DNA from: Neptuniibacter pectenicola
GTDB taxonomy: Bacteria; Pseudomonadota; Gammaproteobacteria; Pseudomonadales; Balneatricaceae
Reading direction: 5' to 3'
DNA: 64,000 nt
Assembly: GCF_001597735.1 (NCBI RefSeq)
Contig: NZ_LUTS01000001.1
Span: forward strand, 124,001 to 188,000
Shown here piece after piece: positions 1-64,000 of this stretch. The position numbers and the translations under genes were made by a program. The notes beneath the pieces were generated by a model that saw nothing but the letters and a program-made list of their open reading frames with translations, did no database searches and had not been told where the DNA came from. Numbering within the stretch: position 1 is the first letter of the stretch; the number at the start of each line of letters is the position of its first letter.

Positions 1-1484
1 AGGAATGAACGGTCATGACTCACTAACAGAATCGTGCCATCAAAATCAAGAATGATCTCTTCCAACAACTCCAGGGTTTCAATATCTAGATCGTTGGTCG
101 GCTCATCCAAAACAAGTAAATTAGCAGGCTGGCTAAAAAGCTTCGCCAGTAACACACGGTTAGTTTCCCCACCGGACAACGCTTTAACTGGCGTTCTCGC
201 GCGCTCTGGAGCAAACATAAAGTCATTAAGGTAACTGATAAGGTGGCGCTGTTTACCATTAATAGTGATGCTTTCACGGCCTTCAGCAATGTTATCCATA
301 ACTGATTTTTCAGGATCAACCTGTGCACGCAACTGGTCAAAATACGCCACTTCAATATTGGTACCCAATTTCACTTGGCCACTATCTGGGGTTTGTTTAC
401 CTAACAACACACTCAAAAGGCTACTTTTCCCTGCACCATTAGGCCCGATCAGCCCAACACGGTCACCCCTTAATAGGGTGAAATCGAAATGACTAAATAG
501 CGTTTTATCATCAAACCCTAAGGTAACATCCTGCAATTCAGCAACAATCTTCCCGCTACGCGCTGCTTCTTCGAGTGAGAATTTAGCCTTACCACCACGT
601 TCACGACGATCAGACCGCTCATTACGCATCGACTTTAATGCACGAACGCGCCCTTCGTTACGGGTTCGGCGGGCTTTAATCCCCTGCCTAATCCATGTTT
701 CTTCTTGAGCTAAACGTTTATCAAAGAGCGCATTTTGCTTCTCTTCATCTTCCAGCATCTTCTGCTTCAACTCCATATAAGCAGAATAGCTTCCAGGGAA
801 AGATGATAAATTACCTCGATCCAACTCGATAATCCGCGTCGCCAAGCGATCCACCAACGCTCGGTCATGGGAGATTATTAATAATCCCCCTCTAAATTCA
901 AGTAACTGCTGCTCTAGCCACTCAATGGTTTCAATATCCAGATGGTTAGTCGGCTCATCGAGTAGCAACAGGTCTGGCTTTTGGACCAGCGCGGCACCTA
1001 ACGCCGTTCTACGACGCCAACCACCTGATAATTCCGACATTAACTTATCACCGGGCAGATCAAGCTGCTCGATGACTCGCTGCACTCGCTGCTCTAAATG
1101 CCAACCGTCGACAGCTTCAATTTCATGCTGCAGGTGCTCCAGCTTATTCATATCCACATCAGCAGATGAAGCTAATTCATCATAAGCCTCTCTTAACTTC
1201 AGCACATCTTGTAATCCGGCGGTAACAACATCCCGAACCAAGCGCTCATCTGCAGCAGGCATCGCCTGAGGAAGTTCCGCGATACGACAGGTGGGAGCGA
1301 CCCAAAACTTGCCCCCATCCGCTTTATGGTGACCCGCAACAATCTTGAGCAATGTGGACTTGCCCGCACCGTTTAATCCAACCAGTGCGACCCTTTCACC
1401 AGGATCTATTTGAAAATCAACATTATCTAAAAGGGGTTTCGCGCCAAAGGCGATTGATATTTTATCGAGTCTAATAAGTGGCAT
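1..1484 (-). CDS. uup: ABC-F family ATPase Uup (3' end off window)
   Basis: Soluble ATPase with two ABC domains and no membrane part; the ABC-F family acts at the ribosome, and Uup is also linked to branched DNA intermediates and precise transposon excision. About 494 codons are seen from the ATG at 1484. Domain 1 has Walker A GLNGAGKST, signature LSGGW and Walker B LLLDEPTNHLD. A charged linker follows, then domain 2 with GPNGAGKST, LSGGETNR and LVLDEPTNDLD, and the frame leaves the window just after SHDRSF. The DEPTNDLDIETLELLE stretch is typical of Uup rather than YheS or EttA. The C-terminal DNA-binding coiled coil (about 140 residues in Uup) is not visible. It is divergent from slt. Confidence 0.9.
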   Translation of the reverse strand, partial: MPLIRLDKISIAFGAKPLLDNVDFQIDPGERVALVGLNGAGKSTLLKIVAGHHKADGGKFWVAPTCRIAELPQAMPAADERLVRDVVTAGLQDVLKLREAYDELASSADVDMNKLEHLQHEIEAVDGWHLEQRVQRVIEQLDLPGDKLMSELSGGWRRRTALGAALVQKPDLLLLDEPTNHLDIETIEWLEQQLLEFRGGLLIISHDRALVDRLATRIIELDRGNLSSFPGSYSAYMELKQKMLEDEEKQNALFDKRLAQEETWIRQGIKARRTRNEGRVRALKSMRNERSDRRERGGKAKFSLEEAARSGKIVAELQDVTLGFDDKTLFSHFDFTLLRGDRVGLIGPNGAGKSSLLSVLLGKQTPDSGQVKLGTNIEVAYFDQLRAQVDPEKSVMDNIAEGRESITINGKQRHLISYLNDFMFAPERARTPVKALSGGETNRVLLAKLFSQPANLLVLDEPTNDLDIETLELLEEIILDFDGTILLVSHDRSF

Positions 1485-1634
1485 GATTGTTCAGCTTTTG
1501 TTCTATGAGGGCGCTATTCTACTGGTTTTTAATAGATATGCATGAAAATGCTGCATTCAAGCAAATTATTATTTAATAATTGACTCAAACTACCGTATAA
1601 ATAAGTAAAGGCAACATCACACAGGGCTTGGTCA

Positions 1635-3611
1635 ATGTATCGCGTTATGCACAGATCTATCGTTTCACTACTTTTTGTAGCATTCACAATAATAATATTA
1701 ACAACGACAGAGTACACTCATGCATCTACAGAAAAGCTACGTCAGAAATTCCTTCAGGCCGAATCACTCTTAAAGCAAAATAAAACGGACGCTTATACTA
1801 AATTACGCGCCCAATTAGATGAGTACCCTCTGGCCCCTTACCTAGACTATCAACAGTTATTAAAAAACCTCGATCAGTCCACGCCCAAAACGGTAAGTGC
1901 ATTTATCGACAAATACAGCGAACTACCTATTGCGAGCCGCCTTAATCGAACATGGCTCAAGCACCTTCACAAACAGAAACAATGGCAGACCTACAGCCAA
2001 CACTTCACGTTATACCCGATCAATCAAACCCACTATGAGTGCATACAGCTGCAAGCCGCACTTAATGGGAACGATAAACAGAAAAAAGAGGCACTGTATA
2101 AAGCCAAAACACTGTGGCTGGTCGGCAAATCCCAGCCAGCAACCTGTGACCCCCTATTTAAAGCATGGATGGCTACGGGCAGACCTACATCCAGCGAAGC
2201 CTTCGAACGCTTTTGGCTCAGTCTTGAACAAAACAATATCAAGCTTGCTCAATACATCGACAAGAAAATCACAGATAAAAAACAAAAAGCGTTTACCTCA
2301 CAGTTTTGGAGCCTTTATAACGCGCCAGAAACGATCTCTAAAAAATCACTGTCACGGATACCCAAAGCCCACAAAACCTCTGTTGCGCAGTTAATTTACA
2401 AACGCTGGTACAGAACCCAACCCATTACCGCTACACAGGCGTGGGTGAAGAACAGAGATCAACTGATGGAGGAAGCTGAGCAGCTTTCTGTCACTGAATA
2501 CATGGGCATTCGCCTTAACCGAAACTACCACCCGCAGGCGATAAAACTCTCTGCACTGCTCGACCCTGACTACAAACTAGAATCACTCATTGAAAGCCGC
2601 ATTCGAAACGCACTCGCCCAACAAAACTGGACTGAAGTACAAAAAGGTATTGAACACCTCAGTGACGCCCTTAAACAAGATCCCAAGTGGCAGTACTGGG
2701 ACTTAATTGCAGCGCGTAACCTATCACCAAATAAGGACCAAAAAGCGCAGCTAGCAGCCCTCGCTAAAGACCGAAGCTTTTACGGTTTTCTAGCGGCCGA
2801 ACTCAATAACAGTCCATTCCAGCTCAATGCAATTGATGAAACCTTATCAGATGATCAGTTAACCCAATTATCAAGCAAGCCCGCCGTTGCACGCGCTAAA
2901 GAGTTGTTCACATTAGGCCGCTTAATTGAGGCTAACCGCGAATGGAATTTAGCCCTATCAAAAATGACCCCCGAAGAGAAAAATGTTGCCGGCTACTTAG
3001 CAAAATCCTGGGGATGGTATTTACAAGCAATTATTAACGCCGCCAAAACTGAGCGGTGGGACCATATTGATTTACGCTTTCCGCAGCCCCACAGCCAGTT
3101 ATTTAAAACCCATGCATTAAAAAATGAGTTAGACCTGAGTTTTCCGATGGCTATCGCCCGCCAAGAAAGTGCATTTCTCTATAATGCTCAATCACGCGTA
3201 GGCGCTAGGGGCTTAATGCAACTTATGCCAAAAACAGCCAAGCAAACTGCACAAAAACATGACGTACCTTACAAAAAAACATCACAGCTTTATGACCCAG
3301 AAACCAACATCACACTAGGTTCCGCCTACCTTGGTGACATGTTAAAACGCTTTGACAATAATCCAGCGTTTGCCGCAGCGGCCTACAATGCAGGGCCCCA
3401 TAGGGTTAAGCGCTGGTTAAAACAGCGCGGCGAACTGCCTTTAGATGTGTGGATAGAAACAATCCCTTTCAAAGAAACCCGTAGATATGTGCAGAATGTC
3501 TTAGCATTTCGCGTTATTTACGATCGCTTGGCGGGACGCGAAGCCAGCTTACTCACAGAAAAACAGATTAAACTACTGGCGTTAAATCAAAATAAAGCAA
3601 CCGCGCTCTAA
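1635..3611 (+). CDS. slt: Soluble lytic murein transglycosylase
   Basis: Exported enzyme that cleaves peptidoglycan between MurNAc and GlcNAc, leaving 1,6-anhydro-MurNAc ends. At 658 residues it has the Slt70 size. A signal peptide is visible (MHRSIVSLLFVAFTIIIL, ending near THAS). A long helical superhelix region follows. The C-terminal lysozyme-like domain holds the catalytic Glu511 in ARQESAF, then GLMQLMP and AYNAGPHRVKRW. The in-frame ATG at 1647 (Met5) is an equally possible start; neither has a clear ribosome site. It is transcribed alone, divergent from uup, with a hairpin after the stop. Confidence 0.93.
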   Translation: MYRVMHRSIVSLLFVAFTIIILTTTEYTHASTEKLRQKFLQAESLLKQNKTDAYTKLRAQLDEYPLAPYLDYQQLLKNLDQSTPKTVSAFIDKYSELPIASRLNRTWLKHLHKQKQWQTYSQHFTLYPINQTHYECIQLQAALNGNDKQKKEALYKAKTLWLVGKSQPATCDPLFKAWMATGRPTSSEAFERFWLSLEQNNIKLAQYIDKKITDKKQKAFTSQFWSLYNAPETISKKSLSRIPKAHKTSVAQLIYKRWYRTQPITATQAWVKNRDQLMEEAEQLSVTEYMGIRLNRNYHPQAIKLSALLDPDYKLESLIESRIRNALAQQNWTEVQKGIEHLSDALKQDPKWQYWDLIAARNLSPNKDQKAQLAALAKDRSFYGFLAAELNNSPFQLNAIDETLSDDQLTQLSSKPAVARAKELFTLGRLIEANREWNLALSKMTPEEKNVAGYLAKSWGWYLQAIINAAKTERWDHIDLRFPQPHSQLFKTHALKNELDLSFPMAIARQESAFLYNAQSRVGARGLMQLMPKTAKQTAQKHDVPYKKTSQLYDPETNITLGSAYLGDMLKRFDNNPAFAAAAYNAGPHRVKRWLKQRGELPLDVWIETIPFKETRRYVQNVLAFRVIYDRLAGREASLLTEKQIKLLALNQNKATAL

Positions 3612-3638
3612 CCTCTTACCAAAAGAAAACCGTTAACC

Positions 3639-3680
3639 TATCTAGGGGGCAACACGCGCCCCTAGATATACTTTATTCTT
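3639..3680 (+). terminator. Hairpin after slt
   Basis: TATCTAGGGG (3639-3648) and CCCCTAGATA (3659-3668) form a perfect 10-bp stem with a 10-base loop. The sequence after it is T-rich (ACTTTATTCTTTT) but not a pure T tract. It probably ends slt transcription before tatD, though an imperfect terminator would let some RNA read into tatD. Confidence 0.5.
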
Positions 3681-3698
3681 TTATGCAGGCTTACCTTC

Positions 3699-4499
3699 AT
3701 GAACCACTACTCTTGGACCGATATTGGCGTCAACTTAACGGACAGTAGCTTCGACAACGATCGCAATGAAGTGATCGAGCAAGCCTTCAGCCAAGGTATA
3801 GATAAACTTATAATTACAGGCACAACACTTAAAGAATCCTTAGCGGCGCTTCATCTCTGTCAACGCTACCCTAACCAACTTTACTGCACCGTCGGCATCC
3901 ATCCCCACTATGCAAAAGACCACGCTTCAGCGGACTTACACGAACTAGAAACACTGGTAAAAGAAGCCGGTGTCGTGGCTATAGGAGAAACAGGGCTAGA
4001 TTTTAATCGAAACCTTTCGCCTCCCGAACAACAAATAACCAGCTTCATTGCTCAATTAGAGATCGCGTCCAATCATCAGCAGCCGCTTTTTCTTCACGAA
4101 CGAGATGCCCACACTAAGCAACTAGAGATACTAAAAGCCCACCGTGATGATTTTACACACGCAGTTATTCACTGCTTTACCGGTTCAAAGCAGGCCCTCT
4201 ATAACTACCTAGATCTGGATCTACATATAGGCATTACTGGCTGGATTTGCGATGAACGAAGAGGGCTCGAGTTACAAAAACTCGTTAAAGAGATCCCCGC
4301 CGATCGATTAATGTTAGAAACGGATGCCCCATACCTCCTACCAAGAGATATAAAACCCAAGCCTAAATCAAGACGTAACACGCCCAGCTATCTGCCACAT
4401 ATTGCCAACGTCGTCGCCGGGTTAGTCGACAAAGAGCTGGCGCAGCTCAATGAAGAGGTTCAGCAAACGACCTACGATTTTTTCAACCTTTCAGCTTAA
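3699..4499 (+). CDS. tatD: TatD family metal-dependent deoxyribonuclease
   Basis: Metal-dependent 3'-5' DNase of the TatD amidohydrolase fold, linked in other bacteria to DNA repair and processing under oxidative stress. At 266 residues it is full length. Visible motifs are the N-terminal DIGVNLTDSSF, GIHPHYAKD, GETGLDFNRN, HERDAH, HCFTGS and LETDAPYLLPRD, together with the NTPSYLPHIA region, covering the metal-binding His, Glu and Asp positions of the family. This suggests TatD proper rather than YcfH. The gene is convergent with the next one, with only about 11 bases between the stops. Confidence 0.92.
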   Translation: MNHYSWTDIGVNLTDSSFDNDRNEVIEQAFSQGIDKLIITGTTLKESLAALHLCQRYPNQLYCTVGIHPHYAKDHASADLHELETLVKEAGVVAIGETGLDFNRNLSPPEQQITSFIAQLEIASNHQQPLFLHERDAHTKQLEILKAHRDDFTHAVIHCFTGSKQALYNYLDLDLHIGITGWICDERRGLELQKLVKEIPADRLMLETDAPYLLPRDIKPKPKSRRNTPSYLPHIANVVAGLVDKELAQLNEEVQQTTYDFFNLSA

Positions 4500-4510
4500 C
4501 TAAAACCGCC

Positions 4511-4762
4511 CTACTCACTCGCGAGGGCCTTTAAAAAATCAGCGAGTTGATGGGCATCAAACGGCCACCCCAGCGTTTTACCACTAACAACATCCACCAC
4601 TACCGGAATCGTTAACGCATATGTTTCCATTAGCCCATCATCTTCCGCTATATCCACTTGGTAAATAGCATACTCGCTCATATCAACCGTTGACGCGATG
4701 ACCGCTTCCGCCAGATCACACAAGTGGCAGCCCAAGGTACCCATTAACTCTAATTCCCGCAT
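4511..4762 (-). CDS. Small glutaredoxin-like protein (DUF836 family)
   Basis: An 83-residue thioredoxin-fold protein with a CHLC redox motif (CxxC) right after the first strand (MRELELMGTLGCHLCDLAE) and the cis-proline region TIPVVV. DUF836/glutaredoxin-like proteins of this size are common in gammaproteobacteria and lack a firm substrate. It has no signal peptide, so it is probably cytoplasmic. It stands alone, convergent with tatD. Confidence 0.8.
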   Translation of the reverse strand: MRELELMGTLGCHLCDLAEAVIASTVDMSEYAIYQVDIAEDDGLMETYALTIPVVVDVVSGKTLGWPFDAHQLADFLKALASE

Positions 4763-5276
4763 ATCATTTTCACACTCACGCCGTTATTTTTGATTAAAAA
4801 AGTAAGCCACCCACCGAAAGACATAGCCTTGATCTATTATTAAACCTCTGCAGTTGACCCCGCTAGCACCTAATCATTGGTAGTACCTATCTGTTTATCA
4901 ATATCAAATGCTCAATCATCGCCTATACTGAACCCCCATGCATAAAAAAATGGGCAAACCAGACATACAATGCGTACGCTCAGGTTATACAAAAGAAATT
5001 CATTACAAAATACTGCAATATATGAATGCTATTATCGATAAAAGGCCCGTAATTTAGTCGTAACACCTAAGTGCCATCGACCAATGAATAACTTGATTTG
5101 TTGCACTGCACAATAATATGCTATTCTATTAATTATGCCCTTGTATTCTTGCAAAGAAAAACCTGTGCGAATATGCTGAAAACTGGTATTTATTGCCCTT
5201 AATCCGCCTCCTAATCATAAAGACTATGTGAAGCTAGGCTAGATGGAAAACGGATATGACAAAGAAAGGCGAACCA
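4763..5276. other. AT-rich intergenic region upstream of phaC
   Basis: About 510 bases without a credible gene; the only short ORF (start 4938) looks like chance. It must hold the promoters of the glutaredoxin-like gene on the minus strand and phaC on the plus strand. The one structured element I see is a TGCA-rich near-palindrome at 5098-5113, listed separately. A weak promoter-like pair, TTGTTG (5098) and TATTCT (5122) with an 18-base spacer, overlaps it. Confidence 0.5.
5098..5113. promoter_or_regulatory. Possible PhaR-type operator upstream of phaC
   Basis: TTGTTGCACTGCACAA is close to a palindrome of the form TTGTTGCA-N-TGCAACAA, and TGCA-rich sites are recognised by the PHA regulator PhaR in other proteobacteria. 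It lies about 165 bases before phaC and overlaps a weak -35/-10 pair. A second copy of the half-site lies before mqo (8153-8167). The sequence is directly seen; the regulator is an inference, and no phaR or phasin gene is in the window. Confidence 0.35.
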
Positions 5277-7013
5277 ATGGATAACAACAACTTGCTCTCA
5301 AATCCCCAAGAATTTATTGACTACCTCAACACCGAGACCCAAAAAGTGTTCGATATGTTTTCCACTTCGGGTGGTGATGATATTTTTGCCCAATTTACAC
5401 AGTCTTGGACGGAACTTGCAAACCGCTCATGGGAAGACCCAACCGTCTGGATTCGCGCGATTACCGACTATCAGCAGAGCCAAATGAGCCTATGGACCAA
5501 TCTCTTAACAGGGAAAGCGTCCGATGCGGTAGCGGAACCTGCGCGAGGCGACCGCCGCTTCCAAGCGGAGGAGTGGTCTCAAAACCCTGTTTTTGACTAT
5601 ATCAAGCAGTCCTACCTTCTAAGCTCTAAGCTGATGCAAGAGATGGCAGCCAACGCAAACTTGTCCGATAACGAGCAGAAAAAGCTAGAGTTCTATACTC
5701 AGCAATACATTGATGCGCTTTCGCCAACAAACTTTGCCATGACAAACCCAGAAGTGTTGCAGCAAGCACTTGAAACCAATGGACAAAGCTTAGTTGACGG
5801 TCTTAAAAATCTACTCGGTGATGTAGATAAAGGCCGTATCTCTATGACAGATGAATCTGCTTTTGTTCTAGGTGAAAACATTGCAACAACACCGGGCACG
5901 GTTGTTTTCGAAAATGAGATGTTTCAGCTTATTCAATATAAGCCAACGACCGAAGAAACATTCGCGCGCCCTACATTGATTGTGCCACCGTGTATTAATA
6001 AATTTTATATTCTTGATCTACAAGAAAGTAACTCCTACGTGAAGTACTGTGTTGATCAAGGACAGACAACCTTCCTAATCTCTTGGCTTAACCCGACCAT
6101 TGAACAGGGACAAATTAGCTGGGACGATTACATTGACGAAGGCATCATTAAAGCCAGCCACGTCGCTAAAGAGATCACTAAAGCCGACAAGGTCAATGCA
6201 GTAGCATGGTGTGTCGGTGGTACGTTCTTAGCGTCAGCACTAGCGGTGATGGCAGCACGGAAAGACACAACGATTGCATCCGCCACCTTCTTTACAACAC
6301 TATTAGACTTCTCTGATCCGGGTGATCTATGTGTGTTTATTGATGAGCAGCAAGTTAAAAAACTAGAAGACAAAGTCACTAATCAGGGATACCTGAGTGG
6401 TCGTGAGCTCGCAACCTCGTTCAACATGCTCCGTTCTAATGATTTAATCTGGTCATACGTTGTTAATAACTACCTAAAAGGTCAGACACCGCCTCCTTTC
6501 GACATTCTCTACTGGAACAGTGACTCGACCAACCTACCTGCGAAAATGTACACCTTCTACATCAACAATATGTACCTTGAAAACGCACTGGTTAAGAAAG
6601 ACGCATTAACACTCTGTGGTGAAAAGATCGACTTAGGAAAAATCAAGATTCCTTGCTACTTCCTATCCACCATTGAAGACCATATTGCCCCTTGGAAAGG
6701 CACCTTCCCAGGTACCGAACTCCTTAAAGGCAAAAATGAATTTGTACTAGGTGCAAGCGGCCACGTTGCAGGGGTTATCAACCCTGCCTCTAAAAACCGT
6801 CGTAACTACTGGATTAACGGTGAACTAGGCCAAGGCCCAGACCACTGGTTAGAATCAGCAGAGCGCCAAGAAGGCTCATGGTGGCCACACTGGTCTGAAT
6901 GGCTAAAACGCCGTGCAGGCAAAAAAGTAGCCGCCCCCGAAACAGAGGGCAACGACACCTACCAAGGCATTGAAGCGGCGCCGGGTCGTTACGTCACGGT
7001 TCGAATCGACTAA
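5277..7013 (+). CDS. phaC: Class I poly(3-hydroxyalkanoate) synthase
   Basis: Polymerises (R)-3-hydroxyacyl-CoA into polyhydroxyalkanoate at the surface of carbon-storage granules. The protein is about 578 residues, the usual class I length. It has the alpha/beta-hydrolase fold with a lipase-like box in which Cys replaces Ser (VAWCVGGTF). The catalytic triad is visible as Cys312, Asp468 (STIEDHIAP) and His496 (GASGHVAG). I chose the ATG at 5277 because AAAGG stands 7 bases before it; the in-frame ATG at 5256 would add seven residues. No phaA, phaB or phasin gene is adjacent, so the gene is a singleton with its own terminator. Confidence 0.95.
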   Translation: MDNNNLLSNPQEFIDYLNTETQKVFDMFSTSGGDDIFAQFTQSWTELANRSWEDPTVWIRAITDYQQSQMSLWTNLLTGKASDAVAEPARGDRRFQAEEWSQNPVFDYIKQSYLLSSKLMQEMAANANLSDNEQKKLEFYTQQYIDALSPTNFAMTNPEVLQQALETNGQSLVDGLKNLLGDVDKGRISMTDESAFVLGENIATTPGTVVFENEMFQLIQYKPTTEETFARPTLIVPPCINKFYILDLQESNSYVKYCVDQGQTTFLISWLNPTIEQGQISWDDYIDEGIIKASHVAKEITKADKVNAVAWCVGGTFLASALAVMAARKDTTIASATFFTTLLDFSDPGDLCVFIDEQQVKKLEDKVTNQGYLSGRELATSFNMLRSNDLIWSYVVNNYLKGQTPPPFDILYWNSDSTNLPAKMYTFYINNMYLENALVKKDALTLCGEKIDLGKIKIPCYFLSTIEDHIAPWKGTFPGTELLKGKNEFVLGASGHVAGVINPASKNRRNYWINGELGQGPDHWLESAERQEGSWWPHWSEWLKRRAGKKVAAPETEGNDTYQGIEAAPGRYVTVRID

Positions 7014-7025
7014 GCTTAACGCACT

Positions 7026-7056
7026 AAAAAAGGAGCCTTTTAGGCTCCTTTTTTTT
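7026..7056. terminator. Terminator between phaC and the convergent gene at 7074
   Basis: A-rich flank, GGAGCC / GGCTCC stem extended by A-T pairs (7026-7037 with 7043-7056), loop of 5 bases, then a run of eight T. The A and T flanks on both sides make it usable from both directions, which fits the convergent genes around it. Confidence 0.85.
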
Positions 7057-7073
7057 GATCTAAACGATGGACA

Positions 7074-7487
7074 TTAATTCAACGTTCTAGCCAACGCACT
7101 AATCTCACCTTTAAGCTCATCGTCATCAGTAAAACTGGCAAACTTCTCAGATGTAGCCAGCGCATCTTTCGCCTGATCCATTTCACCTAACTCCGCCAAA
7201 CGTTGTGCAAGCGAGAACTGTATAGACGCCTTATACTCATTTTCTTTAAGTGAATCAGCAATCAGAAATGCTCGCTGGTAAAGCGCTACAGCATCCACGC
7301 TATCTTCAGTAAAGTCGGCTAAGGTTTCTAAAAAAAGAGGATGGTCACTCTTTTTACCTGCATGCAATTCACATAAGGAACTTAGTTGCTCATACAGCTG
7401 ATAAAACAACGTCTCATCATCTTGATCGGCCGCTGACAATAGCGCTTCAGCAAGCCGCTCTACCTGACTAAATAGATGTGCATTCAC
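7074..7487 (-). CDS. Acidic helical-repeat (TPR-like) protein of unknown function
   Basis: 137 residues, acidic and all-helical in appearance, with paired helices of TPR type (ALYQRAFLIADSLKENEY, then SLAQRLAELGEMDQAKDALA). I do not recognise a defined family. It has no signal peptide or membrane segment. It starts 3 bases after the stop of the SUKH-type gene upstream, so the two are almost certainly co-transcribed and may form a functional pair. Confidence 0.6.
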   Translation of the reverse strand: MNAHLFSQVERLAEALLSAADQDDETLFYQLYEQLSSLCELHAGKKSDHPLFLETLADFTEDSVDAVALYQRAFLIADSLKENEYKASIQFSLAQRLAELGEMDQAKDALATSEKFASFTDDDELKGEISALARTLN

Positions 7488-7490
7488 AGG

Positions 7491-7904
7491 CTAACTCTCC
7501 AACCAAACATCTTTGGCCCAATCCCATATTGATCCCCATTCATCCTCAATCGTATCCTCGAACAACCACAAAAATATCTGTCCGGTATCGGCGATACAAT
7601 AAAATCCATTCTCATGCTCACAGATAGGAATATACTCACGCGGCATACCAATATCCCATGCCCTAGCCGCCATATCAGGAAGAAAGGTATGAGATTGAGG
7701 GTCCGCACAGGTGGCCGGCTCAATAGAGCCACAAACAATATCGCTTGCCTCAAGCAAAAATTGTTTGTACTCATCCGGTAGCGAGATAAGAATAGCCTCC
7801 TCCACGTCTACCAAATCATCATAATCAGGTAGATCTAATGGCACCGGAACTTTTTGGTTACGTTCCTGTAACAACTCAAGAATATCTTCCACTAAGCACT
7901 CCAA
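7491..7904 (-). CDS. SMI1/KNR4 (SUKH) family protein
   Basis: 137 residues matching the SUKH pattern: an N-terminal acidic helix, VDVEEAILISLPDEYKQFLLEASD, a middle WDIGMPREYIPICEHENGFYCI segment and an IFLWLFEDTIEDEWGSIWDWAKDVW end. SUKH proteins are often immunity partners of polymorphic toxins, but many are housekeeping or of unknown role. No toxin gene is seen nearby; the partner gene is the small helical protein downstream. Family assignment is by pattern, without a profile search. Confidence 0.72.
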   Translation of the reverse strand: MECLVEDILELLQERNQKVPVPLDLPDYDDLVDVEEAILISLPDEYKQFLLEASDIVCGSIEPATCADPQSHTFLPDMAARAWDIGMPREYIPICEHENGFYCIADTGQIFLWLFEDTIEDEWGSIWDWAKDVWLES

Positions 7905-8331
7905 GCAGATGTATAAGGTTTGCAGACTAGTCCAGACGATTACATATGTAAATATCTAAAAAATTAATCACCAAAAAGCCGACAACTATAACCAAACGGA
8001 ATAAAAGACATTGATATAAATCAGCCTTAGCAAACAGTGCCCACTAACCCGCCCCAAAACATACTACTTTAGGATTAGCATTACCCAAATTGCTAACGCC
8101 TTTAGACTCTCAAACCAAGACATTCGTAACAAAATCCGTATAATTCGCGCCAACTGCACTGCAACAATATAATTGGAAATAGATGTATACCTATTGTTTG
8201 CAGGCTTCTGAAGTCTCAGGTGATCGCGTAATGAACAACAATCGACAGAATAATCATTACGTTAGGGCCACAAGCCCCATCGCCCGTGCCACTTCACAAA
8301 CCATTATTATTATTAAAATGGCGAAGTTCCT
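7905..8331. other. Intergenic region upstream of mqo
   Basis: About 430 bases of AT-rich sequence between divergent genes, with no ORF I believe. It should carry the mqo promoter and that of the SUKH gene pair. The only element that stands out is a TGCA-rich half-palindrome at 8153-8167. No convincing -35/-10 pair was identified. Confidence 0.45.
8153..8167. promoter_or_regulatory. Second TGCA-rich near-palindrome, upstream of mqo
   Basis: AACTGCACTGCAACAA contains TGCA-C-TGCA followed by a perfect ACAA arm. It is the mirror-image case of the site at 5098, where the TTGT arm is perfect. Both fit the form TTGTTGCA-N-TGCAACAA. It lies about 165 bases before the mqo start. Its role is unknown. 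Confidence 0.25.
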
Positions 8332-9846
8332 ATGACCACAAAATCAGTAGACGTATTGCTAGTCGGCGCGGGAGCTATGAGTACCGCCCTTGGCGTCATG
8401 CTCAAGCAGCTGGACCCATCCCTAAAAATTTCTATGGTAGAACGGCTCGATGAAATTGCCGTAGAAAGCACAGATTGCATGAACAACGCGGGGACAGGAC
8501 ATGCCGCGTATTGTGAATTGAACTATACGCCTGAAATGGATGATGGCAGCATTAACTGTAGCAAAGCCTTTGCAATCAACGCCTCCTTTGAAGTGAGCCT
8601 ACAGTTCTGGTCTTACCTGGTTCAACAGAACGCTCTACCAGAGCCTTCCCAATTTATAAACTCAGTCCCCCACCAAAGCTTTGTATGGGGTGACAAAAAC
8701 GTAGAATTTTTACGTAAGCGTTACGCAGCCTTAAGTGCACATCATCAATTTGATGTTATGGAATACAGCGAAGATCCAGAGGTACTAAAAGAGTGGATGC
8801 CGCTGGTAATGGAGGGCAGAAAAGAGGGTGAAAAAATAGCAGCCACTCGCGTGCGTTACGGTTCAGATGTCAACTTTGGCGCACTGGCACGCAGCATGGT
8901 CAAAAACCTTCAGGATCAAAGTGATTTTGAGCTACTGCTAAATCACGACGTTAAAGACTTTTATCAGAATAAAGATAAAACCTGGGCTGTCACCATTAGA
9001 AACAAAGAAAAAAACGCGTTCGACGTTATTAATAGCCGTTTTGTCTTCTTAGGCGCCGGCGGTGGTGCATTGCCTCTGTTACAGAAAACAGGCATACCCG
9101 AAGCCGATGGCTATGGCGGCTTCCCTGTCAGTGGGCAATGGTTGGTTTGCAAAAACCAAGCGATCGTAGAACAGCACGGCGCTAAAGTTTATGGGGCGGC
9201 CCCCATTGGCGCACCACCTATGTCAGTGCCCCACCTAGACACACGCATCATTGATGGCAAAAAGTCGCTTTTATTTGGCCCCTTCGCTGGTTTTACAACC
9301 AAGTTCCTCAAAAATGGGTCTTTCTTCGATTTAATCTCAAGCATGAAGTTTAATAACCTTAAACCTATGCTATATGTTGGCGCTACCAACATGGACCTAA
9401 CCCGCTACCTCATTAGTGAAGTCATGCAGACACACGGCTCTCGCGTCATGTCCCTCAGCAACTTCATACCGGAAGCGAAGGAAAACGACTGGGAAATTTC
9501 TCACGCCGGTCAGCGCGTGCAGATCATCAAGAAAGATGAAGATGGCAAAGGTAAACTGGAATTTGGCACGGAAGTGATTACCGCTGCGGATGGCACCTTA
9601 GCCGCGCTGTTAGGTGCCTCTCCAGGTGCATCAACATCGGTTAGCGCAATGCTAAACATTGTTGAAACCTGCTTTAAAGAAAAAATGGCCACGCCCGAAT
9701 GGCAAGCAAAAATCAAAGAGATGATCCCATCTTACGGTCACGACCTGACCCAAGACCCCGAGCGTCTAAAAACGATTCGCGAATATACCTTATCAACCTT
9801 AGGACTCGACCCTGAAAAAAATTCGAGTTCCCCACAGGTCGCTTAA
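8332..9846 (+). CDS. mqo: Malate:quinone oxidoreductase
   Basis: Membrane-associated FAD enzyme that oxidises malate to oxaloacetate and passes the electrons to quinone, working beside or instead of NAD-dependent malate dehydrogenase in the TCA cycle. At 504 residues it has normal length. The N-terminal FAD motif LLVGAGAMSTALGVML, STDCMNNAGTGHAAYCELNYTP, FLGAGGGALPLLQ and GFPVSGQWL are typical of MQO. It is a single gene with its own terminator. The ribosome site before the ATG is weak. Confidence 0.95.
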   Translation: MTTKSVDVLLVGAGAMSTALGVMLKQLDPSLKISMVERLDEIAVESTDCMNNAGTGHAAYCELNYTPEMDDGSINCSKAFAINASFEVSLQFWSYLVQQNALPEPSQFINSVPHQSFVWGDKNVEFLRKRYAALSAHHQFDVMEYSEDPEVLKEWMPLVMEGRKEGEKIAATRVRYGSDVNFGALARSMVKNLQDQSDFELLLNHDVKDFYQNKDKTWAVTIRNKEKNAFDVINSRFVFLGAGGGALPLLQKTGIPEADGYGGFPVSGQWLVCKNQAIVEQHGAKVYGAAPIGAPPMSVPHLDTRIIDGKKSLLFGPFAGFTTKFLKNGSFFDLISSMKFNNLKPMLYVGATNMDLTRYLISEVMQTHGSRVMSLSNFIPEAKENDWEISHAGQRVQIIKKDEDGKGKLEFGTEVITAADGTLAALLGASPGASTSVSAMLNIVETCFKEKMATPEWQAKIKEMIPSYGHDLTQDPERLKTIREYTLSTLGLDPEKNSSSPQVA

Positions 9847-9890
9847 GCGAATCCCATTGATACTCGCTCACAACAGGTATGCCTAACGGG

Positions 9891-9920
9891 AAAAAGGCCG
9901 GTCTTTAGATCGGCCTTTTG
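9891..9920 (+). terminator. Terminator after mqo
   Basis: AAAAAGGCCG (9891-9900) and CGGCCTTTTG (9911-9920) form a strong stem with a 10-base loop, with T-rich sequence closing the stem. It is placed 45 bases after the mqo stop. Confidence 0.8.
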
Positions 9921-9979
9921 CTTTACGGCTTGCCAACGTACAATGAGCCCCCGTTTTTTGGTATAAAGCAGCAGATAAT

Positions 9980-10213
9980 ATGCAATGCAGAGAAAAGTGT
10001 GGCGCATGTTGTATCGCCCCAAGTATAAGCAGTTTACAGAAACCCGCTGGGGTTAGGTGTCAGCACTTAACAGACGCATTACGCTGTGGCATCTTTAATC
10101 AGCCAGAGAGACCACAGGCCTGCGCTAACTTTCAAGCAGAACAAGATTTTTGTGGTAATTCGGCACAAGAAGCCCTACAAATACTCGAACTTTTGGAACG
10201 GAGCACGCGTTAA
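9980..10213 (+). CDS. Small cysteine-cluster protein (YkgJ/UPF0153-like)
   Basis: 77 residues with the cysteine cluster CREKCGACC at residues 3-11, then CQHL, RCGIF, QACANF and DFCG. Eight or more cysteines in so short a protein point to metal (zinc or iron) binding, as proposed for the YkgJ/CxxCxxCC group. The biochemical role is not known. It lies between mqo and the MATE gene and ends about 90 bases before the latter. Confidence 0.78.
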   Translation: MQCREKCGACCIAPSISSLQKPAGVRCQHLTDALRCGIFNQPERPQACANFQAEQDFCGNSAQEALQILELLERSTR

Positions 10214-10302
10214 GATATCCGTACTAACCACCCCTTAGGTAGACTTACATATAGCGTCTTTAACACATAATTACCGTCCATTATCGTTACTGGAGCAGCG
10301 CT

Positions 10303-11661
10303 CTGAAATACCTTGCTGAAATCAAGTTACTACTCAACCTAGGCTTTCCCATAGCGATCGCGCAAATAGCGCAAACCTCAATGGGGTTTGTCGATACGGT
10401 TATGGCGGGCCGGTTTAGCTCAACCGACCTAGCGGCGGTATCCTTAGGCGCGAGTATCTGGCTGCCCATTATCATTGCATGCCAAGGCATATTAATGGCC
10501 ACCACACCTATGGTGGCCCACTTTGTTGGGGATGATAAACCCCACCAAGCCCGCGAGACCTTGCACCAAGGATCACTGATCGTCGTCATACTTTGTGTAG
10601 GTACTATGTTTCTTCTACATAATTGCGGCCCTATTTTGGTATTCATGGATGTTGAAACACACTTAGCCGCCTTAACCATGGAATACCTTGCCGCAATTTC
10701 ATGGGGTATCCCTGCGCTACTTTTTTACCAATTAATGCGCAGCTACATTGAGGGGTTTGGTAAAACCCAACCGGCCATGAAGATTGCTATTCTTGGCCTG
10801 CTGTTTAACATTCCGTTAAATTACCTTCTCATTTACGGCAAACTAGGCTTACCGGCGCTGGGCGGGGTCGGCTGCGGCTGGGCCAGTGCCATCGTTATGT
10901 GGTTAATGCTACTGGCATCGATCATCTATTTAAAAAAATCTGACACCTTTAGACAACTCTCCCCCTTTAAACATTGGCAACTGCCTGAACTCAACGCGTT
11001 TAAGCGCTATGTTGCGCTGGGCTTGCCCATAGGATTTGCACTGCTAATTGAAGTCAGTATGTTTTCAGTGATCGCCCTCTTAATAGCCGATCTCGGCGAG
11101 GTCATTATCGCCTCCCACCAAATAACGATTACATTTACGGGGCTTGTGTTTATGATTCCGCTCAGTATCTCACTTGCCCTCACGATTAGAGTTGGCCATC
11201 AGCTCGGTGGCAAAAATCCCGCTGGCGCAATTCATAGCGCAAAAGCGGGATTAATTATCACCCTCGCCATTGCTACGCTTAGTTCAGGCCTTATAGCCCT
11301 GTTCGCTACACAGATCGCCTCGCTCTACACAACCGATTTACACATCATTGAAATTGCAACCACATTGCTTACGATTGCAGCGTTCTTTCAACTATCTGAT
11401 GCGGTACAAATAACCTGCTCCGGTGCACTCAGAGGCTACAAAGACACACAGTTCCCTCTTTTGCTTGTCTTTATTGCCTGCTGGATCGTCGGGCTCCCGA
11501 CCGGTTACCTTTTAGGCAAAACAGATTTAGTGGTCGCACCGATGGGGCCAAGCGGCTTTTGGTTTGGACTTGTCATCGGCCTCACAATTAGCGCTATACT
11601 GTTACTCTCCCGTTTAAGATGGAAAAGCCAACAAACCTTACATGTATCGCTTTCGAAATAG
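10303..11661 (+). CDS. norM: MATE family multidrug/sodium antiporter, apparent CTG start
   Basis: Inner-membrane exporter that uses Na+ or H+ gradients to expel cationic drugs. Twelve hydrophobic segments are visible, and GFVDTVMAG near the N-terminus is the NorM signature. Starting at the first ATG (10381) would delete the first 26 residues, including half of TM1. The frame is open upstream to a stop at 10261 with no ATG, GTG or TTG. A CTG at 10303 is preceded by GGAG with a 7-base gap and gives LKYLAEIKLLLNLGFP, the expected NorM N-terminus, for 452 residues in total. I therefore infer a CTG start. The 3' end overlaps the DUF3080 gene by 20 bases. Confidence 0.82.
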   Translation: MKYLAEIKLLLNLGFPIAIAQIAQTSMGFVDTVMAGRFSSTDLAAVSLGASIWLPIIIACQGILMATTPMVAHFVGDDKPHQARETLHQGSLIVVILCVGTMFLLHNCGPILVFMDVETHLAALTMEYLAAISWGIPALLFYQLMRSYIEGFGKTQPAMKIAILGLLFNIPLNYLLIYGKLGLPALGGVGCGWASAIVMWLMLLASIIYLKKSDTFRQLSPFKHWQLPELNAFKRYVALGLPIGFALLIEVSMFSVIALLIADLGEVIIASHQITITFTGLVFMIPLSISLALTIRVGHQLGGKNPAGAIHSAKAGLIITLAIATLSSGLIALFATQIASLYTTDLHIIEIATTLLTIAAFFQLSDAVQITCSGALRGYKDTQFPLLLVFIACWIVGLPTGYLLGKTDLVVAPMGPSGFWFGLVIGLTISAILLLSRLRWKSQQTLHVSLSK

Positions 11662-12739
11662 CCTCAAGCTACTGTGCTGGATAGGTCTAGGGATTTTTAT
11701 CTCAGGCTGTGAACCCTCATCACCTGAGGATATGCTCAATAACTATCAGTATAGAATCAGCAATGTCATGGAGGTCTCTCAGGCCGTCATCTCAGACCTT
11801 CCAACACGCCCAGCATTCCCACTTCGCCGTCACTTAATTTATCCCACGCTGGAGGTGAGAGAGGGGCTCCTCGATGTCATCAACTTAAAAACATGTAACC
11901 TATTACCACTGATCGCCGAGCGTAATAGCTCCTTGGGAAAAGTCTATGCCCCCTCGCAAAAAATGCGTTATGAATTAACCTTTTATCATGCGATTGGCCA
12001 ATGCAAAAAAGCCTTAGAGGATACGCCCACAGCCGATCAAGCGCTTTTAGCACAAGTCTCGTCCATCTATCAGGCAAAACATGACAACCTACCGGCAGAA
12101 TTATGGAACGGTATATTCACCGCTAAAGAGCTAGAGCTCAATTTCTCGCGCGCAAAAGAAACACTGCCCCTTATTGATGATGGCAGCAGCCAAAACAGTA
12201 TTAATGCGATGAAAACTCTCATCGGCATTATTCGAGCACCACTCGCAGGTGATAGATGGGAGCTCCCCCCCGCGTTAGATACGATCGAATCCAGCTATAA
12301 TGTTTTATACAACAACCGTTCAGGACCTAAAATTCTCAGCTCATTGCAGCTACTCACCACGCATTTGTCTCAGGCTTCAGATACATTAGAGCGCGGTTTA
12401 CAACAAAAACAGCTCTGTTTTAACAATACCCCGTCAACAAGGGCTAAAATAATACAAAATGTGTTTTATAAATATTATATTGGTGAGGTTCAGCCCTATT
12501 TGGCTAACGTACATAAATATGCGGTTGCGTGGACGGCGGTCAATAAGGAACTTATGGCTTCATTTAAAGCCTATAACTTAGAGCCTCCTGAGCAGCTTGC
12601 GAAGTACCAACACGTTGTACTCTCCCATGACGAGCCTGACAGTTTATGGGCGCGCTACCTTGAAGCACGCAATAAGCATACGCAGAGCTGGCAGAAACTG
12701 CTTAAACAATGTGGCATGATGCCTAAACACAGTGATTAA
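11642..12739 (+). CDS. DUF3080 family lipoprotein
   Basis: 365 residues with a lipoprotein signal peptide (LLCWIGLGIFISGC, lipobox ISGC, lipidated Cys23), so it is predicted to be anchored in a membrane facing the periplasm. The rest is mostly helical and matches DUF3080 as I remember it, including an early DMLNNYQYRISNV motif and many Trp/Tyr near the C-terminus. Function unknown. The start overlaps the MATE gene by 20 bases and the end lies 10 bases before lapG, so it is in one transcription unit with both. Confidence 0.75.
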   Translation: MYRFRNSLKLLCWIGLGIFISGCEPSSPEDMLNNYQYRISNVMEVSQAVISDLPTRPAFPLRRHLIYPTLEVREGLLDVINLKTCNLLPLIAERNSSLGKVYAPSQKMRYELTFYHAIGQCKKALEDTPTADQALLAQVSSIYQAKHDNLPAELWNGIFTAKELELNFSRAKETLPLIDDGSSQNSINAMKTLIGIIRAPLAGDRWELPPALDTIESSYNVLYNNRSGPKILSSLQLLTTHLSQASDTLERGLQQKQLCFNNTPSTRAKIIQNVFYKYYIGEVQPYLANVHKYAVAWTAVNKELMASFKAYNLEPPEQLAKYQHVVLSHDEPDSLWARYLEARNKHTQSWQKLLKQCGMMPKHSD

Positions 12740-12749
12740 CCATTAGGTT

Positions 12750-13466
12750 GTGGACTCAATATTGAATTCAGTTCGTTCTACAGAAAAGCGCAGCTTTAGC
12801 AGCAGATGCCACCTGTCACTACTGGTATTGATGTTCGCGCTATCCGGCCTAATTTTTATTCAAGTAGGCGCGGAGAGCATTCGCCTAAGCCAAGCCGATA
12901 TAGAAAAACTGGGTAAAGAATATGGCGCAAAAGCACAGCGTCGCTTAGAGCGTTGGCAAAACCTGTTAACCGAGCTCGCCAACGACAGTGAGCAAGATAA
13001 GCTCGAACGCGTCAATGACTTTTTCAACCAAGTCCGCTTCATTGATGATATTAAACACTGGAAGAAAAAAGATTATTGGGCCACCCCCGTTGAGTTTTTA
13101 ATCACCAATGGCGGCGACTGTGAAGACTTCAGCATTGCAAAATATTACACCCTCAAAGAGCTGGGTGTTCCTGTCGAAAAAATGAATTTAGCCTATGTCA
13201 AAGCACTAGACTACAACCAAGCTCATATGGTCTTAACCTATTACCCGGATCAAGGGGCTATTCCCTTAATCCTAGATAATATTAATGGCACAATTTTACC
13301 TGCATCAAAACGCCCCGATTTACTACATGTTTACAGTTTTAATGGTGATAAACTCTGGATATCAAAAATGGGCCGCAGAACGACACTCGTAGGCACATCA
13401 GATCGTTTAAAGCCATGGGTTAAGTTGCAATCAAGAATTGAAAACAAGGACATTAACCTGCGCTAG
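12750..13466 (+). CDS. lapG: LapG periplasmic cysteine protease (BTLCP)
   Basis: Transglutaminase-like cysteine protease that cuts a large adhesin (LapA or its equivalent) from the outer membrane when c-di-GMP is low. It has 238 residues, a GTG start and an N-terminal hydrophobic export segment (LLVLMFALSGLIFIQV). The triad is Cys124 in NGGDCEDF, His159 in QAHMVL and Asp176 in LDNING, spaced nearly as in Pseudomonas LapG. Acidic residues around Cys124 fit the calcium site of the family. It is followed at once by lapD, its partner receptor. Confidence 0.93.
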   Translation: MDSILNSVRSTEKRSFSSRCHLSLLVLMFALSGLIFIQVGAESIRLSQADIEKLGKEYGAKAQRRLERWQNLLTELANDSEQDKLERVNDFFNQVRFIDDIKHWKKKDYWATPVEFLITNGGDCEDFSIAKYYTLKELGVPVEKMNLAYVKALDYNQAHMVLTYYPDQGAIPLILDNINGTILPASKRPDLLHVYSFNGDKLWISKMGRRTTLVGTSDRLKPWVKLQSRIENKDINLR

Positions 13467-13491
13467 GTTTAATGACGAGGAGTTACACACT

Positions 13492-15441
13492 ATGTCACTG
13501 GTAAACCAACTGATCGCCGCAATCTTTGCCATTCTTATCGGCTTGGTTTCTGGCACCTTGTATATCATGTCAGAAAGTTCACGCTCAATTTTGCAAGATC
13601 AGTTGGAGTCCCACGCGCAAGATTCGGCGACCCATTTAGGCTTATACCTTGGCCCTTACATGGCAAAGAATGATAGCGCGACAGTCGAGACAGCGGTAAA
13701 CGCCATTTTTGATAGTGGCTTCTACCAGCAGATCATTGTCACCAATGCAAAACAAGGCATCCTCTTTGAAAAAACCGCGCCCTCCAAAGTCAGTGATGAA
13801 ATTCCCACCTGGTTCCAAAACTTAGTGGTGATTACGCCTCCCTCAATGTATCGAGATGTGACCTACCAATGGCAACAGGTAGGCAAAATTTATGTACGCA
13901 GTAGTGCCGACTACGCCTATGACAAATTATGGAAAGGCGCTCAAGACAGTATCATCCTATTTGTCTCCCTCTCGATTATCTGCCTGTTAGCCATCAGCAG
14001 CTTAATTCGCTACCTATTAAGGCCACTAAACAAGGTCGAACAACAGGCGATTGCGCTCTCTGAGAAGCGTTATATAGAACAAGAAAAGCTACCACGTACA
14101 CGAGAGTTAAAACGGGTTGTAGAAGCCATGAACCGTATGGTCCATCGTGTCCGCGGTATGTTTGAAGAGCAAGCACGTAACATTGAAGAGCTGCGCCGGA
14201 ACGCCTACCAGGATAACCTAACAGGCCTCGCCAACCAAAGGGCGACCATCGCTCAACTGGCTGAACGCATTGATTACCGTAAAGATTTTGGTAAAGGCAC
14301 CCTGTTCAATATCCATTTAATCAATCTACAAGAGATCAACCACAAGATCGGGATGGATAAAACCAACAACTTGCTGAAACACCTAGCCATACAGCTCCAA
14401 GATGTATCACGACAAGCGGATCAAAGTGTTCTAGGGCGCATGACAGGGGCTGACTTTGTGCTATTAACTAGCCACCTTAATAAAGATCAGCTAAAACGTA
14501 AATTAGACAAGGTCGACCAAGAAAGCCGTAAATTATTAGCGCAATTTATGGATACTGAGATTTCCTATCCGGTCATCGGGGTCGGTAGCTGCGAATGCAG
14601 TGATCTAAGCAATAGTAGCCAGCTACTCTCAGAAGCAAGCCTCGCCAGCGAAGAAGCCGTTAAAGACGGCGTCCTTTGGAAAGAGTATAACGGCGAAGCG
14701 AAGCAATCGGTTGACCCACAACCCTCCGACTGGAAACAACATGTCGCCAATGCGATCAACCAGCGGAAGATCTTCCTACAAGTGCAGAGCGTGTTTAATA
14801 AAAGCCCTAACTCCATGCCCATTCAAGACGAGATCTTTGCCCGTATTTTAGACCGTGACAATCAAGCCACATCGGCAGGCGAATTTATCAACCTCGTTAA
14901 AGAGCTTGGACTCATGGCTGAAATGGACCGTGCCGTGATAGAGCTCGCACTACAAAAAGCAGACACCGCCGCCTGCCCTCTCACGATTAACTTAAGCCAC
15001 GAAGCGGTGCAAAGTGATGATTTCATCGCGTGGTTATCTGCCCGCTTAAAAGGAAAGTCTCTGGCCGGAAAAATACTCTTTGAACTGGATGAAACCGGTG
15101 TATTAAACAATACCGATGCCATAACACACTTCCGAAAATCACTAAAAGAACTCAATATAGGTTTTGGTGTCGATCACTTTGGCGTTCACCCTAATGGGTT
15201 CTCCTACCTATACTCCGTGCAGCCTGATTATGTGAAAATTGATGGTTCACTGATTCGAGAAATAGACCAAAACGCAGAAGATCAATTTTTTGTTAGCAGC
15301 CTGATCAGCGTTGCTCATAGCTTAGATATAAAAGCCTATGCTGAACATGTAGAACGGGAAAGCCAACTCCAACTATTAACCCAACTTGAAATTGATGGCA
15401 GCCAAGGCTATCTACACGGTTCGCCGAGAAAACTCAGTTAA
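13492..15441 (+). CDS. lapD: LapD-type c-di-GMP receptor with degenerate GGDEF and EAL domains
   Basis: Inner-membrane receptor that binds c-di-GMP and then holds LapG, protecting the adhesin. Order: TM1 (LIAAIFAILIGLVSG), a periplasmic output domain, TM2 (SIILFVSLSIICLLAI), HAMP, GGDEF-like and EAL-like domains. Both enzymatic sites are broken: GADF (319-322) replaces GGDEF, EIF (447-449) replaces EAL, and the DDFG region reads DHFG. The length is 649 residues. I chose the ATG at 13492 because GAGGAG stands 9 bases before it; a longer frame from 13438 would overlap lapG and add a non-signal N-terminus. Confidence 0.93.
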   Translation: MSLVNQLIAAIFAILIGLVSGTLYIMSESSRSILQDQLESHAQDSATHLGLYLGPYMAKNDSATVETAVNAIFDSGFYQQIIVTNAKQGILFEKTAPSKVSDEIPTWFQNLVVITPPSMYRDVTYQWQQVGKIYVRSSADYAYDKLWKGAQDSIILFVSLSIICLLAISSLIRYLLRPLNKVEQQAIALSEKRYIEQEKLPRTRELKRVVEAMNRMVHRVRGMFEEQARNIEELRRNAYQDNLTGLANQRATIAQLAERIDYRKDFGKGTLFNIHLINLQEINHKIGMDKTNNLLKHLAIQLQDVSRQADQSVLGRMTGADFVLLTSHLNKDQLKRKLDKVDQESRKLLAQFMDTEISYPVIGVGSCECSDLSNSSQLLSEASLASEEAVKDGVLWKEYNGEAKQSVDPQPSDWKQHVANAINQRKIFLQVQSVFNKSPNSMPIQDEIFARILDRDNQATSAGEFINLVKELGLMAEMDRAVIELALQKADTAACPLTINLSHEAVQSDDFIAWLSARLKGKSLAGKILFELDETGVLNNTDAITHFRKSLKELNIGFGVDHFGVHPNGFSYLYSVQPDYVKIDGSLIREIDQNAEDQFFVSSLISVAHSLDIKAYAEHVERESQLQLLTQLEIDGSQGYLHGSPRKLS

Positions 15442-15456
15442 GCAGACCTCAGACAT

Positions 15457-15486
15457 AAAAAAACGACGGCATTGCCGTCGTTTTTT
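15457..15486. terminator. Terminator after lapD
   Basis: A-rich flank plus ACGACGGC / GCCGTCGT stem (15457-15470 with 15474-15486) around a three-base ATT loop, ending in six T. With A and T on both sides it can serve the convergent gene at 15503 as well. Confidence 0.87.
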
Positions 15487-15502
15487 CTATCAATAAGCGA
15501 CC

Positions 15503-16081
15503 TTAGCTACGATTAACTAACATCTCTAACTTCATGCTTAAGCGCTCTTCACGCTCCTGCTCTTGACGTTTTTCCTGTCGCGCTTTATTGATCTCTTTTA
15601 GCTTCTGCTTAGCATGTTCAGACTCTTCTTTTGTTACAAGACCTGCCGCTTCGCCATTAATATCAATACGCTCCGCCCCTTCACGCAAAGAGCGGTAGTA
15701 ATTTAGAGCGCGCACATAACTGGCTAAAGCCCTTTTGATCTTGTTTTTTGCAACCTTTTCGTCAGCGATCAGATCTTCCTGAATACCGATTTTAAGAGGT
15801 CTAACATTCTTACGATCAAAGGTTTTTGGGTACGCTTCCATCAACTGCTGCAGGGCAGCCATATTAGCAGCACGGTTTTTGGATTTCGCCTTTGGCGCTT
15901 TATTTACTACGTCATTCACCTTGTTAGCCTCGGACTGGAACACGTTACTGATAAGTATGTTCTGCTGTTTTTCAGCAGATTCAAGCAATTGTTCCAGTTG
16001 ATCAATTAATTGCTTGGTTTCAAAAAAAATCTGATGGATATCAGAGTTAACCTTTGCGGATATAGTACCCAAAAAGCTCAT
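15503..16081 (-). CDS. ProQ/FinO-domain protein
   Basis: 192 residues. The N-terminal 55 residues form a coiled-coil-like helix rich in Gln and Glu. A linker leads to a ProQ/FinO-type domain at about 70-170: [58 protein letters not shown] and [11 protein letters not shown] basic/acidic tail follows. ProQ/FinO domains bind structured RNA and small RNAs, so an RNA chaperone role is likely. The ATG at 16081 lies 35 bases inside tusA; a TTG at 16072 is the only nearby alternative. Probably co-transcribed with tusA. Confidence 0.78.
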
Positions 16082-16283
16082 GATCTATGTACTGCTCCAC
16101 CAACTCATGACCTAAAAACTGACAAAACTTCGGAATATCTCGCTGAGTAGAAGGATCCGTTGCAATTATATGCAGTATCTCTCCCGCTCGCATATCCCTA
16201 ACATGGTTATGTAACATCATAACCGGCTCAGGGCAATACAAACCCTGCGCGTCTAGAATATGATCCGCTTTGATATCAATCAT
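16047..16283 (-). CDS. tusA: TusA/SirA family sulfurtransferase
   Basis: Small sulfur-carrier protein; TusA accepts persulfide sulfur from IscS for tRNA thiolation and other uses. I chose the ATG at 16283 (78 residues), since [20 protein letters not shown] is the classic beginning; a longer frame from 16328 adds 15 unlikely residues. The persulfide Cys is in LYCPEP. The end (FGYYIRKG) is typical. Its last 35 bases overlap the ProQ-like gene. Confidence 0.9.
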
Positions 16284-16334
16284 CTTCCATCTCTTGCACA
16301 AAGTTGCGTATTGTCTCAAATTACCCATGACAGA

Positions 16335-16375
16335 AAAAGCGATTTAACCCGAATTACTGAACTAAAATCGCTTTT
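16335..16375. repeat. Perfect 11-bp inverted repeat between tusA and the ABM gene
   Basis: AAAAGCGATTT (16335-16345) is matched exactly by AAATCGCTTTT (16365-16375) with a 19-base spacer. It lies in the short divergent promoter region between tusA (start 16283) and the ABM-fold gene (start 16432). It could be an operator or an RNA hairpin; no T tract follows. Confidence 0.55.
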
Positions 16376-16431
16376 ATGCGATAAATAAACCATTCTATAA
16401 GGCAGATAAGTTATTTCAGAGGGAGATCGCT

Positions 16432-16713
16432 ATGATCAGAGTCATGATTGAACGCCATATAGCTGATGAACTAATCATACACTACGACAAAGCCGCACGA
16501 GAAACCCTGCAACGCGCCATGCAAGCACATGGGTTTATCTCCGGTGAGGCATTACAGAACGTTAAGGATCATAACCACCGGCTCGTCATCGCCACTTACA
16601 GAACCCTACAAGACTGGCAACGCTGGGCCAGCTCGGAAGAGCGCCTAGAGATGATGGCAATGATTAACCCGATGCTAGAACACGAAGAAAAAATAACGGT
16701 TTTTGAGCACTAA
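16432..16713 (+). CDS. ABM-fold (antibiotic biosynthesis monooxygenase-type) small protein
   Basis: 93 residues of the dimeric alpha/beta barrel ABM type: MIRVMIERHIADELIIHYDK, GFISGEALQN, HRLVIATYRTLQDWQRWASS and a short C-terminal strand. Such proteins range from quinol or haem oxygenases to proteins of no known activity; nothing here tells the substrate. A good ribosome site (AGAGGGAG) stands before the ATG. A single gene, convergent with rlmM. Confidence 0.8.
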   Translation: MIRVMIERHIADELIIHYDKAARETLQRAMQAHGFISGEALQNVKDHNHRLVIATYRTLQDWQRWASSEERLEMMAMINPMLEHEEKITVFEH

Positions 16714-16739
16714 AACACTCTTGATCTTGCGTATTCAAC

Positions 16740-17816
16740 CTAGCGAATACGCAAGAGACAAGTAATCTCTTCCCTGTCATGGTAAAGATGCTTTGCACTA
16801 AGCTCATAACCCAGCCCCGCCTTCATAAACCGCTCAGCGATCAAATTAAAACACGCAACCACCTCTTGATAGCGTTGTTTCATCGGCAATTTAAGGTTAA
16901 AGATAGCTTCTGAGCACCAACCATTTATCACCCAATCAGCAGCCATGTCCGCTGTTTTAATCGGCTTATCCACCACGTCACAAACCATTAAATTGACCGG
17001 TTGATCTGGAATGAATTTATACGCATCTTCTTGGACGTGGTTAACCTGCCCCGTATCCATTAAATCAGGCTGCATCGGCCCATTATCAACAGCGGCCACA
17101 AACATACTCCGCTGCACAAGCTGCCAAGTCCAGCCACCCGGCGCAGCGCCTAAGTCAACGGCACGAGAACCATGTGCTAATCGCTCATCCCACTCATTTT
17201 TAGGGATAAACCAATGCCATGCTTCCTCTAACTTCAACGTGGAACGGCTAGGCGCTTTTTTCGGGAACTTCAAACGCGGAATCCCCAGTGGCCAAGGCGC
17301 AGAATTAGCCACGGCAGAATAGCCAATATAGATATCGCTACCCGTCAGCACAAACAACACTAAGCGTAACGCTTTATTGGGTTTCTCTTTCTGTAGAAAG
17401 CCCGATTTACGTAACGTTTGCGCTAACGCTGAACCGAACTTACGCGAAAATGTCGCTAACTCACGACCATCAGTCGTATCAGGGTGCTCGACCCAAAGAT
17501 CAGAACAAGTGGGAAACCCCTGAATATAGGCTTCAATTTGAGACACCCGATCCTCACGTTCTAGTTGCTGACAGTCACCGCACGCCATCCACTGACGGAT
17601 AAATATAAACTCACGAAAACGAAGCTCACGTACCGCCTTCTCGGCATAACCCTCTTGTTGAATATGAAAAAACAGATAACCGTCATTTTCATTTAGCGTG
17701 CAATAACCATAGATACCTACCGACCCGCACTGGTCCGTAATTTCAGCCGCTGCTTCTTTTTCGAAACCGGAACGACACTGTAAAAGCAAACGATTAATAA
17801 GGCTCAACGCACCCAA
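16740..17816 (-). CDS. rlmM: 23S rRNA C2498 2'-O-ribose methyltransferase RlmM
   Basis: Methylates the ribose of C2498 in 23S rRNA with S-adenosylmethionine. At 358 residues it is the family length. An N-terminal ferredoxin-like/THUMP region (LLLQCRSGFEKEAAAEI) precedes the Rossmann-like methyltransferase domain: DLGAAPGGWTWQLV is the SAM motif, VAAVDNGPM and MVCDVVDKP follow, and FNLKLPMKQRY holds the catalytic Lys. The start overlaps the preceding hydrolase gene by 13 bases, so the two are translationally linked. Confidence 0.93.
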   Translation of the reverse strand: MGALSLINRLLLQCRSGFEKEAAAEITDQCGSVGIYGYCTLNENDGYLFFHIQQEGYAEKAVRELRFREFIFIRQWMACGDCQQLEREDRVSQIEAYIQGFPTCSDLWVEHPDTTDGRELATFSRKFGSALAQTLRKSGFLQKEKPNKALRLVLFVLTGSDIYIGYSAVANSAPWPLGIPRLKFPKKAPSRSTLKLEEAWHWFIPKNEWDERLAHGSRAVDLGAAPGGWTWQLVQRSMFVAAVDNGPMQPDLMDTGQVNHVQEDAYKFIPDQPVNLMVCDVVDKPIKTADMAADWVINGWCSEAIFNLKLPMKQRYQEVVACFNLIAERFMKAGLGYELSAKHLYHDREEITCLLRIR

Positions 17817-18403
17817 TCCTTGATAAAACTAACGCTATAATTAAGATGATCATCATGGAGAAAACCGGATATTTTTCTAGGTTTAAGATCATGATCGCCA
17901 TCCTCTAACCAATGCACGGACACTGATGGAGGCAGATTGTACTGAGTTACTTCAGAAAATGAACCCATACGGTCCCTCGTTCCTTGAAATATATGCAGCG
18001 GCTTAGTTATTTCAAACAGATGATCTACACGCAGCTTATCGGGCTTACCCGCAGGGTGAAACGGGTAGCCAAAAACAAAACACCCACTTGCCGAAGAGGC
18101 TTCAAATAACATTGAAGCAACACGCCCCCCCATAGACTTCCCTGCTAAAAAGAGCGGCACATCCTCATCAAACTGAGCAATAATCTCCGCAAAGTAAGCT
18201 AATAGCTTAGGCATAGGATCAGGCGGTCTACGTTTACCCGTTGCTGTAATTTGCTGCATATAGGGAAATTCAAAGCGAACCACCTCAAAGCCCTGAAGCA
18301 CAAGTTTATCGGCGAGAACCCCCATAAACTCACTCCTCATACCTGCCCCAGCACCATGCGCCAGAATGACCCTACCTTTTACAGGCTTTCCACTTATTAA
18401 CAC
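17804..18403 (-). CDS. Cytoplasmic alpha/beta hydrolase (KANL3/Tex30-like)
   Basis: 199 residues, no signal peptide. The hydrolase fold is shown by VILAHGAGAGM (oxyanion region), the nucleophile elbow GKSMGG, an acid candidate in FQGTRDRMG and the catalytic His in EDGDHDLKP. It resembles the small dienelactone-hydrolase-like family annotated as KANL3/Tex30 in bacteria, whose substrate is unknown. It overlaps rlmM at its 3' end and is divergent from ccoN. Confidence 0.8.
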   Translation of the reverse strand: MLISGKPVKGRVILAHGAGAGMRSEFMGVLADKLVLQGFEVVRFEFPYMQQITATGKRRPPDPMPKLLAYFAEIIAQFDEDVPLFLAGKSMGGRVASMLFEASSASGCFVFGYPFHPAGKPDKLRVDHLFEITKPLHIFQGTRDRMGSFSEVTQYNLPPSVSVHWLEDGDHDLKPRKISGFLHDDHLNYSVSFIKDWVR

Positions 18404-18453
18404 TCAGTTCGCCCTAACCCGCTAAAAGAGGTGGATTATTGCACGAATCGAAA

Positions 18454-18467
18454 TTGATTTATGTCAA
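18454..18467. promoter_or_regulatory. FNR/Anr box 1 upstream of ccoN
   Basis: TTGAT-TTAT-GTCAA matches the FNR/Anr consensus TTGAT-N4-ATCAA at 9 of 10 defined positions. TATTCT at 18489-18494 lies at about the distance expected of a -10 when the box is centred near -41.5. An FNR-type regulator is encoded in the same block (29091). Confidence 0.7.
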
Positions 18468-18507
18468 ATAAAGCCCCGAAAAGGACCTTATTCTTTTTTA
18501 CAAAATG

Positions 18508-18521
18508 TAGATATAGATCAA
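18508..18521. promoter_or_regulatory. FNR/Anr-like box 2 upstream of ccoN
   Basis: TAGAT-ATAG-ATCAA has one mismatch to the FNR/Anr consensus. TTTAAT at 18541-18546 stands 29 bases from its centre, near the spacing of a class II activated promoter. The two boxes are 54 bases apart. Confidence 0.5.
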
Positions 18522-18774
18522 AAAAAATCAGTAAATGGATTTTAATTCAACGGAAACGATCACACCCAATAATAAAATAATTCTTATATTTCAACACTTT
18601 ATAAAATAAACCGCGACCTAAGATGTAATGATAGTATACCTAGGTCGACATTGTGCTCCTGCGACAATATGCCCCAGTTAATCTTCTAAATACATTGATA
18701 ATACGGGCTTATTCCCAGATAATTGCCAGCGAAACTCAAATTTCCATAATCTAGCTTGTTGATGAGAGTCTGAC

Positions 18775-20205
18775 ATGAGCACAGCAACTGAACACCCCAC
18801 CTACAATTATAAAGTGGTGCGCCAGTTCGCCATAATGACAGTAATATGGGGTATCGTCGGTATGACCGTCGGTGTCCTAATCGCTGCACAATTGGTTTGG
18901 CCTGCACTAAACTTTGATACCGCATGGTTGACCTATGGTCGTCTGCGTCCACTGCATACTAACGCAGTTATTTTTGCATTCGGCGGCTGCGCCCTGTTTG
19001 CAACTTCTTACTACGTTGTACAGCGTACCAGCCAGCGCCGCCTGATCTCTGATGGTCTTGCCGCGTTTACGTTCTGGGGCTGGCAGGTTGTAATTCTTGC
19101 AGCCGCTATCACATTACCTCTAGGCCTGACCTCTTCTAAAGAGTATGCAGAGCTAGAATGGCCAATCGATCTACTGATTACAGTAGTTTGGGTGGCTTAT
19201 GCGATAGTGTTCCTTGGCACAGTGAAGATGCGTAAAACATCTCACATCTATGTAGGCAACTGGTTCTACATGGCCTTTATCATTACAGTTGCAGTACTGC
19301 ACATTGTAAATAGCATGGCAATCCCCGTCACAATGTGGAAGTCATACTCTATTTACCCTGGTACTGTCGATGCAATGGTTCAGTGGTGGTACGGTCACAA
19401 TGCTGTAGGCTTCTTTTTGACAGCGGGCTTCCTAGGTATGATGTACTACTTCGTACCAAAACAAGCTGAGCGTCCAATTTACTCTTACCGTCTATCTATC
19501 GTTCACTTTTGGGCGTTGATTGCGACATACATGTGGGCAGGTGGTCATCACCTTCACTATACCGCGCTTCCAGACTGGACTCAGTCAGTAGCAATGGTTA
19601 TGTCTCTGATCCTACTCGCACCTTCATGGGGTGGTATGATCAACGGTATGATGACACTGTCTGGCGCGTGGCATAAGCTTCGTACCGACCCCGTTCTTCG
19701 CTTCCTTGTTGTATCCCTTTCCTTCTACGGTATGTCTACGTTCGAAGGCCCAATGATGTCCATTAAGACAGTAAACGCGCTGTCTCACTACACTGACTGG
19801 ACAATTGGCCATGTACACGCAGGTGCGCTTGGTTGGGTAGCAATGATCTCTATCGGTGCTGTTTACCACATGATTCCTCGTCTATTCGGTAAAGCTCAAA
19901 TGTACAGTGTTGGTCTTATTAACACGCATTTCTGGCTGGCTACCGTTGGTACAGTGCTATACATCTGCGCGATGTGGGTTAACGGTATCCTTCAGGGCCT
20001 AATGTGGCGTGCAGTGAATGAAGACGGTACTTTGACATACAGCTTCGTTGAAGCACTTGAAGCGTCTCATCCTGGTTACTTCGTTCGTTGGTTAGGCGGT
20101 ATGTTCTTCCTAACGGGTATGGTTCTGATGGCTTTCAACACTTGGCAGACTGTTCGTAAAGGCAGTACTGCACCAGAAGCTAAAGCTTCTGCACAAGCAG
20201 CTTAA
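18775..20205 (+). CDS. ccoN: cbb3-type cytochrome c oxidase subunit I (CcoN)
   Basis: Catalytic subunit of the high-affinity proton-pumping cbb3 oxidase in the inner membrane; it carries the low-spin haem b and the haem b3/CuB centre where O2 is reduced. It has 476 residues and twelve membrane segments. Conserved His are visible at His61 (RPLHTNAV), in [10 protein letters not shown], in AGGHHLHYT and in [10 protein letters not shown]. First gene of ccoNOQP, with FNR-type boxes upstream. Codon use here is more T-ending (GGT, CGT) than in the neighbours, as expected of a highly expressed gene. Confidence 0.97.
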
Positions 20206-20225
20206 GGTCAAGGGAGCATATAGAA

Positions 20226-20846
20226 ATGATCAAACACGAAACGATTGAAAAGAACATCGGCATCATGATCTTGCTGATCATCATCGTCATCAGTGGCGGT
20301 GGTTTAGCTGAGATCGTACCTCTGTTCTTCCAGTCTTCTACGACTAAACCCATTGAAGGTCTGCGTACCTACTCAGCACTTGAGTTTGAAGGCCGCGACA
20401 TTTACATCCGTGAGGGTTGTAATGTTTGTCACAGCCAAATGATCCGTCCTTTCCGTGCAGAAACGGAACGTTACGGTCACTTCTCAACAGCTAATGAGCA
20501 CGTTTGGGAACACCCATTCCTATGGGGTTCTAAACGTACAGGTCCAGACTTAGCTCGCGTAGGCGGCCGTTACTCTGATGATTGGCATCGCGCTCACTTG
20601 TATAACCCTCGTGACGTGGTTCCTGAATCTAAAATGCCGTCATACCCTTGGTTGTTTGAAAACAAGTTATCTGGCAAAGATACTGCCAAAAAACTTGAAG
20701 CACAGCGCAGTGTTGGCGTTCCGTTCTCTGATGAACAGATCGCTGGGGCACAAGATGCAGTACAAGGTAAATATGAGATTGAAGCTCTTGTTGCCTACCT
20801 GCAGTCTTTGGGCAAATTGCATTCTGAATACACAAACAAGCGGTAA
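20226..20846 (+). CDS. ccoO: cbb3 oxidase subunit II (CcoO), monohaem cytochrome c
   Basis: Membrane-anchored cytochrome c subunit that passes electrons from CcoP to CcoN. 206 residues: one N-terminal membrane helix ([20 protein letters not shown]), the haem motif CNVCH followed by [10 protein letters not shown], and a Met ligand candidate in ESKMPSYPW. It begins 20 bases after ccoN with a GGGAG ribosome site. Confidence 0.97.
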
Positions 20847-20852
20847 TAACGC

Positions 20853-21038
20853 GTGAATTACGAAGTTTATGGTCCATACATTCCGGTTGTCATGCTAATC
20901 ACATTTTTAGCATTGTTTGCTTGGGTGCTTAACCCTAAAAACAAAGAAAAATATGACGATGCAGCGAATATGCCTCTTCAGGAGCCTGATGAGCCAATAC
21001 TGGGTGATGAGTCCAATAACGGGAGAGATCAAAAATGA
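20853..21038 (+). CDS. ccoQ: cbb3 oxidase subunit CcoQ/FixQ
   Basis: 61-residue single-span protein (PVVMLITFLALFAWVL) with the typical NPKNKEKYDDAANMP stretch after the helix. CcoQ stabilises the cbb3 complex. It starts with GTG at 20853, six bases after ccoO. Its stop overlaps the ccoP start in ATGA, indicating translational coupling. Confidence 0.93.
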   Translation: MNYEVYGPYIPVVMLITFLALFAWVLNPKNKEKYDDAANMPLQEPDEPILGDESNNGRDQK

Positions 21039-21928
21039 GTGCTTTCTGGAGCGCGTGGGTAACGGTAATTACCCTAGCAGTAATTCTTGGCTGTACTTGG
21101 TTGCTTCTTGCTACTCGTAAGAGCCAGCCACACCAAGAAGTTACTGAAGAAACGCTAGGCCATGAGTTTGATGGCATAGCTGAGTATGATAATCCACTGC
21201 CTAAATGGTGGTTCCAGATGTTTATTGGAACTGTTGTTTTTGGTCTAGTTTATCTTGTTCTATACCCTGGTTTAGGTAACTTCCAAGGCCTACTTGGATG
21301 GACATCTCACAACCAATGGGAAGAAGAAATTCAACACGCAGAGGAAGTGTATAAGCCTGTATTCGCAAAATACGCATCCCTACCTGCTGAAGAGCTTCTA
21401 AAGCCTGAAAATGCAAGCGGCCTAAAAATGGGTCAGCGCATGTTCGCCAACAACTGCTCCGTATGTCACGGTTCAGCAGCAACGGGCGCACACGGCTTCC
21501 CTAACTTGACTGATAATGATTGGTTATACGGCGGCGATCCTAAAACGATCAAAGCCACCATCACTAATGGTCGAGTAGGTGGCATGCCACCTTGGGGTGC
21601 GGTACTGGGTGAAGAAGGCGTACGCGATGTTGCGAACTACGTTTTATCACTCAGCGGAACAGCGTCCGATGCAGAAGCAGCTGAACGCGGCAAAGGCCAA
21701 TTCCAGGCACTTTGTACCGCTTGTCACGGCGCCGATGCTAAAGGTTTACCTATCTTAGGTGCGCCTAACTTAACGGATAACACATGGTTGTACGGCGGTT
21801 CTTTCGAGAACGTTGCACACACTATCCGTAATGGCCGTGCCGGTGTCATGCCTGCGCACAAAGACCTACTAAGCGATGACAAAATCAATTTGATCACTGC
21901 TTACGTATATAGTCTGTCAAATAAGTAA
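21035..21928 (+). CDS. ccoP: cbb3 oxidase subunit III (CcoP), dihaem cytochrome c
   Basis: Entry point of electrons into the cbb3 oxidase. 297 residues with two N-terminal helices (VTVITLAVILGCTWLLL and FIGTVVFGLVYLVLYPG) and two periplasmic haem c domains, CSVCH and CTACH, each followed by a Met-containing GxxPxW/MPAHK region. The PLPKWW motif before the second helix is typical. Last gene of the ccoNOQP unit, closed by a terminator. Confidence 0.97.
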   Translation: MSAFWSAWVTVITLAVILGCTWLLLATRKSQPHQEVTEETLGHEFDGIAEYDNPLPKWWFQMFIGTVVFGLVYLVLYPGLGNFQGLLGWTSHNQWEEEIQHAEEVYKPVFAKYASLPAEELLKPENASGLKMGQRMFANNCSVCHGSAATGAHGFPNLTDNDWLYGGDPKTIKATITNGRVGGMPPWGAVLGEEGVRDVANYVLSLSGTASDAEAAERGKGQFQALCTACHGADAKGLPILGAPNLTDNTWLYGGSFENVAHTIRNGRAGVMPAHKDLLSDDKINLITAYVYSLSNK

Positions 21929-21945
21929 GGGCAGCCATTGAAAAT

Positions 21946-21982
21946 AAAAGGCGATATGATGCAGATCATGTCGCCTTTTTTT
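21946..21982 (+). terminator. Terminator after ccoNOQP
   Basis: AAAAGGCGATATGAT (21946-21960) pairs with ATCATGTCGCCTTTT from 21965 with one G-U pair and a four-base loop, followed by seven T. It separates ccoNOQP from ccoG. Confidence 0.88.
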
Positions 21983-22004
21983 GTAGATCGTTTAAAATAT
22001 TCAG

Positions 22005-22037
22005 CTTTGCTAATGCACCGAGCAAGCATTAGCAAAG
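22005..22037. repeat. Perfect 12-bp inverted repeat upstream of ccoG
   Basis: CTTTGCTAATGC (22005-22016) and GCATTAGCAAAG (22026-22037) with a nine-base spacer, 28 bases before the ccoG start. No T tract follows directly. It could be an operator, an mRNA hairpin or a second, weak terminator. Confidence 0.6.
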
Positions 22038-22065
22038 TTGATTTTCAATTATCACTGGTGAGTAT

Positions 22066-23502
22066 GTGAGCAACGATATGAATCAGATCCCAGTTCAAGA
22101 CGTAACTCCAAAGAAAAAGAAAAACTCTGAGGAGAATTTTGATCTGTACGCAAAACGTGAGCACATTTACGTTAAAAACTACACAGGTATCTTCAAGCTA
22201 TTCCGTCAAGCATCAAGCTTTATCATGCTTTTGATGTTCTTCGGTTTTTCTTGGATTACATGGGATGGCCGTCAGGCTGTCTTATTTGACCTACCCGAAC
22301 GCCAATTTCATGTATTTGGTATGACGTTCTGGCCACAAGATTTCATGTTGTTATCTTGGTTACTCATTATTCTCGCTTTCGCCCTTTTCTTCTTCACCGT
22401 ATTCGCTGGGCGCTTATGGTGTGGCTACGCCTGCCCCCAGTTTGTATGGACCTGGATCTATATCTGGATCGAAAGCGTTACTGAAGGCGACCGTAATAAG
22501 CGCATGCGTATGGATAAAACGCCAGGCATGAGCAAAGAGAAGTTCATCCGTAAAAGTACCAAACACATACTTTGGATCATTTTTTCGATCGCTTCAGCGA
22601 TTGCGTTTGTCGGCTACTTTACACCGATTAGAGATCTGATCGATGGCATTCTCTCATTCCAGCTAGGCCCTTGGGAGATGTGGTGGATTGGCTTTATCGC
22701 AGTTGCAACTTATGGAAACGCTGGCTGGTTACGTGAGCAGGTCTGCATCTACATGTGCCCTTATGCTCGATTCCAAGCGGTTATGTTTGACCAAGACACG
22801 CTGATCATCTCATATGATGAGAAACGGGGTGAAAGTCGCGGCAAACGTAAAAAAGGATCCGACTATAAAGCCGAAGGGTTAGGCGATTGTATTGATTGTA
22901 ACCACTGCGTACACGTCTGCCCTGTTGGCATCGACATCCGCGATGGCCTTCAATATGAGTGTGTCGCCTGCGGTGCATGCGTCGATGCTTGTGATGATAT
23001 TATGGAGCGCGTAGGTTATGAAAAAGGCCTCGTGAAATACACAACAGAACATCAATTAGCCGGCAATAAAACTCACATTTTACGCCCTCGCTTAATTGGT
23101 TATTTTGTGGTGCTCTGCGCCATGTTCATCGCCTTTGCGTACACACTGTATAGCCGTATTCCACTTGAGGTGGATATTCTGCGCGACCGTGGCAAGCTTT
23201 ATGCTGAAACATCCAACGGCATGATTGAAAATACCTATACGCTCAAGCTCGCTAACAAAGAGCAGATCGACCACCAATTCAGCATTAAAGTTTCCGGACT
23301 TGAAGGCATGAAATACATGGGCGATGAAGTTGTGATGATTAAATCAGGTGAGCTACTCGACCTCCCTGTACGTATCACTATTCCAGCTAAGTACTTGAGT
23401 AAAGCCAACAACAACATCCTATTTGAGGTAGAAGCATTAGATAACCCTTCAATCTCTATCAAAGAGGAAAACCGTTTTATCGGCCCCGCGCCAAAACGCT
23501 AA
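22066..23502 (+). CDS. ccoG: Cytochrome oxidase assembly protein CcoG (RdxA/FixG), 2x[4Fe-4S]
   Basis: Membrane iron-sulfur protein needed for cbb3 assembly; CcoG has been reported as a cupric reductase supplying Cu(I). 478 residues with several membrane spans, the GRLWCGYACPQ motif, a ferredoxin domain (CIDCNHCVHVCPVGIDIRDG then CVACGACVDACDDIM) and a C-terminal Ig-like periplasmic domain. The start is GTG at 22066, with GGTGAG just before; ATG at 22078 is possible. It has its own transcription unit, between a terminator and a hairpin. Confidence 0.94.
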   Translation: MSNDMNQIPVQDVTPKKKKNSEENFDLYAKREHIYVKNYTGIFKLFRQASSFIMLLMFFGFSWITWDGRQAVLFDLPERQFHVFGMTFWPQDFMLLSWLLIILAFALFFFTVFAGRLWCGYACPQFVWTWIYIWIESVTEGDRNKRMRMDKTPGMSKEKFIRKSTKHILWIIFSIASAIAFVGYFTPIRDLIDGILSFQLGPWEMWWIGFIAVATYGNAGWLREQVCIYMCPYARFQAVMFDQDTLIISYDEKRGESRGKRKKGSDYKAEGLGDCIDCNHCVHVCPVGIDIRDGLQYECVACGACVDACDDIMERVGYEKGLVKYTTEHQLAGNKTHILRPRLIGYFVVLCAMFIAFAYTLYSRIPLEVDILRDRGKLYAETSNGMIENTYTLKLANKEQIDHQFSIKVSGLEGMKYMGDEVVMIKSGELLDLPVRITIPAKYLSKANNNILFEVEALDNPSISIKEENRFIGPAPKR

Positions 23503-23522
23503 GTTGCTGATGAATATCAACT

Positions 23523-23548
23523 AAGGTGGTGCATTTATGCTCCACCTT
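23523..23548. terminator. Hairpin after ccoG
   Basis: AAGGTGGTGCAT and ATGCTCCACCTT (23523-23534, 23537-23548) pair with one mismatch around two bases. No T tract follows, so termination by this hairpin alone is doubtful. Confidence 0.4.
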
Positions 23549-23576
23549 GTTGGCAAATAGGTTAGAATAGCTGCCC

Positions 23577-23620
23577 GTTAAATGTGTAAACTTACGCACA
23601 TTTAACTCGCAGCTTTTTTT
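23577..23620 (+). terminator. Hairpin plus T tract just before ccoH
   Basis: GTTAAATGTG (23577-23586) pairs exactly with CACATTTAAC (23597-23606); inner bases can extend the stem. A run of T (23614-23620) follows eight bases later, ending 14 bases before the ccoH ATG. It looks like a terminator or attenuator between ccoG and ccoHIS. Confidence 0.5.
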
Positions 23621-23634
23621 GGGGTATACATACA

Positions 23635-24156
23635 ATGAATTCAGAAGACAACACACCGATTGCTCCGTGGTACAGACAACCCTGGCTCTGGTTTATTTTA
23701 GCGCCGATCATTGCTGTCGTTATTTATGGAACCTCGTTCCTTTACCTATCGATCATTACCCATGACGGTATAGTTAAAGATGACATGTACAAAGTTGCGC
23801 GCGGTCACTTTGTTGATAAATCACACTCTGAAGCAGCTAAAGCCTTAGGCGTTTCCGGCACACTCAAATTAGATAATCAAACGGGCGATTTGATGGTGGA
23901 CTTCACCTCTAATCAAACAGAAAAGCCGAACCACCTAACACTTAGCATCGTTCACCCGACGCATCAGCAATACGACCAGACGATCATGCTAAAACAGGTA
24001 CCGAGCACAAATTTGTACACAGGAAGCCTGAAAGCATCCCTTAAAGGTAAGCGTTACCTTATTTTGGAAGACGATACGGCTAGCTGGAACTTGCGCGCAG
24101 AGATCCTTCCACCTTACGATCAAAATAGCGTTGAGTTAGAACCAGCACATAACTAA
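23635..24156 (+). CDS. ccoH: CcoH/FixH, cbb3 oxidase assembly protein
   Basis: 173 residues: one N-terminal membrane helix ([22 protein letters not shown]), then a periplasmic FixH domain ([21 protein letters not shown]). CcoH interacts with the assembling cbb3 complex. Its stop codon shares one base with the ccoI start (TAATG), so the genes are coupled. Confidence 0.9.
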
Positions 24157-26642
24157 TGACGGGCAACCATCCATCAAAAAATTGCTACCACTGCGGACTC
24201 ACTATTCCGCCAGGTAGCGATTTCACAACGATTATTGATAATGAACCGCGCGCCATGTGCTGTCCCGGCTGTTTGGCCGTGGCCGAAACCATCGTCAATA
24301 GCGGATTAGACACCTACTATAAACATCGCACAGAAACGGCGGGATCGCCCGAGGTTAGGGGTAAAGAGCTACCGGAACAGCTTCTCCAAGAGCTTGCTCT
24401 TTATAATGAGCCCACCATCCAAAAAGAGTTTGTTGTCACAACAGATAACCTATCTGAAGCCTCGTTAGTGATTGAAGGTATCACCTGTGCCGCATGCGTT
24501 TGGTTACTTGAGCACCACATCAACGGCATTACCGGTGTTGAAAAAGCCCATGTCAATCTAACCAATCACCGTGCACGTATCACATGGGACCCAAGCATCA
24601 CCCCATTAAGCACCCTACTTTCTGAAATATACCGTATCGGCTACCAAGCACACCCTTACCACCCCGATAAAGAGGAGCAACTGCTGGAGCAAGAGCAAAA
24701 GCGTGCGACACGTCGATTAGGGATCGCGGGTATTGGAATGATGCAAACCATGATGATCGCTGTCGCCCTTTATGGCGGCGATATTCAGGGGATTGAAAAT
24801 AGATACGTAACCTTTATGCGCTGGGCTAGCTTAGTCATCGCCTCCCCGGTCGTTCTTTATGCTGCGCGCCCCTTTTTTACTGCCGCTTGGCGTGACCTTA
24901 AAACCAAACACCTCACCATGGATGTACCTGTCTCCTTAGCCATTGGGGGCGCTTACCTTGCCAGTATTTGGGCAACCGTTACCAATAGTGGCGAAGTCTA
25001 CTTTGACTCAGTCACCATGTTTACTTTCTTCCTACTCATCGGCCGTTTCCTTGAGATGAAAGCACGCCACCGGACAGGACGAGCAGGCAACTCCCTACTC
25101 AACTTATTACCCGCCAGTGCGATCAGAGTCGTTGGTAATGAGGAGCAGCTTGTACCGGTCAAAGAACTAAAAAACGGCGATTGCGTTATTGTCCGCCCCG
25201 GCCATACAATTCCCGCTGACGGGATGATCATCGCGGGCAATAGCTCTGTAGATGAATCCGCGCTGACCGGTGAATACTTACCTATACGTAAACAAGTCGA
25301 CGATGCCGTTGTCGGTGGCACCATTAATGTTGAAAACCCAATCACGATAGAGATTACGCAAACCGGTAATGAGACTCAGCTCTCTGCGATTGTTCGCCTT
25401 CTCGAGCGCGCCCAAGAAGAAAAACCACATGTTGCTAAAGTGGCTGACAAAGTTGCCAGCTATTTTGTTGCCGCAGTGTTACTCACAGCCCTCGTTGTCG
25501 GCGTAAGCTGGTGGTTAATTGAACCCTCTCAAGCGTTTTGGATTACCCTCTCGGTACTGGTGGTGACGTGCCCATGTGCGCTCTCTCTCGCAACACCCAC
25601 AGCCCTTACCGCCGCAACCGGCACGCTAAGGCAAAATGGCTTATTAATTACCCGTGGCCATGTATTAGAAAGTCTAGCGACAGCAACCCACTTTGTTTTT
25701 GATAAAACAGGCACATTGACCGAAGGGAATTTGAGCCTACAGCAGGTAGTCCCACTCACTGAACTCAATGAAAGTGAATGCACAAAAATCGCCGCGGCCA
25801 TTGAGCACCATAGTGAACATCCGATTGCCAAAGCGTTTCACGCGCAGTCCGCCGAACTTCATGCATCAGACATTCACAACGAAGTCGGTCAAGGCCTCGA
25901 AGGGCAGATCAACAACAAACGTTATCGCATCGGCAAACCCGATTTTGCGGCTCAGATCTGTGTTCAACCTCAACCTCCGCTACCTGAAACCAGCGGTCAA
26001 TGGTTACTGCTCTGCAATGAAGACTGCGCTTTGGCATGGTTCAGGTTGAATGATCAGGTTCGCAGAGAAGCGAAACAAACGATTAATTACCTACAAAAAC
26101 TCGGTTTAACATGTGAAATGCTAACCGGAGATAACTCATCCGCTGTCGAAGAAGTTGCCACTTTTTTAGGCATTGATAATACAGTATCAGGCGTATCGCC
26201 CGAGCAAAAGCTAAGCCACGTAAAAGCACTACAAGAAAATGGCGCACATGTTGTGATGGTCGGCGATGGTATCAATGACATCCCCGTACTGGCCGGCGCT
26301 CAAACATCTATAGCCATGGGCGGTGCAACCGACTTAGCTAAAACCAATGCTGATGGCGTGCTCATTAGTCATGACCTACTGCGCTTAGTGGACGGCATTT
26401 TACTCGCCCGCAAAACCAAGCAAGTCATCAAGCAGAATTTATTCTGGTCACTGTTCTACAATTTAATGGCGCTCCCACTCGCCGCATTCGGGTTTGTCGC
26501 CCCCTATATGGCGGCACTCGGCATGTCTATCAGCTCCCTTGTTGTAGTCGGCAACGCCATGCGTTTAAATCGTATTAAGAAAAAGAAGTTCAATACACAC
26601 AAACCACGCCCTGAAACGTTGAAGGCTAACTCCCAGCAATAA
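24156..26642 (+). CDS. ccoI: CcoI/FixI P1B-type copper-exporting ATPase
   Basis: Copper-transporting P-type ATPase needed to insert Cu into the cbb3 oxidase. 828 residues. The N-terminus has an additional Cys-rich segment ([15 protein letters not shown]), then an HMA domain with ITCAACVW. The ion path carries [10 protein letters not shown], the phosphorylation site is DKTGTLTEG and the hinge is [10 protein letters not shown]. The double N-terminal metal-binding region and the position between ccoH and ccoS identify CcoI (CtpA type) rather than CopA. Confidence 0.95.
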
Positions 26643-26688
26643 AATCAGGTAGAATTACTCCTTTTAAAATTTAGGGTTATTAATCCTC

Positions 26689-26889
26689 ATGGACATTATT
26701 TTTCTCCTCATACCAATCGCTATTATCTTAGCGAGCTGCGCTGTCTGGGCTTTTTTTTGGAGCGTCAATAATGGTCAATATGATGATTTAGACAGCCCCG
26801 CCCACAGTATTTTATATGACGACGACGAAGACCTTATCCCTGACGACGCTAAAGTAAAACATACCCCCGCTAAGGATAAGAATGACTGA
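26689..26889 (+). CDS. ccoS: CcoS, cbb3 oxidase maturation protein
   Basis: 66-residue membrane peptide with one helix (IIFLLIPIAIILASCAVWAFFW) and the hallmark SVNNGQYDDLDSPAHSIL motif. CcoS is required for cofactor insertion into cbb3. It overlaps the next gene by 8 bases. Confidence 0.94.
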   Translation: MDIIFLLIPIAIILASCAVWAFFWSVNNGQYDDLDSPAHSILYDDDEDLIPDDAKVKHTPAKDKND

Positions 26890-27550
26890 AGCGCTCTCCC
26901 TACCTACTGCGTTTTTATTGGGTCTACTTGGCGGTACACACTGCCTCGGTATGTGCGGTGGGATTGCGACAACCGTTTCCCTAAGTAGCCCGAACGGCCT
27001 CAAAGGTTTTGGCTTACTTTTAGGCTACAACAGTGGGCGTATTCTTAGCTACACCTTGGCAGGAGCGTTACTGGGCAGCTTAAGCTGGTTAATAGACAAC
27101 CTTGTAATACAACTGGCTTTGCGTACATTTGCAGGCTTAATGCTTATTAGCATGGGCCTTTATATAGCACAATGGTGGCAAGGTTTAACAAAAGTTGAGC
27201 ATCTAGGCTCCCACCTCTGGAAGCAGATTAGTCCGCTGGCGCGTCGTTTTTTGCCGGTAAAAACACTGCGCCAAGCACTGATGCTCGGTGTGCTTTGGGG
27301 CTGGCTACCCTGTGGTTTGGTATACAGCACATTAATATGGGCGTCCGCGGCGTCAAATTGGACATTAAGCGCACAACTGATGACCGCTTTTGGTTTAGGC
27401 ACACTGCCGACGATGCTCTTAACCGGTGTGTTAGCACAGCAAGTAAAAGCTATTTTACAAAATGCGCTAACAAAACATATCTCCGGCTGCATCATCATAC
27501 TTATGGGGCTCTATACGATCCCTTGGCAAGGCATAGTGAGTAAGCTATAG
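26882..27550 (+). CDS. TauE/SafE-family membrane protein of the cco cluster
   Basis: 222 residues with six hydrophobic segments, beginning LLGGTHCLGMCGGI, which contains the conserved His-Cys/Met-Cys pattern of the subgroup found beside ccoS, often described as sulfite exporter TauE/SafE or a cytochrome-biogenesis protein. The GWLPCGLVYS motif recalls the DsbD/CcdA-like half. A role in copper or thiol handling for cbb3 is an inference from context. It overlaps ccoS by 8 bases. Confidence 0.85.
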   Translation: MTEALSLPTAFLLGLLGGTHCLGMCGGIATTVSLSSPNGLKGFGLLLGYNSGRILSYTLAGALLGSLSWLIDNLVIQLALRTFAGLMLISMGLYIAQWWQGLTKVEHLGSHLWKQISPLARRFLPVKTLRQALMLGVLWGWLPCGLVYSTLIWASAASNWTLSAQLMTAFGLGTLPTMLLTGVLAQQVKAILQNALTKHISGCIIILMGLYTIPWQGIVSKL

Positions 27551-27629
27551 GCTCACTCATTCATAGATATTGACTTAGACATAGGTGCTGCCAGTAAGGG
27601 CGGCCACAAAGATAACGAGGAAAACATTC

Positions 27630-29018
27630 GTGGATAGCAATCTGATTAAGTGGGACTTAGATCTAATAAAGCGATATGACCTTTCAGGTCCACGCTATAC
27701 ATCTTATCCAACAGCGGTTCAGTTCGATCCTGAACTCTCCTCCTCAGATCTGGTCACCACAGGTCAGCAATCTGCGGACTTGAATGCCCCGCTATCACTC
27801 TATGTCCACATCCCATTTTGCGCGCATGTTTGCTATTACTGCGCCTGTAATAAAGTCATCACCCGTAACCGTAAAAAAGCACAGCCCTATTTAGATACCC
27901 TCTATAAAGAGATGGCCCAGCTGTCCAAATGGTATAGCAATGATCGCCACGTCACCCAGCTTCACTGGGGCGGCGGCACACCAACCTTCATTAGCCATGA
28001 TCAGATGCGTGAGCTTATGGGGCAGATGCGCACACACTTCAACCTTCTCGATGACGACTCAGGTGATTACTCCATCGAGATAGACCCAAGAGAAGCCAGC
28101 GAAGAAACGATTCAAGTGTTAAGGGATATTGGCTTTAACCGCATCAGCTTAGGCTTACAAGATATAGACCCTAAAGTGCAAGAAGCGGTAAACCGTGTAC
28201 AGTCAGTTGAGCAAACCGCAGCGATCCTAGAGGAAGCGCGTCGCCAAGGCTTCCGCTCTCTCAACATTGACCTGATCTATGGCCTACCCTATCAAACATT
28301 TGATGGCTTCAACGAGACACTAGACACGGTGATTGAGATGAACCCTGACCGTCTCTCTGTCTTCAATTACGCGCATTTACCGGACCGTTTCCGTCCTCAG
28401 CGTCATATTGATGAATCAACACTGCCGAGCCCAGAAACAAAGTTAGCCATTCTTGAGTCCACCATTAGCAAGCTCCTTGCTGCCGGTTATGTCTATATCG
28501 GCATGGATCATTTTGCCAAACCTGATGATGAATTAGCGATTGCTCAAAATACAGGTAAATTACACCGTAACTTCCAAGGCTACACAACACATTCCGAATG
28601 TGACTTAGTCGCCATGGGCGTATCAGCTATTAGCCAGATTGGTTCTGTGTATTATCAAAACCAACATGAGATGCAGGCCTATACCGATGCGGTAGAAAGC
28701 GAACAACATGCGATAAAGCGTGGCGTCTGCCTCACCCAAGACGACATCATCCGCCGCCATGTAATCACCCAGCTTATCTGCCATTTTGAGCTAGAAAAAG
28801 CCGCCATAGAAACCTTATACGGCATCCAGTTTGATCAATACTTTGCAGACGCGCAACACGAGTTAAGCGCCTTCACTGCCGATGGCCTGATCCAGATGGA
28901 TAAAAAACGCATTAGCGTATCCCCTGCGGGCCGGTTGTTAATCCGCAGAATCTGTATGGCTTTTGATGCTTATATACCAAAAGACCATAGCTCACAGCGG
29001 TTCTCTAGGATTATTTAA
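27630..29018 (+). CDS. hemN: Oxygen-independent coproporphyrinogen III oxidase
   Basis: Radical-SAM enzyme that converts coproporphyrinogen III to protoporphyrinogen IX without O2, supplying haem under low oxygen. The CxxxCxxC motif is in HIPFCAHVCYYCACNK; GGGTPTF and YTSYPTA are also typical. I chose GTG at 27630 (462 residues) because CGAGG stands 9 bases before it and the N-terminus fits HemN; the upstream GTG at 27585 would add 15 poor residues. It lies between the cco assembly genes and fnr, all serving micro-aerobic growth. Confidence 0.95.
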   Translation: MDSNLIKWDLDLIKRYDLSGPRYTSYPTAVQFDPELSSSDLVTTGQQSADLNAPLSLYVHIPFCAHVCYYCACNKVITRNRKKAQPYLDTLYKEMAQLSKWYSNDRHVTQLHWGGGTPTFISHDQMRELMGQMRTHFNLLDDDSGDYSIEIDPREASEETIQVLRDIGFNRISLGLQDIDPKVQEAVNRVQSVEQTAAILEEARRQGFRSLNIDLIYGLPYQTFDGFNETLDTVIEMNPDRLSVFNYAHLPDRFRPQRHIDESTLPSPETKLAILESTISKLLAAGYVYIGMDHFAKPDDELAIAQNTGKLHRNFQGYTTHSECDLVAMGVSAISQIGSVYYQNQHEMQAYTDAVESEQHAIKRGVCLTQDDIIRRHVITQLICHFELEKAAIETLYGIQFDQYFADAQHELSAFTADGLIQMDKKRISVSPAGRLLIRRICMAFDAYIPKDHSSQRFSRII

Positions 29019-29090
29019 CTTTCCGTCTTTACATAAATATTACATAATCAAAATGTAGCCACTCGATTATAACGACAACAGGAATGTATC

Positions 29091-29885
29091 ATGAGTGATA
29101 ACAAGACAAACGAAGGAAAGCTGCGCAGTTTGCAGCAGGTTAGCTGTAACACTTGTAGTCTTAGCTCATTATGTCTCCCCGTTTCGCTTAATATGACAGA
29201 GATGGAACGGCTAGATAGGATTATTGATAAAAGTCGGCCATTGAAAAAAGGTGAGCACCTCTTCCATCAAGGTTCAGGGTTCACCGATGTTTTTGCGATT
29301 CGAGCAGGAACCGTTAAAACCTATACCATCACCAATGAAGGCGAAGAGCAGATTACGGGGTTCTACTTCCCTGGTGAGCTTGTAGGCATGAGCGGATTTG
29401 ACTGTAACGAATACCCCGTATCAGCCAAAGTACTCGAAACCACAACCGTATGCGAAATCCCCTTTGAACGCTTAGACGACCTATCCGGCCAACTGCCCGA
29501 ACTACGTCGTCAGCTATTACGCACCATGAGCAAAGAGATTCGTGAAGAGCAGCAGATGATGCTGTTACTCTCAAAGAAAAATGCAGAAGAGCGCGTAGCA
29601 ACCTTTTTGGTGAAGATATCTCAACGTTTTAAGGCACGCGGTTATTCAGAAACAAGCTTCCGCCTATCCATGTCACGCAACGAAATTGGTAATTACCTTG
29701 GCCTAGCGGTAGAAACCGTCAGCCGTATATTTACCCGCTTCCAAAAAGCTAGCTTGCTACATGTCGAAGGTAAAGAGGTGCATATTGAAGATATTGACCA
29801 ACTCTACAGATTATCCGGTGAGCTGCAAGATTCTGAGAAAACAGAACCATTAAGTGCGCAGTGTGGCAAAGGTAGCCAATGCTAA
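29091..29885 (+). CDS. fnr: FNR/Anr-type oxygen-sensing transcription regulator
   Basis: Crp-family regulator with an oxygen-labile [4Fe-4S] cluster. The four ligand cysteines are visible: Cys19, Cys22 and Cys28 in [11 protein letters not shown], and Cys121 in [10 protein letters not shown] cyclic-nucleotide-type beta-roll follows, then a long dimer helix and a helix-turn-helix with ETVSR, the residues that read TTGAT. At 264 residues it carries a slightly long C-terminal tail ending in two more cysteines (QCGKGSQC). It is the likely regulator of the boxes before ccoN. A good AGGAA ribosome site is present. Confidence 0.95.
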
Positions 29886-29908
29886 ACCTTGTGTGATAAG
29901 TAAAGAAA

Positions 29909-29935
29909 AGCACCGGCGCATTCGCTACCGGTGCT
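29909..29935. terminator. Hairpin after fnr
   Basis: AGCACCGG (29909-29916) and CCGGTGCT (29928-29935) form an exact 8-bp GC-rich stem with an 11-base loop, 24 bases after the fnr stop. There is no T tract, so it may be a weak terminator or an mRNA-stabilising end. Confidence 0.4.
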
Positions 29936-30050
29936 CGTCAGTCGCACAATAAGTAGCTATCTCAATGTGTAACCCAACGCACCTATTAAACACTTACCCC
30001 TTTTTTAATGCATTGAGCCAAATCAACAACCTGTCTCTAAGGAATTTTTA

Positions 30051-30593
30051 ATGTCTTACGACGAATGTTATGTGAAGTCAGTTATTCGAACTATCCCTGA
30101 CTGGCCCGAGCCCGGCGTACAGTTCCGTGACATCACTCCCCTATTCAAAGATCCTAAAGCATTACGCATGATCTCTGACGCATTTATACAGCGTTACATC
30201 GATAGCGATATAACCCACATCGCTTGCATTGATGCACGAGGCTTTCTGATTGGCTCCATCATGTCATACCACTTAAACCTCCCACTTGTACTTGTACGCA
30301 AAAAAGGCAAACTGCCGGGTGAAACCATCCACCAAGAGTACAAATTGGAATACGGTACCGCTACGGTAGAGATGCAGGTTGATGCCGTAGCAGAGGGCGA
30401 TAAGGTTTTAGTGTTTGACGACCTTATTGCAACGGGCGGTACCATTCTCGCTGCGTGCAGCATTATTAAAACCCTAGGTGCTACTGTATCTGAAGCAGCG
30501 GCTTTAATTGACCTACCCGATTTAAACGGCTCCCAAAAAATTCAAGAAGCAGGGGTACCGGTTCATACCCTACTCGCATATGAAGGGCTTTAA
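30051..30593 (+). CDS. apt: Adenine phosphoribosyltransferase
   Basis: Purine-salvage enzyme that makes AMP from adenine and PRPP in the cytoplasm. 180 residues, full length. The PRPP-binding motif VLVFDDLIATGGTI is clear, with FRDITPLFKD and IDARGFLIGSI typical of APRT. TAAGGA stands before the ATG. Monocistronic, after fnr. Confidence 0.96.
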   Translation: MSYDECYVKSVIRTIPDWPEPGVQFRDITPLFKDPKALRMISDAFIQRYIDSDITHIACIDARGFLIGSIMSYHLNLPLVLVRKKGKLPGETIHQEYKLEYGTATVEMQVDAVAEGDKVLVFDDLIATGGTILAACSIIKTLGATVSEAAALIDLPDLNGSQKIQEAGVPVHTLLAYEGL

Positions 30594-30649
30594 CCGGATC
30601 GCATTAGACTAAAAGCAGACCCAAACGGCTTGCATATTTCTTTTTAGAA

Positions 30650-30671
30650 TATCAATATAACAATATTGATA
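30650..30671. repeat. Inverted repeat 23 bases before the gene at 30694
   Basis: TATCAATAT and ATATTGATA (30650-30658, 30663-30671) are perfect 9-bp arms around AACA. Its place just before the start codon suggests an operator or a leader hairpin. Confidence 0.55.
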
Positions 30672-30693
30672 ATCAAGCCGTTCCGGTGCCCTT

Positions 30694-31575
30694 ATGCTTC
30701 GTATATTTGCCACTTTACTCTTGGTCAGCAGCATCCTCTGCTCAACCACACTTCGCGCAGAAGAGGTTCTACTTAAACAGAACAACCTCACCTTAAACGC
30801 AAATCTACAGCTCGCTGAAGACAGCGGCTTCGATAAAATACTCCTCATCACCCATGGAACCCTTGCCCATAATGGCATGGAGATCATCGCCACATGGCAG
30901 TCGCTGTTAGAAGAGGAAGGCATCAGCAGTTTAGCCATCAACCTTAGCTTAGGCTTAGATAATCGCCATGGTATGTATGACTGTCAGGTGCCTCATACCC
31001 ACAAACATACCGATGCGATCGCTGAAATAGACGCATGGGTTAACTGGCTAAAAACACAAGGTAGCCAATCAATCATCCTCGCAGCCCACTCCCGTGGGGG
31101 TAATCAAACCGCATGGTATACTGACACCCATTCTGACCCAGTGATCAAAGGGCAGATATTAATTGCACCACAAACCTGGTCAGAAACCGATGAAGAAGAG
31201 AACTACGCTGCACGCTACCAGCACCCCCTCAAGCAACAGCTAGAGCGCGCACTACAATTAGCACCGGCCCAACGGCTCACGGAAACTGACTTTATCTATT
31301 GTGAAAAAACAACCGTCAGCGCTGCCAGTTTCCTCAACTATTACCAACCTAACCCACGCTTAGATACACCAACGTTATTAACAAATACTACCTTACCTAC
31401 CCTCGTTTTTGCTGGGAGCGAAGACACGACAGTACACGGGCTATTGGAAAAAATGACGGCACTAAACAATGCCCTAATTACAACAGTTCAGATCGAAGGG
31501 GCTGATCACTTCTTTAGGGATCTCTATATGGATGAGGTCACAGAGCATAGTCTACTGTTTATAGAACCCTTATAA
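30694..31575 (+). CDS. Exported alpha/beta hydrolase-fold protein
   Basis: 293 residues with a cleavable signal peptide (IFATLLLVSSILCSTTLRA). The hydrolase fold shows LLITHGTLAHNG, the nucleophile elbow AAHSRGGN, an acid in FAGSEDTTV and a final His in EGADHFF. Probably a periplasmic esterase or related enzyme; the substrate is unknown. It is followed 50 bases later by a thioredoxin-fold exported protein in the same direction, so the two may be one unit. Confidence 0.78.
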   Translation: MLRIFATLLLVSSILCSTTLRAEEVLLKQNNLTLNANLQLAEDSGFDKILLITHGTLAHNGMEIIATWQSLLEEEGISSLAINLSLGLDNRHGMYDCQVPHTHKHTDAIAEIDAWVNWLKTQGSQSIILAAHSRGGNQTAWYTDTHSDPVIKGQILIAPQTWSETDEEENYAARYQHPLKQQLERALQLAPAQRLTETDFIYCEKTTVSAASFLNYYQPNPRLDTPTLLTNTTLPTLVFAGSEDTTVHGLLEKMTALNNALITTVQIEGADHFFRDLYMDEVTEHSLLFIEPL

Positions 31576-31625
31576 TCAGACCCTTAAGACGATACGCCCT
31601 ATTCGGCTAACCACTCGGATTTGTT

Positions 31626-32099
31626 ATGCTTCGATTACTCATCACTCTTTGCTGCCTACTACTGAGCCAAACAAGCGGAGCAGTCGAGATCCCTATCGCC
31701 CAAAACCTACAAAAAAGCTATCAAACCTCGGGGATCAATGAAGCACACCAACAAAAAGTGGTGCTTCTTTTAGTGTCACAACCTAACTGTACCTACTGCG
31801 CCCTCATCAACGCTGAAATACTGCACCCGATGATTTTAAGTGGTCACTACCAAAATACGACCCTCTTTACTGAGCTTGAAATTAATACCGGACGACAAGT
31901 GAAAGATTTCAGTGGGCAATCAGTTGACGCCAACGCCTTTGCACAACGATACAATGCGTGGGCCACACCCACACTACTGTTTCTTAACCGTAAAGGTGAG
32001 GAGATTGCCGAAAAAATCGTCGGCATCAATACCCTAGATTTATATAACTACTATGTCGATAAATCGCTTCGCCTGGCCTTTAAAAAGATAAACCCATAA
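31626..32099 (+). CDS. Exported thioredoxin-fold protein (SoxW-like)
   Basis: 157 residues: signal peptide (LLITLCCLLLSQTSGAVE), a CTYC redox motif in SQPNCTYCALI, and a cis-Pro loop in AWATPTLLFLN. It resembles periplasmic thioredoxins of the SoxW/thioredoxin_2 group that reduce or deliver electrons to envelope proteins. The partner is not evident; the hydrolase upstream is the nearest candidate. Confidence 0.83.
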   Translation: MLRLLITLCCLLLSQTSGAVEIPIAQNLQKSYQTSGINEAHQQKVVLLLVSQPNCTYCALINAEILHPMILSGHYQNTTLFTELEINTGRQVKDFSGQSVDANAFAQRYNAWATPTLLFLNRKGEEIAEKIVGINTLDLYNYYVDKSLRLAFKKINP

Positions 32100-32208
32100 T
32101 ACTGGCCCCTGCCGATTAATTAATTTATCTATAAACCCATAAATTCTCCTCCCATCCTCTACATTTCTTGCTACTATGCACTGCCTTTTTTTTCTATCAG
32201 GAGCTGCC

Positions 32209-33123
32209 ATGTGGTTTAAGAATGTTATCTTTTATCGTTTAACTGAAGCCTTCGAATATACTCAGGAACAGTTGCAAGAAAAGCTCCTAGAACAAACGTT
32301 TACACCCTGTAAAAGCCAAGAACTAAGCCGATATGGCTGGGTATCTCCCTGTCGCCTGCTTGATGATGTACTTGCTCATCAAGTGCATGGCATGTTTATG
32401 GTTGCCGCACGGAAAGAGGAAAAAATTCTGCCGGGTGCGGTTATCAAAGAGGCGGTCGGCGAAAAGATAGCCGTGATTGAACATGAACAGGCACGTAAAG
32501 TTTACAAAAAAGAGAAAGACCAGTTAAAAGATGAGGTCGTACTTGATCTTTTACCTCGCGCTTTCAGCAAGTTTCAACAAACAACTGCACTCATTCTACC
32601 TAGCTTGGGATGGATTGCGGTTGATGCCTCTAGCCATAAGCGTGCAGAAGAGCTTCTAAGCCACCTACGCGGTACTCTCGGCAGTCTGCCCATCGTATTA
32701 CCGGATGTTCAGCAATCCCCTTCTGCTGTCATGTCAAACTGGCTTGAGCAAGATGACAGCCTCCCCGAAGGGTTTGAAGTACTCGATGAATGTGAACTGC
32801 GCGATAATGTACTCGAAGGCGGCGTTATCCGCATCAAAGGCCAACAGCTGGAAGATGAAGAGTTTGTCGCCCACTTAGAAGCGGGAAAACGAGTGGTTAA
32901 ACTTGCACTCGAATGGGATGAACAACTTAAAATTGTGCTACAAGATGACCTGTCGATTAAGCGCTTTAAACTAAGCGAACAACTGCAAGAAAAAATGGCT
33001 GATGAAGCCGCTGAAGATGAAGTGGCTCAGTTTGATACCGATATGGTTCAAATGGGTTTAGAGTTTGCCAAGCTCTTTCCTGCCATCATCAAAGCCTTTG
33101 GCGGTGAAGCTAAAAGACCTTAG
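32209..33123 (+). CDS. rdgC: Recombination-associated protein RdgC
   Basis: Ring-shaped dimeric DNA-binding protein that modulates RecA. 304 residues, the family length. The start at 32209 (MWFKNVIFYRLT) has a clear AGGAG six bases before it; the longer frame from 32176 adds 11 residues and is rejected. Typical motifs are GWVSPC and ALPGAVIKE-like KILPGAVIKEAV, near residue 70. Confidence 0.95.
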   Translation: MWFKNVIFYRLTEAFEYTQEQLQEKLLEQTFTPCKSQELSRYGWVSPCRLLDDVLAHQVHGMFMVAARKEEKILPGAVIKEAVGEKIAVIEHEQARKVYKKEKDQLKDEVVLDLLPRAFSKFQQTTALILPSLGWIAVDASSHKRAEELLSHLRGTLGSLPIVLPDVQQSPSAVMSNWLEQDDSLPEGFEVLDECELRDNVLEGGVIRIKGQQLEDEEFVAHLEAGKRVVKLALEWDEQLKIVLQDDLSIKRFKLSEQLQEKMADEAAEDEVAQFDTDMVQMGLEFAKLFPAIIKAFGGEAKRP

Positions 33124-33135
33124 TACGTCGTAAAC

Positions 33136-33170
33136 ATTAAGCAAACCTTAACTTAAAAGGTTTGCTTAAT
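33136..33170. terminator. 14-bp perfect inverted repeat after rdgC
   Basis: ATTAAGCAAACCTT (33136-33149) and AAGGTTTGCTTAAT (33157-33170) with a seven-base loop, 12 bases after the rdgC stop. The stem is long and perfect but AT-rich and not followed by T; it is still the likely end of the rdgC transcript. Confidence 0.55.
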
Positions 33171-33248
33171 ACCCTAACCCCGCATGACCTATCGCTAAAA
33201 AGCTATGATTAAAAAATCTAGCATTTATACTGAAAAACAATATAATAT

Positions 33249-33264
33249 ATTAGAATATTCTAAT
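33249..33264. promoter_or_regulatory. 16-bp perfect palindrome before the TDT transporter gene
   Basis: ATTAGAATATTCTAAT is a perfect palindrome ending 17 bases before the start codon at 33282, a place where a bound repressor would block transcription. The same half-site, ATTAGAAT, recurs as an inverted repeat before the rhodanese gene (35673-35701). Confidence 0.6.
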
Positions 33265-33281
33265 TTAACTTGATTAGAGAT

Positions 33282-34253
33282 ATGGAAAATACAACAGAAC
33301 AGCCCCTCACTAAACTAAAATATTTTCCCGCCGCGTTTTTCTCAGTCGTAATGGGACTAACAGGACTGACTCTCGCGTGGGAAAAAGCCGCCGTTGTTTA
33401 TGGCTTTAGCGACACTATCGCGCGCACGCTTCTCATCATCAGTGCGCTGGCTTTACTACTCATTGTCATGACCTATGCGTTAAAAGCTAAAAAATACCCC
33501 GCAGCCGTGCTAGAGGAGTTTCATCATCCGATTAAAATGAGCTTCTTCCCCGCCTTTTCAATTAGCCTTATTTTAATAAGTATCGCCACACTTCACTTAG
33601 CACACACACCTTCACTCTACCTGTGGGCAGCAGGCACACTGAGCCATTTAGTATTTACCCTCTATACGTTAAGCCAATGGATACACCACCCCAAATTCAA
33701 GATCGCCCACTCGACCCCCGCATGGTTTATCCCTGTTGTCGGCAACATATTGGTCCCGATCGCTGGCGTTGATCATGGGTTTGTTGAACTTAGCTGGTTC
33801 TTTTTCTCCATCGGCATTATCTATTGGATCATTTTAAAAACCCTCATATTCAACCGGATGTTCTTCCATGAACCACTACCGCAAAAGCTTTTACCCACAC
33901 TCTTTATTTTAATTGCCCCCCCTGCGGTAGGCTTTATCTCCTACGTTAAGCTAAACGGCGCGGTAGATAACTTTGCACATATCTTATTTTATGCCGCAAT
34001 ATTCTTAGTCCTGCTCCTCGTAGTGCAGTTACCTAAATTTAGTAGGATAAAATTCTTCATGTCATGGTGGGCCTATTCATTCCCTTTAGCCGCCTCAACG
34101 ATCGCTACATTAGTGATGTATCAGCATAACCCAACCCCCACGTTTCAATACCTCTCCCTCTTGCTTTTAGCGGCCTGCTCCCTTGTCGTAACCCTGCTTT
34201 TTATCCGTACTCTGCGCGCGATAATGCAGAACGAGATATGTATTCCCGAATAA
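33282..34253 (+). CDS. TDT/SLAC1 family transporter (TehA-like)
   Basis: About 323 residues with ten hydrophobic segments. FPAAFFSVVMGLTGLTLAWEKA at the N-terminus is typical of the TDT (tellurite-resistance/dicarboxylate, SLAC1-fold) family, whose members export anions such as sulfite or malate or give tellurite resistance. I chose ATG at 33282 over the TTG at 33270. An operator-like palindrome lies directly upstream. The substrate is not shown by the sequence. Confidence 0.85.
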   Translation: MENTTEQPLTKLKYFPAAFFSVVMGLTGLTLAWEKAAVVYGFSDTIARTLLIISALALLLIVMTYALKAKKYPAAVLEEFHHPIKMSFFPAFSISLILISIATLHLAHTPSLYLWAAGTLSHLVFTLYTLSQWIHHPKFKIAHSTPAWFIPVVGNILVPIAGVDHGFVELSWFFFSIGIIYWIILKTLIFNRMFFHEPLPQKLLPTLFILIAPPAVGFISYVKLNGAVDNFAHILFYAAIFLVLLLVVQLPKFSRIKFFMSWWAYSFPLAASTIATLVMYQHNPTPTFQYLSLLLLAACSLVVTLLFIRTLRAIMQNEICIPE

Positions 34254-34258
34254 AATAA

Positions 34259-34284
34259 GGGGCTAGTCCAGCCCCTCGTTTTTT
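34259..34284 (+). terminator. Terminator after the TDT transporter gene
   Basis: GGGGCT (34259-34264) and AGCCCC (34270-34275) with a five-base loop, then TCG and six T. Confidence 0.8.
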
Positions 34285-34448
34285 CATGTCTACGATGCAC
34301 CAAAAGGTACCGCCCCCCACTCAACACTCACCAATTTGAAACAAAAAATAGATCCTAAACAACCATCTAACTATATGATTCAATAAGTTACCTTCTGATG
34401 GCTTAAAAATTGCTCTTCATCATAAAGTCTATAGTTTATGAGACATTT

Positions 34449-34922
34449 ATGATGGCTACGATTTCACTCTCATTTGAAAACACCTTATTAGAACTCTGCT
34501 ATGAGAAGCTCACTGGCACGCTTTTCATCGCCTCTGAGTCAAACCGATCAGGGCAGGTAGTTATTAATAACGGCTCATTAATCGGCTTAAACTATTGCGG
34601 GCTAAATACTCAAGAGGCTTTCAACTGCTTAATCGAAAGCCAAAATCTCCGTTGCTCATTTACCCCTGATCTTCTTTTCCCTGTTAGCGAAGCACTGCAA
34701 CCTGAAGCCGCATTAGACTTGCTCGAAACAATCGGTTATTCGGAGAAAATAGATGAAGATGAACTCGAGCCCGAGCCGATCCCTGAAGCGGTCGCAGAAG
34801 TCCCTGAAACAAATACAGTGATATATCGAGGACAGAAGGTTGAACGTAAAGTAGAAAAACAAACGCCTAAACCCGAACCTAAAAAGTCAGGTCTCGTTTA
34901 TAGGGGGCAGGTAGTAAGCTAG
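34449..34922 (+). CDS. DUF4388-like protein with two C-terminal YRGQ motifs
   Basis: About 157 residues. The N-terminal half (FENTLLELCYEKLTGTLFIA, GQVVINNGSLIGLNYCG) matches the DUF4388 type, seen in regulatory proteins. A Pro/Glu-rich linker follows. The tail carries two copies of a short motif, VIYRGQKV and LVYRGQVVS, about 30 residues apart. Starts at 34449 or 34452 are both possible; an upstream TTG (34410) is unlikely. Function unknown. Confidence 0.68.
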   Translation: MMATISLSFENTLLELCYEKLTGTLFIASESNRSGQVVINNGSLIGLNYCGLNTQEAFNCLIESQNLRCSFTPDLLFPVSEALQPEAALDLLETIGYSEKIDEDELEPEPIPEAVAEVPETNTVIYRGQKVERKVEKQTPKPEPKKSGLVYRGQVVS

Positions 34923-34956
34923 AAAGGACAGACACAGGCCTTTCTAGCCAGGTAAA

Positions 34957-35598
34957 CTACTCAGCAGCATCGCCAACGGTTGTGAAACCTAAGCTTGTCC
35001 AAGCTTGCATGCCACCTCGATAGTACTTCATCTTTTCAGCTGGATAATCCATCTCCAGCATGGCACGAATTAACGCCGGTGTTTGGCCGCACCAATAGCC
35101 ATTACAAAACATCGCTAAGGTTTTAGCTTGGCTGTAATCAAAGCTACCATCCTCTTGCTTAACCGCACCAAACTCCTCCAGCGCATCGGTTGCAGACTCC
35201 GCTTCGTCCATCACCGTATAAGGCACATTAATACTGCCGGGAATTGTTAAACGGTAGTGCCAGCCCTCTGTTCGCGTGTCCACAATGAGGACATTCTCAT
35301 CCGTTTGCGCCTGTTGCATATACTCTACAAATTCACGCTCACCAATCGTTTCAACATCGTAAGGCTCAAACGGTTTGATCGGTTGAGGAATCCCCCTAAA
35401 AGTTGTGCTGTACAGCTCATGGATCGTATTGCTTCGATCTTGGTTACGCATGATTTCAACAGGCTCACCTTCATGCTGAACAGTAAACGAAACGAGACCG
35501 GGGGCGATCATTACCTTTTTGCCGCCCTCTGCCATTAGATAGGGTGATGAAATCAGGGCTGATGCGAGTGCTAGGCTAGCTACAGTACGCTTTAACAT
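34957..35598 (-). CDS. Exported rhodanese-domain protein
   Basis: 213 residues with a signal peptide (TVASLALASALISSPYLMA), so periplasmic. A ~65-residue N-terminal region precedes a rhodanese domain: VLIVDTRTEGWHYRLTIPGS and the active loop FCNGYWCGQTP with the sulfur-accepting Cys and a second Cys in the same loop. A periplasmic sulfur-transfer or sulfur-detoxification role is likely. Upstream lies an inverted repeat of ATTAGAAT half-sites shared with the TDT transporter gene. Confidence 0.88.
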   Translation of the reverse strand: MLKRTVASLALASALISSPYLMAEGGKKVMIAPGLVSFTVQHEGEPVEIMRNQDRSNTIHELYSTTFRGIPQPIKPFEPYDVETIGEREFVEYMQQAQTDENVLIVDTRTEGWHYRLTIPGSINVPYTVMDEAESATDALEEFGAVKQEDGSFDYSQAKTLAMFCNGYWCGQTPALIRAMLEMDYPAEKMKYYRGGMQAWTSLGFTTVGDAAE

Positions 35599-35672
35599 GT
35601 CGAAACCTCTATTATTATAAGTTTATTCGGTACAGTTATAATGATTTTTGCACAAAATAGACCCTATAGTCA

Positions 35673-35701
35673 TTAATTCTAATATAAGACATTAGAATTA
35701 A
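35673..35701. promoter_or_regulatory. Inverted repeat upstream of the rhodanese gene
   Basis: TTAATTCTAAT (35673-35683) and ATTAGAATTAA (35691-35701) are exact arms separated by seven bases, 75 bases before the rhodanese start. The arms contain ATTCTAAT/ATTAGAAT, the half-site of the palindrome at 33249. Confidence 0.55.
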
Positions 35702-35789
35702 CTGATAAAAGAGTCACACCATTAACGCCATGACCTAGAAACAATAGAGGCGAGGATAAAGGCACGCGTCCCCTTAGCAACCTAATGAG

Positions 35790-36305
35790 TTACTGAGCTT
35801 TCACCGCGTCAAGCATATCAATAGAATAAAGGTCGGGATCCGCTTCAACCCCCTGCTGTTGGCACAACGCTAAGAATTTAGTCTCCCGTTTTAGGGTATC
35901 GTTATAGCCAAAATCATTGCCTTCTAAATGCTGAATCTGCAATGTCGCCTTATAATAAAAAGCTAATACGATGGCGGCTGTCTTATCACCCTCTTCAAGC
36001 AGTAGCTCCCAACGATGGCGGTGATTTTGAATTTTCAACGCCTGACGTTTCAGGTTCCACGCATAACGTAGCTCATCATAATAAGGTCGGCCGACAAATC
36101 TTGAAAATACGCCGATAGTGATAGCAGCCCCCGCCAAGACACCTACCAAATTAACCATGGTATTGGCCTCTTCGGGATTACCAAAGTAGTGGCGTAACAA
36201 TGTGCTCAAGCCTAAGCCCAGCACTGCAAATATCAGGCATAAAATAACCGCAACTTTGCGTTGCTTCTTTTTATAAACCGTTTGATCTATCTCTTTAAGT
36301 TTCAC
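35790..36305 (-). CDS. DUF3087 family membrane protein
   Basis: 171 residues with two N-terminal membrane helices (VAVILCLIFAVLGLGLSTLL and VNLVGVLAGAAITIGVF) and a cytoplasmic helical tail (YYDELRYAWNLKRQALKIQNH). Matches DUF3087, a conserved gammaproteobacterial family of unknown role. Single gene, divergent from queE. Confidence 0.8.
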   Translation of the reverse strand: MKLKEIDQTVYKKKQRKVAVILCLIFAVLGLGLSTLLRHYFGNPEEANTMVNLVGVLAGAAITIGVFSRFVGRPYYDELRYAWNLKRQALKIQNHRHRWELLLEEGDKTAAIVLAFYYKATLQIQHLEGNDFGYNDTLKRETKFLALCQQQGVEADPDLYSIDMLDAVKAQ

Positions 36306-36419
36306 CTAGCTACCCTACTTAACCTGATTATATAATGATGAATGAAATTAACTTGCAGTCGACACCTGCCAGTGTAGACTTAGCGCCTTCAAAATAAAGG
36401 CCCTTTCTAACACAATCCA

Positions 36420-37052
36420 ATGTATTCCGTAAAAGAGATTTTCTATAGTTTGCAAGGCGAAGGTGCGCAAAGTGGACGCGCATCAATCTTTTGTCGTTTT
36501 ACCGGCTGTAATTTATGGTCCGGTAGAGAACAAGACCGAGCAACAGCTGTCTGCAGTTTTTGCGATACTGACTTTATCGGCACCGATGGTCAGAATGGTG
36601 GAAAATTCCAAACCGCAAGCGATCTCTGTGCGTTTCTCCGCACCTTTTGGCCTAGCGATAGTAACACACCACCTTATATTATTTTTACCGGCGGCGAACC
36701 TGCACTGCAACTAGATCAACACTTAGTGGATGAATGCCACCAACACGGTTTTATTGTAGCGATAGAGACCAACGGCACAAAGCCTCTGCCTACGGATATT
36801 GATTGGATCTGTGTCAGCCCCAAAGCCGATGCAAAAATCATCATTACCTCTGGGGATGAGTTAAAACTGGTATACCCTCAAGCCCTAGCGCAGCCCGAAC
36901 AATTTGAAGCGATGGACTTTACTGAGTTTTATTTACAACCCTTGGATAGCCCCGCTCGCCCTATGCACACTAAAGCCGTTGTCGATTACTGCTTACAGCA
37001 CCCTCGCTGGAAGCTGAGTCTACAAAACCATAAAGTGTTAGGCATCGATTAA
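36420..37052 (+). CDS. queE: 7-carboxy-7-deazaguanine synthase QueE
   Basis: Radical-SAM enzyme of queuosine biosynthesis that converts 6-carboxytetrahydropterin to 7-carboxy-7-deazaguanine. 210 residues; MYSVKEIFYSLQGEGAQSG, FCRFTGCNLWSGRE, then AVCSFCDTDF gives the cluster cysteines, including the insertion typical of the proteobacterial type. FTGGEPALQ and IETNGT are also seen. No other que genes are in the window. The start has no obvious ribosome site. Confidence 0.95.
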   Translation: MYSVKEIFYSLQGEGAQSGRASIFCRFTGCNLWSGREQDRATAVCSFCDTDFIGTDGQNGGKFQTASDLCAFLRTFWPSDSNTPPYIIFTGGEPALQLDQHLVDECHQHGFIVAIETNGTKPLPTDIDWICVSPKADAKIIITSGDELKLVYPQALAQPEQFEAMDFTEFYLQPLDSPARPMHTKAVVDYCLQHPRWKLSLQNHKVLGID

Positions 37053-37061
37053 CGGACCGAC

Positions 37062-37943
37062 TTAAACCGAGCGTTTCAACAAGGTCCGGGCGGTAAAAAA
37101 CCGATACGTGATCAAGCCAAATGCGGGGATATTCATTAAGACACCGTAGATTAAAGCGCTGGCTGACATCTCTGCGTTATGCAAAATCCCACCGGTCACC
37201 AGCAAAGCCATCGCCGCGTTCTGTATCCCCACCTCAACAGCCATCGTTATACCCTGTTCGGTAGTGAGTCGCATTTGACGAGCAACCCCATACCCCAACA
37301 ACATGGCCAAAGAAACCAAGACAACGACAGCAGGACCTAACTCAAGCACCAGCGTGGGAAGTTCAACCCAGTTCGCTTTAACGATCCCAAAAACAACCAA
37401 GACAAGAAACAGACAAGCCATCACCTTTACATAAGGCTCGATCCGGTCACAAAATGCTGGCCAACGATGGTGAATCAACGTACCTAGCAAGGCGGGCAGT
37501 AAAGAGATAAGCAGCAGTTTCACCATTGTGGTCATGACAGGAAACTCAATAGCCGCCTCCTCGCCCATCCAATAACTGACCGTAAGTACCGTCAAAATCG
37601 GCATAGTAAACGGGGTAATTAAACCAGATACCGCCGTTAAACAGACCGACAGGGCCGTATCTCCACGGGAGAGATACGTAATCATATTTGAGGTCGCGCC
37701 CCCGGGTGCGAAGGTAAGTATCATCACACCAACGGCTAAAACCGGCGGAAGCTGAAAGCAAAGCACAACAACCCAGCCTAACAGGGGAAGCAGTAATAGC
37801 TGAGATAACACCCCCACCAAGACAACAGCAGGCTTACGCCATAACAGAGAAAACTCGGACACCCGAAGCGACATCCCTACCCCTAACATAATCGTAAAAA
37901 GAGCCAGCGGTAAAACAACTTGTATTGTGATTCCGTTTTCCAT
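37062..37943 (-). CDS. Bile acid:sodium symporter (BASS) family transporter
   Basis: 293 residues, about nine to ten membrane segments. FAPGGATSNMITYLSRGDTALS and EVGIQNAAMALLV correspond to the conserved crossover regions of BASS carriers, which move organic anions with sodium. The bacterial substrates vary (pantoate, bile acids, others), and nothing here fixes it. Convergent with queE, nine bases between stops. Confidence 0.85.
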   Translation of the reverse strand: MENGITIQVVLPLALFTIMLGVGMSLRVSEFSLLWRKPAVVLVGVLSQLLLLPLLGWVVVLCFQLPPVLAVGVMILTFAPGGATSNMITYLSRGDTALSVCLTAVSGLITPFTMPILTVLTVSYWMGEEAAIEFPVMTTMVKLLLISLLPALLGTLIHHRWPAFCDRIEPYVKVMACLFLVLVVFGIVKANWVELPTLVLELGPAVVVLVSLAMLLGYGVARQMRLTTEQGITMAVEVGIQNAAMALLVTGGILHNAEMSASALIYGVLMNIPAFGLITYRFFTARTLLKRSV

Positions 37944-38454
37944 AATCCGTCCTAAATAAATCCAACACAGATACTAAATTTTTGTTCGTTTTCACACAAT
38001 CTAAAACTTCAATTTTTCCCCCAAATAAAACCCAAACACTGATGGCATAAGGGATTGCAAAGGCTACCCACATACACTGTGGATAACTTTGTGAATTAAT
38101 TATTTAAAACGTCACGAAACGCCTATTAAATAAGGCGCTCCATCAAACTGATTATTTTTTAACCAGTTATAATTTATTCCTTATTAATCAACATGTTAAA
38201 TATGTCAATACTGTAATTTAATGTTTTAAAGTATGTATAGCCTCCCGATTCATACGGCTGTTTTATTAACAGTGCAAAAGGTATATTTCTAATAAAACAG
38301 GCATTCCCCACAACCGCCCTAAATACGGTCTATTTATCCATAATTTCAAACAGAGCATTAAAATCAGATTGAATAAACTCACTCACCACTTCAGTTACTC
38401 AATGACAACGTAAAAACTGCTAAGATAAACTTACGCTTTCTTCCTTCTGCCTAT
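37944..38454. other. Long AT-rich intergenic region before the CDF transporter
   Basis: About 510 bases without a credible gene. It contains one perfect DnaA-box sequence (38078-38086), a one-mismatch partner (TTATCCATA, 38335-38343) and an 11-bp inverted repeat (38258-38300). It is divergent between the BASS and CDF genes, so two promoters are expected; none was identified with confidence. Confidence 0.5.
38258..38300. repeat. 11-bp perfect inverted repeat in the 37.9-38.5 kb gap
   Basis: CTGTTTTATTA (38258-38268) and TAATAAAACAG (38290-38300), spacer 21 bases, no T tract after it. Possible operator or structured transcript. Confidence 0.5.
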
Positions 38455-39651
38455 GTGAGAATGAGACCCTTTATGCAACGAGATGCAGCGCAACTACATG
38501 CCGCCAATAAGGTCACGATTATCGGTGCGGTCATCGACGCTCTTTTAGGGCTACTTAAAATAGGCTTTGGTCTCGTTTCACATTCCGCCGCCCTCATTGC
38601 GGATGGTATCCACTCACTCTCTGATCTATTTACCGATGCGCTTGTGATCGTCATCCTAAAGATCTCACACAAAGGACCGGACGAAGACCACCCTTGGGGA
38701 CACGGACACTTTGAGACGGTGGGTACTGCCCTTCTAGGCAGCATCCTAATCGCTGTCGCAGGCGCGATGACTTACGACAGTACACTGAGCTTACTTAGCC
38801 ACGAGACTATTCCTATTCCCGAATGGCCTGCCTTAGCGGTTGCGCTACTCTCTATCGTTGCCAAGGAGTGGATCTATCGCTACACGGCTCGAATCGGTCG
38901 GGAGATTGGTTCAGACCTACTGATTGCTAATGCATGGCATAGTAGAACCGATGCTATCTCATCCATTGTGGTCTTTATCGGCGTCACTGGCGCAATGTCT
39001 GGGATTACCTGGCTTGATTCCGTTGCCGCCATCATCGTGGCAGCCATCGTGGCCAAGATTGGTTGGAGCCTCAGCTGGAAAAGCTTTCAAGAGCTGGTCG
39101 GCTCAGCACTCCCCCCTGAACAGGTACAAAAATATAAAAGCCAAGTCATGTCGATTGAAGGCATTATTAATGTCCACAGTTTTAAAACCCGGGCGATGGG
39201 AGGAAAAAGTTTATTAGAAATGCATATTCAAGTGTCCCCCTTTATTAGCGCATCCGAGGGACATTTAATTGGTGATGCCGCCTGCATAAAACTCTATGAA
39301 AATGGAGATATCGCTCACATCATCTATCACATTGATACCTACAATGATGAGGAACATGAAAAGTTTCATAATGAAAAGCTGCCACCGATGCGGGCCGAAA
39401 TAGAGCCCTGCATAAAGCGTTACCTACAATCACTCGATAATGAGCTCGACCTCTACCGCCTATCACTGCATTACTATAAAAATAAAGTGAATATCGAAAT
39501 ACTCCTGACACAACCCCAGCAAAAACGACTCGATGAGCTGGGGTTTGAAACGGAGCATGTTATCGCCAACCTTAAAAAAGCGTTGCACGCCTTAGATATT
39601 AACCAGGACTGGCTAGGTACCCTCTTTTTAGCAACCGGATCCGTAAAATGA
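38455..39651 (+). CDS. Cation diffusion facilitator (CDF) with extended C-terminus
   Basis: Proton-driven exporter of divalent metal (Zn, Fe, Mn, Cd or Co). Six membrane segments in residues 20-210; metal-site motifs HSAALIADGIHSLSDLFTD (TM2) and NAWHSRTDAISS (TM5). A cytoplasmic ZT-dimer domain follows (SIEGIINVHSFKTRAMGG, LEMHIQVSP). At about 390-398 residues it is some 90 longer than FieF; the extra part (from MRAEIEPCIKRYLQSL) looks like a second small alpha/beta domain. Starts GTG 38455, ATG 38461 or ATG 38473 are all possible. Its stop overlaps the next start in ATGA. Confidence 0.87.
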   Translation: MRMRPFMQRDAAQLHAANKVTIIGAVIDALLGLLKIGFGLVSHSAALIADGIHSLSDLFTDALVIVILKISHKGPDEDHPWGHGHFETVGTALLGSILIAVAGAMTYDSTLSLLSHETIPIPEWPALAVALLSIVAKEWIYRYTARIGREIGSDLLIANAWHSRTDAISSIVVFIGVTGAMSGITWLDSVAAIIVAAIVAKIGWSLSWKSFQELVGSALPPEQVQKYKSQVMSIEGIINVHSFKTRAMGGKSLLEMHIQVSPFISASEGHLIGDAACIKLYENGDIAHIIYHIDTYNDEEHEKFHNEKLPPMRAEIEPCIKRYLQSLDNELDLYRLSLHYYKNKVNIEILLTQPQQKRLDELGFETEHVIANLKKALHALDINQDWLGTLFLATGSVK

Positions 39652-40265
39652 TTCAACAGATCCCTGCACAAGCGGTTTACCAATCTGAAATCGACGTAAA
39701 GCACAGCCGTTTTATAACACAGATAGCCCACACACCTAATATAGCGCGTGCTAACGCATTTTTAGATGAGGTAAGGCAGCTGCATCACAAAGCTAATCAT
39801 AACTGCTGGGCTAGAATTGCGGGGCCTAGATCTGAGCTAAATGGCTGGGGAAGCAGTGATGATGGCGAACCCAAAGGTACAGCGGGTAAGCCGATGCTCA
39901 ATGTACTCAGCCATAGTCAGTTATGTGAAACCACAATTGTGGTAACACGCTATTTTGGCGGGATAAAACTGGGAGCAGGCGGGATTGTGAGGGCGTACAG
40001 CTTAGCGGTTCAAGACGCATTAAAAACGCTACCGACAATAGAAAAGATTGATAAATTCACGTTTACCCTTGAGCTGCCTCATGCATTAGTCGGCCCGATT
40101 GAAACACTGCTCATGAAAACCCAAGCCGAAGTACTTACACGTAACTGGAATGAAAAATTACAACTCACCGGCCAAGCCAGCGCACCACAACTGGCCGAAT
40201 TAAGACAACAGCTCATCCCCTATCAACACCAAACACATTATCAAGATAAAGAGATGCGCTGGTAA
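39648..40265 (+). CDS. YigZ/IMPACT family protein (UPF0029)
   Basis: 205 residues with the YigZ core: SRFITQIAHT, HNCWARIAG, GWGSSDDGEPKGTAGKPML, VVTRYFGGIKLGAGGIVRAYS, and a C-terminal EF-G-like domain. IMPACT-family proteins bind the translation apparatus or act in stress responses; the bacterial role is unclear. Coupled to the CDF gene by ATGA; its 3' end overlaps the convergent SulP gene by 25 bases. Confidence 0.9.
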   Translation: MIQQIPAQAVYQSEIDVKHSRFITQIAHTPNIARANAFLDEVRQLHHKANHNCWARIAGPRSELNGWGSSDDGEPKGTAGKPMLNVLSHSQLCETTIVVTRYFGGIKLGAGGIVRAYSLAVQDALKTLPTIEKIDKFTFTLELPHALVGPIETLLMKTQAEVLTRNWNEKLQLTGQASAPQLAELRQQLIPYQHQTHYQDKEMRW

Positions 40266-41890
40266 GCGGCTTCTAATGCATCGATACGCTGATCAAATAT
40301 AAACTCATCCGCTAAGCGGGTTAATATCTGCATCTGGGATAACACACTCCGTACCGGATCATTCATGCCGATCATATATACACTTCTATTCGCCCTCAGT
40401 GCTTCTAACATAATGTTTTCAATCGCCATCGCGGTAGAAACATCAATCAAAGGCACCGATGTTAGATCAAACATCAATGCATCATGGGGCTGACTATTGG
40501 TTAATTTTTTTGTCATACCTTTAACGGAGGCATAACTGATCGGCCCTTCTAAATGATAAAGCAGGACCCGTCCACCGGCGGCAACAAGAATCTCTTTTTC
40601 CCGGGCACTCAATTGGTCAATATTATCCGGCTGATCCGCCACTACACGGATGGAATCAATCTGAATATCGGCTAGATGTTTTATGGTGATCACATTGGCG
40701 ATAAACACACCAATAATGACTGCGGTAACAAGATCGACAAAAACCGTTAGCCCAAACACCAACAACATCAGCACAACGACAAAAACCGGCGCGCGATGAA
40801 GCCGGCGTAAAAAATTCCAATCAATAATGTCGATACCGACTTTGATCAGAATACCGGCCAGTACCGCATGGGGAATATCCTCCGCTAAAGGCCCAGCCCC
40901 CAAAACGATCAGTAGCAACACGACCGCGTGTACCGCACCAGAAATAGGCGTTTCACCACCTGCACGTATATTAATAACCGTTCGCATGGTCGCCCCCGCT
41001 CCTGGCAGCCCACCAAACAGTCCAGCCATCATATTACCAACCCCCTGACCAATCAGTTCTCGATCCGAATCATGCTGATCTTTCACCATATTGTCCGCGA
41101 CCAATGATGTTAATAACGAATCAATGGAACCTAACGCTGCCAGCATAATTGCGGCCAACAACATATCCTGCAAAAGCTCAAATTGAATGGCTGGAAAAAT
41201 AAATTCAGGTAACCCCGACGGGATACTGCCAATAACAGGCACACTGCCATCAGGTAGTAAGGTGACATAAATAAGCGTACCTACACAAAGGGCGATGAGC
41301 GGCGACGGTATGATTTTCCCAATGGATTTAGGACACAAAAAGACAATAAGGAGCGTAAGGATACCCAATAATAAGGCCGACGGTTGATAGGATAAAATAT
41401 TCTCTGGCAACACCTGTAATGAGGCCATGACAGACGACTCACCACTGTGCCCCAGTAGCGGCGCTAATTCCAACGTGATGATAATAACCCCAATGCCACT
41501 CATAAAACCGGAGATAACAGGAAAAGGCATTAACGTAATGTACTTACCTAGCTTTAACAGACCGAACAGGACTTGAAAAAAACCGCTCATAAGCACAACG
41601 GTAAAAGCCAAAATAGGCCCCTGCACCGGATCAATGGCACAAAACTGCGTAAAAACCGCCGCCATCACCACCGTCATCGGCCCTGTTGGCCCAGAGACTT
41701 GCGCCGGTGTGCCACCAAACAGCGAAGCAAAAAAGCCAACGAAGATCGCGCCATACACCCCAGCAATAGGGCCGGCCCCCGAAGAAACCCCAAAGGCTAA
41801 CGCCAGCGGAAGCGCAACCACGGCTGCCGTGATCCCGCCAAAAAGATCCCCTCGTATATTACGAAAATGCACCCCACGAAGCAGCGCCAT
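40241..41890 (-). CDS. SulP family anion transporter with STAS domain
   Basis: 549 residues: a SulP transport domain of about 12-14 membrane segments (LFGGITAAVVALPLALAFG, GGTPAQVSGPTGPM, GLFGGLPGAGATMRTVINI) and a C-terminal STAS domain (HLEGPISYASVKGMTKK, MFDLTSVPLIDVSTAMA). SulP proteins carry sulfate, bicarbonate or dicarboxylates; the length and motifs recall the BicA-like bacterial group but the substrate cannot be read from the sequence. Single gene, divergent from the diguanylate cyclase gene. Confidence 0.9.
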   Translation of the reverse strand: MALLRGVHFRNIRGDLFGGITAAVVALPLALAFGVSSGAGPIAGVYGAIFVGFFASLFGGTPAQVSGPTGPMTVVMAAVFTQFCAIDPVQGPILAFTVVLMSGFFQVLFGLLKLGKYITLMPFPVISGFMSGIGVIIITLELAPLLGHSGESSVMASLQVLPENILSYQPSALLLGILTLLIVFLCPKSIGKIIPSPLIALCVGTLIYVTLLPDGSVPVIGSIPSGLPEFIFPAIQFELLQDMLLAAIMLAALGSIDSLLTSLVADNMVKDQHDSDRELIGQGVGNMMAGLFGGLPGAGATMRTVINIRAGGETPISGAVHAVVLLLIVLGAGPLAEDIPHAVLAGILIKVGIDIIDWNFLRRLHRAPVFVVVLMLLVFGLTVFVDLVTAVIIGVFIANVITIKHLADIQIDSIRVVADQPDNIDQLSAREKEILVAAGGRVLLYHLEGPISYASVKGMTKKLTNSQPHDALMFDLTSVPLIDVSTAMAIENIMLEALRANRSVYMIGMNDPVRSVLSQMQILTRLADEFIFDQRIDALEAAYQRISLS

Positions 41891-42243
41891 AAAGAGAATC
41901 CCCCCTAAAAAAAATCAACACTTAAAACGGTTTATTAACGAACCTTCTTTTTATTATCTCAATCGAGGCTGTAACTCGATCAATAAATCGCCATCCGTCA
42001 ACACTAGATTAGCAAACATAATAGAGAAGCACATAAATTTCTTGAAGATTAAGGCGCTTCTGCCGATACTCTACCTATGGCTTTAAGTTACTGTAATTAA
42101 ATATTTATTTAATAAACAGTTTCTAAATTAAAACGCTTGTTTTAGAGTTACCGGGTAATTAAGAGATGATCTTTCTAAACCACCTATTGGAAAGCATGTT
42201 TCAACGTAACATTCGTTCAACAATAATAAGCGATTGAGGTAGT
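41891..42243. other. Intergenic region between sulP and the diguanylate cyclase gene
   Basis: About 350 AT-rich bases. A plausible sigma-70 pair for the cyclase gene is TTGAAG (42042-42047) and GATACT (42065-42070) with a 17-base spacer. No known riboswitch or ORF was recognised. Confidence 0.4.
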
Positions 42244-43272
42244 ATGAAATTCGCTGAAAATAATAACCAAGCTGCAGAATATTTACGTAAAGCCATCCCA
42301 TTGATGGTTCAGCATAACATCCCGCCCAATCCACTTAATTATGCACTGTGGTATACCTATGTGAGCGATCGTGTGCCGGAATTAAACCTCCAGCTAGACA
42401 AAACACTCTCCACGTACGGTACCTGCCCAACCATGCTCAGCGAACAGCTTTTTCGTGAGCATATGATCAAAGATGAGATTAATGGTGCCGAAGATATTCA
42501 AGCCAGCCTTATCAGCTTAATCAATAACCTCTATGACGATGCAGGTCATACGGCTAAACAAACCGCCGACTTTCATTCGGTCCTAGAAGAGAGTTTAGTT
42601 TCGCTACAGAAACAAGAAGATGGCGAACTAAGTCTACCTATTGATTCGATCATCCATGCACTATCAACCCATACAAAATCCATTAGCGAAACCGCCCGTC
42701 TTTTTCAAAAACGGATGCAAGCGGCACAAGGCGAGATTCAAGCATTAAAAGAAGAGCTCAATAAAACCCGTCAAGATGCACGCGTTGATCCGTTAACTAA
42801 CCTCTTCAACCGTCGTGCGTTTGATTCTGAGCTCGCCCAATTGGTCGGCAACAAAAATAGCCATGTGATCTCATCATTCGTTTTAATAGATATTGATCAC
42901 TTCAAACGCTTTAACGATACCTATGGCCATCTAATGGGCGACAAAGTCCTACAGTACGTAGGGAAATTACTTAAAGATATCTGCCAAGAGCCTATGCTAC
43001 CTGTACGTTATGGTGGTGAAGAGTTTGCCGTATTGATGCCAGGCACGACGATTGACGCGGCGGCAGAGATTGCTGAAAAAGTACGTGAAAAAATTCAGGC
43101 GATCCGTATTAAACAGAAAAAATCTGGCGAAATTATTAGTTCGATTACCGCCTCTTTTGGTGTCTCGCAATACCAACATGGAGAAAGTTCCGAACAGCTT
43201 ATAGAGCGCACTGATAATGCACTCTACAAAGCCAAAGACTGTGGTCGAAACCAAGTACACCGCGCCGAGTAA
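42244..43272 (+). CDS. Diguanylate cyclase, cytoplasmic (GGDEF)
   Basis: 342 residues, no membrane segment. The N-terminal ~170 residues are helical (NPLNYALWYTYVSDRVPELN), a type seen in soluble cyclases, followed by a coiled coil and a GGDEF domain: DPLTNLFNRRAF, LIDIDHFKRFNDTYGHLMGD, active-site RYGGEEFAV. The RxxD inhibitory site is not evident before GGEEF. It should make c-di-GMP. GAGGT ribosome site before the ATG. Confidence 0.93.
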   Translation: MKFAENNNQAAEYLRKAIPLMVQHNIPPNPLNYALWYTYVSDRVPELNLQLDKTLSTYGTCPTMLSEQLFREHMIKDEINGAEDIQASLISLINNLYDDAGHTAKQTADFHSVLEESLVSLQKQEDGELSLPIDSIIHALSTHTKSISETARLFQKRMQAAQGEIQALKEELNKTRQDARVDPLTNLFNRRAFDSELAQLVGNKNSHVISSFVLIDIDHFKRFNDTYGHLMGDKVLQYVGKLLKDICQEPMLPVRYGGEEFAVLMPGTTIDAAAEIAEKVREKIQAIRIKQKKSGEIISSITASFGVSQYQHGESSEQLIERTDNALYKAKDCGRNQVHRAE

Positions 43273-43681
43273 GCATACCCGAGATGGCTTCCATCTCACT
43301 GCTTAAACAGACTTGCTGGAACAAGAGAGAAAGTAGGGCCCGGACACCGTCTGGGCCTGAAATCTTTTTCGCCCCATCCTTTGCCCGACCCACACGATAA
43401 AAACCCACTGCAACCTAAATAAGCGCCTTTAATAACGGAATATACGCGATCGACCTGAATCTTATCTAGCGCACGCTTGATCCTATATCAATTCTATAAG
43501 GTAGTGTTTCACGCAATCAATACAGACTTTTAAACAAATAAAAACTCATATTAACTATTCATCGATAAGCAGCATTGACGCTTAAAAAAACAGATTCGCC
43601 CATAAAATATAGACCTTAACTCAAACTGATTTTACAGAGATAGGGGGCGCTAAAAGGCAGGACGAGTCATCGCAAAAGCGT
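43273..43681. other. Intergenic region after the cyclase gene
   Basis: About 400 bases between convergent genes. Besides the terminator at 43336-43369 I see no gene or repeat in it. Confidence 0.5.
43336..43369 (+). terminator. Terminator after the diguanylate cyclase gene
   Basis: GGCCCGGAC (43337-43345) pairs with GTCTGGGCC (43349-43357) with one G-U, loop ACC; five T follow after six bases. Confidence 0.65.
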
Positions 43682-44773
43682 TCATGTCTCGATACAAAAG
43701 CAGGCATTGCGCTGATCCCATAACCAACACTGATCCGACGTAATATGTACCCCGCCACGCCACAGATCCATGGTATTAACAGACTGCCACTGCCGTCGCA
43801 TTTGAAGCGCTTCGGCGCCAGCGGTTGTCAATGAATAGACCGCCTCATTATTCACTAACCGCTTAGCGATATAAGGCGTTGCGGCATGTAGCAGGCGATT
43901 CAGTTCATAACGTACAGACAAGTCCCCCATAAACGGTGCCACTTCCAGCGCCTGCAAATGGTGAAATATTCGTTTAAATCTAGCCGGTCCAGTCAAAATT
44001 TCGTAATAACGCTGCTCCGCACTTACCCCGCCAGGCAGTCGACCACTCTGTTCTGCACCCGTTAAGTGGTGTGCCAAAGCGGGTAATTCATCCGGGGCTT
44101 TTAGCAGCGTCAACAGCAAATAAGTTTGCGTCAACGTTAGCCCCGTCTCTAGGCTCGGATACTCAAGACAAAAACGGCGTAACGCATCAGCCATAAACGG
44201 CCAGCCTGGGATCTCCTTTTGAGCCATAACCGCTAAAGGTTCAGGGGATGGAGCGGTCAATAACGGCCATAGGCTCGCCGCACGATCAACCTGCGCTCGG
44301 CTCAACGATGTTCGCTGGTGAAATAAGTCGTTCATCATCTCCAGCGTTAAATTACCCAACCCATGAAAAAAAGGCACCTCGGGGTGATGATTAATACAGA
44401 TAAGTGAGAGAGGCGGAAGCGCCACATCAGAGGCTAATAACCGGTGACAGATCTCGATCAGTTGTAACTGATCATACAAATCATGCTCAAACCATAAAAC
44501 CACTTCATCATACTGAGCAATTCTATCCAGTACCTCCTTGCGGGCCATAAAGTCAGCCATGATGGCTTGCTCATTTATATCGCCGCTATATTCTCCCCTC
44601 TCCAATAGCGCCATAAGGTAAGTGGTGCGGGTACTCACATACGCATCGTATGGAAGCGATTGAACCGGGCCATCATGCAAAAGATCTCTCCAGCACAGCA
44701 CCTCCCCTGTTATCTGCGGAGAGTCGTTAAGCATCTCACCGGTGCAATCACCATTCGTTATATGTAACTTCAT
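43682..44773 (-). CDS. DUF1835-domain protein
   Basis: 363 residues beginning LHITNGDCTGEMLN and LCWRDLLHDGPVQ, the hallmark of DUF1835, with the DEVVLWFEHDLYDQLQLI stretch near residue 90. A C-terminal DUF3658-like region may be present. Function unknown; no catalytic motif is recognised. Lies 61 bases downstream of the DinB-like gene, same strand, possibly one unit. Confidence 0.85.
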   Translation of the reverse strand: MKLHITNGDCTGEMLNDSPQITGEVLCWRDLLHDGPVQSLPYDAYVSTRTTYLMALLERGEYSGDINEQAIMADFMARKEVLDRIAQYDEVVLWFEHDLYDQLQLIEICHRLLASDVALPPLSLICINHHPEVPFFHGLGNLTLEMMNDLFHQRTSLSRAQVDRAASLWPLLTAPSPEPLAVMAQKEIPGWPFMADALRRFCLEYPSLETGLTLTQTYLLLTLLKAPDELPALAHHLTGAEQSGRLPGGVSAEQRYYEILTGPARFKRIFHHLQALEVAPFMGDLSVRYELNRLLHAATPYIAKRLVNNEAVYSLTTAGAEALQMRRQWQSVNTMDLWRGGVHITSDQCWLWDQRNACFCIET

Positions 44774-44834
44774 CTCAGCATCCTTGAATCAACTCGCTCC
44801 CTACACCCGCGTAAAGGAAAACAATCACAGGTTA

Positions 44835-45368
44835 TCAAGCCTCTGGGATGATAGCCAATAGATCGGTGGTGGCTAAATCAACGCCATGCTGGCTCAACAA
44901 GGTTGTGACTTGTCCCCGGTGATGGGTTTGATGATTAAAGAAATGCTGTAAAAGATAACCAAACCGTTTCTCAAACTTATTACCGTGCATATTGCAGTAC
45001 GCTAATGGGTAGGCGAGGTCATACACTTCGACTTGATCACACAGATCAATCACCGCCATATCAATCAGATAACGGGCATCTCTTAGTGCGTCAAAATCCT
45101 GATAAAGCAGGAGATCAAGACTTTCTGGCCGTGGCATCTGCTTAATCGATTCCAACGCATTAAAGTGTGATGGATGTTCCGAAAAACGCTGCAACCAAAT
45201 AATATCACCCACCAAAATATGATTGAGCGTACCGAGAATTGAATTAAAAAAAGCACCTTGATCCGCACTCAATACAACAGGATCTAACTCACTTGCCGCT
45301 TCATAAATACTTTCATTCATCCACTGGTTATAACGCGCCATCAATTCAAAATGATCTTTCAGTGTCAT
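44835..45368 (-). CDS. DinB family protein
   Basis: 177 residues of the four-helix DinB fold: HFELMARYNQWMNESIYEA, NHILVGDIIWLQRF with the first metal His, and HHFFNHQTHHRGQVTTLL-type end (HFFNHQTHHRGQ) with the other His residues. DinB/YfiT-like proteins are metal-dependent, often thiol-transferases; substrate unknown. Upstream of the DUF1835 gene. Confidence 0.9.
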   Translation of the reverse strand: MTLKDHFELMARYNQWMNESIYEAASELDPVVLSADQGAFFNSILGTLNHILVGDIIWLQRFSEHPSHFNALESIKQMPRPESLDLLLYQDFDALRDARYLIDMAVIDLCDQVEVYDLAYPLAYCNMHGNKFEKRFGYLLQHFFNHQTHHRGQVTTLLSQHGVDLATTDLLAIIPEA

Positions 45369-45479
45369 AGTTCCTCCTCGCTTTTTGATCTATTTAAGCA
45401 AGCTTAGATGACAACTTATAGATTCCTACTCAAGGCAAGGTAAAATAGCCCCCTTTATTTTATCGACAGGTATTTAATC

Positions 45480-46739
45480 ATGCAGGCTCCCCAGCTTAAC
45501 GTACTGGTCATCGGCTACGTCTGGCCAGAACCAAAATCGTCTGCAGCGGGCAGCCACATGCTCTCCCTCCTACGTTTGTTTAAACGTCAAGGCTGGCAAG
45601 TCACATTTGCAAGCCCGGCACAAGTAACTGAACATATGACCGACTTGGCCGAGGAAGGGGTTGATCGCCTGCCAATTACATTAAACGACAGTAGTTTTGA
45701 TCAATCGATCAGCGCCTTGCAACCGGACGTTGTGATGTTTGATCGCTTTATGATGGAGGAGCAGTTTGGCTGGCGAGTAGAGAAAAACTGCCCTGATGCC
45801 CTACGTATTTTAGATACTGAAGACCTTCAATGTTTGCGTAATGCGCGTCACCATGCCGTCAAACAAGCAAGGGAGATGCAGTTAAGTGACCTGTACTCCG
45901 ATTTGGCTAAACGGGAAATTGCGGCAATCTATCGCTCTGACCTATCATTGATCATTTCCAGCTACGAAATAGAACTACTACAAACACAATTTAAGGTACC
46001 CTCGCCGCAAATTTACCATCTACCTTTTATGCTAAACCTGACGCAATGCCCTAAACACCTAGCCCGCTATGAAGACCGCCAGCACATGATGATGATTGGT
46101 AACTTTCGTCATGCGCCTAACTGGGACGCTGTGTTACAGATGCAAACCTTATGGCCAGAGATACGAAAACGCTTAAAAGAGCGGGGTCACCCCTCGATAG
46201 AGTTACATATTTATGGCTCATACCCACCCCCTAAAGCGACCGCACTCAACAACCCCAAAACAGGTTTTCTGATTAAGGGCTGGGCAGACGATGCCTACGC
46301 GGTCATGCAAAGCGCACGCCTCTGCTTAGCCCCCCTGCGCTTTGGCGCCGGTATTAAAGGTAAATTATTAGATGCGATGGTCTGTGGAACCCCTTCAATC
46401 ACCACGCCCATTGGTGCAGAGGGCATGACAAAAGGCGAGGACTGGCCAGGCATCATTGCAGACAGGGATGACGCCTTTATTGACGCCTGTGTCGAACTGT
46501 ATACAGACCCAATTGCATGGCAACAAAAACAGCAGGCCGCACAGCCTATTCTCAGCACGTACTATGATGGCGATCAGAGTGGTCCGCAGCTTATCCAGCA
46601 GATCATCACATTACGTCACGATCTCCCTAGCCATAGACTGCATAATTTCACCGGCGCCATGCTTAACCACCACAGCATGAAAAGCACCCAATATATGTCC
46701 CAATGGATTGAGGCTAAAAACAAACATCTGGCAGACTAA
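45480..46739 (+). CDS. Glycosyltransferase (GT4-like)
   Basis: 419 residues with two Rossmann-like halves. VLVIGYVWPEPKSSAAGSHM at the N-terminus is the GT-B nucleotide-sugar type beginning; in the second half MMMIGNFRHAPNWDAV, FLIKGWADDAYAVM and LAPLRFGAGIKGKLLDAMVCGTPSITT form the donor-binding region. It stands alone, without other polysaccharide genes, so the acceptor is unknown. Confidence 0.87.
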   Translation: MQAPQLNVLVIGYVWPEPKSSAAGSHMLSLLRLFKRQGWQVTFASPAQVTEHMTDLAEEGVDRLPITLNDSSFDQSISALQPDVVMFDRFMMEEQFGWRVEKNCPDALRILDTEDLQCLRNARHHAVKQAREMQLSDLYSDLAKREIAAIYRSDLSLIISSYEIELLQTQFKVPSPQIYHLPFMLNLTQCPKHLARYEDRQHMMMIGNFRHAPNWDAVLQMQTLWPEIRKRLKERGHPSIELHIYGSYPPPKATALNNPKTGFLIKGWADDAYAVMQSARLCLAPLRFGAGIKGKLLDAMVCGTPSITTPIGAEGMTKGEDWPGIIADRDDAFIDACVELYTDPIAWQQKQQAAQPILSTYYDGDQSGPQLIQQIITLRHDLPSHRLHNFTGAMLNHHSMKSTQYMSQWIEAKNKHLAD

Positions 46740-46890
46740 AAAAGCCGCTGCGATAAAGCGTACCTAACCGTTGTCATCCAACCATTGTCATCTAAGCTTC
46801 ATCATGATGATTTAATCTACATGGTTTAACGCGCGGTACAGTGTGGGCACGTTCTACGTTGGGCGCATATAAACCAATTATAGGGTGAAT

Positions 46891-48057
46891 ATGAGTAGAG
46901 TTTGGCAGGTATTTTGGCGCTTTCTTCTATTAGGTTGCACCAGCTTTGGTGGCCCCGCCGCTCACTTAGGCTACTTTCAAAAAACCTTTGTTCAAGACCT
47001 TAAATGGATAGAGCAAGATGCGTACGCACGCCTTATTGCCTTAAGCCAATTTCTACCCGGCCCAGGCTCGAGCCAAGTCGGCTTTGCTTTAGGCCTAAAA
47101 CGCGCTGGCCTTGCTGGGGGGATCGCTGCTTTTTTAGGCTTTACCCTCCCCTCATTTATGATTCTCTATTACCTTGCCACCAGCCAAATCGGCGCGGAAA
47201 GTCTGTGGTTTAACGGGGTAGTTCACAGCTTAAAACTCTTAGCGGTCGTTATCGTCGCCGACGCGGTCTTAACCATGCAGCGTAGCTTTTGTCAGGAAAG
47301 GCGCACCCTGAGTATCGCCGTTATCAGTGCCGCATCGTTATTACTCTTTCCAAGCTTATGGACACAAATGGCCATTCTATTAGTCGCTGCCTGCTATGGT
47401 GTATTTCAGCGCCCGAATGCCGACAATCAACGCACCACCGCCACAGAAAAAATCATGCCTCACTTAGGCTTTACGTTACTGACGCCCCCTTTTATTTTAT
47501 TTATCGCCCTATTCGCGCTGCTTCCCTTACTCGCGTATGTATCGGATTGGGCCGCACTCGCCACCGCCTTTTACCATACCGGTAGTTTAGTGTTCGGCGG
47601 AGGCCATGTGGTTCTACCTCTGCTACAACAGTCCTTAGCGCAAGCGATCGACCTTGACCGATTCCTTGTTGGCTATGCGGCCGCTCAAGCCATACCTGGA
47701 CCGATGTTTACCCTCGCAACCTTTGTCGGTGCAGACCTCGCGCCACAAGCACGCTTTATCGGTGCCTTAGTCGCGACGGTATTTATTTTTTTACCGGGGT
47801 TTCTATTGATATTAAGTGTTCAGAACAGTTGGGAATCGTTAGCGCAAAAACCGCGCGTAGCTGGGGCTGTGTGGGGTATTAATGCGGCCGTGGTAGGACT
47901 ACTGCTTTCAGCTTTATACCAGCCGATTTTTATAAACGCTGTACAATCCGCGGGGGATTTCGCATCAGTGCTCATCGCATTTTTCATACTTAGGCAATTT
48001 AAGCCGCCGATACTGGCACTGGTATTAAGCTTTATTGGCCTAGGGTTATGCGTGTAA
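46891..48057 (+). CDS. chrA: Chromate transporter ChrA
   Basis: About 388 residues, ten or more membrane segments in two homologous halves. CTSFGGPAAHLGYFQ, LSQFLPGPGSSQVGFALG and, in the second half, GSLVFGGGHVVLPLL and AQAIPGPMFTLATFVG are the ChrA signatures. Full-length (two-domain) CHR proteins export chromate in other bacteria; here chromate resistance is an inference. Start ATG 46891 follows an AGGG; a GTG at 46885 is the alternative. Confidence 0.92.
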   Translation: MSRVWQVFWRFLLLGCTSFGGPAAHLGYFQKTFVQDLKWIEQDAYARLIALSQFLPGPGSSQVGFALGLKRAGLAGGIAAFLGFTLPSFMILYYLATSQIGAESLWFNGVVHSLKLLAVVIVADAVLTMQRSFCQERRTLSIAVISAASLLLFPSLWTQMAILLVAACYGVFQRPNADNQRTTATEKIMPHLGFTLLTPPFILFIALFALLPLLAYVSDWAALATAFYHTGSLVFGGGHVVLPLLQQSLAQAIDLDRFLVGYAAAQAIPGPMFTLATFVGADLAPQARFIGALVATVFIFLPGFLLILSVQNSWESLAQKPRVAGAVWGINAAVVGLLLSALYQPIFINAVQSAGDFASVLIAFFILRQFKPPILALVLSFIGLGLCV

Positions 48058-48076
48058 GGACTGAGTAACCCTCGGC

Positions 48077-51000
48077 TTAATCACTCGGTTTCTGTAAATA
48101 ATCGGCCATCCACACTAACAGCTGATCTTTAGGCATAGGCTTAGCAAAGTAATACCCCTGTACGTAATGACAAGATAAGCTTTCAATAGTATCGAGCTGA
48201 GTTTTTAGCTCGACCCCTTCTGCAATAATTTTCATATTTAAGCTTCGTGCCATGGCAATAATCGCTCTCACCAAGGGGGTTGAATCATCATCCGTATTAA
48301 GGCTGGCGACAAACGCCTGATCTATTTTTAAGTAATCGATCGGAAAACGTTTTAAGTAGCTCAGCGAAGAATAACCGGTACCAAAGTCATCAATCGATAA
48401 ACCAACGCCCAGTGCCCTAAAGCCATTGAGCCAACTCAATATATCAGGGTCGTCATCCAATAAAATACTTTCCGTTATCTCTAAGGAAAGGTCATGCCCC
48501 ATAATCCCTGTATCATCCAAAATACGTTTTACACACTCAGCATCAAAGCCTAAAGGATATTGACGGCTGGACACATTGACCGATAAATGCACCCCTTCAC
48601 AGTGATGGTGAATATCGACAAGGTCAGTACACGCCCGGGTTAATACCCATTCACCGAGCGGTGCAATTAAGCCACTCTCTTCAGCAACCGGAATAAACTC
48701 TACAGGGGAGATCATCCCTTCATCGGGATGGGTCCAACGCGCTAACGCTTCTAAACCAAACAGTGTGTTCGAACGGCAATCAACAATGGGCTGATAGTAA
48801 ACTTCAAACTCATTTTTTTCTAAGCCTTTACGGATCAAATGTTCAAGCATCACACGACGATTGATTTTGTCCTGCATTTTTCGAGCAAAGAAATGGTACT
48901 GGTTACGTCCCGACTCTTTCGCTTTATACATAGCAAGATCGGCCAAACGTAATAAATCATCGGGACGCACCGCATCTACTGGCGCCAATGCAATACCCAC
49001 ACTCGCACCGGTAAAGACTTCAAAGCCATTTAAATCAAAAGGCTGTGACAGGGCATCTACTATTTTTTCAGCGACATGCGCCACATCACTCGGACCCGAG
49101 ATATCCGTAAGGTAGATAACAAACTCATCCCCACCAAAGCGCGAAATGGTATCTGATGAACGAATAATTATTTTTAATCGTTCAGCTACTTCCTGTAATA
49201 ACTGATCACCCACCTCATGCCCCATGGTATCGTTCACGCGTTTAAAGCGATCTAAATCGATAAAGAGCAAACCACTCTGGTGACCTTTACGTTTTGCTAT
49301 TTGTAGATCATGTTCAACACGATCCATAAGAAGGGAACGGTTAGGTAACCCAGTGAGTCCATCATAGTAGGCCTGATAGTGGATCTTCTCCTCCTGTGCT
49401 TTACGCTCAGAGATATCCGTCAAAATGGCTACATACTGTGAGACTTCACCTTTGTCATTAAGCACTACATTGATCGATAACCATTGTGGATATACCGACC
49501 CATCTTTGCGTTTGTTCCACACCTCGGAAGCCCAGCGCCCTTTGTCAATTAGCACGCCCCACATCTTTTTGTAAAAATCGGCATCATGTTTACCGGAACT
49601 AAGCATAGAGGGTTTTTTACCTAAAACATCACTCTCCTGATACCCAGTAATCTCTGTAAATGCGGGGTTCACAGCAGTGACCCTTAATTCCGCATCAGTG
49701 GTCATAATACCTTCAGGGGTTGCATCAAGGACAGCGGCAGCCATCTCTAAATACACATTATCAGCCTTCTGCTGGGTAATATCCTCTTTGATAGCAACAA
49801 AGTTAGTAATAACCCCCGCCTCATCTCTAATCGGCGAAACGGTCACCGATACCCAATATTCAGTCCCATCTTTCTTCCGGTTAGCGAAAACCCCTTTCCA
49901 CTCGTTACCTGCTTTAAGGTCATGCCAAAGTGCAGCATGCTCAACCTCTGAGGTGTACCCAGCTTTTAATATATTTGGGTTCGTGCCTTTCACATCCTCA
50001 AAGGAATAACCGGTCACCTCTTCAAATTTTGGATTCACATACTCAATGAGCCCTTGGACATCGGTAATAACAATCGAGATAGGACTTTGCTCAACAGCCC
50101 GACCGAGTTTTCTTAACTGGTGTTCTGCCCGTTTATAATCAGTAATATCAACTCGAATACACACCAAACCGCCATCACTGGTCGGGGTATCTCGGGCTTG
50201 AAGCCAGCGCCCATTCTTCGTTTTTTGTAACGTAAACGGCAAACCGGTGACTTCATCTTCGACCTCGGTTTCCTCCACGATAAAATCGTGTTTTCTGGTT
50301 TTAAGCTCATCTAAATCGCAAGGGTAGTCAGCCATACTGTCCACCCCATATAGCGCTAGCCAGCGACTGTTGGTAAACCTTAATGAACCTTGAGCTGAAT
50401 ACAGTGCAAAGCCTTCATACAACTTTTCAACCGCATTATGTAACAGCGTGTTGGCCTCTTCCGCCACAATTCGCGAACTGTCGAGACGACGTAAGATAAT
50501 AATAAGAAAGGCGATAAGCACGGTGCATAACATTAATAGTAGGATACTCAGCTGCTGCCGTTCTTTAACCTTAACCTCATGATAATCAAGATAATTAATT
50601 CGCAGCGACTCAAGTAAATTTTTCGTCGGAATCCCGATAAACTGTTTTTTGATATCACTCAGTTTATTCAACCCTTCAACGCTTTTAAGGAGATGGCGCT
50701 GGAAGTTGCTGACTAATTCATTCTCAGGATATAACTGCACCCAATGGTCAAGCGCCTCCATCTCATGGAGCAATTCAGCCTTAGTACTGTCCGTCGCGAA
50801 GTGTTGATAAGCCATCAAGCGGGTTAGATATACATTGGGGTTTATCATACTTAGCGATGGCTGGGTGCGAAATTCATCACTGAGCGTCGGAAGATAAAGC
50901 AACCCATTACGCACTAGTGCCGACTGGGTTTTTAATCGTTCAATGAGTTCGAGCTTTGTTTGTAAATGGATGACTAGATTCTTAACATCGTCCATTATTA

Positions 51001-51298
51001 ATGGATTAGTTGCGCTAAACACGCCGGCAGGTTGAGCCTTCAGCGTATCCATTAAACGATCAAAACGTATATATAGGGCTGAGAGGGAATCGTAATGACG
51101 CATTGACGTGGTCAGTATTTGTAAGCCCGCTTGGTTTAATTCCGCATCAATACGCTCAGCTGACAGTAACACTTCAACCCGCGTTTTATGCTCTGCCGAA
51201 TTAAGGTTGTTAAGCTTAAAAAAGAAGAACAGTAATGCGATAAGCGCGATAAATAAAACCGCCTGCAGGATAATGGAGTTTGATAACTTACGCTTCAT
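48077..51298 (-). CDS. Membrane sensor with DAHL-like, PAS, GGDEF and EAL domains
   Basis: 1073 residues. TM1 (SIILQAVLFIALIALLFFFF) and TM2 (LSILLLMLCTVLIAFLIIIL) enclose about 220 residues of all-helical periplasmic domain, including a RHYDSL stretch as in DAHL sensor domains. Then a PAS-like domain, two clear PAS domains with PAC motifs, an intact GGDEF (722-726) and an intact EAL (850-852, GLEALARW) with ITESILL, DDFGTGYSSL and AEGVE. It could both make and break c-di-GMP; GGDEF may instead be regulatory. Its start overlaps the end of the diheme peroxidase gene in ATGA. Confidence 0.92.
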   Translation of the reverse strand: MKRKLSNSIILQAVLFIALIALLFFFFKLNNLNSAEHKTRVEVLLSAERIDAELNQAGLQILTTSMRHYDSLSALYIRFDRLMDTLKAQPAGVFSATNPLIMDDVKNLVIHLQTKLELIERLKTQSALVRNGLLYLPTLSDEFRTQPSLSMINPNVYLTRLMAYQHFATDSTKAELLHEMEALDHWVQLYPENELVSNFQRHLLKSVEGLNKLSDIKKQFIGIPTKNLLESLRINYLDYHEVKVKERQQLSILLLMLCTVLIAFLIIILRRLDSSRIVAEEANTLLHNAVEKLYEGFALYSAQGSLRFTNSRWLALYGVDSMADYPCDLDELKTRKHDFIVEETEVEDEVTGLPFTLQKTKNGRWLQARDTPTSDGGLVCIRVDITDYKRAEHQLRKLGRAVEQSPISIVITDVQGLIEYVNPKFEEVTGYSFEDVKGTNPNILKAGYTSEVEHAALWHDLKAGNEWKGVFANRKKDGTEYWVSVTVSPIRDEAGVITNFVAIKEDITQQKADNVYLEMAAAVLDATPEGIMTTDAELRVTAVNPAFTEITGYQESDVLGKKPSMLSSGKHDADFYKKMWGVLIDKGRWASEVWNKRKDGSVYPQWLSINVVLNDKGEVSQYVAILTDISERKAQEEKIHYQAYYDGLTGLPNRSLLMDRVEHDLQIAKRKGHQSGLLFIDLDRFKRVNDTMGHEVGDQLLQEVAERLKIIIRSSDTISRFGGDEFVIYLTDISGPSDVAHVAEKIVDALSQPFDLNGFEVFTGASVGIALAPVDAVRPDDLLRLADLAMYKAKESGRNQYHFFARKMQDKINRRVMLEHLIRKGLEKNEFEVYYQPIVDCRSNTLFGLEALARWTHPDEGMISPVEFIPVAEESGLIAPLGEWVLTRACTDLVDIHHHCEGVHLSVNVSSRQYPLGFDAECVKRILDDTGIMGHDLSLEITESILLDDDPDILSWLNGFRALGVGLSIDDFGTGYSSLSYLKRFPIDYLKIDQAFVASLNTDDDSTPLVRAIIAMARSLNMKIIAEGVELKTQLDTIESLSCHYVQGYYFAKPMPKDQLLVWMADYLQKPSD

Positions 51299-52242
51299 TG
51301 CGGTTCCAGTAGGGGGTGCTGCCCAACCAACGAGCGGAGAAACGCCGCAATTAATTCAGCATCCTGCTCATTTATATTGCGGCCCAATTGATATTTAGCC
51401 ATAACCTCTATCGCTGACACTAAACGACGTTCACTTGCATCATGAAAAAAGTAACGTTGTAGTGCCACTAAACGTAAACTTGGAACTTTAAAAAGAAATT
51501 TGTCGTCCTCCACCCCCGTTACATTAAAACGACCATAATCAGCCACTGTAATCGGCTGGCCTCTATCTGAAAAATAGTCACCCATCGTCCCCATATACGC
51601 ATACATATTCCCACCCACATTGCGTCCTTGGTGGCAACTAATGCACCCAAAAGCCTTAAACAGCTGGTAACCCTGCTTTTCGTTTGCTGATAGGGCCTTC
51701 TCATCGCCCTCGAGCCAGCGATCAAAACGAGAATTTAAGGTAATTAGCGAGCGTTCAAAGGTTGTGATTGCATCCGCAACATTTGCTGCGGTTAACCCAT
51801 CGTCATATAGCGTCTTAAATTGTACGGCAACAGCGGGATCGGCACTCAGCTTATCTATCACTTCAAGCCAGTGACTGCCCATCTCTATGGGGTTATGGAT
51901 AGGCCCTGAGACCTGTTGATTTAAGGTACGGCTACGACCATCCCAAAACTGTACAAAATTAAACGCACTGTTATAAACGGTCGGTGTTTTAATGATACCT
52001 TGACTGCCATTAATACCAATGGAGCGAGTACGATTATCAGCCCCATGCTTAGACAATAGATGACAACTAGCACAACTGATCGAGTTATCTTTTGATAGAC
52101 GGTTATCGTTAAACAGTTGCTGCCCTAATTTCACTTTATCCGGTGACAACCCCTCAATGGGAACGAGTGGCGTAATCGGCTCATCAGCAAGCACATCAAA
52201 CGAGACGATAAAACAAAAAACAACACTGATAAATTTCAACAT
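51295..52242 (-). CDS. Exported diheme cytochrome c peroxidase family protein
   Basis: 315 residues with a signal peptide (ISVVFCFIVSFDVLA). Two haem c motifs, CASCH (57-61) and CISCH (200-204), and the peroxidase-family segments KTPTVYNSAFNFVQFWDGRS, PIHNPIEMGS, ITTFERSLITLNSRFDRWL and FKVPSLRLVALQRYFFHDA. The family reduces H2O2 in the periplasm or oxidises other substrates (MauG-type). The gene overlaps the c-di-GMP sensor gene by 4 bases, so the two are made together. Confidence 0.92.
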   Translation of the reverse strand: MLKFISVVFCFIVSFDVLADEPITPLVPIEGLSPDKVKLGQQLFNDNRLSKDNSISCASCHLLSKHGADNRTRSIGINGSQGIIKTPTVYNSAFNFVQFWDGRSRTLNQQVSGPIHNPIEMGSHWLEVIDKLSADPAVAVQFKTLYDDGLTAANVADAITTFERSLITLNSRFDRWLEGDEKALSANEKQGYQLFKAFGCISCHQGRNVGGNMYAYMGTMGDYFSDRGQPITVADYGRFNVTGVEDDKFLFKVPSLRLVALQRYFFHDASERRLVSAIEVMAKYQLGRNINEQDAELIAAFLRSLVGQHPLLEPQ

Positions 52243-52515
52243 AATGCGCTCAACTCATCATCACTTTGAAGGAAACGCTTCGCACGCTCACTACTGAGGT
52301 TCAACGGCACCGTCGGCAGCACAAACATCATTTTTCAGGCTCGAAAATAAAAACGGATAACGATTGGTTTAAAGATATTTAAATCCTGCTTAAACAGCGC
52401 CCTTTAAAAAAGGCAGCGTTATCGTTTAAGGAAGCGATCTACTATTTAAGAAATAACCTTATCCCAAGTAGGTAATCAAGGCGACTGTGGATGAACACCG
52501 TTTTTCAGTGATACG

Positions 52516-52529
52516 TTGTTTAAGATCAA
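52516..52529. promoter_or_regulatory. FNR/Anr-like site upstream of the diheme peroxidase gene
   Basis: TTGTT-TAAG-ATCAA differs from TTGAT-N4-ATCAA at one position. Cytochrome c peroxidases are FNR/Anr targets in other bacteria, but spacing to a -10 is not convincing here. Confidence 0.3.
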
Positions 52530-52600
52530 ATATAGTATAGATAATATAGCACCCTTACCTTTGCTGCGCCGCAATAGATGCACCCCATGAAAAAAGATTA

Positions 52601-52625
52601 AAAAAAAGCCCACACAAGGTGGGCT
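52601..52625 (-). terminator. Terminator after gor
   Basis: On the minus strand AGCCCAC / GTGGGCT stem (52619-52625 with 52607-52613), five-base loop, then seven T (52601-52607). Confidence 0.85.
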
Positions 52626-52679
52626 AAGTTTAAGCTCACTGGGAAGGAGAGCTTATTCTATTCTCAGCGTAGCAGAGAC

Positions 52680-54032
52680 CTAAACCGGTTCTCGCATCGT
52701 CACAAACTCTTCCGCCGCTGTCGGGTGAATTCCAATAGTCGAATCAAACACCTCTTTGGTGGCACCCGCTTTAAGCGCAATACCGATACCTTGGATAATT
52801 TCACCAGCATCAGGACCTACCATGTGTACACCAACCACTTTACGTGAATCACCGTCCACCAGCATCTTCATAAAGGTCCGCTCTTCGCTGCCGCTTAAGG
52901 TGTGTTTCATCGCTCTAAAGCTAGACTTATACACCTCAACATTACTGTATTTTTCACGCGCCTGTTCTTCACTTAAACCAACCGTACCAATATTAGGTTG
53001 GCAGAATACGGCGGTTGGGATCAGGTCGTAATCAACTTTTCTGTTTTCACCCGCATAAAGGTTATTCACTAACGCCATCCCCTCCGCAAGTGCAACCGGC
53101 GTTAACTGAACACGGTCAATAACATCACCAACTGCATAAACAGACGGCACATTGGTTTGGAACTCATCGTTTACGATGATTGCACCATTTTTCGCCTGCT
53201 TAATACCAACCTCTTCTAAACCCAAGTTCGCCACTTTAGGGTTGCGGCCGGTCGCATACATAATCAGATCCGTTTCAATACGGGAACCGTCGGTCATCTG
53301 GGCAACAAAAGAGCCATCTGACTGTTTTTCAATCGCTTCAACATTGTTATTAAAAACAAGGTCGACCCCTTTTTTAGCCACTTCAGTCGCCGCAAACTCA
53401 CGAATCTCGTTATCGAAGCCACGCAAGAAAAGATCACCGCGATAAACCAGCTTAGTGTCTGTCCCTAAACCTGAAAAGATACCGGCAAATTCAACAGCAA
53501 TATAACCACCGCCAACCACTAAGGCGCGCTTAGGAAACTCATCTAGATAAAAGACTTCGTTAGAACTAATGATATGCTCTTTGCCTGGGATATCAGGCAC
53601 ATTTGGCCACCCACCTACGGCGACCAAAATACGTTCGGCACTATACTGTTTATCCCCCACAGCCACCGTATGATCATCAACCAATACCGCACGACCATTA
53701 ATCAATTCACAACCGGAATTAACCAGCATCGTTTGATAGATACCGTTTAAACGCTCAATCTCACGGGTTTTATTATCACGTAACGTAGGCCAATCAAACT
53801 CGATACCTTTGTTAGTTAAGCCGAACCCAGCCGCTTCAGCAAAACCTTCAGCATACTGCGAAGCGTAAACAAATAACTTTTTAGGGACACAACCAACATT
53901 GACACAGGTGCCTCCTAAATGACGATCCTCCGCTATAGCTACTTTTACTCCCATACCCGCAGCCATACGCGCCGCACGCACACCACCTGAACCGGCACCA
54001 ATTACAAATAGGTCAAAATCATATTCCGCCAC
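52680..54032 (-). CDS. gor: Glutathione-disulfide reductase
   Basis: NADPH-dependent flavoenzyme that regenerates reduced glutathione. 450 residues: [17 protein letters not shown] (FAD), the redox pair [26 protein letters not shown] (NADPH), YAVGDVIDR and the C-terminal [11 protein letters not shown] with the active His-Glu. I chose GTG at 54032: AAAGGAG stands 6 bases before it, and [12 protein letters not shown] is the usual N-terminus. The ATG at 54053 would add seven residues that include that ribosome site. Confidence 0.95.
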
Positions 54033-54227
54033 AACAGGCTCCTTTAAATACATATCTCAATAATGGATCGAGTTTATTAATAATAATTTACATGGATACT
54101 AAGATGAGAGCCAATTAAGAAAGTTAAATAGCCCTATTAATTTTACCAATAGCCTTCAGAGTATCTTTCCCATGAATTGTTCAATAAAATTCACATTCAT
54201 TTAGTTACCGATCAGGACACCGATCAG

Positions 54228-55043
54228 ATGAAATTGATATGTTTCAATGTTAACGGACTGCGCTCCCGTCTTCACCAACTACAAGCAGTCATCGATAAAT
54301 ATCAGCCCGACGTGATCGGTTTACAGGAGACCAAAGTCCATGATGAAGCGTTTCCTGTCGCCGATGTTGAGGCAATGGGATACCACGTAGAGATTCACGG
54401 GCAAAAAGGTCACTACGGTGTTTGCCTTATCTCTAAAAAGCCCCTAACGAATATACAAAAAGGCTACCTCACCGATAATGACGATGCGCAAAAACGCATG
54501 ATTATGGGGGATTACGAAACGGACAATGGCAATACCGTTAGAGTGATGAACGGTTACTTCCCGCAAGGTGAAAGTGTCGATCACGAAATTAAATTTCCCG
54601 CTAAACGTAAATTCTATGCGGACCTACAAAGCCACCTAGAGACGCACTGTTCACCTGAACAAAATATCGTTGTGATGGGTGATCTAAATATTTCACCTGA
54701 AGATAAAGACATAGGGATTGGTGAGCCTAACCGTAAACGTTGGTTAAAAACCGGCAAAGCCAGCTTCCAACCAGAAGAGCGGGAATGGTATGGAAAATTA
54801 ACCGGCTGGGGGCTGACCGATTGTTTCCGCCACCTAAATCCAGAGGAAGATCGCGTCTTTAGCTGGTTTGACTACCGCTCTAAGGGCTTTGCTGATGAGC
54901 CAAAACGCGGACTGCGTATCGATGGCATCTTACTCACAGCCCCCCTACTAGCAAGATGTAACGACGCAGGCGTTGACTATGAGATTCGTGCCATGGAGAA
55001 ACCCTCTGACCATGCGCCTATTTGGGCCGAGATAGACTTATAA
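54228..55043 (+). CDS. xthA: Exodeoxyribonuclease III
   Basis: AP endonuclease and 3'-5' exonuclease of base-excision repair. 271 residues: [52 protein letters not shown] and SDHAPIWAE carry the metal and catalytic residues. Start at 54228 ([14 protein letters not shown]) is the family start; the frame from 54177 would add 17 residues. Divergent from gor, both serving oxidative-stress defence. Confidence 0.95.
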
Positions 55044-55231
55044 ATCCGCAGATTAGGCGCGAGTCTCTTGACCCATTCAAGGACTCAGCGCCTCAAACGC
55101 ATCGAAAATAAAAACACAGATAAAGATCAAAAAAACAGGCAGCGCCCATCCACTCCGTACTGTTTTAACAAAAGACCTCGCCTCTATTTACTCGCCATTG
55201 AAAAGAACAAGCCGATAATCCTTCTCAAATC

Positions 55232-55240
55232 TGCTAGAAT
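55232..55240 (+). promoter_or_regulatory. Possible extended -10 promoter of the helicase gene
   Basis: TGC-TAGAAT matches an extended -10 (TGN plus five of six bases of TATAAT) about 40 bases before the start at 55281. No good -35 is seen. Confidence 0.35.
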
Positions 55241-55280
55241 TGATCGTTCGACCTTCTGACCATTGAGCACTTGATTTTTT

Positions 55281-56540
55281 ATGTCTTTTTCTTCACTTAA
55301 TCTTTCTGACTTTCTGTTAAACGCGTTAACAGATTTAGGCTACGAACAGCCTACGCCGGTACAGCTAAAAGCCATTCCAGCCACGCTGGAAGGTAATGAT
55401 GTGCTGGCCGCTGCAGAAACAGGCTCTGGGAAAACAGCAGGTTTTGTACTACCCATTTTAGAAAGAATGAAAGACGCAATTCCGCCGCGTAGCAACCACG
55501 CTAACGTTTTAGTACTGGTTCCTACGCGCGAACTCGCCGTACAAGTTGAGGAAGCGGTTCAGCAATATGCCAAATACTTCCCAAGAAAATTAAAATCGCT
55601 CGCCATTTATGGCGGTGTATCGATTAATACCCAGATGCAGGCGATGCGAAGTGGCTGCGATATTGTCGTCGCCACACCCGGTCGCTTAATTGACCTATTT
55701 AAACGTAACGCTATCGATTTACGTGCAGTTCATACCTTAGTGCTGGACGAAGCAGACCGCATGCTCGATTTAGGTTTTGCTGATGAGTTAGATGATATCC
55801 TTGATGAACTACCCGAACGTAGACAAAATCTGCTGTTTTCAGCCACCTTCCCAAACAGTGTTCGGACCTTAACCCAAGAGATACTCAGCGACCCTGTTGA
55901 AATATCCATAAAGCAAGAAGCGACAATCCCTGAGCAATTAGAACAACGCGCGATCGAAGTTGATCGTACGAACCGCACCATGTTACTGAAACACCTATTA
56001 AAAACAGAGAACTGGTCTCGGGTTTTAATCTTTGTCGCAAGCAAACGTACTGCTAACAATGTGATTTTAAAGCTCTCCCGCGCAGATATTAACGCACAAG
56101 CACTACACGGGAATCTAACTCAATCCGAGCGTAGCGGCGCGTTAGCCGACTTTAAATCAGGCAAATGCAAAATACTCGTTGCCACTGACCTAGCCGCTCG
56201 CGGGATCGATATACCTAATCTCCCCTGTGTACTGAACTATGACCTTCCTCGCTCGCCCGCTGACTACGTCCACCGTATTGGCCGTACCGGTCGTGCAGGT
56301 GAAGTAGGACTAGCACTTTCTTTTATTGACCACGAAGGCGACAGTCACTTTAAGCTGATTGAAAAACGCATTAAACAAACCCTTCCGCGCGAGCAGATAA
56401 CTGGGTTTGAACGCGACAGCATTGTGCCACTTGAAGTACGTGAGCAGAAAGGCCAAGCCCCAGTCAAAGGGCAGCGTATGAGCAAGAAAGACAAACTCCG
56501 TGCCGCTGCCGCAGCTAAAAAGATCTGGGGCGATAAATAA
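55281..56540 (+). CDS. rhlE: DEAD-box RNA helicase (RhlE-like)
   Basis: ATP-dependent RNA helicase; RhlE acts in ribosome assembly and RNA turnover. 419 residues with the full motif set: GYEQPTPVQLKAIP (Q), AETGSGKT (I), PTRELA (Ia), TPGR (Ib), LDEADRMLD (II), SATF (III), LIFVASKRTA (IV), ATDLAARGIDI (V), HRIGRTGRAG (VI). A short basic tail (KGQRMSKKDKLRAAAAAKK) follows. The absence of a long RGG-rich tail leaves RhlE as the best but not certain subfamily. Confidence 0.9.
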   Translation: MSFSSLNLSDFLLNALTDLGYEQPTPVQLKAIPATLEGNDVLAAAETGSGKTAGFVLPILERMKDAIPPRSNHANVLVLVPTRELAVQVEEAVQQYAKYFPRKLKSLAIYGGVSINTQMQAMRSGCDIVVATPGRLIDLFKRNAIDLRAVHTLVLDEADRMLDLGFADELDDILDELPERRQNLLFSATFPNSVRTLTQEILSDPVEISIKQEATIPEQLEQRAIEVDRTNRTMLLKHLLKTENWSRVLIFVASKRTANNVILKLSRADINAQALHGNLTQSERSGALADFKSGKCKILVATDLAARGIDIPNLPCVLNYDLPRSPADYVHRIGRTGRAGEVGLALSFIDHEGDSHFKLIEKRIKQTLPREQITGFERDSIVPLEVREQKGQAPVKGQRMSKKDKLRAAAAAKKIWGDK

Positions 56541-56616
56541 CTTATTTTAAATGTAGATCATAGCTAACAGGTAAATACAGCTATACTAATATTAACTTTC
56601 TAGGAATTACCTTTTG

Positions 56617-56883
56617 ATGCAGGATAAACTTACTACCATACGAGACTACCTAAACGAAGTTAAGACTCGTTGTACATACAATGCAGCGGCTCAAGCGCTA
56701 GGTATAAAACCAGCTGAATTTAAAAAGCTACTCGATGAGCGCAGTCCAGAAAACTCTTGGTTTGTAAACACAGGAGCGGGAGATCCAGTAGGATACGCAG
56801 ACGATGAAAAGCACCCAGAGCTTTATCGTACAACGCGTATTATTAAATCCGCAGAGGTTTTAACCCGAAATCTTGGTCTGTAA
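56617..56883 (+). CDS. Small conserved-looking protein, unknown function
   Basis: 88 residues from the ATG at 56617, with AGGAA ten bases before. The N-terminal half has a helix-turn-helix-like stretch (CTYNAAAQALGIKPAEFKKLL); the C-terminal half (SWFVNTGAGDPVGYADDEKHPELY) is unusual. No family recognised. It ends in its own terminator and probably follows the helicase independently. Confidence 0.7.
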   Translation: MQDKLTTIRDYLNEVKTRCTYNAAAQALGIKPAEFKKLLDERSPENSWFVNTGAGDPVGYADDEKHPELYRTTRIIKSAEVLTRNLGL

Positions 56884-56899
56884 AACACATAAATAGATT

Positions 56900-56928
56900 A
56901 ATAAATGGGGAGACCCCCATTTATTTTT
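56900..56928 (+). terminator. Terminator after the gene at 56617
   Basis: AATAAATGGGG (56900-56910) and CCCCATTTATT (56915-56925) with a four-base loop and T run to 56928. Confidence 0.85.
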
Positions 56929-57144
56929 CCAACCTACCTATTCAACCCTATGGGCTATCTGCCCCTGCATATACGATAAATAAAATCGCTCAGCCCCCCC
57001 CTATATCCGTATGCGCACGTCCCCTATCTAAAAATATTCAAATAAATATGCACAAAAAGAGAAGAACACCCCTTACATTCGATAAAAGGTCTATCCTAAA
57101 CACACTCCCCACACTTTTTCACACTGATAAATAACGAGGCTGTT

Positions 57145-57459
57145 ATGAGCGCTAAGGCATATAACCCGAATGAGATACAGGCACTCATTGAAACCCTAAA
57201 CACCGTTCATAATGGCTGGTACGTAGAACAGGGAAAAATCACCAAGCAGTTCCTCTTTAAGGACTTTAACACCGCATTCGGTTTTATGACCTTGTGCGCA
57301 CTCTATGCTGAGAAAATCAATCACCACCCTGAATGGTTTAATGTATATAACAAAGTGAACGTCCAACTGATGACCCATGACCTATCTGGTATCTCAGACA
57401 AAGACGCTGACCTGGCTAAACAGATGAACCTGTACGCAAACACGCTGGCAAAAGAGTAA
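57145..57459 (+). CDS. phhB: Pterin-4a-carbinolamine dehydratase family protein
   Basis: 104 residues with the catalytic motif [16 protein letters not shown] and the [11 protein letters not shown] segment. PCD regenerates tetrahydrobiopterin cofactor for phenylalanine hydroxylase; no phhA is in the window, so it may be a moonlighting or orphan copy. GAGG ribosome site before the ATG. Confidence 0.88.
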
Positions 57460-57540
57460 CCCGACAATCCCTTTCCCCCGGAGAGACCCCTGAAAAACTG
57501 GCACATAAATCGCTTTAGATAATCTAACATCGATTACCCT

Positions 57541-58278
57541 ATGAGCTTTGCCATGACTATTTATACAAACAACAGCTACAACGTCACCTATACCGCCCCA
57601 TCGAAGGGGATAAATAGTGCTCTGACAACCCAGAATTCCGCGGCAAATTCACTCCCTCAGGTGGCAAGCACTTACCCATCAGCACGCGGATCAGACGTGA
57701 CGTTGTCCGATGAAGCGAAGGCGATGCAAACAAGTACAGCGGTTTACCGCATGGATACAGGGAGTGGTACTAAACAGATCGATTTAGACCGCTATTTCAC
57801 CCAATCATCACCGGTTAACGACTTAGCATCAGGCGCAGCTAACCTACTCTTGCCGAGTAGTAATAATGTGCTAGCACTGCAGGAGCATATCTCTTCGGTT
57901 TTCCCCGATTTTTTAACTAAACATGGTATTTCTGAAGCGCCCCAGACCATGCTATTTGATAACCAAGGAACACTGGTTTTACCTAATGATTACGCCTATA
58001 AGGAAGAGTTGACCGCCGCATTAGAACAGCATCCGGACATGCTTAAGACGCTAAAAACAGCCCACGCGCTCTCCTCACATGTAGCGGGGATTCAGGCGAC
58101 CGCACCTATGCGTGAAGCATTAGCGCAGGCCAATTCTCAAGCGGAAGTCGATATTATTTTAGAAAACTTCTCAGCCTATCTCGGTGATAACCGCGCTCAA
58201 GCATACCCAGAGATCAGCTTACAATTTTCAGCTAAGGGCGAGCTTACTATAACCGCCGATGGACAGTCATTAGTATAA
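57541..58278 (+). CDS. Unrecognised protein of 245 residues
   Basis: No family recognised. The N-terminal third is Ser/Thr/Asn-rich and probably disordered, with a VTLSDEAKAMQ motif resembling those in flagellar and secretion-related proteins of unknown role. The rest is mostly helical with a VFPDFLTKHGISEAPQTMLF segment and a short beta end (ISLQFSAKGELTITADGQS). No signal peptide or membrane segment. ATG 57553 (Met5) is an equally possible start. The composition and single open frame support a real gene. Confidence 0.65.
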   Translation: MSFAMTIYTNNSYNVTYTAPSKGINSALTTQNSAANSLPQVASTYPSARGSDVTLSDEAKAMQTSTAVYRMDTGSGTKQIDLDRYFTQSSPVNDLASGAANLLLPSSNNVLALQEHISSVFPDFLTKHGISEAPQTMLFDNQGTLVLPNDYAYKEELTAALEQHPDMLKTLKTAHALSSHVAGIQATAPMREALAQANSQAEVDIILENFSAYLGDNRAQAYPEISLQFSAKGELTITADGQSLV

Positions 58279-58361
58279 CTCTCTTATCGCATTCAGCTGC
58301 TGTAACAAAATAATAGGCGTCCGATAGCGATATCATCGCGAAAAATGCAGGAAAAAACTCG

Positions 58362-58625
58362 CTATAAAAACAGCATGAAGACACACATCACTGGCGCGAT
58401 TAGGGCAATAGCAAAGCATTTTCCGGTAATACTCAAAAAATACTCCGTTGGGCTTTTCCATATATAAAGCGCATTAATGATAGCCGTTAAGGGGATAGCA
58501 AACAGACCTATAAGATAAGCCAAAAGGCCTAGCCACGAGCCATTCCCGGTATTTGTTTCTATAATAATAAACACAACCAACACCTGCAGTAACGCTGGCA
58601 AAACCACACCAAAAAGATAACGCAT
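58362..58625 (-). CDS. Small membrane protein, unknown function
   Basis: 87 residues with three hydrophobic segments (LLQVLVVFIIIE, LLAYLIGLFAIPLTAIINALY, CFAIALIAPVMCVFMLFL). No family recognised. It lies 46 bases downstream of the UspA-family gene on the same strand and may be co-transcribed. Confidence 0.6.
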   Translation of the reverse strand: MRYLFGVVLPALLQVLVVFIIIETNTGNGSWLGLLAYLIGLFAIPLTAIINALYIWKSPTEYFLSITGKCFAIALIAPVMCVFMLFL

Positions 58626-58671
58626 GCTAAACCCCTCTCTATTTCCTGGCCATACTTGCTGCCTCTATAGC

Positions 58672-59601
58672 TTATTCAGATAGGGGGCATAGAAAATCTG
58701 GGCGTTTGACGACCAGTACATCGCAATCCACATTATCTACCACACTTTCCATCGTACTGCCCAATAACAAGCGATCAAGCACACTACGTGCGACGCCCCC
58801 CATAGCAATAATATCGATATGATTATCGATAGCATAATCACTAATAAGGGAGTCCGCCTCACCTTTTAAAACATCAACCAAACTATCCTCGGTGCTTAAA
58901 CCAAACTCAGCAAGCACATCATTACAGCGGGTTATATGTTCTTTTTCGATACGAATTTGCAGCGCTTCATAATCGGTGACTAAGTGCTCATCAAAAATCG
59001 CTTCATGGGGTAAAGTATTAAAACAATGCAGCACGCGCAGTTCACTCATACCTCCTTTTGAAAAGGTTTGACTCTGGGTCAAAATTTCTCGATCTAATTG
59101 CCCCTGTAAATCATCTTTATGGAACGGGTCGATACACGCCGCAATACGCATAATCGTCGTCCATGGCTTTTGCTTAACAAACAATACAGATACAGGGCTT
59201 TGACGGGCAATCTGCCAATCGAGCGACGCAAATAAATAGTGCCCTATGCGACTATGGGGCTGCACCGCATGCATCAAGAGATCGGGCTCATAACGTAAAA
59301 TTTTACGCATAATGCCCTCATCCGTATAACGATCCCAACACGCATCAAAACTCGCATGGATACCCTTATCTGCCAGCGCATCAGACAGTACTTCTAGTTG
59401 TGATTCTATCTGACGGACGTACGCATGTTCTGCTTTCTGCGCTCCAGCCTTATCAAACATATAATCTTGCACGATAGCGCGGTTGTAACAGCAGCAAAAA
59501 AGTTCGACTACCGCTGAATGCTCTATGGCTAATTGAGCCGCCTTCTCTAAGATCATGGCAGTGTCATGTTTGAAGTCGATATTGACTAGAATTTTATCCA
59601 T
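58672..59601 (-). CDS. uspE: Tandem universal stress protein (UspE-like)
   Basis: 309 residues with two UspA domains. Domain 1 ends with SPVSVLFVKQKP, domain 2 with IIAMGGVARSVLDRLLLGSTMESVVD and CDVLVVKRP, where the ATP-binding G-x2-G-x9-G(S/T) motif is partly kept. UspE-like proteins act in stress, motility and adhesion; several are FNR/Anr-regulated elsewhere, but I see no good FNR site here. Divergent from the DUF2892 gene. Confidence 0.88.
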   Translation of the reverse strand: MDKILVNIDFKHDTAMILEKAAQLAIEHSAVVELFCCCYNRAIVQDYMFDKAGAQKAEHAYVRQIESQLEVLSDALADKGIHASFDACWDRYTDEGIMRKILRYEPDLLMHAVQPHSRIGHYLFASLDWQIARQSPVSVLFVKQKPWTTIMRIAACIDPFHKDDLQGQLDREILTQSQTFSKGGMSELRVLHCFNTLPHEAIFDEHLVTDYEALQIRIEKEHITRCNDVLAEFGLSTEDSLVDVLKGEADSLISDYAIDNHIDIIAMGGVARSVLDRLLLGSTMESVVDNVDCDVLVVKRPDFLCPLSE

Positions 59602-59754
59602 CTTCTTCCCTCATTCGTCGCTTAGCATCTAGCTTAATTTTGGACGTAATCATCAAGGATAGCCACTCCAATACTCACTGTAATGGATGAAATTTACTGA
59701 CCTTTAACCCGGTATGCATCATATAAAACACTTTTATATTAGATATTACTTATA

Positions 59755-59773
59755 TATAATATTGTGAATTCAC
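59755..59773 (+). promoter_or_regulatory. Promoter -10 and overlapping palindrome before the DUF2892 gene
   Basis: A perfect TATAAT (59755-59760) is followed by the exact 10-bp palindrome GTGAATTCAC (59764-59773), which would lie over the transcription start. This arrangement suits repression by a dimeric regulator. The -35 (TTTTAT at 59732) is poor. Confidence 0.5.
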
Positions 59774-59809
59774 TTACCCATGCAGACGTTCTGCACACTA
59801 GGAGGCTTT

Positions 59810-60223
59810 ATGACGATCAATGCTGCCTTACGCTTAATGGCTGGCCTCGTTGTCCTAACGAGCTTAGCCCTCGGCACATACCTTAATGCTAATTGGTACT
59901 ACCTAACCGGTTTTGTAGGGCTTAACTTATTTCAATCAGCATTTACCGGCTGGTGCCCAGCGATACTGGTCTTTAAAAAGCTCGGACTTAAAGCTGAGTG
60001 TCCAACGGACAAAGGCGTTACCGTTAATCAGGCGGTCCACATCATCGCCGGCTCCGTTATCATATTAACCGTTAGCGCGGTGCTCTTTTTACATGTAACC
60101 CCGATGACATTGATCATCACGGCTATTATTGGGGCGAGTTTGACCCAATCAGCTTTCACGGGCTGGTGTCCCGCAATGATGATCGCATCCATGCTGGGCT
60201 GTAAAAAAACAACCGCCTCTTAG
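59810..60223 (+). CDS. Membrane protein with two DUF2892 units
   Basis: 137 residues and four membrane helices made of two DUF2892 copies. Each copy ends with the same motif: NLFQSAFTGWCPAILVFKKLG and SLTQSAFTGWCPAMMIASMLG. DUF2892 occurs in YgaP and in sulfur-related operons, often beside rhodanese, with the Cys of GWCP conserved. The start at 59810 has AGGAGG five bases before it; a longer frame from 59780 is rejected. Confidence 0.85.
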   Translation: MTINAALRLMAGLVVLTSLALGTYLNANWYYLTGFVGLNLFQSAFTGWCPAILVFKKLGLKAECPTDKGVTVNQAVHIIAGSVIILTVSAVLFLHVTPMTLIITAIIGASLTQSAFTGWCPAMMIASMLGCKKTTAS

Positions 60224-60256
60224 TTCTGGCCATCCCTATCGAAAGCACGATCTTGA

Positions 60257-60288
60257 AACGTCGAGTCTAATTAACTCGGCGTTTTTTT
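60257..60288 (+). terminator. Terminator after the DUF2892 gene
   Basis: AACGTCGAGT (60257-60266) and ACTCGGCGTT (60274-60283) pair with one G-U, followed by seven T. Confidence 0.83.
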
Positions 60289-60314
60289 ATTGTTTTAACG
60301 CAATATTTTTTCAT

Positions 60315-60346
60315 TAACTGTCGTTATTTTTACGTAACAGTCGTTA
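60315..60346. repeat. Direct repeat before the second diguanylate cyclase gene
   Basis: TAACTGTCGTTA (60315-60326) and TAACAGTCGTTA (60335-60346) share 11 of 12 bases and start exactly 20 bases apart, i.e. on the same face of the helix. Possible tandem regulator site, about 40-70 bases before the start codon. Confidence 0.5.
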
Positions 60347-60382
60347 CAATGGAGGGGATTTTAACTCGGCTGGACTAGACAT

Positions 60383-61663
60383 TTGCTTTTAAGACTCGCA
60401 GGTTTGATTTTACCCTCTCTGCTACTTCTCGCGGGTGTAGCTATAGTATTACCTATGGCAACGCAGCTGAGTCATGAATACCAGCAAATCATCACCTTAA
60501 CCCCTTACCCCTTAGCCTGCATTGTTGCCTTACTCGGCTACGGGTTTAAGAGAAGTCGAATTCTATTTACCGCACTCAATTTAAGTGGCGCCTACTGGCT
60601 TATTCAAAATGGTTTGCAGACAAGCCTAAACCAACCCGATGCATTTGTTCTTTTTAGTACGATCTCCGTTTTACTCCCCGTGCATATGGCATTGATCGCG
60701 ATCTACAAGGAGCGAGGCTTGTTCACTCCGGTCGGCGTGATCCGCATTGCATTTATTGTACTCACCTACCTCACTCTGTATATCAGTTGGGCGAAAGGCT
60801 CGCTGGGGCTTTATTTAGCCGACCTTCCAATGAGTATGCTCGAAATGCTGATTCACCAATATTACTTGAGTGAAGCTGCCGCTATTACCTTTACCCTCTG
60901 CCTTATTCCTGTCTTGCTCTCGTTTACCCTGCGCAAAACCTACACGGATGCGGCTCTACTTGCCTCGTTCATCTCGGCATTAGTGATGCTAAGCAAGTTT
61001 GATCAATCACTTATATCTGCCCTCTTTGTTTCAGCCAGTCTTATTGCTTTAGCCATTTCGGTTATGCAGAACTCCTATCAGATGGCCTTTATCGATGAGT
61101 TAACGGCGATCCCTGCTCGTCGTGCACTCCAAGACAAATTGGCCACATTAGGAAAAAAATATACCCTAGCCATGTGCGATATTGATCACTTTAAAAAGTT
61201 TAATGACACCTACGGCCATGATGTAGGGGATCAAGTGTTAAAAATGGTGGCAGCCAAACTAAATCAGGTTAGCGGCGGCGGGAAAGCCTATCGCTATGGG
61301 GGTGAGGAGTTTACCTTAGTCTTTGCAGGTAAAAGCGAAGAGGAAGCGCTCCCTTACATAGAACAACTGCGCGAAACGATTGCGAATTACCCTATGCATA
61401 TTCGTAATCAGGACCGGCCAAAAGATAATGACCAAGGCCAACAGCAACGCCAGCAGCGTGCTAAAAGTGAAGTTGTGAGTGTCCAGATCAGTATTGGCAT
61501 ATGTGAGAAAACAGCGGAGTTAGCCGACGCTCACGCGGTTATTAAAAAAGCAGATGAAGCCCTCTACCGCTCGAAAAAGAACGGCCGTAACTGTTCGACA
61601 ACCGTTCACTACAAACCCAAGCCTAAACCAACTAGGCGTGGGCAACGAAAAGATTATGCGTAA
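60383..61663 (+). CDS. Membrane-bound diguanylate cyclase (GGDEF)
   Basis: 426 residues: seven to eight membrane segments in the first ~230, then a GGDEF domain with DELTAIPARRALQ, CDIDHFKKFNDTYGHDVGD, active-site YRYGGEEFTLV, and a Gln/Arg-rich insertion (residues near 350) before the last strands. Predicted to synthesise c-di-GMP in response to a membrane signal. The only plausible start that keeps TM1 is TTG at 60383; no ATG or GTG precedes it in frame. The C-terminal tail is Lys/Arg-rich. Confidence 0.88.
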   Translation: MLLRLAGLILPSLLLLAGVAIVLPMATQLSHEYQQIITLTPYPLACIVALLGYGFKRSRILFTALNLSGAYWLIQNGLQTSLNQPDAFVLFSTISVLLPVHMALIAIYKERGLFTPVGVIRIAFIVLTYLTLYISWAKGSLGLYLADLPMSMLEMLIHQYYLSEAAAITFTLCLIPVLLSFTLRKTYTDAALLASFISALVMLSKFDQSLISALFVSASLIALAISVMQNSYQMAFIDELTAIPARRALQDKLATLGKKYTLAMCDIDHFKKFNDTYGHDVGDQVLKMVAAKLNQVSGGGKAYRYGGEEFTLVFAGKSEEEALPYIEQLRETIANYPMHIRNQDRPKDNDQGQQQRQQRAKSEVVSVQISIGICEKTAELADAHAVIKKADEALYRSKKNGRNCSTTVHYKPKPKPTRRGQRKDYA

Positions 61664-61692
61664 CCACTTACGTCGCTAGCAAACGAAGACGA

Positions 61693-63003
61693 TTAGTAGC
61701 TCCATCGTAGGCGGGCATATAGGTTGGACGCATCCTCAAACTGACCGAAAAACGTCTGCTTCTGCTTCCCCCCAAAGACATTCCCACCCAGCGTTAAGTT
61801 CACCTGATCATTAAAGCGATATTTAACGGAAGGTCGATGGTAATAGTCTTGGTCGGTAGGTGAATAGAAGCTAAACCAATTGAAGGTTAAATTGTCCTGT
61901 AACGCGCGATAAGAGAGGCGCATCGTCCACAACTCCCGATGCTCATCGGGACGGTAGATAGACCCTCCGTCATGGGCTGAAAGCGCATCATAATCCAGTA
62001 TGTGTTCAAAATAGTATTGCACGCCTAAGGTTAGTTTAGGCACTAGCTCTTGCTCATAACCCATTAAAAAACGGATCTGGCTATTTGGGATCAGCGGATT
62101 ACTGCCGTCATCATCAACACTGTTGTACCACGCTAATTCCGTATGACCTATACCGCTCGCAACATTAGTACGCAGACTTGCACCGAGACTGGTTAAGGGG
62201 CTGAAATAAGCCTGATTATTACTATTAATCCCGTTCGGTTGTTTCCAAAACCCGCGATAACCATATAACGCCCACTCTGTACTGCTGCGCCCTAACAGAT
62301 GACTACGCCCATAGATACGCGCAGAGAACTCACCGTGGCTGAACGTTTCACTCGGCTCGTCAGGGACTATTTTCCCACTCGGAGCCGCCACTTGTGTGCC
62401 GGTCTGGGGCGAGAAATAGGAGAACCGTTCGCCTGAAATAAAGTTATCGCTGTTAAATACCGGCGTCCAAACAAAATCAATATTTGCCGTTTCCCCATAC
62501 GCCGACACTTTGATACTCGACGAGGGTGCTTTTAAATATTCATCATCGCGGCCGGAAAAAAAAGAGACCCAATCCTTCGCAAACAGATCGTTCAGGAAAA
62601 GCAGATCGCCTGTCCCCCAGGTTAAAACTTGATGCCCTGCTCTCACATCCACATTATCTGTCAGGGAAAATTCAGCCACCGCTTCCCGTAAATAGATGTC
62701 GAAACCACGCTCGACCCCATCGGCATAAAGATCCACTTTTCCGCTAAGGCGTAGCGCCCCTTGGTAGGTTTCTGCTTCAAGCCTTGCGCGGACTTCAGCC
62801 AAACTTAACGCATCATCCACCAACGTATCATCACTTACGCGATCGCCCACAGCGGTTTCGATAAAACCATGTATGGCAGTGCCTTGTTTTTCCTCTTCTC
62901 CCCACGCGTCATCGCCCCAATCATCTGCGGCATAAAGATAACGAGGGAATGTGCATAGAATCGTTATAAGTAACCAGTATCTAGGTGTTATCTTAGCCCC
63001 CAT
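61693..63003 (-). CDS. Outer-membrane beta-barrel protein (DUF1302-like)
   Basis: 436 residues from the ATG at 63003, with a signal peptide (YWLLITILCTFPRYLYA) and an acidic DDWGDDAWGEEEK region. The remainder has the alternating strand pattern of a beta-barrel and ends in aromatic ...RLRWSY, as outer-membrane porins do. The family resembles DUF1302-type barrels found with RND exporters and LolA-like proteins. GAGGGG stands before the start, and TGATG joins it to the gene upstream. Confidence 0.8.
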   Translation of the reverse strand: MGAKITPRYWLLITILCTFPRYLYAADDWGDDAWGEEEKQGTAIHGFIETAVGDRVSDDTLVDDALSLAEVRARLEAETYQGALRLSGKVDLYADGVERGFDIYLREAVAEFSLTDNVDVRAGHQVLTWGTGDLLFLNDLFAKDWVSFFSGRDDEYLKAPSSSIKVSAYGETANIDFVWTPVFNSDNFISGERFSYFSPQTGTQVAAPSGKIVPDEPSETFSHGEFSARIYGRSHLLGRSSTEWALYGYRGFWKQPNGINSNNQAYFSPLTSLGASLRTNVASGIGHTELAWYNSVDDDGSNPLIPNSQIRFLMGYEQELVPKLTLGVQYYFEHILDYDALSAHDGGSIYRPDEHRELWTMRLSYRALQDNLTFNWFSFYSPTDQDYYHRPSVKYRFNDQVNLTLGGNVFGGKQKQTFFGQFEDASNLYARLRWSY

Positions 63004-63812
63004 CACTCGCCCCTCTGCAACCATTCCCGTGGCGGTTTGCGTAATGAGCGTTCACTAAAGACCGCTTGATCCATTCCTAAATCATAATGCTGAAAACGAA
63101 ACGCTAAGGTGGTTGTCCCTCCACTTCGAAGATCAGACACTTGGGATTTAGTGACGGTCTCATGACCTTGAATCACCTCACTCGCTAATACCTCTACACG
63201 TCGATAGACCTTGTCGTTCTCATCTTGATATTCAATTTTCTCAGGTAGGAAGCTGGCTTTATTAATCCACGCAATATAGCGACTAAATTCAGCACTGTTC
63301 GGGTCCAGCGGCTTATTCTCAATAACGTAGTACTTATCGCTGGTTTCCAGCAACTGATGGCTATCTTCCGTTATGCTACGGCCCGATACATCTTCATAAA
63401 AATAGTGGGAACCGACAAAGCTCGTGCGCTTATCACCGGCTGAAATTCGCTTTACTAGATCTAAGCCTGGAAGGTATAACCAGCGATCATCATCACCGCC
63501 CGGTTTCTTAGCGACCAAAAACACAGTATTGCGCACATCCGATGGGCGACTAAAAACAACTAAGAAGTCCTGCTCTCCCCCCTCCTCTCGATCACGACGT
63601 AGAATGGTGAATTGACGTTTTTGCTCTCGGCCCTGCGCATCGGTGATTAACATCCGCGCCTCAGAACGACCATCATTACCCGCATAGTAAGCAACTAAAT
63701 TCGCCTTAGATACGATGGCATTAGCATCGGTTAATTCCGTAGCATAGACCGTATTTAGCGCACTAACGGCCATCACTATAAGCAGTGATTTTATACCGAT
63801 AAACTTAGACAT
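63003..63812 (-). CDS. Outer-membrane lipoprotein-sorting (LolA-like) protein
   Basis: 269 residues with a signal peptide (SLLIVMAVSALNTVYA). The fold resembles the LolA-type half-barrel family (PF17131-like) with FLVVFSRPSDVRNTVFLV, WLYLPGLDLVKRI and FVGSHYFYEDVSGR. Such periplasmic proteins carry hydrophobic molecules between membranes. It overlaps the MMPL gene by 8 bases and the barrel gene by one base. Confidence 0.85.
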   Translation of the reverse strand: MSKFIGIKSLLIVMAVSALNTVYATELTDANAIVSKANLVAYYAGNDGRSEARMLITDAQGREQKRQFTILRRDREEGGEQDFLVVFSRPSDVRNTVFLVAKKPGGDDDRWLYLPGLDLVKRISAGDKRTSFVGSHYFYEDVSGRSITEDSHQLLETSDKYYVIENKPLDPNSAEFSRYIAWINKASFLPEKIEYQDENDKVYRRVEVLASEVIQGHETVTKSQVSDLRSGGTTTLAFRFQHYDLGMDQAVFSERSLRKPPREWLQRGE

Positions 63813-64000
63813 TATTTTTCTCCTGTATGCTTTTTAAACGGTCATCTTCTGACATAGCAAAAAGCTTATCTTTATCTTTAATATCGTTAATAACAGCAGG
63901 TAGCAGCACGACCGTGACGACAGCAGACACCGCCATAATCATCGCGAGAAAAAAACCTACCGTGATGTAAGGTACTAACGGGGCGAATAATAAAGGGGTG
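63805..64000 (-). CDS. RND/MMPL transporter, C-terminal end (5' part off window)
   Basis: Only the last 65 codons are seen: a final pair of membrane helices (APLVPYITVGFFLAMIMAV, VVTVVLLPAVI) and a short charged tail. This is the end of an RND-superfamily exporter of MMPL type. It overlaps the LolA-like gene, so exporter, periplasmic carrier and barrel form one operon. Confidence 0.75.
   Translation of the reverse strand, partial: TPLLFAPLVPYITVGFFLAMIMAVSAVVTVVLLPAVINDIKDKDKLFAMSEDDRLKSIQEKNNV

Follow-up and report, generated by a model that had tools for sequence, protein, structure and literature searches.

Several bacterial membrane sensors are driven by a separate periplasmic partner protein, as in the TorS/TorT, LuxQ/LuxP and LytS/XylFII systems. 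In the HbpS-SenS system of Streptomyces, a secreted haem-binding protein acts redox-dependently on a sensor kinase, although the protein families involved are unrelated to the peroxidase and DAHL families dealt with here. For TorS, the driving protein is the periplasmic TorT (PMC6321045). The locus described here lies in the window (the whole stretch of 64,000 nucleotides that was analysed) and resembles TorS in that a helical periplasmic domain is placed between two transmembrane (TM) helices, with a fold similarity of Z 13–15 over about 200 residues. It differs from TorS/TorT in that the proposed partner is a two-haem redox enzyme rather than a substrate-binding protein, in that no sequence homology was found and in that the outputs include GGDEF-EAL. 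On the enzyme side, classical bCCPs rely on a distal His for their reductive-activation switch, and single mutants of their active-site Gln or Glu are inactive (PMC10094543); YhjA-type enzymes carry a third, N-terminal haem and a membrane anchor (PMC10301912). Among 5.39 million open-access papers, none was found that describes a peroxidase paired with such sensors, and the author of the earlier note on this DNA likewise knew of no such system but allowed that one might exist; the DAHL domain (PF19443) itself appeared once in those papers, as the test set of an alignment benchmark. The novelty would lie in a sensor whose periplasmic partner is a diheme redox enzyme, with priority subject to the open-access scope.

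Both open reading frames of the pair were recovered at the coordinates of Table 1, and the four-base ATGA overlap that had been claimed for them was found, with the letters CCGCAATGAAGCG at the junction. The gorA gene lies upstream on the same strand, set apart by a terminator-like hairpin, and is located 5' of the pair in other members of the genus as well. At the other end, a chromate-transporter family gene (PF02417, window positions 46885–48057) converges with the sensor gene, with 19 bases in between.

Table 1. Coordinates of the features at the peroxidase/sensor locus, in window positions.
Feature	Position	Strand	Evidence or context
Diheme peroxidase, DAHL-paired subfamily; 315 aa	51295..52242	-	ORF, Pfam match, residue alignment
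Membrane sensor TM-DAHL-TM-PAS-PAS-PAS-GGDEF-EAL; 1073 aa	48077..51298	-	ORF, Pfam, TM, motifs
Periplasmic DAHL domain (PF19443), Y69/D70/N131/H202; seven-helix model, pLDDT 95	50549..51202	-	
Peroxidase stop codon overlapping the sensor start codon by four bases (ATGA)	51295..51298	-	
Terminator-like hairpin and T run after gorA	52607..52625	-	between upstream gene and pair

The sensor domain, previously called merely DAHL-like, turned out to be a true DAHL domain (residues 33–250; 110.6 bits versus a Pfam cut-off of 38 bits, covering positions 2–220 of the 221 in the profile). Since TM helices at residues 9–27 and 250–268 bracket it, the domain is assigned to the periplasm. Pfam further placed a PAS_7 domain at 291–392, two more PAS domains, GGDEF at 643–800 and EAL at 822–1054. 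The GGDEF motif is found at residue 722, the RxxD I-site at 713, and the canonical catalytic motifs of the EAL domain are complete, so that the claim of a membrane sensor of 1073 residues with intact GGDEF and EAL was borne out and the protein belongs among the bifunctional GGDEF-EAL proteins. Because both enzymatic domains look active by these motifs, its output would be c-di-GMP. Across 47 diverse DAHL sensors, the output side comprised HATPase_c in 36, receiver domains in 23, GGDEF in 11 and EAL in 9; thus, peroxidase and DAHL are the constant part, and the output domains change from sensor to sensor.

Conservation of the pair was approached from both genes. Starting from the sensor, we searched 494 Pseudomonadota genomes (96 relatives and 398 genomes from the phylum) with the PF19443 profile and obtained 85 DAHL loci above the Pfam cut-off, two of them at contig ends, leaving 83 testable. 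A two-CxxCH peroxidase frame was located directly upstream on the same strand in 74 of these 83 cases, with an ATGA or GTGA overlap in 53 of the 70 scored pairs. Starting from the enzyme, a profile built from 50 paired peroxidases was run over the 398 genomes, and each of its best 56 matches (at least 399 bits) adjoined a DAHL gene by coordinates (56/56); matches below 399 bits were YhjA-like enzymes of 470–510 aa and classical enzymes, interspersed with a few diverged pairs. This neighbour-pair search had been fixed beforehand as a refutation should the pair not be conserved, and on both counts the pair proved conserved. In a wider survey of the best 80 peroxidase loci across 84,980 species genomes (73 diheme, 7 triheme), 70 of the 73 diheme loci were paired with DAHL, the downstream domain being recognized by our own DAHL profile in 69 and by Pfam at 36 bits in one (L265, Sulfurimonas); a DAHL neighbour was seen at 0 of the 7 triheme, YhjA-like loci. 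The adjacent pairs were spread over eight phyla (Pseudomonadota, Cyanobacteriota, Acidobacteriota, Planctomycetota, Verrucomicrobiota, Myxococcota, Omnitrophota and Campylobacterota), several of which contributed the pair from metagenome bins, while the cyanobacterial ones include isolates. Two of the unpaired diheme exceptions (L254, L255) also lack the subfamily motif, and the third (L228, Oscillatoriales) is a signature peroxidase standing alone, with an unlinked DAHL elsewhere in the genome that has all key residues. At L254 and L255 (Myxococcota/Deltaproteobacteria), the peroxidase without motif or DAHL is followed by genes of 329–379 aa that have no Pfam match. Overall, the association is far above chance, and a mirror-tree comparison of peroxidase and DAHL gave r 0.54, the largest of 1000 shuffles reaching 0.12. 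The mirror-tree result is a matter of co-inheritance only, and adjacency together with co-inheritance is no proof that the two proteins touch. No other metabolic gene was widely shared as a neighbour of the pair, the largest shared neighbour groups being signalling genes (PAS, kinase, receiver). Within the genus, G003 and G004 have no DAHL and encode a bCCP of the classical, His-switched type, and the genome of the window has the DAHL-paired type only.

The window peroxidase belongs to the family CCP_MauG (PF03150; 185.8 bits) and carries a signal peptide by inspection and the haem motifs CASCH (57–61) and CISCHQG (200–206), so that the claim of a diheme peroxidase held. Residues W100, Q110, E120, W125, N212 and M281 are present, and position 77 is Ile. 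We compared 140 paired peroxidases with 15 relatives, belonging to the same order, that are not paired. Invariant among the paired enzymes were both haem motifs, W100, N212, H267 and M281. The distal His77 was missing in all 140 (replaced by V, I, F, A or L) and present in 12 of the 15 unpaired enzymes, W125 occurred in 138/140 versus 0/15, and Q205 of the CxxCHQG motif at the second haem in 136/140 versus 0/15. Judged by these residues, the DAHL-paired peroxidases are a distinct type, marked by lack of the distal-His switch, a CxxCHQG second haem and Trp125. With the distal His missing, the reductive-activation switch of classical bCCPs would be gone from the paired enzymes, and the peroxidatic haem should then be permanently open and ligand-ready. 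The active-site Gln110 was lost in 11 and Glu120 in 16 of the 140 paired enzymes, and neither in any of the 15 unpaired ones. As these losses are confined to paired enzymes, some lineages probably have a DAHL partner that has ceased to be a peroxidase, with catalysis relaxed and the partnership kept.

Measured against the known types, the window enzyme shares with classical bCCPs (1iqc, 3o5c, 3hq9) two c-type haems, the Met ligand (M281), the Trp relay between the haems (W100) and the Gln/Glu active site (Q110, E120), but has Ile77 in place of their distal His (His71 of P. aeruginosa CCP). It is in the same Pfam family as MauG and MbnH, yet M281 aligns with the bCCP Met rather than with the MauG Tyr ligand, and its best NCBIfam matches stay far below the cut-offs (MbnH 152 versus 363 bits, MauG 143 versus 444 bits). 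The closest solved sequence is 9qdt, which we take to be Escherichia coli YhjA (Ccp), a non-classical peroxidase; 9qdt likewise lacks the distal His and has a Trp at 125. The YhjA-type differs, however, in lacking CxxCHQG and, being triheme, from the 315-aa window enzyme with two CxxCH only. In the tree, two clades each received an SH-aLRT of 99, one made up of the classical enzymes (13 unpaired sequences with 1iqc, 3o5c and 3hq9) and one of the triheme enzymes together with 9qdt. The DAHL-paired peroxidases fell outside both, and they may have a single origin.

On the sensor side, paired DAHL domains conserved D70 (140/140), N131 (139/140) and H202 (130/140), and further K123, P137 and Y/F69; no conserved Cys, Met or Trp appeared in the alignment of paired DAHLs, and the conserved Tyr69 and Tyr135 were Phe in 12–21%. 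Of 143 paired DAHLs, the weakest-scoring included, 142 had both D70 and N131, as opposed to two (L151 and L292, from one genus) of the nine Pseudomonadota DAHLs that have no peroxidase next to them; among the eight of these nine that cover the site, only L151 has H202. Mere divergence does not account for this loss, since the unpaired L132 and L090 lost the residue set despite high DAHL scores (99 and 85 bits), whereas the paired L265, L290 and L293 kept Y/F-D-N-H at only 34–42 bits. Fisher's test of this association gave p 9e-10, or 6e-8 with orthologues collapsed, both rough values owing to shared ancestry. A structure prediction, as proposed in the earlier note, yielded a confident AlphaFold2 model with seven helices and no other secondary structure (mean pLDDT 95.3, pTM 0.88), which agrees, along with the domain borders and the flanking TM helices, with the helical periplasmic domain of about 220 residues claimed before. 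The nearest solved folds were the ligand-binding domain of McpS (Z 15.3, 3.3 Å over 200 of 218 residues) and the sensor domain of TorS (Z 15.0, 3.2 Å over 197 of 218 residues), with Z values little above the helical-bundle background; a sequence search returned no solved DAHL relative. A helical bimodular fold (HBM/TorS, McpS) is thus likely for the DAHL model, short of proof.

What was obtained here is a conserved operon, mutual specificity, a residue signature of the peroxidase subfamily, DAHL residues whose presence follows that of the peroxidase, and intact outputs. If the peroxidase gave the signal to DAHL, as TorT does for TorS, one would expect the two to keep exclusively to each other while the output can be exchanged. 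We therefore consider it fairly probable that the DAHL receptor obtains its signal from the peroxidase as an obligate periplasmic partner, where contact, signal and the direction of the c-di-GMP change are what we infer. With slightly less confidence, the same may be extended to DAHL receptors as a class, for which a dedicated diheme peroxidase would have been recruited as a redox- or peroxide-sensing protein ligand that supplies the signal to kinases and c-di-GMP enzymes. The two genes would then form a self-contained periplasmic sensing module, with the exported diheme peroxidase as sensing partner and DAHL as its dedicated receptor. Peroxide, reacting with the always-open peroxidatic haem, or a change in haem redox state, by way of the electron-entry haem or at the second haem, would alter the peroxidase; bound to the helical, TorS-like DAHL domain, the enzyme might then cause a conformational change across the membrane that reaches the PAS and GGDEF/EAL domains and alters c-di-GMP. 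The earlier note had proposed a redox or peroxide signal passed to c-di-GMP. The conserved, strictly oriented and mostly overlapping pair argues for a peroxidase-to-sensor signal in the periplasm, which may be peroxide or the redox state; the part on c-di-GMP was too narrow, as this is one output only (36/47 sensors are histidine kinases). Counting against an obligate partnership are the nine DAHL genes that lack the peroxidase neighbour, of which two retain both D70 and N131. A mean-field analysis of inter-protein coupling in 123 pairs gave no signal (top value 6.7 sd versus 6.8–8.8 in shuffles).

The strongest of three rivals sees in the enzyme an ordinary H2O2-detoxifying peroxidase, co-regulated with a sensor that detects some other ligand directly, so that the enzyme would clear or tune a peroxide-related stimulus. 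Q110, E120, W100 and M281 are kept in most paired members, which are on this ground probably active peroxidases; also in its favor, G000 shows only one close CCP at E ≤ 1e-20, and DAHL resembles McpS, a small-ligand binder. We nevertheless regard it as rather unlikely, because only one subfamily serves as partner and the classical bCCPs of the same genomes are not found there, because the partner is still present with the 16 of 140 paired enzymes that lack the catalytic Glu, and because the DAHL key residues decay without the peroxidase.

The polar site D70-N131-H202 leads to another rival, in which the enzyme makes an oxidised small molecule that diffuses to this site and is bound there without any protein–protein contact. 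These residues do look like a ligand site and are mostly gone in DAHLs without the enzyme, but the surroundings of the pair show no recurrent gene for transport or biosynthesis, and we know of no such diffusible product of bCCP-type enzymes, which makes this reading improbable. Equally little speaks for a maturation of the MauG/MbnH kind, where the diheme enzyme would oxidise DAHL residues and thereby make or activate a ligand site: pairs of the MauG type typically involve an obligate neighbour and the MbnH and MauG families are the best, albeit distant, NCBIfam matches, yet the second haem has the bCCP ligand Met281 in 140/140 instead of the MauG Tyr, and the DAHL domain offers no conserved Trp, Met or Cys, with its tyrosines at 69 and 135 exchangeable for Phe.

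If the peroxidase is indeed the signal-giving partner, this would be the first function for DAHL, a Pfam sensor domain without a described role in the open-access literature searched, and would show how bacteria may sense peroxide in the periplasm or the redox state of haem. The few periplasmic proteins known to drive membrane sensors would be joined by an enzyme, and a respiratory-type enzyme would emerge as the antenna through which the kinases and c-di-GMP enzymes of a widespread family probe the periplasm. The pair occurs in tractable hosts (the Pseudomonas fluorescens group, Comamonas, Pseudoalteromonas and cyanobacteria), so that the proposal is directly testable.

Some individual loci merit separate mention. 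An apparent peroxidase-DAHL-GGDEF fusion of 777 aa (L092:1921-4251, G046) was rejected, as it is a frameshift joining two overlapping genes: the first TM helix is still there, so that a fusion would have a wrong topology, and at the junction the C-terminus of the peroxidase can still be read in the +1 frame (SLLQSLNGIPHPELIP*). The frameshift is a sequencing error or mutation and no designed fusion. At L086:2905-6138 (G001, same genus as the window), the sensor frame breaks off at about 400 aa, and a few bases on another frame begins that contains a PAS domain; this split sensor is a broken gene or an assembly error. The pair is also found on plasmids of Gloeocapsa and Vitreoscilla (L300, L302), so that horizontal transfer is possible; in the NCBI annotation of these copies, the two genes bear separate names, 'cytochrome c peroxidase' for one and 'DAHL domain-containing protein' for the other (Gloeocapsa pGLO7428.01, Vitreoscilla pVF1). 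Finally, the 3.1-Mb genome G133 harbors five different pairs (L099, L104, L108, L116 and L154), whose peroxidases are 40–52% and whose DAHLs are 75–82% different from one another, and the divergence of these five makes G133 a good system for partner specificity.
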